DNA of 42,752 bases, taken from NCBI GenBank assembly GCA_002786785.1, contig PCUD01000045.1, forward strand, positions 35,459 to 78,210. Reading direction: 5' to 3'. Positions within the stretch are counted from its first letter, which is position 1, and each line of letters opens with the position of its first letter. Shown here piece by piece: positions 1 through 42,752 of the stretch. Made by a program: the position numbers and the translations under genes. The notes under the pieces were generated by a model that saw only the letters and a list, made by a program, of their open reading frames with translations, was not told the origin of the DNA and ran no database searches. The stretch comes from Ignavibacteriales bacterium CG18_big_fil_WC_8_21_14_2_50_31_20. Lineage in GTDB: Bacteria; Bacteroidota; Ignavibacteria; Ignavibacteriales; Melioribacteraceae.

Positions 1-432
1 GAAAGGTTTTTCCTGCTTGATAAAGTTTTTATAAACATTTTTGGTGATTATAGAGAGTTTATTGTTGAAGATGTGGAAAGACTTGATAATTTTTTTATTA
101 TCAAATTTAACAACTTTAATTCTGATTTTGATGTCGAATTTTTAGTTGGATCCTCTATTTTTGTGAATGAAAAAGATGCAGTTAGATTAGATGATGATAC
201 ATTTTTTATTCACGATCTTATTGGATGTAAGGTTGTTTTTAATGAGAAGTTCTTTGGACAGGTTGTTGATGTTTTAAGCTTAAATTCAAATGATGTTTAT
301 GTTTTGGAAGATAATAATGGAATTGAAAGATTAATTCCTGCAATTTCACAATTTATTGAATTAGTAAACATTGCAGAAAAGAAAATTACTCTAAAAATAG
401 ATTTTGATGAGTTTAGTGATGATGAGAATTGA
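1..432 (+). CDS. rimM: Ribosome maturation factor RimM (5' end outside window)
   Basis: RimM binds ribosomal protein S19 and helps the 30S head domain and 16S rRNA mature. The reading frame is open from base 1, so the gene begins upstream; 143 codons are visible of a family that usually runs about 165-185 residues. A GTG at 73 is an internal codon, not the start, because the frame before it already reads like RimM (ERFF, then a hydrophobic strand, then FGDYREF). The C-terminal half is a PRC-barrel-type domain with the typical HDLIGC segment and an LIPAI segment near the end. It overlaps trmD by 11 nt, and the order rimM-trmD-rplS is a conserved ribosomal operon, which supports the call. The protein is unusually rich in Asp, Asn and Phe, matching the AT-rich genome. 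Confidence 0.93.
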   Translation, partial: ERFFLLDKVFINIFGDYREFIVEDVERLDNFFIIKFNNFNSDFDVEFLVGSSIFVNEKDAVRLDDDTFFIHDLIGCKVVFNEKFFGQVVDVLSLNSNDVYVLEDNNGIERLIPAISQFIELVNIAEKKITLKIDFDEFSDDEN

Positions 433-1102
433 TATTATTTCTGCTGTTCCAAATTTGTTACAGAGTCCACTAAACACAAGTATTATAAAACGAGCTCAAG
501 ACAAGAATAAATGTGTAATAGTTATTCATGATTTAAGAGATTATACTCATGATAAACACAAACAAATAGACGATAAACCTTTTGGTGGTGGTCCTGGTAT
601 GTTACTAAAACCAGAACCGTTCTTTGAATGTATTGAAAAATTGCAGAGTGAAAGAGAATATGATAATATCATTTTTACTTCACCAAAAGGTAAAATCTTT
701 AATCAATCTTATGCAAACAAAATATCTTTAAGCAAAAACATTATAATTATTGCTGGCCATTATAAAGGTATCGACGATAGAGTAAGAGAGAAATTTGTTA
801 CGGATGAAATTTCGATTGGCAATTATGTTCTTAGTGGTGGTGAACTTCCAGCTCTTATTATTGCTGATGCAATAATAAGACTAATTCCTGGAGTGCTTAA
901 TGATAGTGAATCAGCTTTGAATGATTCTTTTATGGATGATGAATCGGTTGAAGCGCCATATTATACACGCCCTGCAGAATATAAAGGAATGAAAGTTCCA
1001 GAAATTTTACTTTCAGGACATGATAAGAATATTTCTGAATGGAAAGAAAAAAAAGCGATAGAATTGACGAAAAAATGGAAACAAATAAATTCAATGGAGT
1101 AA
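422..1102 (+). CDS. trmD: tRNA (guanine-N1-)-methyltransferase TrmD
   Basis: TrmD transfers a methyl group from S-adenosylmethionine to N1 of G37 in tRNAs that read codons starting with C or G, which prevents frameshifting. The knotted SPOUT fold is recognisable: MRIDIIS at the start, the DDKPFGGGPGML loop near residue 50, an IIAGHYKGID segment, and SIGNYVLSGGELPA followed by IPGVL. The C-terminus has the family pattern PxYTRPxEYKGMKVPEILLSG. I chose the ATG at 422 because it gives the usual MRIDII N-terminus; ATG 419 is equally close, and TTG 404 would add residues the family lacks. It overlaps rimM by 11 nt and ends 3 nt before rplS, so the three are co-transcribed. Length (226 aa) is normal. 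Confidence 0.97.
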   Translation: MRIDIISAVPNLLQSPLNTSIIKRAQDKNKCVIVIHDLRDYTHDKHKQIDDKPFGGGPGMLLKPEPFFECIEKLQSEREYDNIIFTSPKGKIFNQSYANKISLSKNIIIIAGHYKGIDDRVREKFVTDEISIGNYVLSGGELPALIIADAIIRLIPGVLNDSESALNDSFMDDESVEAPYYTRPAEYKGMKVPEILLSGHDKNISEWKEKKAIELTKKWKQINSME

Positions 1103-1105
1103 ACG

Positions 1106-1453
1106 ATGGATAAATTACAAGAGATTGTGCAAGATCAGATTAGAACTGATTACCCTCATTTTAATTCGGGTGATAAAATAAAAGTTCATGTGAGAGTTAT
1201 AGAAGGTGATAAAGAAAGAATTCAGATTTTTGAAGGTGATGTAATAGCTATTAGTGGTTCTGGAATTAGCCGCTCATTTACTGTTAGAAAAATGTCAAGT
1301 GGTGTTGGAGTTGAAAGAATTTTCCCTTTTAGTTCACCTAAGGTAGCAAAAATTGAGGTTGTAAGAGAAGGTAAAGTTAGAAGAGCAAAACTTTATTATC
1401 TTAGAAATCTTTCTGGAAAGGCTGCAAGAATTAAATCTAAAAATATTAGATAA
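1106..1453 (+). CDS. rplS: Large ribosomal subunit protein bL19
   Basis: bL19 sits at the 30S-50S interface of the ribosome. The 115-residue length and motifs are standard: [20 protein letters not shown] in the middle, [26 protein letters not shown], and a basic tail with [14 protein letters not shown] sequence sits 6 nt before the ATG. The gene lies 3 nt after trmD and is the last gene of the operon, followed directly by a hairpin terminator. Nothing in it is unusual. Confidence 0.98.
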
Positions 1454-1460
1454 ATTTATA

Positions 1461-1486
1461 AAAGAGCTCCGAAATGGAGCTTTTTT
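1461..1486 (+). terminator. Intrinsic terminator of rimM-trmD-rplS
   Basis: AGCTCC (1465-1470) pairs with GGAGCT (1476-1481) around a GAAAT loop, and six T residues follow from 1481. It lies 7-33 nt after the rplS stop, where an operon terminator is expected. It ends only about 13 nt before the next start codon, so the downstream gene may be read through from this operon or start from a promoter inside rplS. Confidence 0.85.
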
Positions 1487-1498
1487 CTTAATCTTTTT

Positions 1499-2260
1499 AT
1501 GAATATTATTATACCTCAAAATATTTATTCTGCTCTTTTTGCTTTTTCTTTGCCTGATAATTTAAAAGAAAATATAATAATTAAAGAATCATCTTTAATT
1601 ATAAAAGAGCTTGAAAAAAACAAGGATAATGTTGGTCTTATTCCTTCGCTTGATTTATTGCTTCATCCTGAAATCTTTGTTTCCGAAACTTTTGCTGTTT
1701 CTTTTGATGGTTTACTTTCAAACTCATATTTGTATTTTATGCCAGAACAAAATGGATTAAAAAAAATTTTATTACGAGGTGATCTCTCATCTAACGATTT
1801 AATTTTAAGTAAAATCCTTTTTCCAGAGCAATATGGAATTGAACCAGAATTTGCATTTGATACCCAACCAATTGATTTTGAAAACAATAATTATTTAATT
1901 GTTGGAATTGAAAATGACACTCTTCCAATTGTAAATAACGGGGTTAGTTTTGCAGACCATATAGCAGAATTGATTGATTTCCCTTATGTTAATTTTGTCT
2001 TAGCATCTTATAATGAACAAAATCTTAAACAAATTAACGAAAAGATAAAAATCACAAATGAAAAAATCACCAATCATCTTCCAAATTATTTAGCAAAGTT
2101 GCAGCTTAATTCTAAATTAAACGATTTTGTTTTAGAAAATCTAAATTCTTTGTATTATGATTTTACTGAAAATGAAAAGATAGCATTAAATGAATTATTA
2201 AAACTTCCGTATTATCATGCAATAACAAAAGATTTAGTAGAAGTAAAATTTGTTAAATAG
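1499..2260 (+). CDS. Divergent MqnA-like protein (periplasmic-binding fold)
   Basis: The 253-residue protein resembles the MqnA/MqnD group, which acts on chorismate-derived intermediates in the futalosine route to menaquinone. The overall plan fits: a segment reading NVGLIPSLDLL (compare the family's valine/isoleucine-rich 'ALIPxxEY'), a central SNDLILSKILFPEQYGIEPEF that matches the MqnA stretch before the second lobe, and a strand-rich LIVGIENDTLP. The usual N-terminal SYLNxxP substrate loop is not evident; in its place stands PQNIYSALFAFSLP. There is no signal peptide. It follows the rplS terminator and converges on the barrel gene 8 nt away. The coding call is strong; the function is inference, and a non-catalytic or repurposed homologue is possible. 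Confidence 0.72.
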   Translation: MNIIIPQNIYSALFAFSLPDNLKENIIIKESSLIIKELEKNKDNVGLIPSLDLLLHPEIFVSETFAVSFDGLLSNSYLYFMPEQNGLKKILLRGDLSSNDLILSKILFPEQYGIEPEFAFDTQPIDFENNNYLIVGIENDTLPIVNNGVSFADHIAELIDFPYVNFVLASYNEQNLKQINEKIKITNEKITNHLPNYLAKLQLNSKLNDFVLENLNSLYYDFTENEKIALNELLKLPYYHAITKDLVEVKFVK

Positions 2261-2268
2261 GATTTATT

Positions 2269-3708
2269 CTAAAATTTCCAACGAGTACCAACCGTAAATT
2301 GAGCAATTTTTGTATCATTTCCTTTCAGGACGGATAAAATATCTGCACTTGCAAAGTTTATTTCAAATATATTGGTATCTATTCCAAAACCAAAGCTCCA
2401 AGCAAAGCCATTAAATCCTCCAAATGTAAAACCACTTCTAATTGGTATTATGCTAGCTGGTTTCCATTCAAACCCTAATGCAAAAAGAGGAACGGTTGTA
2501 TTATTTAATGAATTATTGAATCCCTGGTTGAACCCAAAAACAATTAGCATTTCGCCAGGGAAATCACCTTTGTCTAAAAATTTATCTAATCTAAAACTTG
2601 CTCCTAAACGAAGTGCAGTTGGCAACGAAGATGAAAATCCATCTGAATAATGACCAGTAGGTTCTAAATATTTGTTTAAGGAATCTGTTAACGTTGAATC
2701 AATAATATCAGTAATTAGAAAAGAGCCCTTTGACTCAAAGGTTACGGGATCAGTATTCCAATTAACTGAGCCTATATCTGTTATACTTAGTGCCAAACCC
2801 CATATGCTATCAATTTGGGCAGCAAAACCTAAATTTATTCCGAAACCCGTTCCTGCTGGTTTTAAGAACGGGGAAATATTTTGTTTTTTTTTAGATTTAT
2901 CAAAATCCCATTCAATTCCAAAATCGGGTGAAATAGCAATCTTAGCTTTAAAATCATTTTCAATGAGAATGGAATGATCCTCCAATGTGCTTATCTTTGT
3001 ATTTATTTTTTGAATTTCGGAATATGCAAATCCATTTACTACTTTAAAAGTAATTCCGGCAGAGAAAGATTTGAATATATCATCTAATAAATATGAAAAA
3101 TCACGTGCATATGTAAAATCATATTCTCTTAAATATGATGTCGAAAGTTGAAAATCAGCTAACGAATAAGCTCTACCAATTTCATTTCCATTTATGCCTA
3201 AGTCAATTAAATCTTTTGGTAGATTAGTTTTTTGACCAATAATATCATTTATCGAAAATCCAAAACTTCCAATATCCTTACCAGCAAATACAGAGGCTGA
3301 AAACAAATTGATGGCAGTATTAAATTGAATGTTATTTTTGTTTCCAAATTTAGAAAGAAGTATTTCTTTCTCAGAACTATCCAAATATCTTCCAACAAGA
3401 TTACCGTTAGCATCATTTACACCACCAAAGTAATACTCCAAATCATTAAATGACATAAAATCGTTACCAGTAAAAGCATTTATACTTGGAATAGGGAATA
3501 GAGTAGAAATTTCAACTGTTGATTTTTGAAAAGCTAAGTTAGCAGGATTTGCAACAATAGAATGAACACCAGTTGAAGTTATTGCATTAGGGCTCCCCAT
3601 TGCAACTGAGCGTGCATCGGGAAAACTAATTGTACCGCCACTTTGAGCTGTAATTAACGAAGAAAGAATTAAAAAAACACATATAAAATATTTCATAAAT
3701 AGACTCAT
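2269..3708 (-). CDS. DUF5723-like outer-membrane beta-barrel protein
   Basis: A 479-residue exported protein with a signal peptide (hydrophobic core about residues 6-20, likely cleaved near AQS at 21-23). After it comes the pattern FPDARSVAMGSPNAITSTGVHSI..NPANLA, a hallmark of Bacteroidota barrel proteins of the DUF5723/FadL/PorV-like group, in which the N-terminal segment plugs the barrel. Many alternating hydrophobic strands and a C-terminal ...TVGTRWKF ending in Phe fit an outer-membrane barrel inserted by BAM. The start could instead be the ATG at 3696 (MKYFICVF), which gives a more typical signal peptide. It follows the large lipoprotein gene by 9 nt on the same strand, so the two probably form one transcript and may act together. 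The substrate is unknown. Confidence 0.8.
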   Translation of the reverse strand: MSLFMKYFICVFLILSSLITAQSGGTISFPDARSVAMGSPNAITSTGVHSIVANPANLAFQKSTVEISTLFPIPSINAFTGNDFMSFNDLEYYFGGVNDANGNLVGRYLDSSEKEILLSKFGNKNNIQFNTAINLFSASVFAGKDIGSFGFSINDIIGQKTNLPKDLIDLGINGNEIGRAYSLADFQLSTSYLREYDFTYARDFSYLLDDIFKSFSAGITFKVVNGFAYSEIQKINTKISTLEDHSILIENDFKAKIAISPDFGIEWDFDKSKKKQNISPFLKPAGTGFGINLGFAAQIDSIWGLALSITDIGSVNWNTDPVTFESKGSFLITDIIDSTLTDSLNKYLEPTGHYSDGFSSSLPTALRLGASFRLDKFLDKGDFPGEMLIVFGFNQGFNNSLNNTTVPLFALGFEWKPASIIPIRSGFTFGGFNGFAWSFGFGIDTNIFEINFASADILSVLKGNDTKIAQFTVGTRWKF

Positions 3709-3717
3709 ATTTAATTA

Positions 3718-5769
3718 TTAATTATTTACTTTATAATTTACTTTGCCATAAATTTTAAAATAAATATTATCAGTATCTCTAAATTTTACAGGAAGAAGAT
3801 TGTTTATTGGGGCAGTATCCAGGCTAAATTTAACTGCAAAATTAGGATTATTAATAAAAGTTTTTGCATCTTCATCCAAAAGAGTAATCACTTGTTTCGA
3901 TTTTTGGGCTGTAACAACATTTCCATTTTCATCAATATCTGGGGCTTCAATTACAATTTGGTTATCAATATTATAGCTTGGTGGAATTGTAAATAGTGAG
4001 TTATTATCAGAATCTAAAAGATTTCCACTCATAATAATATTAATTGGAATATTATTAGTCGTTTCTACTGTTAGTTCAATAGAACTTATTGATTCAATAG
4101 TATTGTTGTCAATTTTAATACTATCAACTTTAAGCGTGTCTTTAAATTCTCCACTTGCAATTCCAAAATTAAGTGGAATTTCAAAAAAGTATTTTTCAGA
4201 TACTGAATCTGTTTTTGAAATACTTCCAATAGTGTAATTAGGATTTATAGTTCCACTACCAGAAAAAATAAATTTATATGGCAATTCGCCTATTGAAGTA
4301 AAACTGTTTACAAATTCTGTGAAACCAAAATCATTTAAATCAATTTTCTTATTTGCTTTAGTTGGAACATCTATGTTCAATTTCAGTTGCTTTGAAATTT
4401 TGTCCGAAGAGGCAGTTATAATACCATTTAAATTTAATTCAAAATTGACGGATGAAATTAATTCTAATATTAATGAAGTATTATTAATATAAACTGAATC
4501 AAAATTAATATTATTTTTTAGATCACCTAAGTCAAAACTAAAATCTGATTCAGCAATCTTGAAAGTAGTTGGTTTAATCATTCCTTTTGCAGATGCAATA
4601 AAAATTTTACTAAAATTTAGATTAAACGAAACGCTATCACTATTATTAATTGTTCTCACATCATTAGTAGCCTCGGCAGTAATTGAAGCAGTATATGAAA
4701 GTTTATTAGTTAATAACCCAGAAGTTGGACTTTTAATTGACCAATTTTGCAACGAAGGTATTTCTATTACTTTATTTTTTTCATTTCGCGATAATCTAAA
4801 AGATTGTTTGTAATTATTATTTTGATTATCAAATAAATTGCTCACATCAAAATTAACTATTAAATCAAGGTCGGAATAATTGTTAGCTTTAATTTTAAAA
4901 TTGCCACTTTCTAATACAATGTATTCAATTTTTGTTGAGTCATCAATTATAAATGAATCTTCAACTATAAAAGGATCTTGCTCTGGTAACTCGCCAGTTA
5001 CACTTCTAATTTTCAAATCTATTAAATTTGCACTAATTAGTGTCCCAGCATCTTGAGGCAAAGTTACAATTTCATTTGCACTGCCTTGAGTATAAATAGT
5101 ACCTTGAATTTCCAAACTATTAGTTACACTAGCATCTACTAAATCGAAAGTAACATTTGTACTATCAAAAGGAGCTGTTAAAATAGGGGAATTGACTAAG
5201 GACTCAACAACTATTGAACCATCCGTTTTATTTACAATTTTAAGTTCTCTAAATTCTGTTGTAATAGGTAAATTATTATGAATTGTAAGAGTTAATTTTC
5301 CAGATTGGAAAATAGCCGATTGAAATTCATTAATTAAATCAAAATCAGAAGTAACTGCTGAGGATATTTCTGGAAAGACTGCCGCAATACCACCAGAAAT
5401 TGGAGTCCATTCAGAGATAGATATTATTGTTTTAATTGGAGGTATTTTATTTATTTTAATTGTTCCAATTGAGTTTGAAGCATAAGTCGAAAATGCATCT
5501 ATTTTAAGATTTTCACTAACAAAAAAGGGTTCAATTACATCACTTTTGCTATAGACTAAAACACCAAGACGATTTGGATCATCAGAGGCAACAATGCTAC
5601 TATCGTCTTTAATGAATTGATTTATTGTTAATAACGAATCCATAATTGGAAAAGAAATGTTTATATTGTAACTAGGAGCCACAAAATCGTTTGGGGGCGA
5701 AATACATCCAAAAAGGAGTATCAACAAAAATAGTGGTACATAAAGTTTTTTTCTTATAATATTTTTCAT
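3718..5769 (-). CDS. Large lipoprotein of unknown function
   Basis: 683 residues with a clear lipoprotein signal: basic MKNIIRKK, hydrophobic core, and lipobox LFGC with the lipidated cysteine at residue 22. The rest is rich in Ser, Asn, Ile and Thr with strand-like alternation and recurring phrases of the type 'L-x-I-x-...-ATNDVRTI', 'LELNLNG', suggesting several stacked beta-sandwich modules. No enzyme motif is visible. It is the first gene of a two-gene unit with the DUF5723-like barrel downstream, so an outer-membrane or surface role with that barrel is likely. About 190 nt of AT-rich DNA separates it from the divergent comM. I do not recognise a named family. Confidence 0.8.
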   Translation of the reverse strand: MKNIIRKKLYVPLFLLILLFGCISPPNDFVAPSYNINISFPIMDSLLTINQFIKDDSSIVASDDPNRLGVLVYSKSDVIEPFFVSENLKIDAFSTYASNSIGTIKINKIPPIKTIISISEWTPISGGIAAVFPEISSAVTSDFDLINEFQSAIFQSGKLTLTIHNNLPITTEFRELKIVNKTDGSIVVESLVNSPILTAPFDSTNVTFDLVDASVTNSLEIQGTIYTQGSANEIVTLPQDAGTLISANLIDLKIRSVTGELPEQDPFIVEDSFIIDDSTKIEYIVLESGNFKIKANNYSDLDLIVNFDVSNLFDNQNNNYKQSFRLSRNEKNKVIEIPSLQNWSIKSPTSGLLTNKLSYTASITAEATNDVRTINNSDSVSFNLNFSKIFIASAKGMIKPTTFKIAESDFSFDLGDLKNNINFDSVYINNTSLILELISSVNFELNLNGIITASSDKISKQLKLNIDVPTKANKKIDLNDFGFTEFVNSFTSIGELPYKFIFSGSGTINPNYTIGSISKTDSVSEKYFFEIPLNFGIASGEFKDTLKVDSIKIDNNTIESISSIELTVETTNNIPINIIMSGNLLDSDNNSLFTIPPSYNIDNQIVIEAPDIDENGNVVTAQKSKQVITLLDEDAKTFINNPNFAVKFSLDTAPINNLLPVKFRDTDNIYFKIYGKVNYKVNN

Positions 5770-5901
5770 AATTAACTGCTATTTTGGATAAAATTTATAA
5801 TTTCTATTATAAGATAATACATTATATCCTATATATAAGTGATTTAAATCATATTTTGAAATTGTCTTACACTATTAAAAACATTAATTGAATCAAAGTG
5901 A

Positions 5902-5933
5902 TTGAATATTCTATCATTATTTGATATTTTTAC
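5902..5933 (+). promoter_or_regulatory. Candidate housekeeping promoter of comM
   Basis: TTG at 5902-5904, 20 nt, then TATTTTTAC at 5925-5933. This matches the Bacteroidota sigma-A form (TTG near -33, TAnnTTTG-like near -7) and the spacing seen at the two tRNA promoters in this window. The ATG lies 26 nt after the motif. The 177-nt gap between comM and the divergent lipoprotein gene holds nothing else I can name. Confidence 0.5.
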
Positions 5934-5959
5934 AATTCATAAATTATTAATGGGGCATT

Positions 5960-7498
5960 ATGTTTTCAAAAATATTCTCTAGTTCCACTTTTGGTATCGA
6001 TGCAGTTGTTGTTGAAGTTGAAACACATTTTGAAAAGCAATTGCCTTCAATAATTATAGTTGGTTTGCCAGATAGTGCTGTTCGGGAAAGTAAAGAGAGA
6101 GTTGTTGCTGCAATTAAAAATAGCGGTTTCGAATTTCCACTAAAAAAAATAACAATTAATTTAGCTCCCGCTGATATTAAAAAAGAAGGAAGTGCCTTTG
6201 ATTTGCCAATTGCAATTGGAATTTTAACTGCAAATGGAATAATTCCTACTGAAGCTGCTGAAAAAACAATATTCCTTGGTGAATTATCACTTGATGGCTC
6301 ACTTCGTAAAATAAAAGGAGTTTTACCAATTGTAGTTGAGGCTAAAAGAATTGGATTTAATAGAATTATTGTGCCAGCAAATTCAGTAAAAGAAGCTTCA
6401 ATTGTTGATGGTGTTGATGTTTTTGGTATTGAAAACTTAAAAGATGTTGTTTCATTTTTGAATAATGAATTGGAATTAAAACCAGTTAAAACCAATAGAA
6501 ATGAATTATTTTCGCAGATTAATAAATATAATTTGGATTTTTCGGATGTAAAGGGACAAGAAAATGTAAAGCGTTCTCTCGAAATAGCTGCTGCAGGAAG
6601 TCATAATATTATAATGATTGGACCTCCTGGATCTGGAAAATCTATGCTTGCAAAAAGATTCCCTTCAATTTTACCACCTTTAACTTTTGAAGAGGCATTG
6701 GAAACAACTAAAATTCATTCCATTGCTGGAATTTTATCAAGCGATATTGCTCTAATAACCGAACGCCCATTTCGTTCACCACATCATACTGTATCTGACG
6801 CGGCGTTAATTGGAGGAGGTTCTTTCCCTCGTCCTGGAGAAGTATCTTTTGCACATCATGGGGTTTTATTTTTAGATGAATTCCCAGAATTTAAAAAAAA
6901 TGTTTTAGAAGTTATGCGCCAACCAATGGAGGATTATAAGGTAACAATTAGTCGTTCTAAAATGTCTTTAGAATTTCCAGCAAACTTTATGCTAGTTGCT
7001 GCTATGAATCCTTGTCCTTGCGGTTATTATACTGACCCCACAAAAGAATGCACTTGCAATAGTGGAATGATTCAAAAATATATGGCAAAAATTTCGGGAC
7101 CAATGTTGGATAGAATTGATATTCATATCGAAGTTCCAGCAGTAAAGTATAAGGATTTATCTTCAAATATTAACGGAGAAACTTCCGAAGAAATTAGAAA
7201 ACGAGTTATTGTTGCAAAAGAAATTCAAATTGCTAGATTTAATGAATTTCCTAATATTCATAGCAATGCCGATATGGGAACAAACGAGATAAGACAATTT
7301 TGTAAATTAGATAGTGCGGGAACAGAATTACTTAAAATGGCAATGACAAAACTTGGCTTATCGGCACGTGCTTATGATAGAATTCTAAAAGTTAGTAGAA
7401 CAATTGCTGATATTGAAGGAAGTGAAAATATTTTACCTAATCATTTAAGTGAGGCAATACAATATAGAAGTTTAGACAGAGAATTATGGATGCATTAA
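5960..7498 (+). CDS. comM: YifB/ComM family Mg-chelatase-like AAA+ ATPase
   Basis: ComM is a hexameric helicase that drives branch migration during natural transformation in some bacteria; the family is very widespread, and in many hosts its role is untested. The 512-residue length is standard. Residues about 20-120 form the ChlI-like (Lon protease-like) N-terminal domain. The AAA+ core has Walker A GPPGSGKS at 221-228, the Mg-chelatase signature HHTVSDAALIGGG, Walker B LFLDEFPEF, and a four-cysteine cluster (NPCPCGYY...CTC). The C-terminal domain contains SARAYDRILKVSRTIADI. A GGGG lies 4 nt before the ATG. Its stop codon interlocks with that of the convergent LapA-like gene. Confidence 0.95.
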   Translation: MFSKIFSSSTFGIDAVVVEVETHFEKQLPSIIIVGLPDSAVRESKERVVAAIKNSGFEFPLKKITINLAPADIKKEGSAFDLPIAIGILTANGIIPTEAAEKTIFLGELSLDGSLRKIKGVLPIVVEAKRIGFNRIIVPANSVKEASIVDGVDVFGIENLKDVVSFLNNELELKPVKTNRNELFSQINKYNLDFSDVKGQENVKRSLEIAAAGSHNIIMIGPPGSGKSMLAKRFPSILPPLTFEEALETTKIHSIAGILSSDIALITERPFRSPHHTVSDAALIGGGSFPRPGEVSFAHHGVLFLDEFPEFKKNVLEVMRQPMEDYKVTISRSKMSLEFPANFMLVAAMNPCPCGYYTDPTKECTCNSGMIQKYMAKISGPMLDRIDIHIEVPAVKYKDLSSNINGETSEEIRKRVIVAKEIQIARFNEFPNIHSNADMGTNEIRQFCKLDSAGTELLKMAMTKLGLSARAYDRILKVSRTIADIEGSENILPNHLSEAIQYRSLDRELWMH

Positions 7499-7776
7499 TC
7501 AATTTCTGATTCTTCAACGAGTTGTTTTTCTGCTTTTTTCTTTTTTTTGTGGTTTACATAACTTTTCATAAACCAACCAAATAGAGTTCCCACAATTAGC
7601 ATAGAAATAACAATTAAAGAAACGGACATATAATATGTCCAAATTAGAACATTTATATTAACAACTTGGGTGTTTTGAAGTAAAAAAATTGTAGTTATGA
7701 AAATAAGTGCAAGAATGATAATTAGTTTAAAATTTGGATTATTCAATTTCGTTTTCCTTATTTTCTCTTGTGCCAT
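7495..7776 (-). CDS. LapA-domain-like small membrane protein
   Basis: A 93-residue protein with two hydrophobic segments (about residues 17-34 and 45-68) and a Lys-rich cytoplasmic tail. The pattern FLLQNTQVVNINVLIW between helices is characteristic of the LapA/DUF1049 domain, found in envelope-related inner-membrane proteins. I place the start at the ATG at 7776; a TTG at 7803 would add nine residues. Either start lies inside the upstream lipoprotein gene, giving a 38-nt overlap and suggesting translational coupling. The 3' end overlaps the comM stop as TTAA. The exact function is unknown. Confidence 0.75.
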   Translation of the reverse strand: MAQEKIRKTKLNNPNFKLIIILALIFITTIFLLQNTQVVNINVLIWTYYMSVSLIVISMLIVGTLFGWFMKSYVNHKKKKKAEKQLVEESEID

Positions 7777-8464
7777 TTGAAATATATTCTTCAATCCAAT
7801 CAATAAATTGAATATTACTATCTATAATTTCAGTTCTTTCAGATTTCTCTAATTCGCTATCCAAAATTTGAGCTTTTTGGAGATATTTTTGAGCTCTATT
7901 TAATATATCAAAATTTTTTCTAAAAACTGATTTTGTTTCTGTAGCAAAAAATACTTTTTTCTTTAGGTCAGTAAAAGTTGCTAATTTTTGCATTCGTTTC
8001 TCATAATCAGTTCTTCTTTTAAACTCATTAATTGAATAATATCCAATATTATTTAATTGCCAAGTAGCAATATCTTCTCGGCTTAGTTCATAAGCGGCAT
8101 CGCTTGCCATGCTTAAATATGTAATAATTGAATCTAAATTATTGGATGAAGTAAATTTTGTTGCTTTTTCCTTGGCAAATTTATATTGTTTCCAAAGTTG
8201 GGAAATAGATTTTATTTGATAATCTGATTCTTTTTCCTCAATTTCCAAAATATTTTTGCTTTCTTTTTCTTCAACAACTATTTCTTTGTTTGTCTCTGTG
8301 CTGTCAATAATAGTTGTAGTGTCAAGAATAGTCTTTTTGTTAATTGATAAAGTGCTATCAATTATATCATTTTTTAGATTTGTAGAATCAAGATTTGGAT
8401 TTCTATCATTTCCACAAGAATATAAAAACACAAAGAGAAATATTTGAATAGCTATTTTTTTCAT
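7739..8464 (-). CDS. Lipoprotein with coiled/helical domain, unknown function
   Basis: 241 residues from the ATG at 8464, chosen because it gives the standard MKKIAIQIFLF signal with lipobox LYSC (lipidated Cys17); the ATG at 8476 would only add MFWV. After the signal is a low-complexity linker rich in Ser, Asp, Thr, Lys and Glu (about residues 20-75), then a helical domain (about 80-225) with segments such as QLWKQYKFAKEKATKF and a spread of Leu/Ala typical of TPR-like helical pairs. It overlaps the LapA-like gene by 38 nt on the same strand. No catalytic motif is seen. Confidence 0.72.
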   Translation of the reverse strand: MKKIAIQIFLFVFLYSCGNDRNPNLDSTNLKNDIIDSTLSINKKTILDTTTIIDSTETNKEIVVEEKESKNILEIEEKESDYQIKSISQLWKQYKFAKEKATKFTSSNNLDSIITYLSMASDAAYELSREDIATWQLNNIGYYSINEFKRRTDYEKRMQKLATFTDLKKKVFFATETKSVFRKNFDILNRAQKYLQKAQILDSELEKSERTEIIDSNIQFIDWIEEYISNGTRENKENEIE

Positions 8465-8526
8465 TACCCAGAACATATTAAATTTTAAATGTGTATTTAA
8501 AAATAAACTATTAATTATTAAAAGAC

Positions 8527-9642
8527 CTAAGAATTTGATGAATTTTTATCAATTTTTTCAAATAATTTCTCAACAGAATCAAGTACGGAAATATTATTAT
8601 TCAATAATTCATGTTCAATTTTTGGTAGAAGTATCTTTATTTCGGGATTATTAAAGAACTCTGCTTTTAGTCTTTCCTCGATTAGGGAATTAAACCATTC
8701 TTTTGCTTGGTTTTTCCGTCTTTCTTCAAAAACCCCAGAAGATTTAGTAATTTCAACAAATTTTTCAATTTCAGACCAAATTTCCGTAATTCCTTCATTA
8801 TTTAGTGCAGAACAAAGATTAACAGAAGTTATCCAACCTTCGGTATTTGGTTTTAAATAATGAAGTGCGTTTGAATATTCAGATTTTGCTATTTCCGCTT
8901 TTTGCTTATTATCGCCATCTGCTTTATTAATTAACAAAGCATCTGCTAACTCTATAACTCCACGCTTAATTCCTTGCAGTTCATCACCAGCTCCAGAAAT
9001 CATAATTAACAAGAAAAAATCAACCATTGAGCGTACTGTAATCTCGTTTTGTCCAACACCCACTGTTTCAATCAAAATAACATCATAACCGGCGGCTTCA
9101 CAAACTGTAATTGTTTCACGACTTTTTCTTGTAACTCCACCAAGTGTAGTTCCAGAAGGAGATGGACGAATAAAACAATTTGGCTCACGCGAAAGTTTAT
9201 CCATTCGTGTTTTGTCACCAAGTATGCTTCCTTTTGTAATTGAAGAGCTTGGATCAACTGTTAAAACAGCAACTTTATGACCTTTGGAAATTAGATGCAA
9301 TCCTAAAGCTTCAATAAAAGTGCTTTTCCCAGCACCAGGAACACCAGTAATTCCAACCCGAATTGAGTTTCCAGCTTTGGGTAATAGTTTTTGAATTATT
9401 TCATTAGCCCATTTGAAATGCTTTTCAGAATTGCTTTCAATTAGTGTAATTGTTTTAGCTAAAAGTGTTTTTTGATTATTTAAAACGCCATCAACATATT
9501 CATCAATTGTTGGTTCATATTTGCTTACATTCCTACTTGATGCAGTTGCCGCATCGCTAATTCCTTTTTTTATGGTTATAGCAAATTCTTTTCCCGCATT
9601 TTCTGGAACCCAATTCGGTTTATATGATTTTTTTTCGTTCAT
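8527..9642 (-). CDS. meaB: Methylmalonyl-CoA mutase-associated GTPase MeaB (ArgK family)
   Basis: MeaB is the G-protein chaperone that loads and protects the adenosylcobalamin cofactor of methylmalonyl-CoA mutase. The 371-residue protein has all G-motifs: Walker A GVPGAGKS at 100-107, the VDPSS segment at 129-133, ETVGVGQNE at 192-200, and NKADGDN at 239-245. The C-terminal arm used in dimerisation is present. Its client mutAB is encoded in this window but about 26 kb away, so the chaperone is not co-transcribed with the mutase, unlike in many genomes. It starts 204 nt upstream of the divergent purL. Confidence 0.96.
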   Translation of the reverse strand: MNEKKSYKPNWVPENAGKEFAITIKKGISDAATASSRNVSKYEPTIDEYVDGVLNNQKTLLAKTITLIESNSEKHFKWANEIIQKLLPKAGNSIRVGITGVPGAGKSTFIEALGLHLISKGHKVAVLTVDPSSSITKGSILGDKTRMDKLSREPNCFIRPSPSGTTLGGVTRKSRETITVCEAAGYDVILIETVGVGQNEITVRSMVDFFLLIMISGAGDELQGIKRGVIELADALLINKADGDNKQKAEIAKSEYSNALHYLKPNTEGWITSVNLCSALNNEGITEIWSEIEKFVEITKSSGVFEERRKNQAKEWFNSLIEERLKAEFFNNPEIKILLPKIEHELLNNNISVLDSVEKLFEKIDKNSSNS

Positions 9643-9846
9643 TTATTCTAAATTATTATTTGTGTTTTAAATATAAATTAAATTATAAAGAATTATTATG
9701 GATAAAAATTAAATGCTATGAAAAAGATAAAACTTCTAAATATTTCAGGAAAATAATTCTTTAGAAATCAGTAACTTTAAATGTCTAATTTATAATCTCA
9801 AATTTCATTTACCACTAAAATTAAAATACAACTACTTGAGGAATTA

Positions 9847-12800
9847 ATGAATATTAAAAGAATATTTGTTGAGAAAAAAGATGAATTTAATATAGAAGCT
9901 GTTTCATTAATCAAGGAATTAAAAGAACATCTTTTAATAGCTGGAATTGAATCATTGCGAATTTTATATCGATACGATATTGAAAATATTTCTAAAAATA
10001 TTTATGAATTTGCCAGAAAAACAATATTTTCTGAACCTCCAGTTGATTTAGTTTATGATGAAAATTTTTTGTTAGATGAATTAGACAAATATTTTACAAT
10101 TGAATATTTACCCGGTCAATATGATCAGCGTGCTGATTCTGCGTCACAATGCATCCAAATATTAACACAAGGCGAGCGCCCAAGTGTTAAATGTGCAAAA
10201 GTGATTATTGTAAAAGGGAATATTTCTGATGACGATTTTCAGAAGATTAAAAGCTATTTAATAAATCCAGTTGATTCACGAGAAGCAACAAATTCAAAGC
10301 CGAAAACCCTCATCGACGAGACCATTATTCCTAATGATGTATCAAACATTGATAATTTTATATTAATGGATGAATTTTCGCTAAGTAATCTATTGAGTTC
10401 TTTGGGTTTAGCAATGGATTTAGATGACCTAAAATTCTGCCAAAAATATTTTAGGGATATTGAAAAACGTGACCCAACAATTACCGAAATGAAAATTTTA
10501 GATACTTATTGGTCTGACCATTGTAGGCACACGACTTTTTCAACTACAATTACTGATGTTGAATTTGAAAATGGAAAAATATCTAATAAAATAAAAGAAA
10601 CTTATGAACAATATCTTCAAGATAGACAGTTTGTTTATGGAGAAAAGATAAAACAAAGAGAAATAAATTTTATGGATATTGCTACTCTTGCAATGAAGAA
10701 ACTGAAAAAAGAGGGAAAGCTTGCTGGATTTGATGAATCAGAAGAAATAAATGCTTGCAGCATTGAGGTTAAAGTTGATATTGATGGGAAAGATGAAGAT
10801 TGGTTAGTGATGTTCAAAAATGAAACTCACAATCATCCAACTGAAATTGAACCTTTTGGCGGAGCAGCAACTTGTCTTGGGGGTGCAATTCGTGATCCAC
10901 TTTCGGGACGTGCTTATGTTTATCAAGCAATGCGTGTTACAGGGTCTGGCGATCCAAGAGTTCCAATAAATGAAACGATTGATGGTAAATTACCACAACG
11001 TAGAATTACAACAGAGGCCGCTCACGGATATAGTTCCTATGGTAATCAAATTGGATTAAGCACAGGACTCGTTGATGAAATTTATCATCCTGGTTATGTT
11101 GCAAAACGTATGGAAATAGGAGCTGTGATTGCCGCTGTTCCTAAATACAATGTTGTTCGTGAAAAACCATCACCAGGTGATGTAATTATTTTACTTGGTG
11201 GCAAAACGGGGCGCGATGGTTGTGGCGGGGCAACCGGTTCTTCAAAAGCTCACACCAAAGATTCAATTATTTCGTGTGGTGCAGAAGTTCAAAAAGGTAA
11301 TGCTCCAGAAGAAAGAAAAATTCAACGACTTTTTAGAAATCCAGAAGTTACACGAATGATTAAACGTTGTAACGATTTTGGTGCAGGTGGGGTATCTGTT
11401 GCAGTTGGTGAATTAGCAAAAGGTTTAGAAATTAATCTTGATGCAATTCCAAAAAAATATGAAGGATTGGATGGAACTGAATTGGCAATTTCTGAATCGC
11501 AAGAAAGAATGGCTTGTGTAATTGCAAAAGAAAACGAAATAAAATTTAAAATTGCGGCTTCAAAAGAAAACATTGAAACATCAACTGTTGCAGAAGTTAA
11601 CGAAACAAAACGTGTAAAAATGTTTTGGCGGGGTAAAACAATTGTAAATATTTCACGCGAATTTCTTGATAGTAATGGGGCTACAAAAAATAGTAAAGCT
11701 AAAATTACCGAACCAAAAGGTGAAAATTATTTTAATAAAAATTTCTCAAGTGATATAAAACCGGTTTGGTTAAAAATGCTTGCAAATTTGAATGTTGCAA
11801 ATAAAAAAGGATTAGTTGAAAGATTTGATAATTGTGTTGGGGCAGCAACTGTTAATTATCCTTTTGGTGGGAAATTTCAATTAACTCCTACTGAAAGTAT
11901 GACAGCAAAAATTCCTACTTTGATAAACGAAACTATGACTGGCACTATAATGAGTTATGGATTTAACCCTTTTCTTTCAAGTTGGTCTCCATTTCACGGA
12001 GCAGTTTATGCGGTTGTTGAATCGGTAGCCAAAATTGTTGCATCTGGTGGAAATTATAAATCCGTGTGGTTTAGTTTTCAAGAGTATTTTGAAAGACTTG
12101 GTGATAATCCAACTCGATGGGGGAAGCCGATGGCTGCTTTGCTTGGTGCTTATTATGCCCAATCGCAATTTGAGCGGGCTGCTATTGGTGGAAAGGATAG
12201 TATGTCGGGTTCTTTTAATAATTTAGATGTTCCACCAACGTTAGTCTCTTTTGCTGTTGATACCACTAATTTGAAAAACATTATTTCACCTGAATTTAAA
12301 AATATTAATTCAAATGTAATTTTTATTCCAGTTAAACTTGATGAAAATTATCTCCCAGATTTTAAAATACTTAAAGCAAATTATGAAATAGTAGCAGAGT
12401 TGGTGAAATTGCAAAAAGTAAACTCAATTCATACAGTTAGGGGCAATGGCGTAGCTGAAGCAATTAGTAAAATGTCTTTTGGAAATAAAATAGGATTTAA
12501 ATTCGACCCAAGTTTTAATAGCAAGTTATTGTTCCAACCAGCTTTTGGCGGATTGATTTTGGAATTGAAATCAGATGTTGACTCACAAGAAAATCTTGCT
12601 AATTTGGAATTTGTCAATCTTGGTAACACAATTTTGGAAGAAAAAATTATTATTGACAAAGTTGAAATAAATCTTGAAGAAGCTATTTCAACATGGTCAG
12701 AACCTCTCGAAGATATTTTCCCAACAAAAGTTGATTGTAAAAAAACACAATTAGATAAATACAAATATGACACTAAAAATATAATTGTAGCTAAAAATAA

Positions 12801-13605
12801 AGTTGCAAAGCCGCGAGTTTTAATTCCAGTATTTCCAGGAACCAATAGTGAATATGACTCAGCTAAAATATTTGAAAAAGCTGGAGCAATTACAAATACA
12901 GTCCCAGTTAGAAATTTAACTCCAAAAATGCTTGAAGAAACAATTGATGAATTAGCTATGAATATTAAACAATCTCAGATAATCTTTATTCCAGGCGGTT
13001 TTAGTGCTGGAGATGAGCCAGAAGGAAGTGGAAAATTTATTGCTACAATGTTCCGAAATCCACAAATTAAAGACGCAGTTATGGACTTACTTAAAAACCG
13101 TGAAGGTCTCATGCTTGGAATTTGTAATGGCTTTCAAGCATTGATAAAGCTTGGACTTGTACCTTATGGTGAAATTAGGGAAATTGACGAGACAACGCCA
13201 ACATTAACGTTCAACAAAATTGGACGTCATATTTCAAAAATCATATATACGAAAACAGTTTCAAATCTTTCACCTTGGCTTAATAATGTTGAACTTGGTA
13301 CTGTGCAAGCGGTTCCAGTTTCACATGGTGAGGGGAGATTTGTTGCAAATAATGAATGGCTTAGTAGACTAAAAGCAAGCGGTCAAATTGTAACGCAATA
13401 TGTAGATTTTGATGGAAACCCAACGATGGATATTTTCTTTAATCCAAATAGTTCTAATTTTGCAATTGAAGGAATAACAAGCCCAGACGGAAGAGTTTTT
13501 GGCAAAATGGGTCACAACGAAAGGCTCGGCAATTTTGTTGGGCAAAATATTCCAGGCAACAAAGAGATAAAGTTATTCGAAGCTGGGGTTGAGTATTTTA
13601 AGTAA
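9847..13605 (+). CDS. purL: Phosphoribosylformylglycinamidine synthase, PurL-PurQ fusion
   Basis: Catalyses the ATP- and glutamine-dependent conversion of FGAR to FGAM, the fourth step of purine synthesis. At 1252 residues it is the fused long form typical of Clostridia and Bacteroidetes. The order is an N-terminal PurS-like region, a linker, two AIR-synthase-type halves, and a C-terminal glutaminase. Visible motifs are SDHCRHTTF at about 223-231, NETHNHPTEIEPFGGAAT, GCGGATGSSKAH, FGAGGVSVAVGEL, and the glutaminase nucleophile Cys1093 in LGICNGF with the His/Glu pair in MGHNER near the C-terminus. GAGG lies 5 nt before the ATG. It is monocistronic here, with convergent M14 peptidase 23 nt after the stop. 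Confidence 0.97.
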   Translation: MNIKRIFVEKKDEFNIEAVSLIKELKEHLLIAGIESLRILYRYDIENISKNIYEFARKTIFSEPPVDLVYDENFLLDELDKYFTIEYLPGQYDQRADSASQCIQILTQGERPSVKCAKVIIVKGNISDDDFQKIKSYLINPVDSREATNSKPKTLIDETIIPNDVSNIDNFILMDEFSLSNLLSSLGLAMDLDDLKFCQKYFRDIEKRDPTITEMKILDTYWSDHCRHTTFSTTITDVEFENGKISNKIKETYEQYLQDRQFVYGEKIKQREINFMDIATLAMKKLKKEGKLAGFDESEEINACSIEVKVDIDGKDEDWLVMFKNETHNHPTEIEPFGGAATCLGGAIRDPLSGRAYVYQAMRVTGSGDPRVPINETIDGKLPQRRITTEAAHGYSSYGNQIGLSTGLVDEIYHPGYVAKRMEIGAVIAAVPKYNVVREKPSPGDVIILLGGKTGRDGCGGATGSSKAHTKDSIISCGAEVQKGNAPEERKIQRLFRNPEVTRMIKRCNDFGAGGVSVAVGELAKGLEINLDAIPKKYEGLDGTELAISESQERMACVIAKENEIKFKIAASKENIETSTVAEVNETKRVKMFWRGKTIVNISREFLDSNGATKNSKAKITEPKGENYFNKNFSSDIKPVWLKMLANLNVANKKGLVERFDNCVGAATVNYPFGGKFQLTPTESMTAKIPTLINETMTGTIMSYGFNPFLSSWSPFHGAVYAVVESVAKIVASGGNYKSVWFSFQEYFERLGDNPTRWGKPMAALLGAYYAQSQFERAAIGGKDSMSGSFNNLDVPPTLVSFAVDTTNLKNIISPEFKNINSNVIFIPVKLDENYLPDFKILKANYEIVAELVKLQKVNSIHTVRGNGVAEAISKMSFGNKIGFKFDPSFNSKLLFQPAFGGLILELKSDVDSQENLANLEFVNLGNTILEEKIIIDKVEINLEEAISTWSEPLEDIFPTKVDCKKTQLDKYKYDTKNIIVAKNKVAKPRVLIPVFPGTNSEYDSAKIFEKAGAITNTVPVRNLTPKMLEETIDELAMNIKQSQIIFIPGGFSAGDEPEGSGKFIATMFRNPQIKDAVMDLLKNREGLMLGICNGFQALIKLGLVPYGEIREIDETTPTLTFNKIGRHISKIIYTKTVSNLSPWLNNVELGTVQAVPVSHGEGRFVANNEWLSRLKASGQIVTQYVDFDGNPTMDIFFNPNSSNFAIEGITSPDGRVFGKMGHNERLGNFVGQNIPGNKEIKLFEAGVEYFK

Positions 13606-13628
13606 ACGAATAAAAGAGAAAAGTCAAA

Positions 13629-15110
13629 TCAATAGACTAATCCATTTTGAATATTATTCTTTTCACTATTTACGTCAAATAAAAATCCATTTACACAAAT
13701 AAATTTAAGTACTCCATCTTTAAGTAAGCGAAAATTTGCATTTTTACCAATAGATATGTTCTGCTTTTTAAACTTTCCTGTTAAAATTAAATTTATAGGA
13801 ACTTCTGAAAATCTTTCGGTTAAATTAAGCGAATCAACTTCAATAAAAGAGTACCCGTTTGCTAAAATTTTTGATATGTCAAAATTTTTAACGGAATTAT
13901 AATTTTCAAATATTGTTGGGTAAACTAAAGCAGTATCAATTGTTAATCCATTACAATCAAGTTCTTCGAATCCATAAAAGGTAGATAAATCTCCAATATC
14001 ATCTATTTCACCCGAAAAATAAAAATTGCGTTTATCCGATGTACTTACTTCATTTTGATTTATTCCCAAATCCACAATATACGTTTGGTTATTTTTTTCG
14101 ATAGTTACATTTCGCAATAATAAATCAAACAGCCTTTTCTGATTTTCTGGAATATTATTGTAAATATCTATTGATTCATTTTTATACGATTCATTTGCAA
14201 TTGATTCAAATCCAGAAACTAATGCTATAAAATTAAGTTTACGTAAAAAGCTTTTCTCATAATTGTTTTTCCATCCACCAGATTCTATTAACACCAAACT
14301 GCTTCCCCATTTCACAAAATTGTCACCAAAAGCTCGTGGTTCAAATTCATCGCTGTATTTAGCAATATGACCTGGAATAAATTCCTCCAAGTTTTTAGTT
14401 AATTGCGAAATTAATTTCATTGAATTTTCACGCACTTCATTTATATCTTTTTCGTAATTAAAAGCAGGGGCTAAAAATGATATTGTAGCCACTTTGTAGC
14501 TATTACCAACAGTATAGCGTGTGCTTTGGTCGTGTAGATTAAAAGAAAATTTTGGATTTGTTTCCTCTTGAATTTTTTTGAGTATTTTAGATTCTGGAAA
14601 TTGTAATCTTAAGGCATCTCTATTCAAGTCAATATCTATTTCATTGCGTCTTGTAAATCGTTCAGTTCCATCAGGATTTAGCATTGGAATTATATATAAA
14701 GTGATTTTTTTCAACATTTCTTTTATTAATGGGGAGGACTCATTTTCAGTTTCCAAGAAATTGAAAAAATCAAGCAAAGCCATTGTTGCGGTTGATTCGT
14801 CTCCATGCATTTGTGACCAAGCCATAATATTAGTTTTGCCACTCCCAATTTTTATTAGCTTAATTTCACGTCCTTCAACGGAATATCCAGCCGTTGAAAT
14901 TTCAATTAGTTTAGATTTTTCAAATTGCTTAAGTGCGGTCATTAAATCAGAATGAGAAAACCTTTTGTTTTCTAGGGATTCAAATTTAAATTTTGAATAA
15001 TTATCATATAATTTTTGAGATAAATTGTTTTGTGCCAAGAGTCCACCTTGTAATGTTAAAATAAAAATAGTAATGTACGGTACAAATAAATTAATCATAT
15101 TAAAACTCAT
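13629..15110 (-). CDS. Exported M14-family zinc carboxypeptidase
   Basis: M14 enzymes remove C-terminal residues from peptides with one zinc ion. The 493-residue protein has an N-terminal signal or anchor (about 5-27, ending GLLAQ) and a carboxypeptidase domain over about 55-310. Zinc ligands are His102 and Glu105 (QMHGDE) and probably His193 (NLHDQS); DLNRD at 161-165 supplies the conserved substrate arginine region, and Glu276 in LIESGGW is in the place of the catalytic glutamate. A further 180 residues form a beta-rich tail of unknown role. The start may be the ATG at 15098. It lies 6 nt downstream of the LOG-family gene, so the two are probably co-transcribed. Substrate unknown. Confidence 0.87.
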   Translation of the reverse strand: MSFNMINLFVPYITIFILTLQGGLLAQNNLSQKLYDNYSKFKFESLENKRFSHSDLMTALKQFEKSKLIEISTAGYSVEGREIKLIKIGSGKTNIMAWSQMHGDESTATMALLDFFNFLETENESSPLIKEMLKKITLYIIPMLNPDGTERFTRRNEIDIDLNRDALRLQFPESKILKKIQEETNPKFSFNLHDQSTRYTVGNSYKVATISFLAPAFNYEKDINEVRENSMKLISQLTKNLEEFIPGHIAKYSDEFEPRAFGDNFVKWGSSLVLIESGGWKNNYEKSFLRKLNFIALVSGFESIANESYKNESIDIYNNIPENQKRLFDLLLRNVTIEKNNQTYIVDLGINQNEVSTSDKRNFYFSGEIDDIGDLSTFYGFEELDCNGLTIDTALVYPTIFENYNSVKNFDISKILANGYSFIEVDSLNLTERFSEVPINLILTGKFKKQNISIGKNANFRLLKDGVLKFICVNGFLFDVNSEKNNIQNGLVY

Positions 15111-15116
15111 ATTAAA

Positions 15117-15812
15117 TTAAAAGTTAGGAATTATCTTTTTTCCTTTATGAAATTGATAAATAATTTCTGCAGCTTGTTTGGGGTCATCGGTTAACTTAAA
15201 TAGGTTCATATCAAAATCTTCAATATACTTAAATTTAGCCATATAGTCCTTTATCCAATTCATTAAAGGTTTCCAATATTCAACACCCATAACAACAATA
15301 GGTACTTTCTTTGTTTTCCCAGTTTGGACTAAAGTTAATATTTCAAAAAGTTCATCAATAGTACCAAATCCACCAGGTAAAATAACAAAGCCTTGAGAAT
15401 ATTTAAAAAACATTACCTTTCGAACAAAGAAATATCTAAAAGTTAACAATTTATCTCTATCCACAAAAATATTTGAGCCTTGTTCATTAGGAAGTTCGAT
15501 ATTTACACCAGTTGAACTACCATTTGATTCTTTTGCACCCTTGTTAGCTGCTTCCATAATTCCAGGTCCACCACCAGTGATAATTCCAAAACCTTTTTTT
15601 GTCAATTCTTTACTGACTTCAACAGTCATTTTATAAGAGTTATGGTTTGGTTTAGTGCGGGCGGAACCAAAAACAGCTACACTTGGCTTAATACTGCTCA
15701 TTTTTTCAAAACCCTCAACAAATTCAGCCATTATTCTAAAAATTCTCCAAAGGTCTTCTTGATTTTGGACTAAATTTTTTTCATAATTATCAATATTACT
15801 ATTCATGTTCAT
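15117..15812 (-). CDS. LOG/TIGR00730 family protein (Rossmann fold)
   Basis: Homologues are nucleoside 5'-monophosphate phosphoribohydrolases, some of them cytokinin-activating enzymes. The signature is intact: GGGPGIMEAANKGA at about 80-93 and PGGFGTIDE at 146-154, the loop that binds the ribose phosphate and provides the catalytic glutamate. SVAVFGSAR near residue 45 opens the Rossmann fold. Length (231 aa) matches the longer bacterial subgroup. The start at 15812 could be shifted to the ATG two codons later. The M14 peptidase gene follows after 6 nt; I see no functional link between them. The physiological substrate cannot be read from the sequence. Confidence 0.9.
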   Translation of the reverse strand: MNMNSNIDNYEKNLVQNQEDLWRIFRIMAEFVEGFEKMSSIKPSVAVFGSARTKPNHNSYKMTVEVSKELTKKGFGIITGGGPGIMEAANKGAKESNGSSTGVNIELPNEQGSNIFVDRDKLLTFRYFFVRKVMFFKYSQGFVILPGGFGTIDELFEILTLVQTGKTKKVPIVVMGVEYWKPLMNWIKDYMAKFKYIEDFDMNLFKLTDDPKQAAEIIYQFHKGKKIIPNF

Positions 15813-15907
15813 TCCTTAAAATTGCAAATTAATAATAATATATTATTAGCCGAAAAGTCAAATAAGAAAATTGAAAAAAATAGTGATTATTAATTTGGAA
15901 GGATTTT

Positions 15908-16393
15908 TTAATTTAATTTTGAAGAAAGAATGGAATATTTTTTAATCCCTAACTTAAATCCAGGTTTTAAGATAATGGATTTTTTATACATCATTATAGC
16001 TTTTTGCCACAAACCTTTTTGTTCATATGCTTTTCCAAGATTGAAAAATGCAAAGAATTTACCAACAAAATCGTTTTGTAAAACTGCTTCTTCTAGCCAA
16101 ACAATTGCTTCATCAATTTTATTTGATTTCAAAAAATAATATCCAATATCGCTATACGCCATGCCATAATTTTGATTAAGAACAAGAGCTTTATGGCATT
16201 GTCTAATTGCCTCATTAAAATTTTGTTCTTTACTATATGTCCAACCTAAATTTACTAATGCCTCTACAGTAGGGAAAATTTCTATTGAAGCTAAATAGTT
16301 CTCACGTGCCTGCAAAAAATCGCCTTTAATTTGCCAATGAAATGCACGTTTATATAATTGATTTGCTATTTTAATATTTTGATTGGAAAGCAT
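15908..16393 (-). CDS. Tetratricopeptide repeat protein
   Basis: 161 residues made almost wholly of four TPR-like helical pairs: QLYKRAFHWQIKGDFLQA, then EALVNLGWTYSKEQNFNEAI, GMAYSDIGYYFLKSNKIDEAI, and AFFNLGKAYEQKGLWQKAI. Such repeats form protein-binding scaffolds. There is no signal peptide, so it is probably cytoplasmic. It starts 8 nt after the stop of the membrane-anchored gene at 16402-16848, so the two are likely one operon. The partner is unknown. The 95 nt between it and the LOG gene holds no clear hairpin. Confidence 0.82.
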   Translation of the reverse strand: MLSNQNIKIANQLYKRAFHWQIKGDFLQARENYLASIEIFPTVEALVNLGWTYSKEQNFNEAIRQCHKALVLNQNYGMAYSDIGYYFLKSNKIDEAIVWLEEAVLQNDFVGKFFAFFNLGKAYEQKGLWQKAIMMYKKSIILKPGFKLGIKKYSILSSKLN

Positions 16394-16401
16394 GTCAATA
16401 T

Positions 16402-16848
16402 TTAACTTTTTGAATATTCAACTGATATTTTTGAAAATTTAGAATATAAATTACTTTTAGCTAAATTTTCATGGGGGAATGTATTTACTATCATGTATCT
16501 TGAAAGTTGATTAGATGTTTCATTTTTGCTAATCTTTTTTGGACGAATTTCTGTTTTATTCACAATTTTAATTTTATTGTTATAAATTAATTCACTATCA
16601 ACTAAAACTCTATTTGCAATAGGTTTAACAAAAGTATTCTTAGTTGCTTCTTTCCTAATAATCTTTTCTTCAGTTTGATTATTTCTAAAAGCAATTTTGT
16701 CATTAATATTTTGAGCCTTTATTTCATTCTTTATAGTTGAATTACCAAATTTAAGTATTTTAGACCAAAAAAAAGATATGATTAAAACAAAACTTAATAG
16801 TGAAATAACTACTAATAAAGAGCTGTATATAATTGGTACAAGTTCCAT
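16402..16848 (-). CDS. Single-pass membrane protein of unknown function
   Basis: 148 residues: one N-terminal transmembrane helix (about residues 7-29) followed by a basic, Asn- and Lys-rich tail with no recognisable domain. The topology suggests a small inner-membrane anchor with the tail in the cytoplasm. It heads a two-gene unit with the TPR protein, which could bind its tail. The 256 nt to the next plus-strand gene (16849-17104) hold a possible weak sigma-54-type promoter reading toward this gene, with its GG at 16901-16900 and GT at 16889-16888, and no other clear feature. I do not recognise the family. Confidence 0.65.
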   Translation of the reverse strand: MELVPIIYSSLLVVISLLSFVLIISFFWSKILKFGNSTIKNEIKAQNINDKIAFRNNQTEEKIIRKEATKNTFVKPIANRVLVDSELIYNNKIKIVNKTEIRPKKISKNETSNQLSRYMIVNTFPHENLAKSNLYSKFSKISVEYSKS

Positions 16849-17104
16849 TTTTTCCTTTTATTAAATGTTTACGGACAGTGTATTAGTACAAAAACCGTAC
16901 CACTATATATTATTCAATTTGAGACGATAATATAATAGTTGTAAAATTGTTTGTGAGCTATTTTGAGAAATTATCTCATTATGGGAAAATGGAACTTAAT
17001 TTTAAAATAATTGTAATTATAGTCTAGTTAAAGCACCAATAAAATTAAGCATCAATTGCTATTTTATTTTGTATATTTTTATTGTAATTAAATTCAAATT
17101 TGGA

Positions 17105-17563
17105 ATGAATATGAAGCTTACCTTGATTGACCGAAGCTCTTACTTTAAAGGGTTACTTTTATTAATTAAACGAGATAATTTAATATCTGAAAACGAAAAG
17201 AATATAATGGTAAAGATTGGCAAAACACTTGGTTTTGATAAAACGTTTATTGAATATGCAATTAAGGAATTAATGGAAAATGAATTTCTAACTGATGATG
17301 TGCCCACTTTTTCTAATAAATTTATAGCAGAAAGTTTTATTCTTGATGGATTAAAAGTCGCTTTTTCAGATAATGAATTCACTGCAGAAGAATTAGAACA
17401 TTTATCAAAAATTGCAAAACAAAATGGTATCGATAAAGAGTGGTTAATGTTATTAATTTCAAAATACATAAAACATTCCCAAGATCTTAACACAAATGAT
17501 TTTCTTTTTGTAACAAAATATTTAAAAGATGAAAAAAGCGAAACAGTGGATATCAAATCTTAA
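17105..17563 (+). CDS. TerB-like small helical protein
   Basis: 152 residues from the ATG at 17105. The all-helical sequence has two related units, each with a short acidic turn followed by a helix: SENEKNIMVKIGKTLGFDK and TAEELEHLSKIAKQNGIDK. This is the layout of the TerB-like fold, in which acidic loops can bind metal, though its function in most bacteria is not known. The start is uncertain: ATG 17111 has a GGA 6 nt upstream, and an upstream ATG at 17069 would add an unlikely hydrophobic leader. It overlaps the cupin gene by 35 nt, which suggests coupled translation. Confidence 0.65.
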   Translation: MNMKLTLIDRSSYFKGLLLLIKRDNLISENEKNIMVKIGKTLGFDKTFIEYAIKELMENEFLTDDVPTFSNKFIAESFILDGLKVAFSDNEFTAEELEHLSKIAKQNGIDKEWLMLLISKYIKHSQDLNTNDFLFVTKYLKDEKSETVDIKS

Positions 17564-18029
17564 ATTAATTCCTCATCCAGAAGGTGGCTATTTTAGTGAG
17601 GTTTATCGCTCGGATGAGGTTATCCCAAAAGAATGTCTGAATAAAAGATATTCCAACACACATTCAATTTCAACTTCAATCTATTTTTTATTAAATGTAA
17701 ATGAATTTTCTGCCTTTCATAAGATTAAATCAGACGAAATTTGGCATTTTTACGATGGCTCAGCAATTGAAATTTATTTAATTTCTAATAATGGTAATTT
17801 AGAAATTAAAAAATTAGGACTAAATTTTGAGAAAAATGAATTGCCACAAATTGTAATACCAAAAAATGTTTGGTTTGCTGCTGCACCGATTGATAAAAAA
17901 TGTTTTTCACTTGTGGGATGTACTGTTGCGCCAGGCTTTGATTTTGAAGATTTTGAGTTGGCAAAAAGGGAAGATCTGTTAAATAAATATCCACAACATA
18001 ATAATTTAATTTTGCAGTTTACTCGGTAA
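17529..18029 (+). CDS. Cupin family protein, DUF985 type
   Basis: 166 residues with the DUF985 (cupin_5) pattern: LIPHPEGGYFSEVYRS near the start, SISTSIYFLL, EFSAFHKIKSDEIWHFYDGS, and VIPKNVWFAA...FSLVGCTVAPGFDFEDFEL toward the end. Cupins are small beta-barrels, and the His/Glu residues in the HPEGG and SDEIWHF segments are candidate metal or sugar ligands. Family function is not settled. The start lies inside the upstream TerB-like gene (35-nt overlap). It converges with the small ATT-start ORF, 29 nt apart. Confidence 0.88.
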   Translation: MKKAKQWISNLKLIPHPEGGYFSEVYRSDEVIPKECLNKRYSNTHSISTSIYFLLNVNEFSAFHKIKSDEIWHFYDGSAIEIYLISNNGNLEIKKLGLNFEKNELPQIVIPKNVWFAAAPIDKKCFSLVGCTVAPGFDFEDFELAKREDLLNKYPQHNNLILQFTR

Positions 18030-18058
18030 TTGTTAATCAAATAATCATAGTAGATTTA

Positions 18059-18331
18059 TTACATATCTCCAGAAAACATTTTAAATTGTTCCCATTGCGC
18101 CATTGCACTATCTAATGGAAAAAGCGTCCTTATTAAAAAAGATTCATCTCGTTTTGCAAAATTTGCTGGTTCCCAATCCATATTTGAATTCATTACTGTG
18201 TTATCTGCAAAATTAATAATTGCCCAATGTCCTTCGCCATTAACTCTTTTTTTCATTACAAGCTGAATTTTACCTTCAATTTGGAAACGAGTTGCTAAAT
18301 CAAACCATTTTATTTTTTCTTCTTCAGTAAT
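18059..18331 (-). CDS. Small protein of unknown function, apparent ATT start
   Basis: About 90 residues. The first in-frame ATG is at 18256 (65 residues), but the frame stays open and protein-like 25 codons further up, to an in-frame TAG at 18337-18335. A perfect AGGAGG at 18345-18340 lies exactly 8 nt before an ATT codon at 18331, whereas the ATG at 18256 has no good ribosome site. The peptide starts with acidic/basic residues (TEEEKIKWFDLA) and ends with an aromatic- and Met-rich part (GEGHWAIINFADN, MDWEPANFAKRDE). ATT is a rare but real start codon (classically infC). I recognise no family. A perfect 18-nt palindrome abuts the ribosome site. Confidence 0.6.
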   Translation of the reverse strand: MTEEEKIKWFDLATRFQIEGKIQLVMKKRVNGEGHWAIINFADNTVMNSNMDWEPANFAKRDESFLIRTLFPLDSAMAQWEQFKMFSGDM

Positions 18332-18339
18332 TTTCTAAA

Positions 18340-18362
18340 CCTCCTTGCTAAAATTTTAGCAA
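18340..18362 (-). promoter_or_regulatory. Shine-Dalgarno plus 18-nt perfect palindrome
   Basis: TTGCTAAAATTTTAGCAA at 18345-18362 is its own reverse complement. It runs directly into the AGGAGG (18345-18340) of the small minus-strand gene, sharing one base. It could be a dimeric repressor's operator or an RNA hairpin that controls access to the ribosome site. The 108 nt from here to the GSCFA start contain only AT-rich DNA. Confidence 0.5.
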
Positions 18363-18470
18363 TTCAAATCTTTTAAATCTCTATTCTTTTAATAATTATC
18401 GAATATATTTTTATTATTTTTAGATTGAAAATTAATTTTAGTCAATTATTTAAGAGTTATTTTACTAAAT

Positions 18471-19454
18471 ATGCATTTTAGAACAGAAATAAATATCGAA
18501 AAATTTCAGTTAAAGATTAATCATTTTGATAACATTTTAACTATTGGTTCTTGTTTTGCCGAAAATATGGCAGAGTATTTTAAGCAAAACCGATTTAATG
18601 TTCTGGGAAATCCATTTGGAGTTCTTTATAATCCAATTTCAATCTATAATTCGCTGAAATTTGTAATTGAAAAAAGGGAATTTAGAGAATCTGATTTGAT
18701 ATTTTATCAAGGCGAATGGCACAGTTTTTATCACCAAAGTAATTTTTCCGACCATCAAAAGAATAAAATATTAGAAAATATAAATATGGGCATTGAAAAT
18801 ACCACCCGTTTTTTGAATTCTGCTAATTTTTTGATTATTACTTTTGGAACATCTTACGTCTATAAATTTTTGGCAAATGGAATAATAGTCTCAAATTGTC
18901 ATAAAATTCCACAAAAAGAATTTGCCCATTTTATGTTAAATTCAGAAGAAACCGTAAAAAACATAAAAAATATTGTGGAAATGGTTGGAAAATTTAATCC
19001 TAAAATTAAATTTATTTTCACTGTAAGCCCTGTAAGGCATTGGAAAAATGGAGCACACAATAATCAACTAAGTAAAGCAAATCTACTTTTAGCAATTGAT
19101 GAAGTTATAAAAAGTAAAAATAATTGCAGCTATTTTCCTTCTTACGAAATAGTTATGGATGATTTGCGAGACTATCGGTTTTATGAGTCTGATTTAATTC
19201 ATCCAAATAAAATTGCAACTGATTATATTTGGGAAAAGTTTAGCAACTCAATTTTTAGCGGTGAGTGTTTACAAGTTATAAATGAAATATCAAAAGTTGT
19301 TACTGCGCGAAATCACCGTGTTAGAAATATTAACTCAAGTGAGCATCAAAAATTTGTGAAATCAATAATTGCTAAAATTGAGCTGCTTAATGTAAATTAT
19401 TCTCATCTTAATTTGGAAAATGATTTAAAATATTTTAATTCCCAACTACTTTAA
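18471..19454 (+). CDS. GSCFA-domain protein
   Basis: The GSCFA family is named for the motif seen here at residues 26-30 (TIGSCFAENMAEY), within a SGNH-hydrolase-like fold found in Bacteroidota and some Proteobacteria. Further family features are NPFGVLYNPISIYNSL at about 46-61, a FGTSYVYKF segment near 120, FTVSPVRHWKNGAHNN in the middle and YFPSYEIVMDDLRDYRFYESDLIHPN toward the end, with the late Asp/His pair that SGNH enzymes use in catalysis. By fold, esterase-like activity is probable, but the substrate is unknown. It ends at a 34-nt palindrome shared with the convergent ppk2. Confidence 0.92.
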   Translation: MHFRTEINIEKFQLKINHFDNILTIGSCFAENMAEYFKQNRFNVLGNPFGVLYNPISIYNSLKFVIEKREFRESDLIFYQGEWHSFYHQSNFSDHQKNKILENINMGIENTTRFLNSANFLIITFGTSYVYKFLANGIIVSNCHKIPQKEFAHFMLNSEETVKNIKNIVEMVGKFNPKIKFIFTVSPVRHWKNGAHNNQLSKANLLLAIDEVIKSKNNCSYFPSYEIVMDDLRDYRFYESDLIHPNKIATDYIWEKFSNSIFSGECLQVINEISKVVTARNHRVRNINSSEHQKFVKSIIAKIELLNVNYSHLNLENDLKYFNSQLL

Positions 19455-19467
19455 TAACTGTTAACAC

Positions 19468-19501
19468 CAAATTTACAAATAATATATTATTTGTAAATTT
19501 G
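19468..19501. terminator. 34-nt perfect palindrome between convergent genes
   Basis: A 17-bp arm from 19468 (CAAATTTACAAATAATA) is followed at once by its exact reverse complement to 19501, with no loop. It starts 14 nt after the GSCFA stop and covers the ppk2 stop (19487-19489). Its position between two convergent 3' ends suggests a bidirectional terminator or an mRNA end-protecting hairpin, though it is almost all A/T and so weak. Confidence 0.5.
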
Positions 19502-20299
19502 TGGAATGAAAGTCTGATCCTCAAAAGGAGGACGAATATAGCCTTCACCTTCTATTCTTGGGGGTAGCGTAATAGATTTTGGTGTTAAATCTTCATAAGG
19601 AATCATACTCAATAAATGATGTATTGTATTTAAGCGAGCACATTTTTTATCATCAGCTTCAACTACAAACCAAGGCGCCTGTTTAATATCGGTATATTTA
19701 AACATTTCATCTTTAGCTTTGGAATAATCAATCCAGCGAGCACGTGATTCTAAATCCATTGGACTCAATTTCCATCTCCTAATTGGGTCAAGTATTCTTT
19801 TTTGGAATCTTTTTTCTTGCTCTTCATCACTAACCGAAAACCAATATTTAATTAGGGTAATTCCAGAGCGGACTAACATCCTTTCAAACTCGGGGCATGA
19901 ACGCATAAATTCGTTGTATTCTTCATCTGTGCAAAAGTTCATTACTTTCTCAACTCCAGCTCTGTTGTACCAACTTCTATCGAATAAAACCATTTCACCA
20001 GCAGCAGGTAAGTGAGGAACATATCTTTGAAAATACCATTGAGTTTTTTCTTTTTCAGTTGGAGTTCCAAGTGCAACAACTCGACACACACGAGGATTCA
20101 GTTTGTCTAAAATTCGTTTTATTGTTCCACCTTTGCCTGCTGCATCACGACCTTCAAAGAGGACAACAACTTTTAATCCTTTAAGTTTTATCCACTCCTG
20201 TAGTTTTACTAACTCAATTTGAAGTCTTTCATATTCTTTTTCATATTCCTTTTTGCTAAGTTTTTTGTGCTCTAAATTTGATGATTTATGCTTTCCCAT
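19487..20299 (-). CDS. ppk2: Polyphosphate kinase 2 family protein
   Basis: PPK2 enzymes move phosphate between polyphosphate and nucleotides, usually making NTPs from NDPs or NMPs. The 270-residue single-domain form shows the P-loop GRDAAGKGG at 50-58, the lid region PRxCRVVALGTPTEKEKTQWYFQRY, and Walker B-like VLFDRSWYNRAGVE at about 104-117. ISDEEQEKRFQKR-type and DPIRRWKLSPMDLESR segments complete the family pattern. I start at the ATG 20299 because GGAG lies 6 nt before it; an upstream ATG at 20350 would add a hydrophobic leader the family lacks. A TATATTTAC motif on this strand (20406-20398) may be its promoter. Confidence 0.95.
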   Translation of the reverse strand: MGKHKSSNLEHKKLSKKEYEKEYERLQIELVKLQEWIKLKGLKVVVLFEGRDAAGKGGTIKRILDKLNPRVCRVVALGTPTEKEKTQWYFQRYVPHLPAAGEMVLFDRSWYNRAGVEKVMNFCTDEEYNEFMRSCPEFERMLVRSGITLIKYWFSVSDEEQEKRFQKRILDPIRRWKLSPMDLESRARWIDYSKAKDEMFKYTDIKQAPWFVVEADDKKCARLNTIHHLLSMIPYEDLTPKSITLPPRIEGEGYIRPPFEDQTFIPQIYK

Positions 20300-20444
20300 T
20301 GTAACTCCAAAAATATTTTGCAAAATAAGTATGAAAATTAAATTATTCAACTATTTTTAATGTTCTAACCCAAAATTGGAAATTAAAATTGAGTGAAGTA
20401 AATATATTTTAGTAATTGTTAAATCATTTTTACGATAGAATAGT

Positions 20445-20453
20445 TATCTTTAC
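20445..20453 (+). promoter_or_regulatory. Candidate -7 promoter element of yajQ
   Basis: TATCTTTAC matches the TAnnTTTAC motif that recurs upstream of other genes here, 30 nt before the yajQ start. No TTG stands at the expected 19-21 nt upstream, so this is a weaker case than the comM and tRNA promoters. Confidence 0.3.
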
Positions 20454-20483
20454 TTATACAAATTCTAATTTTAGGAGGCTAAA

Positions 20484-20981
20484 ATGGCTAAAAGTTCTTC
20501 GTTTGATGTTGTATCAGAAATTGATTTTCAAGAAGTTGATAACGCTGTAAACCAAGCTATTAAAGAGATTCAACAGCGTTATGATTTGAAAGATTCTAAA
20601 ACAGAAGTTACTTTAAATAAAAGTGATAAAGTTATTTTAATTAATACTAAAGATGAATACTCGCTAACAGCTTCTTACGATATAATTCAAACAAAATTTT
20701 TAAAAAGACAACTTTCGCTTAAGTCTATGCATCCTGAAGAAGTAGAAGCTGCTTCAGGTGGAAGATTGCGCCAAAAAATAACTCTTCAAAGTGGCATTTC
20801 AAAAGAAAATGGCAAGAAAATCACTAAACTAATTAAAGAATTAGGTCTAAAAGTTAATGCTCAAATGATGGATGAAAGAGTGCGTGTACAAGGTGCAAAA
20901 CTTGATGATTTGCAAGCTGTTATGGCCGCAATAAAAAATGCTGATTTAGATTTTTCAGCTCAGTTTACTAATTATAAATAA
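20484..20981 (+). CDS. yajQ: YajQ family nucleotide-binding protein
   Basis: YajQ proteins have two ferredoxin-like domains; members in Xanthomonas and Pseudomonas bind cyclic di-GMP, and others bind tRNA or nucleotides. The 165-residue length and motifs fit: SSFDVVSEIDFQEVDNAVNQA at the start, the repeated RYDLKDSKTEV turn, and near the C-terminus KKITKLIKELGLKVNAQMMDERVRVQGAKLDDLQ. A strong AGGAGG lies 5 nt before the ATG. It stands alone, with a candidate promoter 30 nt upstream. Whether this one binds cyclic di-GMP cannot be told from sequence, and I see no diguanylate cyclase in the window. Confidence 0.94.
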   Translation: MAKSSSFDVVSEIDFQEVDNAVNQAIKEIQQRYDLKDSKTEVTLNKSDKVILINTKDEYSLTASYDIIQTKFLKRQLSLKSMHPEEVEAASGGRLRQKITLQSGISKENGKKITKLIKELGLKVNAQMMDERVRVQGAKLDDLQAVMAAIKNADLDFSAQFTNYK

Positions 20982-21057
20982 AATATATTAATTTTCAACT
21001 AAATTATTTGTTGTAATTTAGTAATGTTCTCTGCACGGAATTTAATCTGGATTGATA

Positions 21058-21528
21058 ATGGAAAACAAACAAATAAAATATGAGGAAACTCAAAAAGCAT
21101 ATTGGGTATTTATTGTAGGTATTGTTAGTATTGCAACCGTTATAATTGTTTACAAATTGCAGTTGGAAAAAATTGAGATATTGTTAAATATCGTAATAAT
21201 TGTTTCGGTCATAGTTATATCTGTTGCATTATTGTTTTATAAATTAAAAATATTTATTGACGCAAATATAATGACTATTTCTTTTGGAGTTGGTTTAATT
21301 AAAAGGTCGATTGAATTAAAGGATATTGATTTTAATTCAATTGAAGAAATAAAGATTCCGTGGTACTATGGAATTGGATTGAGAATTACTCCACATGGAA
21401 TTTTATTTAACACAAAGTTCGGGAAAGCATTAAAATTAAAATCAAAAAACAATACGAAAACAATTCTGGTGGGGACAGATAATTTTGAAACAATTAAAAA
21501 AGTATTAATGAAAAGCGAAGAAATCTAA
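21058..21528 (+). CDS. Two-helix membrane protein with a PH-like tail, unknown
   Basis: 156 residues from the ATG at 21058 (a TTG two codons earlier is less likely). Two hydrophobic helices (about 16-33 and 40-62) are separated by a short acidic loop. The remaining part has alternating strands and the phrase IEEIKIPWYYGIGLRITPHGILFNT, like bacterial PH-domain membrane proteins that sense or bind lipid head groups; this resemblance is loose. The stop interlocks with that of the convergent rpiA (CTAA). A 9-bp hairpin at 20998-21022 lies in the 76-nt gap after yajQ. Confidence 0.6.
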   Translation: MENKQIKYEETQKAYWVFIVGIVSIATVIIVYKLQLEKIEILLNIVIIVSVIVISVALLFYKLKIFIDANIMTISFGVGLIKRSIELKDIDFNSIEEIKIPWYYGIGLRITPHGILFNTKFGKALKLKSKNNTKTILVGTDNFETIKKVLMKSEEI

Positions 21529-22223
21529 AGGTTTTTATTTTTTAAAATTTCAATTCCGCTTTCTTTTGCAACAATAACAAAATCAACCATATTTACAAAA
21601 ATTCCGTGCTCAACAATGCCTGCGCGTTTTTCTAATTTTCTAGCTAATTTTTTAGGATTTTTAATCACTCCAAAATTTGCATCAATAATGTAGTTACCTT
21701 CATCAGTAATAAATAAATTGCTTTCGCTATCTAATCGTGGTTTAGCTTCAGCACCAAGTGATTGCAGAAATTGTAATTCAACTTGGTAAGCCATCTTAAT
21801 GACTTCAACTGGAACAGCCCATTTTTCACCAAGCGATTTGGAGATTTTAGATTCATCCACAATAATAATATATTTCTTGCTTGCTTGAGCAATAATTTTT
21901 TCGCGAAAATGTGCTCCCCCGCCTCCTTTAATAACATTTAATTTTATATCAACTTCATCAGCACCGTCAATTGTTAAATCAAGTATTGGAAAACTATCTA
22001 ATGTGGAAGTTGGAATGTTTAATTCGGAAGCTAATTTTTGTGTTTTTTCGGATGATGGAATTCCAACAATATTTGAAATTTCACCAGATTTAAATTTTTC
22101 GGCAAGCACATATAAAACATGATTAAATGTTGAGCCAGTTCCAAAGCCAAGAATCATTCCCGATTTAATAAACTCAACTGCTTTCTCAGCTGATTTTCTT
22201 TTTAATATTTCTTGATTATTCAT
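21525..22223 (-). CDS. rpiA: Ribose-5-phosphate isomerase A
   Basis: Interconverts ribose 5-phosphate and ribulose 5-phosphate in the non-oxidative pentose phosphate pathway. The 232-residue protein has GFGTGSTFNHVL at about 22-33, the active-site segments DLTIDGADEVD and VIKGGGGAHFREKIIA with the catalytic Asp/Glu/Lys set, and a C-terminal GIVEHGIFVNMVDFVIVA. Only a 4-nt convergent overlap separates it from the upstream-side membrane gene. A TAATTTTG motif on this strand (22253-22246) may be its promoter, though no TTG stands 20 nt above it. Confidence 0.97.
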   Translation of the reverse strand: MNNQEILKRKSAEKAVEFIKSGMILGFGTGSTFNHVLYVLAEKFKSGEISNIVGIPSSEKTQKLASELNIPTSTLDSFPILDLTIDGADEVDIKLNVIKGGGGAHFREKIIAQASKKYIIIVDESKISKSLGEKWAVPVEVIKMAYQVELQFLQSLGAEAKPRLDSESNLFITDEGNYIIDANFGVIKNPKKLARKLEKRAGIVEHGIFVNMVDFVIVAKESGIEILKNKNL

Positions 22224-22245
22224 TATTCTACAATTTTGTTGAACA

Positions 22246-22253
22246 CAAAATTA
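22246..22253 (-). promoter_or_regulatory. Candidate -7 promoter element of rpiA
   Basis: On the minus strand this reads TAATTTTG, identical to the -7 element in front of tRNA-Lys, 22 nt before the rpiA ATG. The expected TTG at about 20 nt upstream is AGG instead, so only the downstream half matches. Confidence 0.33.
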
Positions 22254-22371
22254 CAAAAGAATAGACTAAGTGTCCTAATTATTTAGAAATTCATTATATT
22301 TACAAAATAAATTTTAGCCAATATACATGCACAAAAGCAAAAGCATTCTTTGAGAAAGGTTATATTAGTAA

Positions 22372-23724
22372 ATGAATAAAAATAAAGTATATATAGAAAC
22401 ATATGGTTGTCAGATGAACTTGGCTGATACTGAAGTTGTAATGGGAATTTTGAATAATAAAGGTTACGAATTAACTAAAGAAATAGATTCTGCCGATGTT
22501 GTTTTCCTAAATACATGCAGCGTACGTGATAATGCGGAACAACGAATACATGGAAGATTGGGAACAATTGGTACATTGAAACAGAAAAATCCTAATTTAG
22601 TCATCGGTATTCTTGGATGCATGGCAGAACGTTTACGCGAAGATTTAATTGACAAACAAAAAATGGTTGATCTTGTTGTTGGGCCTGATGAATATCGTAG
22701 AATTCCAGAATTTATTGATACTGCCGTTGCGGGTGAAAAAGGCATTGGTGTAAAACTTTCCAGAACTGAAACATACGAAGATATTGAGCCATATAGAGAA
22801 GAAGGTCTTTCGGCTTGGATTTCTGTTATGCGTGGTTGCGATAAATTTTGCACGTATTGTGTTGTTCCATTCACTCGTGGAAGAGAGCGAAGCAGCAAAA
22901 TGGAATCAATTGTTGAAGAAGTACGTAGACTTTCTGAAAAGGGATTTAGAGAAGTTACTTTGCTTGGTCAAAACGTAAATTCATATTCCGATGGCGAAAA
23001 TGACTTTGCGGATTTACTAGTTGCTTGTGCCAAAGTGGATAATAATTTACGAATTAGATTTACAACTTCTCATCCTCAAGACTTATCGGATAAGTTGCTT
23101 TATGCCATTTCAGAGCATTATAACCTTTGCAATTATATTCATTTACCTGTCCAGTCTGGGTCCGATAGAGTTTTGTTAGAAATGAACCGAACATATACAA
23201 TTGAGCATTATCTTGGAATTATTGAACGAGCCAGAAAAATTATTCCAGGAGTCACTTTTTCAACAGACATAATTGCTGGTTTCCCTACTGAAACAGAAGA
23301 AGAGCATAAAATGACTTTGGATGTTATGGCAAAAGTTAGATACGATGGTGCATACATGTTTAAATATTCTCCAAGAGAAGGAACTCGTGCATTCAAAATG
23401 GATGATGATATTCCAGAAGAAGTTAAATCGCGCCGTTTAACAGAGATAATTGATCAGCAACAGAAAATTGCATATGAAATTAATCAAGAATTAATCGGAA
23501 CTGAAGATATTGTTCTAATCGAAAATTTAAGCAAAAAATCAGACCAGTTCTATTCTGGAAGAACTGGGACAAATAAAATTGTAATTCTACCAGTTGCAGA
23601 AAATGTACAAATAGGAGATTATGTAAAAGTGAAAATCTACAAAGCTACTTCTGCAACACTTTTTGGTGAATTTTTAGAAATTACAGATGTTTACAAAACC
23701 CATAAAAACATAAGAGTTGCTTAA
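22372..23724 (+). CDS. miaB: tRNA-2-methylthio-N6-dimethylallyladenosine synthase MiaB
   Basis: MiaB is a radical-SAM enzyme that adds a methylthio group to i6A37 of tRNAs reading UNN codons. The 450-residue protein has three domains. UPF0004 holds Cys13, Cys49 and Cys83 for the auxiliary [4Fe-4S] cluster. The radical-SAM domain has Cys156, Cys160 and Cys163 in GCDKFCTYC, and later HLPVQSGSD and the STDIIAGFPTET segment. The TRAM domain follows from about 385. The gene carries a TATATTTAC promoter-like motif at 22295-22303. It leads a long plus-strand run; miaB near a sigma-54 activator and LptE is an arrangement I associate with Bacteroidota. Confidence 0.97.
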   Translation: MNKNKVYIETYGCQMNLADTEVVMGILNNKGYELTKEIDSADVVFLNTCSVRDNAEQRIHGRLGTIGTLKQKNPNLVIGILGCMAERLREDLIDKQKMVDLVVGPDEYRRIPEFIDTAVAGEKGIGVKLSRTETYEDIEPYREEGLSAWISVMRGCDKFCTYCVVPFTRGRERSSKMESIVEEVRRLSEKGFREVTLLGQNVNSYSDGENDFADLLVACAKVDNNLRIRFTTSHPQDLSDKLLYAISEHYNLCNYIHLPVQSGSDRVLLEMNRTYTIEHYLGIIERARKIIPGVTFSTDIIAGFPTETEEEHKMTLDVMAKVRYDGAYMFKYSPREGTRAFKMDDDIPEEVKSRRLTEIIDQQQKIAYEINQELIGTEDIVLIENLSKKSDQFYSGRTGTNKIVILPVAENVQIGDYVKVKIYKATSATLFGEFLEITDVYKTHKNIRVA

Positions 23725-23856
23725 TCTAATATTTGATTGTGAGATTGTAAAACATAAAAAAATAAAGTAATATTAGTTGCATGTTTTTAATGTTGTTAAT
23801 TTATGAAAAGCAAGTTTGTATTTTTACAAATAATTGGAAAATAAAAGTGTGTCAAT

Positions 23857-24582
23857 ATGAATTTATTAAATAATCAAAAACATATTATTCTCCTATTTGT
23901 TTTTTTTTCACTTTATTCTGTTTCATTTGCCCAAGTTGATATTGTTTCAACCCTTAAACACATTGAAAATGGTGAATTAACAGAAGCAAAAAACGATTTT
24001 AAAAGACTCAATGATAGATATCCAAATGATGCTAATGTGCAGTTCTTAGATGCGGTTTTAACCGAAAATGGTGATGAAGCGTTAAATAAATACTCTTTAG
24101 TTTTTACAAAATTTCCAAATTCTCAATTTTCAGATGCCGCTTTGTACAGAGTTTTTTCTTACTATTATTCGCTTGGAATTTATACAAAAGCAGAACAATT
24201 TTTAGCAAAACTTAAACAAGATTATCCCAATTCTCCTTACATTAATGCTGCAGATAGAAATTTACCAAGCGAAGATGCTTTTGTAGCAAATTATCCAGAT
24301 AAGCCGACTGAACAGAAGCCAAAAGAAAACAAAATAGTTGAAAATTTTAAATTTACTATTCAAGCTGGGGCATTTTTGAATAAGAATAATGCTAATAATT
24401 TGAAGAAAAAATTTGAAGAAAAAGGTATATATTCTGAAACATATACTAAGGAAATAGGTGCTTCTCTGCTTAACGTTGTAATGATTGGAAAGTTCAAAAA
24501 TAATGAAGATGCACAATCGATTCTTGACGAATTAAAAAAAGATTTTAACTTAAATGGGCGAATTATTCCACTTACTGAATAG
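23857..24582 (+). CDS. Exported protein with tetratricopeptide-like region and SPOR domain
   Basis: 241 residues: a signal peptide (about 1-25, ending SFAQ), a TPR-like helical region (about 30-130, with the phrases EAKNDFKRLNDRYPNDANVQFLDA and AEQFLAKLKQDYPNSPYINAAD), a short Lys/Pro/Glu linker, and a SPOR domain (about 160-238: FTIQAGAFLNKNNANNLKKKF...VVMIGKFKNNEDAQSILDEL). SPOR domains bind denuded glycan strands at the septum. The protein probably acts in the periplasm on division or envelope remodelling. A TATTTTTAC motif at 23819-23827 precedes it. The metallo-hydrolase follows after 9 nt. Confidence 0.85.
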   Translation: MNLLNNQKHIILLFVFFSLYSVSFAQVDIVSTLKHIENGELTEAKNDFKRLNDRYPNDANVQFLDAVLTENGDEALNKYSLVFTKFPNSQFSDAALYRVFSYYYSLGIYTKAEQFLAKLKQDYPNSPYINAADRNLPSEDAFVANYPDKPTEQKPKENKIVENFKFTIQAGAFLNKNNANNLKKKFEEKGIYSETYTKEIGASLLNVVMIGKFKNNEDAQSILDELKKDFNLNGRIIPLTE

Positions 24583-24591
24583 GCGGTTACT

Positions 24592-25359
24592 TTGGAAGTT
24601 ATATTTGTAGGAACTGGCTCTGGAAAAACTCAACTAAAAAGATTTCACACTTCTTTGCTAATTAAAACTGGAAATCATAATCTTTTAGTTGATACTGGAG
24701 ATGCAATTTCGAAAGCGCTTTTAATCGCAAATTTAGATATCAATTTAATTGATTCAATTTATATAACACACACTCATGCCGACCATTTTTCTGGAATTGC
24801 TTCGCTTTTAACTCAGATGAAAATGGCAAAAAGAATAAAACCTATTTGTCTTTATATTCACAATTCATTTGTTAGTTTTGCAAGAAATTTTCTTTACCAT
24901 TCCTTTCTATTTCCTGAGACTTTTGATTTTGAAATGAAAATTATTGGATTCAATTTTGATTCTGAAATAAATATTGCTGATATTCTTTATCTTCTACCAA
25001 TCAAAAATGGCCATATTAGCAATAAATATAATGTAAATAGTATTCCAGATATCAATTTTATCTCTTCATCAGTTTTAATTAAAAACGAAAATATTTTAAC
25101 TTACTATTCTTCCGATATAGATTCCATTTCAGATTTGTCACCAATTAATAAGTTTCAACCTAAATATTTAATTGTGGAATCAACTCACATTTTATTTGAT
25201 GAATTAATTGAATTTATTAATTATTCTAAAATGCAAAAAACATTTTTAGTCCACATTAATGATGAAGATGGAATTGTTGAAAATTACAATAAATTATCAA
25301 ATGAAATTAAAAGTAAAATTATTTTAACCATTGACGGTATGTGCGGTACTCTGACTTAA
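24592..25359 (+). CDS. Metallo-beta-lactamase-fold hydrolase (RNase Z-like)
   Basis: 255 residues. The zinc-binding motif is THTHADHFSGI at about 60-70, after the LLVDTGDAI strand, giving HxHxDH for two metal ions. Later Asp and His residues (YYSSDIDSI, HINDEDG) can complete the site. The overall order resembles RNase Z/ElaC-type and related phosphodiesterases, but the family also includes many other hydrolases, so the substrate is not assigned. The start is TTG at 24592, with AGGCGG about 7 nt before it and no nearby ATG that keeps the first strand (VIFVGTGSG). It lies 9 nt after the SPOR gene. Confidence 0.83.
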   Translation: MEVIFVGTGSGKTQLKRFHTSLLIKTGNHNLLVDTGDAISKALLIANLDINLIDSIYITHTHADHFSGIASLLTQMKMAKRIKPICLYIHNSFVSFARNFLYHSFLFPETFDFEMKIIGFNFDSEINIADILYLLPIKNGHISNKYNVNSIPDINFISSSVLIKNENILTYYSSDIDSISDLSPINKFQPKYLIVESTHILFDELIEFINYSKMQKTFLVHINDEDGIVENYNKLSNEIKSKIILTIDGMCGTLT

Positions 25360-25405
25360 TGACAAAATATTTATTACACCATTAGTGAAATTTCAATTCC
25401 TTTAG

Positions 25406-25414
25406 TACATTTAC
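25406..25414 (+). promoter_or_regulatory. Candidate -7 promoter element of the sigma-54 activator
   Basis: TACATTTAC, 20 nt before the ATG of the activator at 25435, fits the recurrent TAnnTTTAC motif. The -33 half is not clear. If real, it would let the activator be made independently of the genes upstream. Confidence 0.28.
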
Positions 25415-25434
25415 AATTAATATTATTTAGAATA

Positions 25435-26535
25435 ATGACTACAGAAGAATTCCAAAAAAAACACGGTATAATTGGTAAATCCAAGCGAACAAAGGATTTA
25501 GTTGATATCATCCAACAAGTCGCTGATGCTGATATTTCCATATTAATTACTGGCGAAAGTGGAGTTGGAAAAGAAGTTTTTGCTCGTGCAATTCACGAAG
25601 CAAGCAAAAGAGCAAGCAAAAATCTTGTTAATGTTAATTGTGGTGCAATTCCGGAAGGACTTTTAGAATCAGAACTATTTGGTCATGAAAAAGGTTCTTT
25701 TACTGGAGCAACTGATGTTCGAAAAGGCTATTTTGAAATTGCAGATAAAGGAACTTTATTTCTTGATGAAATTGGCGAAATGTCGCTTACAACACAAGTA
25801 AAGCTTTTGCGGGTTTTAGAAACAAACGAATTTATGCGAATTGGGAGCGAAAGAGTTACATCGGTTGATGTTAGAATTATTGCAGCAACAAATAAATCTT
25901 TGGAAATTGAAGTTCAAAATAAAAGATTTAGAAATGATTTGTTTTTTAGACTTAAAGCTGTTACTTTAACAATTCCTCCTTTGCGTGAAAGAAAAGAGGA
26001 TATTATTCCTTTGTCTGATTATTTTATAAAAAATTATTCTGAGAAGAATAATTTACCAACTTTTGAATATAGTGACGATGTACCAAACTTCTTGCTTAAT
26101 TATCATTGGCCAGGAAATATTAGAGAGTTAAAAAACACAATAGAATCGGCATTAGCATTAAACAATACAGGAAAAATATCTGCCGATTCATTTGATTTGC
26201 TTCTTTCAAGTCCGGTGCAGTTAGAAGCAAACAGAAATTTACCAGTATATCTAGATAGACCATCTGATGCTTTAGATAGAGAAATGATATACCGTGCGTT
26301 AATTGATATTAAAAAAGATATTAACGATTTGAAAAACATTGCAAAATTAAATTATAATAGTGTTGAAAATAATAGCATTAATTCTAATAAAATAATTCCA
26401 ATTGAGGAATTAGAAAAAAATGCAATAATTGATGCTCTAGAATATACAAAATGGAATAAAAAGCTTACATCAAAGTTGCTAAATATTAGTGAACGTACGC
26501 TTTATAGAAAATTGAAGGAATATGAAATTGATTAG
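25435..26535 (+). CDS. Sigma-54 interaction domain transcriptional activator, no sensor domain
   Basis: Enhancer-binding proteins of this type use ATP to open sigma-54 promoters. The 366-residue protein begins almost directly with the AAA+ core: Walker A GESGVGKE at 40-47, the sigma-54 contact loop GSFTGA at 87-92 (most relatives have GAFTGA), Walker B LFLDEI at 108-113, and FRNDLFFRLKAV. A linker with REMIYRALIDIKKDINDLK joins a Fis-type helix-turn-helix at about 325-365. No N-terminal receiver, GAF or PAS domain is present, so it may be controlled by synthesis, by a partner protein, or be always active. It overlaps the LptE-like gene by 14 nt. A sigma-54 promoter lies about 3.3 kb downstream. 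Confidence 0.95.
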   Translation: MTTEEFQKKHGIIGKSKRTKDLVDIIQQVADADISILITGESGVGKEVFARAIHEASKRASKNLVNVNCGAIPEGLLESELFGHEKGSFTGATDVRKGYFEIADKGTLFLDEIGEMSLTTQVKLLRVLETNEFMRIGSERVTSVDVRIIAATNKSLEIEVQNKRFRNDLFFRLKAVTLTIPPLRERKEDIIPLSDYFIKNYSEKNNLPTFEYSDDVPNFLLNYHWPGNIRELKNTIESALALNNTGKISADSFDLLLSSPVQLEANRNLPVYLDRPSDALDREMIYRALIDIKKDINDLKNIAKLNYNSVENNSINSNKIIPIEELEKNAIIDALEYTKWNKKLTSKLLNISERTLYRKLKEYEID

Positions 26536-27028
26536 AAATATCATTGCTATAGCAATTTTAGCTTTGTTGTTGAGTTGTAGCTATTCCTTTACAGGCTCTT
26601 CTGTGCCATCTCATCTTCAAACTATTTCAATTCCTATTGTTAAAGATAAAAGTGGTTCTGGTGAAGCAAATATTAGTAGCAATCTTACACAAAATTTAAT
26701 ACAACAATTTATAGATGATAATAGTTTGCAGGTTATTAACTCTGTTAATTCTGACGCAATTCTTTCTGTTTCAATTATTTCCTTTCAAGAAAGAACTGAG
26801 GTTGTTTCTGGTGAAAATGAAAAGGCAACAGTTCGTAGAATTACAATAACTTTGCAAGGTATTTATAAAGATTTAGTAATGAAAAAAACAGTTTTTGATA
26901 AAAAATTTTCAAATTACGCTACATTTGATGCAACATCAAAGTCAATCGAAAATAGACAAAATGCAATTCAACTTGCTATTGAGAACGTAAATTTGGATTT
27001 ATTGTTAGCAGTAGTAGCTGACTGGTAA
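26522..27028 (+). CDS. lptE: LptE-like outer-membrane lipoprotein
   Basis: LptE plugs the LptD barrel and helps deliver LPS to the outer surface. The 168-residue protein starts with a signal peptide and lipobox LLSC (lipidated Cys19), then SYSFTGSSVPSHLQTISIPIV, the typical 'YxF...tI.vp.f' opening of LptE and related assembly lipoproteins. The strand-helix pattern and length fit. The ATG is inside the 3' end of the activator gene, so translation is likely coupled. Activator-LptE adjacency is common in Bacteroidota. Sequence identity to proteobacterial LptE is very low, so the symbol rests on pattern and context. Confidence 0.75.
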   Translation: MKLIRNIIAIAILALLLSCSYSFTGSSVPSHLQTISIPIVKDKSGSGEANISSNLTQNLIQQFIDDNSLQVINSVNSDAILSVSIISFQERTEVVSGENEKATVRRITITLQGIYKDLVMKKTVFDKKFSNYATFDATSKSIENRQNAIQLAIENVNLDLLLAVVADW

Positions 27029-27057
27029 ATTTTAATATACTTAATAGGATTCCATAA

Positions 27058-28521
27058 ATGACAAGTTTCCCATTTCCAGAATTAGTTCTGATTTTGTACA
27101 CCTTTTCGCTTTTTGTGTTGTTAATTTTCTCAAGCCATGGATTTATTATGCTTTATTATCAGCATAAACACAGAAATAAAATTACACAGGGATTAATTAA
27201 TATTGATACTTCAAAAATAGTAACAATCCAACTTCCAATTTTTAATGAAATGTACGTTGTTGAGCGGCTTATAAACGCTGTTTGCAAACTCGACTATCCA
27301 AAAGAAAATCTTGAAATACAAGTCCTTGATGATTCAACGGATGAGACTTCCAATATTGTTGCTAATCTTGTTAAACAAAAATTAGAAGAAGGTTTTTTAA
27401 TTAAACATATTCAGCGAATAAATAGATCTGGTTTTAAAGCAGGTGCTCTTAAAAATGGACTTGCTGAAACGAAGGGTGAGTTTATTGCAATTTTTGATGC
27501 TGATTTTATTCCACCATCAGATTTTTTGACAAATACATTACCTCATTTTTATTCAAAAAATATTGGAATGATACAAACACGTTGGGGTCATTTGAATGAA
27601 AAAGAATCACTATTAACAAGAGTGCAGGCTTTTGCTCTCGATGGGCATTTTGCCATTGAGCAAAAAGTTAGAAACGATGCTGGTTTTTTCATAAATTTTA
27701 ATGGTACAGGCGGTGTTTGGCGAAAAGAGTGTATTGAAGATGCAGGCAATTGGGAAAACGATACTTTAACTGAAGATTTGGATTTAAGTTATCGTGCTCA
27801 ATTAAAAGGCTGGCAATTTGTTTATCTCAAGGATATTACAACTCCCGCTGAACTACCTTCCGAAATGAGTGCTTTAAAATCGCAGCAATTTAGATGGACA
27901 AAAGGAGCAATTGAAACAGCAAAAAAACTTTTGCCTGCAATTTGGTTATCAAATATGAGTCTCAGACTAAAATTGCAATCAACTTTTCATTTAACAAATA
28001 ACTTTGTGTTTCCATTTGTGCTTGTAGTTGCACTTCTTAATTTACCACTTCTTTTTATTAAACACGGTGGAAATTTTGATACATATTTCCAGTATAGTTC
28101 GTTATTTGTTATAGCATTTATTAGCACTTTTTTGCTTTATATTTCAGCTCAAAAAAACATATATATTGATTGGAAAAAAAGAATTCTAATTTTCCCATTA
28201 TTTTTATCAGGAACAATGGGACTTGCATTGAATAACACAAAAGCGGTTCTTGAAGGTGTTTTTAATAAAAAAAGCGAATTTATACGAACTCCAAAATTTG
28301 CAAATGAAAGCGAAAAAAAAGTTGTAAATATATATATTCCCAAAAGTAAAATTTCGGTGTTAATGCTTGTTGAAATAATTTTTGCTATTTATAGTCTAGT
28401 TGGAGTAATTACTGCAATTTATTTTCTGGAACTTGCTGCACTTCCATTTAATATGATGTTCTTTTTTGGATTTTTTTCAGTGTCAATTTTATCATTAAAA
28501 CAAGTATTAATAAAAAAATAA
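27058..28521 (+). CDS. Family 2 glycosyltransferase, cellulose/glucomannan synthase-like
   Basis: A processive, membrane-embedded glycosyltransferase of 487 residues. There is an N-terminal helix (about 8-32), a GT-A domain with DDSTDE at 91-96, DAD at 147-149 (metal and donor), TED at 238-240 (catalytic base region) and QQFRW at 266-270 (acceptor site), then C-terminal helices. These are the four motifs of the cellulose synthase superfamily; the TRWGHLN and GTGGVWR segments resemble the CslA/mannan-type branch. It has no PilZ domain in the visible sequence. The polysaccharide made cannot be named. It follows the LptE-like gene by 29 nt. Confidence 0.9.
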   Translation: MTSFPFPELVLILYTFSLFVLLIFSSHGFIMLYYQHKHRNKITQGLINIDTSKIVTIQLPIFNEMYVVERLINAVCKLDYPKENLEIQVLDDSTDETSNIVANLVKQKLEEGFLIKHIQRINRSGFKAGALKNGLAETKGEFIAIFDADFIPPSDFLTNTLPHFYSKNIGMIQTRWGHLNEKESLLTRVQAFALDGHFAIEQKVRNDAGFFINFNGTGGVWRKECIEDAGNWENDTLTEDLDLSYRAQLKGWQFVYLKDITTPAELPSEMSALKSQQFRWTKGAIETAKKLLPAIWLSNMSLRLKLQSTFHLTNNFVFPFVLVVALLNLPLLFIKHGGNFDTYFQYSSLFVIAFISTFLLYISAQKNIYIDWKKRILIFPLFLSGTMGLALNNTKAVLEGVFNKKSEFIRTPKFANESEKKVVNIYIPKSKISVLMLVEIIFAIYSLVGVITAIYFLELAALPFNMMFFFGFFSVSILSLKQVLIKK

Positions 28522-28533
28522 TTAACTTTAAAT

Positions 28534-29166
28534 ATGAATATTAGAAATGAATACAAAGCTATATATGAATTAAATAGCAAATCACCACTTTTTGCACGTG
28601 TTGCATCGGATGAGGTACAGAAATTTAATTATGACAAAGCAATAACAATATTGCAAAATGGAATAGAATTGTTTGAAAATTACCCAACTCCATATTTTTT
28701 GTTAGGAAAATTATATTTAGAAATTGGAGATAAAACAGAAGCTGAAGAATGTTTCCAAAAAGGTAATTTGTTATTAGACAACTCCAAAACTCTCGAATTT
28801 TACAAAGGGCAAACTTTTATTCAAAATAGCGAAATAGAAACTTTTGAGAATTCGGAAAGTTTAAAAAATGAGGAGTTAAATCTTTCTGATGAACTTGAAA
28901 ATTTGGCTAATGTTTTAAAAACAGCTAAAATAAATGTAAATATTGATGAAGATTATTCTTTTGTTGAGCCTAGTGCTAAAAATGAACCAGATAATTTTTT
29001 GCCACCCAAAGGATTAGTTTCTGAAACCTTAGCATCAATTTATTATGACCAATCTAATTATAGAGAAGCAAAAGCTATTTATGAAACATTGATAGAAATA
29101 CAACCACAACGTGCAGAGCATTTTAAGGCGAAAATTGCTGACATAAATTCAAAAACAAAAACTTAG
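28534..29166 (+). CDS. Tetratricopeptide-repeat protein, unknown role
   Basis: 210 residues. TPR-like helical pairs lie near both ends: FNYDKAITILQNGIELFENYPTPYFLLGKLYLEIGDKTEAEECFQKG early and YYDQSNYREAKAIYETLIEIQPQRAEHF late. The middle (about 95-150) is acidic, with many Glu, Asn and Leu residues, and probably disordered. There is no signal peptide, so it is probably cytoplasmic. It begins 12 nt after the glycosyltransferase stop and ends 4 nt before the 3-methyladenine glycosylase gene, so it is co-transcribed with both, and may serve as a scaffold for the glycosyltransferase. Confidence 0.78.
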   Translation: MNIRNEYKAIYELNSKSPLFARVASDEVQKFNYDKAITILQNGIELFENYPTPYFLLGKLYLEIGDKTEAEECFQKGNLLLDNSKTLEFYKGQTFIQNSEIETFENSESLKNEELNLSDELENLANVLKTAKINVNIDEDYSFVEPSAKNEPDNFLPPKGLVSETLASIYYDQSNYREAKAIYETLIEIQPQRAEHFKAKIADINSKTKT

Positions 29167-29170
29167 AAAG

Positions 29171-29785
29171 ATGTTTGAGCTTAACGTTCATTCCAAACTG
29201 AAGCTAAATTTTTACAAAGAGCCAACATTAAAGGTTGCCCAAAATTTACTTGGCAAAGTTTTAATAAGAGTCATTTCTGGAATTCCTTTGGCGGGGATAA
29301 TCGTTGAAACGGAGGCATATCTTTCACAAAACGATGAAGCTTCTCATTCATTTAACGGAAAATCAAAACGTAATAATACAATGTTTAATAGCTGTGGCTA
29401 TTTGTATGTTTATCAAATTTATGGGATTCACTATTGCTGCAATGTTGTTACTGGAAAAGAAAATGTTGGCGAAGCTGTTTTAATTAGAGCAATTGAACCA
29501 ATATTGAATAAAGAAATAATGCATAAAAATAGGTTTAATAATAACAACTTCATACCAGAAAAATTAATTTCTCTTTCAAATGGTCCAGCAAAACTTTGCA
29601 AATCTTTAGCAATTACAAAAGATGATGATGGTACAAATTTATTAGGAAATGATATTTATATAGTGGAAGGGAATACAATTCCAAAAGGAAAAATAGTAAT
29701 AACAAATAGAATAGGAATAAATAAATCAAAAGAACTGCCATTTCGGTTTTATATTGAGGATAATAAATTCATTTCAAACAAATGA
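29171..29785 (+). CDS. DNA-3-methyladenine glycosylase (AAG/MPG family)
   Basis: Removes alkylated and deaminated purines from DNA as the first step of base excision repair. The 204-residue protein shows the family segments: VAQNLLGKVLIR, IVETEAYL with the general-base glutamate (about residue 47), DEASHSFNGKSKRNNTMF, and GYLYVYQIYGIHYCCNVVT, whose Tyr and His contact the flipped base. GPAKLCKSLAI and a short C-terminal strand follow. It ends the plus-strand run that begins with miaB, and its link to the envelope genes before it is probably only positional. Confidence 0.93.
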   Translation: MFELNVHSKLKLNFYKEPTLKVAQNLLGKVLIRVISGIPLAGIIVETEAYLSQNDEASHSFNGKSKRNNTMFNSCGYLYVYQIYGIHYCCNVVTGKENVGEAVLIRAIEPILNKEIMHKNRFNNNNFIPEKLISLSNGPAKLCKSLAITKDDDGTNLLGNDIYIVEGNTIPKGKIVITNRIGINKSKELPFRFYIEDNKFISNK

Positions 29786-29872
29786 ATTTGTCCATTTTAA
29801 TCCACAGTTTTACTTTAAAGAAGACAATATTAATGGCTTATGTAGTGGAATTGATTTTTTTAGCCATTTAAT

Positions 29873-29890
29873 TTGGCACACAACTTGCAT
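29873..29890 (+). promoter_or_regulatory. Sigma-54 (-24/-12) promoter of the DUF3108 gene
   Basis: TTGGCAC at 29873-29879, five bases, then TTGCAT at 29885-29890. GG (29875-29876) and GC (29887-29888) are separated by exactly 10 nt, as required. This fits the consensus YTGGCAC-N5-TTGCW at every fixed position. Transcription would start near 29900, giving a leader of about 59 nt before the ATG at 29959. It lies in the 173-nt gap after the glycosylase gene, which otherwise holds nothing I can name. Confidence 0.85.
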
Positions 29891-29958
29891 ACTGCAGGAA
29901 GTAAAAAAGAATTATTAATCAAATTTTAAGTAATTTATAATCTAATTATGAGTTTATT

Positions 29959-30714
29959 ATGAAATCAAAAGCAATAATATTATTATTTATCCTGTCGCAA
30001 TTAGTTTTTGCACAAGATAATTTTAGAAAAATAGAGAATAATGCATTTACAGTTGGTGAAAAACTAACTTTTAATGTGAAATATGGCTTTATTACAGCCG
30101 GTGTGGCAATAATGGAAATTCCCAAAATTAAAAGAATTGCTGGACGAGATGTTTATCATGTTACGTTTAGTGTAAATTCAATACCAAGCTTTGACCCTTT
30201 CTATAAAGTACGAGATAGATATGAAACATATTTAGACGTTGAAGCTTTGTTCCCTTGGCGTTTTGAACAACATGTTCGTGAAGGTGGTTTTAGTATGGAT
30301 TTTGCTGCATTTTTTGATCACAGAAAAGGTGTTGCAAAAACCAGCAAAGGTACATACGAAATTCCCCCAAATGTTAACGATATTGTTTCTGCATTTTATT
30401 ATGCAAGAACTTTGGATTATTCTAACTTAAAGGTTGGAGATAAATTTGAACTTTATAATTTTTATAAGAAAAAAGTTCATCCTTTAGATGTTGTTTATAA
30501 AGGAAAAGAAACTATAGAAGTGGAAGCAGGAACATTTAATTGCATAATGGTAGAACCAATTATTGCAGAAGGTGGTTTATTTAAAACCGAAGGTCAAATA
30601 ACAATTTGGTTAACCGATGACGAATTAAAAATTCCTGTAAAAGTAAAGACAAAAATAATAATTGGCTCAATTGATGCCGAGCTTTCTAAAATTGAAGGAT
30701 TAAAGAAAAATTAA
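29959..30714 (+). CDS. Secreted DUF3108-family protein
   Basis: 251 residues with a signal peptide (cleavage likely after the Ala in VFAQ, about residue 18). The mature protein begins FTVGEKLTFNVKYGFITAGVA, the usual opening of DUF3108, and continues with many antiparallel strands, including DVYHVTFSVNSIPSFDPFYKV and DDELKIPVKVKTKIIIGS. The fold is thought to be a beta-barrel-like periplasmic domain; its function is not known. The gene has its own sigma-54 promoter, which points to controlled expression. Its 3' end interlocks with the convergent amidase and carries a hairpin. Confidence 0.88.
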   Translation: MKSKAIILLFILSQLVFAQDNFRKIENNAFTVGEKLTFNVKYGFITAGVAIMEIPKIKRIAGRDVYHVTFSVNSIPSFDPFYKVRDRYETYLDVEALFPWRFEQHVREGGFSMDFAAFFDHRKGVAKTSKGTYEIPPNVNDIVSAFYYARTLDYSNLKVGDKFELYNFYKKKVHPLDVVYKGKETIEVEAGTFNCIMVEPIIAEGGLFKTEGQITIWLTDDELKIPVKVKTKIIIGSIDAELSKIEGLKKN

Positions 30715-30726
30715 TCCTTCAATTTT
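30688..30726. terminator. Two-way hairpin built into overlapping 3' ends
   Basis: A perfect 15-bp stem: 30688-30702 (AAAATTGAAGGATTA) pairs with 30712-30726 around the 9-nt loop AAGAAAAAT. Both transcripts end the stem with TTTT. The stop codons of DUF3108 (30712-30714) and the amidase (30711-30713) both lie within it. It probably ends both convergent transcripts. Confidence 0.7.
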
Positions 30727-31325
30727 TCTTCAATTTGTTTCAAAATTGTTCCATCCTCAAAATATTTATAAATATTTTTACCAGGACAAACAGTCATTTC
30801 AGAATAATCTTTGTGAGATTTTATATCCGAAACTGGAATGTTAAATTCTTTTGCAAGAAATGCAGAAAGAGCAACTAGGGACTTCATTTGATTTTCGCTA
30901 AATTCTTGAATCTCATAATTTCCCATAACTTCAATTAATGCATGCCCTGTTGGGTCATATTCTGTATTAGTATCGCCAGGTAAATTAATTGGACGAGCTT
31001 CATATATTTTGCCGTCAAGGTCAATCATAAAATGATAAGGAATATCAATCCATTTTTTTTCAGATCTACTCCATTTTTGCAAATTTCTAATTGATTCAAT
31101 CGGGTCTTTGTCAGCACTAACTTCAACACCGCCATGATGAATTGTAATTTTTGTAATCTTAGCTTCATCTTTTGTATTCTCTAATGGAAGCCAGCCCCAA
31201 TCTGAGCGAGTAATTACACCAAATTCCTCAGGATAGTTTAATTCTAAAATATTAATTTTTTGTGAGATTTGAGAAAATAATTCAATGAAAACCAACATAA
31301 ATATTAACAGAAATATCTTTTTCAT
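30711..31325 (-). CDS. N-acetylmuramoyl-L-alanine amidase (PGRP/amidase_2 type)
   Basis: Cleaves the amide bond between MurNAc and the stem peptide. The 204-residue protein has an N-terminal signal peptide (about 1-20). Zinc ligands are His63 or His64 (TIHHGG), His171 (SHKDY) and Cys180 (VCPGK), the standard set of the T7-lysozyme/PGRP fold. The DIPYHFMIDLDGKIYEARP segment and the GHALIEVMGNYE loop are also typical. It is exported to the periplasm, where it could serve cell-wall recycling or division. It shares a TTAA overlap and a hairpin with the convergent DUF3108 gene. 194 nt of AT-rich DNA separates it from the divergent carboxylase. Confidence 0.93.
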   Translation of the reverse strand: MKKIFLLIFMLVFIELFSQISQKINILELNYPEEFGVITRSDWGWLPLENTKDEAKITKITIHHGGVEVSADKDPIESIRNLQKWSRSEKKWIDIPYHFMIDLDGKIYEARPINLPGDTNTEYDPTGHALIEVMGNYEIQEFSENQMKSLVALSAFLAKEFNIPVSDIKSHKDYSEMTVCPGKNIYKYFEDGTILKQIEEKLKD

Positions 31326-31519
31326 AAATGCCTATTAATTATATAAATGATTGTTAAAATAGAAAAATTCCATTCAACTAAAAATATATTATTTTTATGA
31401 TAATTATTAAATAATATAATTCTCAAATAAGTTTTATATAATCAATGTTTTTTCTATTTTAGCATAAATACTCATTTAGTACAAATAAAAATTTTAATTG
31501 AAACATAGGTAATACAATT

Positions 31520-33067
31520 ATGATTCAGAAAAAGATGGATGAACTTGGCCAACTACGCGAAAAAGCAAAACTTGGTGGTGGCGAAATTAGAATTAAAAGC
31601 CAGCATGATAAAGGAAAATTAACCGCAAGAGAAAGAATTACATTACTTGTTGATGAAGGAAGTTTTGAAGAAATTGACATGTTTGTAAAACATCGTTCTT
31701 CTGATTTTGGATTAGAGGAGCAAAAATTTCTTGGCGATGGTGTTATTACTGGCTTTGCTAGGATAAATGATAGACCAATTGCTGTTTTCAGTCAGGACTT
31801 TACAGTATTTGGCGGTTCGCTTTCCGAAGCACATGCTGAAAAAATAGTGAAGATAATGGATATGGCAATGAAAATTGGAATTCCAGTAATTGGACTAAAC
31901 GATTCTGGCGGTGCGCGAATTCAAGAAGGTGTTGTTAGTCTTGGCGGTTATGCTGATATATTTTTAAGAAACACTTTAGCTTCAGGCACCATTCCACAAA
32001 TTTCTGCAATACTTGGACCTTGCGCTGGAGGTGCAGTTTATTCTCCCGCTATTACAGATTTTATTTTTATGGTAAATCATACAAGTCATATGTTTGTTAC
32101 CGGACCAAATGTTGTTAAAACGGTTACACACGAAGAAGTAACTTTTGATGCACTTGGCGGAGCCGAAACTCATTCCACAAAAAGTGGTGTTGCTCATTTT
32201 GCTTTTGAAAGTGAAATTGAAGTTTTGCAAAATATCAGAAAGCTAGTAGACTATATTCCATTAAATTGGAAGGATAAATCACCTGAAAAGGATTTCGATT
32301 TTTCACAAGATTTGTCAATTCCAGCTCTTGACAATATTGTTCCAGATAATCCAAACAAACCTTATGACATGAATGAGGTTATAAAACTTCTGCTAGATAA
32401 TGGAGTGTTTTTGGAAGTCCATAAAAATTATGCCGAAAACATAATTGTCGGATTTGGCAGAATTGGCGGAATGTCTGTGGGTGTTGTTGCCAATCAACCA
32501 GCAGTTTTGGCGGGAGTTTTGGATATTAATGCTTCGGTAAAAGGTGCAAGATTTATTCGCTTCTGTGATGCTTTCAACATTCCACTAATTGTTTTGGAAG
32601 ATGTTCCCGGATTTTTACCTGGAACTGAACAAGAATGGGGAGGAATAATTAAACACGGAGCAAAATTACTTTTTGCGTTCAGCGAAGCTACTGTTCCAAA
32701 AATAACAGTAATTACTCGCAAAGCCTATGGTGGCGCTTATGATGTAATGAATTCCAAACATATACGCGCTGATTTTAACTTTGCATGGCCAACTGCCGAA
32801 ATTGCTGTGATGGGACCAAAAGGTGCGGTTGAAATAATTTTCAAAAAAGAAATTGAAAGTGCCGATGATAGCAAAGCAAAGCTGAATGAAAAAATTTCTG
32901 AGTTTACTGAAAAATTTGCAAGTCCATACATTGCTGCCGAACGTGGCTATGTTGATGCTGTAATTTATCCAAATGAAACAAAATTGAGGTTGGTAAATGC
33001 TCTGCAACTTTTAAAAACAAAGGTTGATAGTAATCCAAATAAGAAGCATACTAATATACCATTATGA
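31520..33067 (+). CDS. Propionyl-CoA (acyl-CoA) carboxylase beta / carboxyltransferase subunit
   Basis: Transfers the carboxyl group from biotin to propionyl-CoA to give methylmalonyl-CoA (or the reverse). The 515-residue, two-lobed crotonase-like subunit opens with [24 protein letters not shown], then [10 protein letters not shown] and [18 protein letters not shown]. Two oxyanion-forming stretches follow: [11 protein letters not shown] with the [14 protein letters not shown] segment, and later [11 protein letters not shown] with [13 protein letters not shown]. It starts 194 nt downstream of the amidase. The biotin carboxylase gene follows after 164 nt containing a hairpin repeat. Adjacent mutAB favours propionyl-CoA as the substrate. 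Confidence 0.94.
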
Positions 33068-33102
33068 CAAAACCTTTTTACTCTCAGTCTTTATATGAGG
33101 TG

Positions 33103-33178
33103 TGTCATTCCCGCATGGTTTTGGCGGGAATCTTAAACAATTGGATGAGATTCCCGATAGTAACATTCGGGAATGACA
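33103..33178. repeat. REP-like palindromic element with two hairpins
   Basis: The outer arms TGTCATTCCCG (33103-33113) and CGGGAATGACA (33168-33178) are perfect inverted repeats. Within them are two hairpins: ATTCCCGC/GCGGGAAT at 33107-33114 and 33124-33131, and ATTCCCGA/TCGGGAAT at 33150-33157 and 33167-33174. GTCATTCCCGC-type palindromes are a known class of interspersed bacterial repeat. It lies inside the carboxylase operon and is notably G+C-richer than its surroundings. Confidence 0.75.
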
Positions 33179-33231
33179 GATTGAAATAAAACAAAATTTA
33201 ATAGAAAAAGTAAATAAACCAGAAATAAACT

Positions 33232-34728
33232 ATGATAAAAAAAATCCTAATAGCTAACCGTGGCGAAATTGCTGTAAGAATTGCAAAAGCGTGTCACGAA
33301 ATGAATATGACTTCTGTGGCAGTATATTCTGAGGCTGATAAGTATTCACTTCATGTTAGAGTAGCAGATGAAGCATATCACATTGGAAATAGTGCAGCTT
33401 CCGAATCTTATTTGGATGGGGACAAAATAATTGAGCTTGCTAAAAATATTGGCGCAGATGCAATTCATCCAGGATATGGTTTTCTATCTGAAAACTCAGC
33501 TTTTATTAAAAAATGTGAAACCGCTGAAATAATATTTATTGGACCTTCTTCCAAGTCTGTTGAAATGATGGGAAATAAAACCACTGCACGTACAATAATG
33601 AAGCAGAACAAAGTTCCAATTGTTCCAGGTTCCACTGAGGGAATTAAATCGTACGACGATGCAAAAAACATTTGTCTTGAAATTGGTTTACCAGTTATGC
33701 TAAAAGCTGCTTCTGGCGGTGGTGGCAAAGGAATGCGTAAAATTGATAAAATTGAAGAATTAAAAGATGCTATTGATAGAGCAAAAAACGAAGCTAAAAA
33801 AGCTTTTGGCGACGATTCAGTTTACATCGAAAAGTTTGTTGAAAATCCAAAACATATTGAAGTTCAAATTTTAGCGGATAAACATGGTAACTATCTTCAC
33901 TTATTTGAAAGAGATTGCTCAATTCAACGACGGCATCAAAAAGTAGTTGAAGAAGCCCCAGCATTTACTTTAACTGATGAACTAAGAGCTAAAGTTACGA
34001 CTGCCGCTGTTAATGCCGCAAAAGCGTGCAATTATTATAATGCAGGAACAATTGAATTTTTATTTGATCAAAAAGAAAGCTTCTACTTTTTAGAAATGAA
34101 TACTCGCCTACAAGTAGAACATCCAGTAACAGAAATGATTACTGGAATTGATTTGGTTAAAGAGCAGATTAAAATTGCTCAAGGTGATAAACTTACTATC
34201 AAACAAGAGGACTTAAAAATTATTGGTCATGCAATTGAATGCAGAATATATGCAGAAGATGTGGATGCAAATTTTGCTCCTTCAACTGGAAAAATTTTGC
34301 ATCACCGACTTCCATCAGGACCTGGAATTAGAGTTGATAGAGGAATTGATATTCACTCAGATGTTTCCGTTTATTACGACCCAATGTTATCCAAAGTAAT
34401 TACTTACGGTAAAGATAGGGAGGAAGCTATTTCAAGAATGAAAAGAGCTTTAGCAGAATATCAAATTGTTGGTGTAATTACAAATATTCATGCTTTTCAA
34501 TGGATTTTGAATAATCCAATATTTCTTGAGGGTAGTTTTGATATTAATTTTCTGGACAATAAATTTATTAATCTTCTTCCTGGTAAATGGAAAACTGAAA
34601 TAGTAGATGAATTTGAAAATGTAGCAATAATTTTAGCTGCTTTATTAAAAGATAAAGATTCAAAAACAAAACCATTTAAACGAGAATGCAGTCCAAACAA
34701 TAAGTGGGGTAAAAATACTTATGAATGA
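33232..34728 (+). CDS. accC: Biotin carboxylase subunit of acyl-CoA carboxylase
   Basis: Carboxylates the biotin of the carrier protein with ATP and bicarbonate. The 498-residue ATP-grasp enzyme begins IKKILIANRGEIAVRIAKAC, has the ATP-binding glycine loop KAASGGGGKGMRKI at about 160-173, then RDCSIQRRHQKVVEEAPA, and EMNTRLQVEHPVTEMITG with the catalytic Arg/Glu residues. The C-terminal lid is present. The carrier gene overlaps its 3' end by 8 nt, so they are translated together. It could also feed acetyl-CoA carboxylase; the setting favours propionyl-CoA. A 164-nt gap with a REP-like hairpin separates it from the beta-subunit gene, so it may have reduced or altered expression relative to beta. 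Confidence 0.94.
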   Translation: MIKKILIANRGEIAVRIAKACHEMNMTSVAVYSEADKYSLHVRVADEAYHIGNSAASESYLDGDKIIELAKNIGADAIHPGYGFLSENSAFIKKCETAEIIFIGPSSKSVEMMGNKTTARTIMKQNKVPIVPGSTEGIKSYDDAKNICLEIGLPVMLKAASGGGGKGMRKIDKIEELKDAIDRAKNEAKKAFGDDSVYIEKFVENPKHIEVQILADKHGNYLHLFERDCSIQRRHQKVVEEAPAFTLTDELRAKVTTAAVNAAKACNYYNAGTIEFLFDQKESFYFLEMNTRLQVEHPVTEMITGIDLVKEQIKIAQGDKLTIKQEDLKIIGHAIECRIYAEDVDANFAPSTGKILHHRLPSGPGIRVDRGIDIHSDVSVYYDPMLSKVITYGKDREEAISRMKRALAEYQIVGVITNIHAFQWILNNPIFLEGSFDINFLDNKFINLLPGKWKTEIVDEFENVAIILAALLKDKDSKTKPFKRECSPNNKWGKNTYE

Positions 34729-35221
34729 TTACACAGTTTCTGTAAATAATAATAAGCACCACCTTAAAATATTAAATAATAATAAAGTTGAATTAAATGG
34801 TGATAATTTTGATGTTGAACTTTCACAACTATCAAAGTATTCATATTTATTAAAAGTTAACAACCGAGTTTATCAAGTTACATCGGATAAATATAACCAC
34901 GAAAATTATTCGTTTAATATCGCTGGATATTCTTACAATATTACAGTACGCACTAATCTTGAAGAAAAAGCAAATGAATATTTGAAGAATAAAGCTAAGG
35001 AAAGTAACAGCGAAATTATTAAATCTCCAATGCCTGGTTTAATAGTTAAAATATTAAAAAAAGTTGGTGAAAGCGTTCAAATGGGTGAGCCAATTTTTCT
35101 ATTAGAAGCAATGAAAATGGAAAACGAAATTAGAGCGTCTGCATCTGGAATTGTAAAGTCAATTTCAGCAAAAGAGAATTGTTCTGTTGAAAAAGGAGAA
35201 GCTCTTTTAGAGATTGGATAG
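34721..35221 (+). CDS. Biotin carboxyl carrier protein
   Basis: 166 residues. The C-terminal third is a biotinyl domain with KSPMPGLIVKIL and the EAMKMENEI motif; Lys132 is the biotinylation site. The first 90 residues have beta strands and no known name, likely a docking region to the carboxylase. It is encoded on its own rather than fused to the carboxylase subunit, so the enzyme is made of three polypeptides. The start overlaps accC by 8 nt. After its stop there are 255 nt without a gene; they hold an AT-rich stretch and a weak TTG-N21-TATTTTTC promoter-like pair (35322-35353), nothing stronger. Confidence 0.94.
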   Translation: MNDYTVSVNNNKHHLKILNNNKVELNGDNFDVELSQLSKYSYLLKVNNRVYQVTSDKYNHENYSFNIAGYSYNITVRTNLEEKANEYLKNKAKESNSEIIKSPMPGLIVKILKKVGESVQMGEPIFLLEAMKMENEIRASASGIVKSISAKENCSVEKGEALLEIG

Positions 35222-35476
35222 GAATTTTAATTTATAGTCTCTCTAGTTTTAAAATCTTTGAGATAATAAATTAGCTAATCTTTTTTGTTATTTTGCATAT
35301 TTAGAAAACGATTCTAAGTTATTGGAATATTCTTTTTGCAAATAGTATTTTTCTCTTATATTAATAATCAAATTTGCTATTTCATCCAATAATCAGAACT
35401 TTTACTTAATTTTAGCCATGAACTTATCTGGCATAGATATTGTTTAATTCGACATTATAAATTAAAAAGGATAAAC

Positions 35477-37651
35477 ATGAATCTTGAATCGGTCGATAAG
35501 AAATTTGTACTCCCGAAATCTATAGATTTAAAAAATGACTTCACTCCACCTACTTATGATGAATGGAAAAAGGTTGTTGAAAAAGATTTGAAGGGTTTAC
35601 CATTTGAAAAACTTATTACTAAAACTATTGAGGGTATTGAACTTCAACCAATATACACTCGTGAAACTCTAGAAAACAATTCACATTTGGATCAATTTCC
35701 AGGCGATGGAAGTACACGTTCGGCAAATGTTGCTGGTTATTTTGATTCTGCTTGGTTAATTAACCAAAGAATTGAGCTTGCAGATGCTGACGAATTTAAT
35801 ACAGCATTAAAAGATGCTTTAAATCGTGGACAAAATAGCATTTATGTTGCTCTCGATAAAGCATCAAAACTTGGCTTAGATGCTGATTATGCTAAAACAG
35901 AAGATGTTGGAAATGGTGGTCTTTCAATTTCTGGATTAAGCAGCTTTTCTCGCGCGCTTAAAGATATTGACATAACAAAATTTCCACTATTCATAAGCAC
36001 TGGATTTTCATCTGTACCTTTTATATCAATACTTTCAGCTTATTGCTCGAAAAATGGAATTGATATTTCAAAAGTAGCTGGTTCCGTTGAAGCTGATCCA
36101 ATTGGTTATTGGGCATCTGAAGGTGAACTTCCTGTTCCATTAAATTCAGCTATTTCTGGATTAAAATCATCACTTCTTTGGAAAAAGAAACATGCTCCAC
36201 TAATGAAAACTATTAGCGTAAGTACTCTTCCTTATATTAATAGCGGAGCAAATGCTGTTCAGGAATTGGCATTTGCAATTGCAACAGCTGCAGAATACAT
36301 TAGAAATCTTGTCGATTTGGGAACAAATATAAATGATGTTGCTCAAAATATTAAAGTTACTTTTGGAATTGGTTCGTCGTTCTTTACAGAGGTATCCAAA
36401 TTCCGTGCTGTAAAACTACTCTGGAAAAATTTAATTTCTGCTTTTGGTGGAAATGAAGAATCCGAGAGTATTAATATTTTCGCAGTCACATCACAATTCA
36501 ACAAAACAATTTTTGATCCGCATGTAAATATTTTGCGTACAACAACTGAAGCATTTTCCGCAATTGTTGGTGGAGTTAACAGCTTGCAAGTTTCTCCATT
36601 TGATTCAATATTTTCAGTGCCAGATAATTTTTCAAGAAGAATTGCACGTAACACACAAATTATTCTAAAAGAAGAATCACATTTTGGAAGTACAATTGAT
36701 TCTGCTGGTGGTTCTTATTATGTTGAAAATCTAACAGAAGAACTTGCTAAAAATGCATGGAAATTATTCCAACAAATTGAAGAAAATGGTGGAATGATAG
36801 AATGCCTAAAAAACAACTTTATTCAAAATGAAATTGAAACTGTTTATCAGCAACGTGCCAAAGCCATTGCTAAACGTAAATCTGTAATTGTTGGAACAAA
36901 TATGTATGCAAATCCAACCGAAGAATTATTAGAGGCACGAAAAGTAAATAACTTTGAATTACAAAAACAAAGATCAGAATTTTTGCAAAAATTTCGTGTT
37001 TCAGAAAGCAAAAAGAAAAACGAAGATATTTTAACTGCTTTGGATAAACTTTCAAAAAAATGCACTGACGAAAGCATTGATATTGCTGCATCGGCAATAT
37101 TAAATGGAGCTACACTTGGCGAAATTACTAGTTCGTGCCGCGTTAATGTAAATGATATTGAAAGAATAAAAATCAATAAAATTAAAAATAGGCGGTCAGC
37201 TGAGCCTTTTGAAGAATTGCGAATTAAAGCTAATTCAATAAAAGCCAGTATCGGTAAGAAACCAACGGTTTTTCTTGCAACAATGGGAACCTTGAAAGAA
37301 TACAAAGGAAGAGCAGATTTTTCACGAAACTTCCTCGAAGTGGGCGGTTTCGAAGTAAATTATCCTAGTGGATTTACAACTTGTGATGAAGCTGTTAAAT
37401 CTGCTGTAGATTCAAAAAACGATATTATTGTTATCTGTTCAACAGATGACAAATACATAGAAATTGTTCCAGAATTGGCTGGCAAGTTAAAAGCAAGTCT
37501 TAAAAATGTTACAATTTTACTTGCTGGTTATCCAAAAGATAAAATTGAAGAATATAAAAATAGCGGAGTAGATGATTTTATCTACCTCGGCGCTGATGTT
37601 CATTCAATCCTTTCGAATATTTTAGAGAATTATTCTTTGGAGGTAAAATGA
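35477..37651 (+). CDS. mutA: Methylmalonyl-CoA mutase small (beta) subunit
   Basis: The non-catalytic partner of MutB. The 724-residue protein has the mutase TIM-barrel plan (PIYTRE near 50, FPGDGSTRS near 75, SLPY-type and [12 protein letters not shown] segments) and a C-terminal flavodoxin-like domain. That domain reads [16 protein letters not shown] instead of the DxHxxG motif, so it does not bind cobalamin, as expected for a MutA. AAGGAT sits 4 nt before the ATG. It overlaps mutB by 4 nt (ATGA), giving coupled, equimolar synthesis. Confidence 0.95.
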
Positions 37652-39828
37652 GACATCCAAATTTTGCAGAAATAAATTTGAAATTGGAAATAGATAAATC
37701 CACCAAAAGTAATTGGGAAAAAAGTTTTGTTGATAAAACTGGCAAAGATGTTGCTGATTGTGAAACCAATACAATGGAAAAAATTAAAATTAAGCCACTA
37801 TATACAAAAGATGATATAAAAGATTTTGAACATCTGGATTATATGTCAGGCTTGCCTCCATTTTTGCGTGGTCCATATACGTCAATGTATGTAAATAAAC
37901 CTTGGACAATCCGTCAGTACGCTGGTTTTTCTACAGCCGAAGAAAGCAACGCTTTTTACAGACGAAACCTTGCTCAAGGTCAAATGGGGCTTTCAGTGGC
38001 TTTCGATTTAGCAACTCATCGTGGATACGATTCTGACCACGAGCGTGTTGTTGGCGATGTTGGTAAAGCTGGTGTTGCTATTGATTCTGTTGAGGATATG
38101 AAAATTCTTTTTGATAATATTCCTCTTGATAAAATGTCAGTTTCAATGACAATGAATGGAGCCGTGCTTCCAATACTTGCATTTTTTATTGTTGCTGCTG
38201 AAGAACAAGGCGTTGCAAACGAACTCCTTTCTGGCACTATACAAAATGATATTCTCAAAGAGTATATGGTTAGAAACACATATATTTATCCACCACAAAT
38301 GTCAATGAAAATTATTGCGGACATTTTCAAATTCACATCCGAAAAAATGCCTAAATATAATAGCATTTCTATTTCTGGATATCACATGCAGGAAGCCGGT
38401 GCTACTGCCGATTTGGAAATGGCATACACACTTGCTGATGGTTTGGAATATGTCCGCACTGGCATTGCAACTGGAATGGATATTGACGCGTTTGCGCCGC
38501 GTCTCTCGTTCTTTTGGGCACAGGGAATGAACTTCTTTATGGAAGTTGCCAAGATGCGTGCAGCTCGCTTAATATGGGCTAAATTGATTAAACAATTTAA
38601 TCCAAAAAATCCTAAATCAATGTCGTTGCGTACACACTCTCAAACTTCTGGTTGGAGCTTAACTGAGCAAGATCCATATAATAATATTGTAAGAACTTGC
38701 ATTGAAGCAATGGCAGCAGTAATGGGGCATACGCAATCGTTACACACAAATTCATTGGATGAAGCAATTGCACTTCCAACAGATTTTTCGGCACGTATTG
38801 CACGCAACACACAATTGTTCTTGCAGGACGAAACAGAAATTACAAAAGTTATTGATCCTTGGGCTGGCTCTTACTATGTTGAGTCCTTAACAAATGAGCT
38901 ATTGCAAAAAGGATGGGAACACATTCTTGAAGTTGAGTCTTATGGTGGAATGACAAAAGCAATTGAAGCTGGAATTCCAAAAATGCGCATTGAAGAGGCT
39001 TCTGCTCGTAAGCAAGCACGCATTGATTCTGGTGAAGAAACAATTGTTGGAATTAATAAATATCGTTTGGATAAAGAAGATCCAATAGATATTTTGGAAG
39101 TTGATAACACTGCTGTACGATTATCGCAAATAGAAAGACTTAATAGCATTAAAGCAAGCAGAAACAGTGATGCAGTAAAAATTGCGCTTGATAATTTGAC
39201 AAAATGTGCCGAAACTGGTGATGGAAATCTTTTAGAACTTGCAGTTGAAGCAGCACGAGTTAGAGCTACTCTTGGCGAAATTTCCGATGCAATTGAAGCT
39301 GTTAGTGGTAGATACAAAGCTGTTACACGCACTATTTCTGGTGTTTATAGCGGCGAATATAATTCAGAGAAGAATATGAGTGTTGAAAAGGCTAAAGAAC
39401 TTACAGACGCGTTTGCAAATGAGGAAGGAAGACGACCTCGAATTTTAATTGCTAAACTTGGGCAGGATGGTCACGACCGTGGTGCAAAAGTTGTTGCTAC
39501 CGCCTACGCCGATCTTGGCTTTGACGTTGATATTGGTCCTTTATTCCAAACTCCTAAAGAAGCTGCAATGCAAGCTGTTGAAAATGATGTTCACGTTGTT
39601 GGAATGAGTTCGCTTGCTGCGGGACACAAAACTTTACTTCCACAATTAGTAGCAGAACTAAAAGCACTTGGACGTGAAGACATAATTGTAATAATTGGTG
39701 GCGTTATTCCAGCACAGGATTATGATTTCCTTTATCAACAAGGTGCTTCAGCAATATTTGGACCTGGAACAAAAATTCCAGAAACTACAATTAAATTGAT
39801 GGAAATTATTAAAGAAAGATTTTCTTAA
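37648..39828 (+). CDS. mutB: Methylmalonyl-CoA mutase large (alpha) subunit
   Basis: Adenosylcobalamin-dependent isomerisation of (R)-methylmalonyl-CoA to succinyl-CoA. The 726-residue protein has the substrate-binding TIM barrel ([20 protein letters not shown] region, then [17 protein letters not shown]) and the cobalamin domain with D607, H609 and G612 in GQDGHDRG, where His609 is the lower cobalt ligand. GGAGG lies just upstream of its ATG. Its chaperone MeaB is encoded about 26 kb upstream. No epimerase gene is visible. A weak hairpin follows the stop. Confidence 0.98.
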
Positions 39829-39843
39829 ACATTTGTATAACAA

Positions 39844-39882
39844 ATCGAGGTTTTCTGCTTTTACATGCAGCAAAGCCTCGAT
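39844..39882 (+). terminator. Possible terminator after mutAB
   Basis: ATCGAGG (39844-39850) pairs with CCTCGAT (39876-39882), and the middle can add CTGC/GCAG pairs with a few mismatches. Only CTTTATTT follows, so the T-run is weak. Its position 15 nt after the mutB stop fits a transcription end. Confidence 0.5.
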
Positions 39883-40006
39883 GCTCTTTATTTATAATTG
39901 ATTAAGAAATACTTGCAATTGAGAATAGATATTTTGTTTTTAATCAGCAATAGATATTTAAAATCGAAATTACAATAGACAAATAATTTTGGTGGAGTTT
40001 AAAATG

Positions 40007-40041
40007 AAAAACCCTTGTAAAGTATTATTTTACAAGGGTTT
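40007..40041 (-). terminator. Terminator of tRNA-Lys
   Basis: A perfect 13-bp stem (AAACCCTTGTAAA, 40009-40021, with its complement at 40029-40041) has a 7-nt loop. Read on the minus strand, the stem is followed by further T residues, as an intrinsic terminator needs. It begins 7 nt after the tRNA 3' end. Confidence 0.85.
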
Positions 40042-40047
40042 ACGTTG

Positions 40048-40119
40048 TGAGCGCACCTGGGCTCGAACCAGGGACCCTCTCCTTAAAAGGGAGATGCTCT
40101 ACCACTGAGCTATGCGCCC
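40048..40119 (-). tRNA. tRNA-Lys (anticodon UUU)
   Basis: The cloverleaf is complete: acceptor stem GGGCGCA with TGCGCTC (one G-U pair), D arm GCTC...GAGC, anticodon stem TCTCC/GGAGA around loop CTTTTAA with anticodon TTT, and T arm CCTGG-TTCGAGC-CCAGG. The discriminator base is A. The genome does not encode the 3' CCA. It is a single tRNA transcript with its own promoter and terminator. Confidence 0.96.
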
Positions 40120-40151
40120 AACATTTTCACAATTTCAAAAAAAAGTGAAAA

Positions 40152-40182
40152 CAAAATTAAGAATATTACTTTTTAACGTCAA
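40152..40182 (-). promoter_or_regulatory. Housekeeping promoter of tRNA-Lys
   Basis: On the minus strand, TTGACG (40182-40177), 17 nt, then TAATTTTG (40159-40152). This matches the Bacteroidota consensus TTG-N19-21-TAnnTTTG. The tRNA 5' end is 33 nt below the -7 element, so a short leader would be trimmed. Confidence 0.65.
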
Positions 40183-40201
40183 GCCCAAAAAATATTTTTT
40201 T

Positions 40202-40232
40202 TTGAAAAGTAAATTGATATAAGTAATTTTAC
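40202..40232 (+). promoter_or_regulatory. Candidate promoter of the GT9-waaA unit
   Basis: TTG at 40202-40204, 19 nt, then TAATTTTAC at 40224-40232, 24 nt before the TTG start at 40257. It diverges from the tRNA-Lys promoter, and the two sit within 80 nt of one another. Confidence 0.45.
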
Positions 40233-40256
40233 TTTTTAGAATAACATAAAACTACT

Positions 40257-41249
40257 TTGAAATTAAATAACCCTAAAAAGATTTTAATTATTCGATTCAG
40301 TTCGCTTGGTGATGTTTTATTGACAACCCCTTTATTGCGTATTTTGAAAAACAAATATCCCAAAACTGAAATTGATTATTTAGTGAAAACCAGTTTTAGT
40401 GATGCAGTAAAATTAAATCCAAATATTAAGAATGTTGTTTCGTGGCAAACAGAAGAAGAATTTCATTTAGCTATCATTAAACTTAAAAATGCAAAATATG
40501 ATTATGTAATTGATTTGCAAAATAATTTTAGGTCAAAAAAAATAGTATCAAAACTTGGTAAAAATAGTTTTTGTTTCAAAAAGCCTAACATTAAAAAATT
40601 TCTTCTGGTTAATTTTAAGTTAAATTTGCTAAAAAATGAAAAATCAATCCCACAAAGATATGTTGAAGTTATTCCAGAATTAAAAATTGATGAAAAAGGA
40701 CTTGAGCTATTTTTGCCCGAGGAAAATAAAACTCAAATATTTGAGGATAAACCAATTATCGGTTTAGCTCCTGGAGCATTTCACTTCACAAAAAGATGGC
40801 CAATTGATTTTTATGCTGAAGTTGGAAATAAATTAACCAATGAAGGCTTTAAAATTGTAATTCTTGGAGGAAAATCAGATAGGGAAATTTGTAATTTGTT
40901 AAGCATTAAAATAGATAGGTCAATTGATTTATCAAACGACAACAAATTGTTTGAAACTGCTTCAAATATGAAAAAATGTAAACTGGTTATTTGCAATGAT
41001 TCTGGTTTAATGCATACGGCAACTGCTGTTGGAACTCCAGTTATAGCAATTTTTGGTTCAACTGTTAAAGAATTTGGTTTTGTGCCTTTTGGAGTAAAAA
41101 ATTTGATTATTGAAAATAATAATTTATCTTGCAGACCCTGTAGTCATATTGGTAAATCAACTTGCAAAAAGAAACATTTTAATTGTATGAATCAAATATT
41201 TCCTAACTTAGTTTATAAAAAAACTATTCAACTATTGAGCAGTTTATGA
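40257..41249 (+). CDS. Glycosyltransferase family 9 (heptosyltransferase-like)
   Basis: 330 residues, like ADP-heptose:LPS heptosyltransferases. The N-terminal Rossmann half opens with ILIIRFSSLGDVLLTTPLL, the characteristic start, and the C-terminal half has the donor-binding segment CNDSGLMHTATAVGTPVIAIFGST. It acts at the cytoplasmic face on the LPS core. The start codon is TTG at 40257: an in-frame stop lies five codons upstream at 40242-40244 and no ATG precedes the first strand. The last codons overlap waaA by 4 nt. Which sugar it adds is not certain. Confidence 0.92.
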   Translation: MKLNNPKKILIIRFSSLGDVLLTTPLLRILKNKYPKTEIDYLVKTSFSDAVKLNPNIKNVVSWQTEEEFHLAIIKLKNAKYDYVIDLQNNFRSKKIVSKLGKNSFCFKKPNIKKFLLVNFKLNLLKNEKSIPQRYVEVIPELKIDEKGLELFLPEENKTQIFEDKPIIGLAPGAFHFTKRWPIDFYAEVGNKLTNEGFKIVILGGKSDREICNLLSIKIDRSIDLSNDNKLFETASNMKKCKLVICNDSGLMHTATAVGTPVIAIFGSTVKEFGFVPFGVKNLIIENNNLSCRPCSHIGKSTCKKKHFNCMNQIFPNLVYKKTIQLLSSL

Positions 41250-42523
41250 AAAAGGCGTGGTGGCTTCTTTATAATTTCTTAGTAATTCCATTTATTTATT
41301 TGCTCTTTAAAATTGCACGAATTTTTAATAAAAAAATTCGTAGTGGATTTGATAGAAGAAGAGTGCAAAATCAATTTATTAAAGAAGAAATGAAGCTGCT
41401 CGACTCCTCAAAAAAAATGATTTGGTTTCATTCTGCCTCACTTGGTGAGTTTGAACAAGCAAAGCCAATAATTGAAAAATTACGAAAAGAACAAAACATA
41501 AATATTTTGGTTACTTTTTTTTCCCCTTCTGGTTACGATAATTCTAAAAAGTATCCTTTTGCAGATATTGTTGCATATATGCCTTTTGATTTTGATAAAG
41601 CGGTTATTGAATTTCTAGAAATTGTAAATCCAAATGTCGTTATTTTTATGCGTTATGATATTTGGCCTAACTTATTATGGCAATTGGGAGCTAAAAAAAT
41701 ACCGACCATGATTGTTGATGCAACAATGCAGAAAAATTCTAAAAGAAAAATTTTTATTGTAAAGCAATTTCATAAATCAATTTATAAATGCTTTTCGGAT
41801 GTGCTTACTGTTTCTATCCATGATGCTGAAAGCTTTCTCGATTTCAAAATACCTAAATCAAAAATTAAAGCTGTGGGTGATACAAGATTTGATAGAGTTT
41901 ACCAAAAAAGTTTAACAGCACAAAGCAAAAAGTTGTTTCGCGATGGTCTTTTTGAAGGTAAAAAGATTTTTGTTTTTGGAAGTTCTTGGGATGAAGATGA
42001 AAATGTGGTTTTTCCTGCATTTGAGAAACTTGCTCAAAATGATGAAAAAGTTATAATGATTGTTGCTCCACATGAGCCAACTGAAGTTCACCTTGAAAAA
42101 ATTGAAAATTATTTTGTAAAAAAGCTTAAAACCATTAGGTTTTCCTCAAAAAATAATTATTCAGAAGAGCGGATAATTATTATTGATTCTGTTGGAATTT
42201 TGCTCACTTTATATTTTTATGCAAATGTTGCTTATGTTGGTGGAAGTTTTAAGCAGGGAATTCATAATGTTTTGGAACCAGCTGTTTATGGAATTCCAGT
42301 AATTTTTGGACCTAAAATAGAAAGTAGTCTTGAGGCAATAGAATTAGTAAAAAGAGGAGCTTCGCAGATTGTTAAAAATATTGAAGAGACTTTTTTAATT
42401 TTAAGCAGATTATTTTCAGAAGATGAATTTAGAGATAAAATGGGCTTAATAGCTTCAAATTATGTAAATGAAAACATTGGCGCTTCCAGTAAAATTATTA
42501 CCGAAATTGAAAAATATTTGTAA
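41246..42523 (+). CDS. waaA: 3-deoxy-D-manno-octulosonic acid (Kdo) transferase
   Basis: Adds Kdo from CMP-Kdo to the lipid A precursor, the first core step of LPS synthesis. The 425-residue protein has an N-terminal membrane anchor (about 5-25), then IWFHSASLGEFEQAKPII with the catalytic glutamate after the Ser-Ala-Ser-Leu-Gly stretch, VVIFMRYDIWPNLLWQL, and the GT-B C-terminal domain with AYVGGSFKQGIHNVLEPAVYGIPVIFGP. It overlaps the GT9 gene by 4 nt. Together with the LptE-like gene it shows that the organism makes LPS. A tRNA-Tyr follows 141 nt later. Confidence 0.96.
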   Translation: MKKAWWLLYNFLVIPFIYLLFKIARIFNKKIRSGFDRRRVQNQFIKEEMKLLDSSKKMIWFHSASLGEFEQAKPIIEKLRKEQNINILVTFFSPSGYDNSKKYPFADIVAYMPFDFDKAVIEFLEIVNPNVVIFMRYDIWPNLLWQLGAKKIPTMIVDATMQKNSKRKIFIVKQFHKSIYKCFSDVLTVSIHDAESFLDFKIPKSKIKAVGDTRFDRVYQKSLTAQSKKLFRDGLFEGKKIFVFGSSWDEDENVVFPAFEKLAQNDEKVIMIVAPHEPTEVHLEKIENYFVKKLKTIRFSSKNNYSEERIIIIDSVGILLTLYFYANVAYVGGSFKQGIHNVLEPAVYGIPVIFGPKIESSLEAIELVKRGASQIVKNIEETFLILSRLFSEDEFRDKMGLIASNYVNENIGASSKIITEIEKYL

Positions 42524-42603
42524 AAATACTAATAAATAATAAAAAATCTTATTAAAGATAGTCAAAAATTTTTGTTATAAATTAAGTTAAAAAATAATTT
42601 TAC

Positions 42604-42634
42604 TTGCATATTTTTTAATTATCATATATTTTTG
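42604..42634 (+). promoter_or_regulatory. Housekeeping promoter of tRNA-Tyr
   Basis: TTGCAT (42604-42609), 17 nt, then TATTTTTG (42627-42634), the same form and spacing as the tRNA-Lys promoter. The tRNA starts 30 nt later. The rest of the 141-nt gap after waaA is plain AT-rich DNA. Confidence 0.6.
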
Positions 42635-42664
42635 TAGCTCGTTTCTTTTACATATTGACATAAT

Positions 42665-42747
42665 GGGCAGGCGCCAAAGCTGGAGAGTTGGGGCGGACTG
42701 TAAATCCGTTGGCTAAGCCTGAGGGGGTTCGATTCCCTCCCTGCCCA
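42665..42747 (+). tRNA. tRNA-Tyr (anticodon GUA)
   Basis: 83 nt with a long variable arm, as expected for a bacterial class II tRNA-Tyr. Acceptor GGGCAGG pairs with CCTGCCC; D stem CCAA/TTGG; anticodon stem GCGGA/TCCGT around loop CTGTAAA with anticodon GTA; T arm GAGGG with CCCTC around GGTTCGATT. The discriminator is A and no CCA is encoded. In related genomes tRNA-Tyr often begins a tRNA cluster, which would lie beyond the window. Confidence 0.95.
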
Positions 42748-42752
42748 CAAAT

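Follow-up and report, generated by a model that had tools for sequence, protein, structure and literature searches.

The gene for an exported DUF3108 protein in Ignavibacteriales bacterium CG18_big_fil_WC_8_21_14_2_50_31_20 is very probably served by a working sigma-54 promoter, a reading drawn from sequence comparison within the 42,752-nt stretch of DNA analyzed here (the window) and across related genomes. The element, TGGCACACAACTTGC, lies in sense orientation in the 173-nt intergenic gap between the genes for a methylpurine-DNA glycosylase (MPG) and DUF3108 (Table 1), with its -24 box starting 85 nt 5' of the DUF3108 ATG. It shares all ten fixed positions with the canonical consensus TGGCAC-N5-TTGC, separates GG (29875–29876) from GC (29887–29888) by exactly 10 nt (GG-N10-GC), and is the only match without mismatches to TGGCACNNNNNTTGC in the window. 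The first-pass annotation, made from the window sequence alone, had called both the boxes with this spacing and the gap correctly. The longest published consensus differs in carrying a G after TGGCAC, where this site has an A. The class is the known -24/-12 switch, and the site is new in detail only.

Sigma-54 promoters in general start transcription about 12 nt past the -12 GC, and an element at -85 from the ATG leaves room for a leader. We infer that sigma-54 RNA polymerase would bind the -24 TGGCAC and -12 TTGC as a closed complex, which an AAA+ activator would open, with a predicted start near 29900 and presumed use in vivo. No fitting sigma-70-type competitor was found in the gap, where the two weak matches run into the end of MPG or the beginning of DUF3108. 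Because no terminator was found after MPG in the 173-nt gap, read-through from the upstream cluster may also occur. An inverted repeat near the element (29825–29838/29862–29875) was not seen in the closest relative (G004), and no activator-binding dyad upstream of the element was common to the genomes in which DUF3108 is linked to an activator gene.

Table 1. Features of the DUF3108 locus (window coordinates) and copies of a repeated leader elsewhere in the genome.
Feature	Position	Strand	Basis
Sigma-54 activator, AAA+ with GSFTGA loop and Fis-type HTH; candidate regulator	25435..26535	+	Sigma54_activat E 1.2e-70
lptE, LPS-assembly lipoprotein; overlaps activator gene	26522..27028	+	profile match
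Family 2 glycosyltransferase, same cluster	27058..28521	+	profile match
TPR protein, same cluster	28534..29166	+	profile match
Methylpurine-DNA glycosylase (MPG), directly 5' of promoter gap	29171..29785	+	profile match
Putative -24/-12 sigma-54 promoter element, TGGCAC-N5-TTGC	29874..29888	+	sequence match, spacing controls, relatives' footprint
Predicted 5' leader, ~59 nt	29900..29958	+	inferred from sequence and general sigma-54 spacing
DUF3108 protein (PF11306), 251 aa, N-terminal signal peptide by eye	29959..30714	+	profile match
Repeated leader copies	L131 697; L132 2814–2828 (-); L137 5025; L158 4375 (-); L008 1501		

The bare pattern TGGYAY-N5-TTGC occurs 47 times genome-wide, against 8 matches for a reversed control, and most of the 30 matches inspected lie inside genes; this count is not decisive. 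The element rises above chance because of its intergenic position and the specificity of its spacing. Across 779 kb of this genome and G004, TGGYAY-N5-TTGY was found in sense orientation upstream of genes seven times, compared with two for ten other spacings combined, and still five times against two once the site at 29874–29888 and its G004 orthologue were left out; this sample carries a mild bias, as several of its contigs were already known from the list of pattern matches. Near sigma-54 activator genes (294 kb), the ratio was 11 to 1 for the other spacings. Such sites stand before only some 2% of the genes that have a gap upstream, with a higher density near activator genes. At the final base of N5 sites upstream of genes, all sampled DNA gave C in 8, T in 11, A in 1, and G in none, a count that includes stretches chosen for TTGC matches; TTGT was therefore counted as a -12 box, which the genus seems to accept about as often as the canonical TTGC. 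Judged from these patterns, a -24/-12 class truly exists in the genus, with TTGC or TTGT as the -12 box. Dinucleotide shuffles of the 173-nt gap produced TGGYAY-N5-TTGY in 41 of 20,000 cases. The earlier view that a chance match is unlikely agrees with these shuffles and with the spacing-specific excess, and is tempered by how common the bare pattern is genome-wide.

The same pattern is overrepresented before DUF3108 genes as a family. Among 15 such genes with a gap of at least 60 nt, the window's own included, 8 carry a match at 9/10 or 10/10 positions of TGGYAY-N5-TTGY (shuffled mean 0.55, maximum 4 in 1,000 runs) and 3 match at 10/10 (shuffled mean 0.023), while the antisense strand gave none. 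With a control spacing of 3, 4 of the 15 genes also reach 9/10, and the 9/10 threshold alone is therefore weak.

Other sites of this type were seen in the genus. The sequence TGGCATAGATATTGT at 35429–35443 (+) of the window, identical in G004, lies 48 nt 5' of a methylmalonyl-CoA mutase small-subunit gene and is likely a second sigma-54-type site, with TTGT. On the opposite strand, TGGTACGGTTTTTGT at 16888–16902 (-) stands 54 nt 5' of a gene for a 149-aa membrane protein, with TGGTACGGTTATTGT as its G004 counterpart at -57. A further sigma-54-type site, TGGCATTAGTTTTGC at L135 3743 (+), is found 47 nt 5' of a flgB-like flagellar gene (identified by eye), and this 15-mer is also present in G004.

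Lack of conservation of the boxes in close relatives, which the first-pass annotation had named as a refutation, applies in part: the -24 box and the TTG are kept, but the -12 C is not, being replaced by TTGT or TTGA in close relatives. The closest relative, G004 (90% protein identity), has TGGCATATATTTTGT at the identical -85 position, a TGGCAY-N5-TTGT element in a gap that otherwise aligns poorly with that of the window. Upstream of DUF3108, G003 carries AGGCATAGCATTTGT, G001 a degenerate GGGCATAACTTTTGA, and G002 no element, such that the -24 GGCAY and the TTG are retained in four of the five genomes of the genus and the -12 C in this genome only. The -12 box reads TTGA in G001, G032, and G162, a form that is not generally enriched. 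Overall, the element precedes DUF3108 in this genome (G000), G004, G003, G009, G032, and G162, spanning three genera, with the degenerate form in G001 and a near match with GG-N10-GC in a fourth genus (G143, TGGCATGCTTTATGC). G017, which stood outside the linkage comparison, has a 9/10 match (TGGCATAAGAGTTGG). Matches in G044 and G051 (CGGTATCGTGCTTGC) were dropped, as they overlap apparent signal-peptide codons of the gene.

Most DUF3108 genes of the order have little upstream sequence. Among 109 loci, 92 were scored with an upstream gap shorter than 60 nt (median distance -1). These include the window itself, miscalled via a spurious reading frame; none of the remaining 91 has the element. 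The strict element was likewise absent from 60 further relatives, which gave a single NGGYAY-N5-TTGH match, mostly because DUF3108 abuts the upstream gene. Outside the genus, a heptosyltransferase-type gene is the one that abuts DUF3108 at 21 of the 25 nearest loci, and a search for a sigma-54 motif before the heptosyltransferase-DUF3108 pairs of relatives found none.

The sigma-54 activator gene recognized earlier was recovered by profile match, ending 3.3 kb upstream of the element in the same orientation, and its product has no N-terminal sensor domain. Since the genome encodes about 14 sigma-54 activators, proximity alone would be weak evidence of a regulatory tie. Reading 5–12 kb around free-standing DUF3108 genes, we found that in all eight genomes bearing the element in full, degenerate, or near-match form (G000, G004, G001, G003, G009, G032, G162, and G143), DUF3108 ends an activator-lptE-glycosyltransferase cluster, which usually also includes the TPR and MPG genes. 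In G002 and G019, DUF3108 is unlinked and lacks the element; in G008, it follows MPG, with no element and no activator gene within the stretch read. This association was drawn post hoc from eight genomes of four genera, which are not independent. It supports regulation of DUF3108 by the linked activator as the best available hint, short of proof, and the proposed tie to the neighboring activator gains from the way the element tracks activator-linked copies while still facing some 14 candidates. The sensor-less protein of the same cluster is the most likely activator of the DUF3108 promoter, a choice made with somewhat less than even confidence.

Absence of rpoN from the genome would count against the promoter, as the first-pass annotation had pointed out, and rpoN was indeed undetectable in this assembly (3.81 Mb, 182 contigs, rated 99% complete) with TIGR02395, PF04552, or RpoN from the closest relative as query. 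However, rpoN is present in 53 of 55 genomes searched, including all four congeners, and in the two congeners examined it sits in a block DUF3109-rpoN-methyltransferase-PPIase-hslV-hslU (names assigned by eye). The assembly also lacks hslV, and the 10-kb rpoN block, used as a DNA query, returned short weak matches only; apparently, the whole block around rpoN is missing from the assembly. Because hslV is missing too, relatives have rpoN, and about 14 activators are present, the evidence suggests that an assembly gap is much likelier than loss of rpoN, and the real chromosome would be expected to carry the gene.

Four other explanations of the site were weighed against this reading. A chance match in an A+T-rich gap, with DUF3108 transcribed by read-through from the cluster before it, is unlikely: genome-wide, bare-pattern matches do fall mostly inside genes, and the gap has no terminator that we could find 3' of MPG, but shuffling rarely recreates the element, G004 keeps its copy at -85 despite the poorly alignable gap, and the element recurs in linked relatives. 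Quite unlikely is a housekeeping (TAnnTTTG) or SM5-type (TAnnTTGY) promoter that resembles a sigma-54 site. Both classes exist in Bacteroidota, the former as the sigma-A motif and the latter in Flavobacterium psychrophilum (PMC9723704), and TAnnTTGY would accommodate the G004 copy TATTTTGT; yet the site here reads CAACTTGC, without TA, and matches neither box. Further, the class to which it belongs requires a spacing of exactly 10 nt between GG and G(C/T), is not enriched when that spacing is changed, and is confined to a small fraction of gapped genes, with greater density near activator genes.

A fragment of a repeated leader, which at other places in the genome carries TTGGCACACAATTTGC with a poly-C run, is highly improbable as the source of the site. 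This leader, of about 300–400 bp, stands before different lipoprotein or secreted genes and contains TTGGCACACWATTTGC followed by about 6–9 C; several copies part from one another immediately past GTTGGGT, a pattern reminiscent of integron attC ends or phase-variable leaders. Three copies of a 15-mer differing from the element by one base would favor such an origin, but the whole 418-bp leader as query did not return the 29874–29888 locus, and the element's orthologous position in relatives, together with its divergence there, points to an old element distinct from the leader. The repeated leader also accounts for three perfect-looking matches with poly-C tails, which we left out of the supporting evidence. 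The alternative with the most weight, though below an even chance, accepts the promoter and assigns it to another of the 14 or so activators, with the protein encoded at 25435–26535 serving other targets. The number of activators, the many sigma-54-like sites elsewhere, and the lack of a common upstream binding site in linked genomes all favor it; against it, the element tracks linkage in the eight genomes and is absent where linkage is lost. The sigma-54 promoter called in the first-pass annotation is well supported, by the spacing excess in the genus, recurrence in three genera, and the near match in G143.

The DUF3108 protein matches PF11306 with an E-value of 5.8e-45 (154.1 bits against a gathering cut-off of 26). 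The family has been described with a YmcC-like fold (PDB 3FZX; PMC4364669), with which the protein here shares PF11306 membership and export; a sequence search of this subfamily against solved chains gave no useful match, so that the fold is only presumed for the protein here, and a structure prediction (pLDDT 31) was not used. An outer-membrane or LPS-related role is plausible. The "envelope or stress response" proposed in the first-pass annotation would rest on the gene neighbors and on F. psychrophilum, whose sigma-54 regulon (motif SM4) includes chaperones, envelope stress, gliding/motility, and exported proteins without known function (PMC9723704). As here, -24/-12 promoters in that member of the Bacteroidota precede envelope-type genes and an activator gene lies beside lptE, although SM5 governs the activator-lptE operon there, the list of sigma-54 targets does not name DUF3108, and Ignavibacteriales were outside the scope of the study (PMC9723704). 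A wider survey links sigma-54 with the outside of the bacterial cell (Francke et al. 2011; PMC3162934), a theme that a predicted target encoding a secreted envelope protein beside LPS-assembly genes would fit, although the main text of that work does not mention Bacteroidetes, Chlorobi, or lptE.

Sigma-54 control in Ignavibacteria has hardly been studied, and a full-text literature search for sigma-54 promoters in this group found no paper. If the activator encoded at 25435–26535 acts on the promoter, DUF3108 would come under common control with functions in LPS and outer-membrane assembly, lptE among them. More tentatively, we propose a traveling module, in which, across Ignavibacteriales, a sensor-less activator in a miaB-lptE cluster would act locally on a -24/-12 promoter of DUF3108 and so link the family to LPS/outer-membrane assembly, with sigma-54 accepting TTGT at -12. 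Searches for sigma-54 sites that demand GC at -12 would then miss about half of those in the clade. If the promoter reading is true, DUF3108, a widespread family without an assigned function, would gain a regulator, a conserved lptE neighborhood, and a role in envelope maintenance that can be tested.
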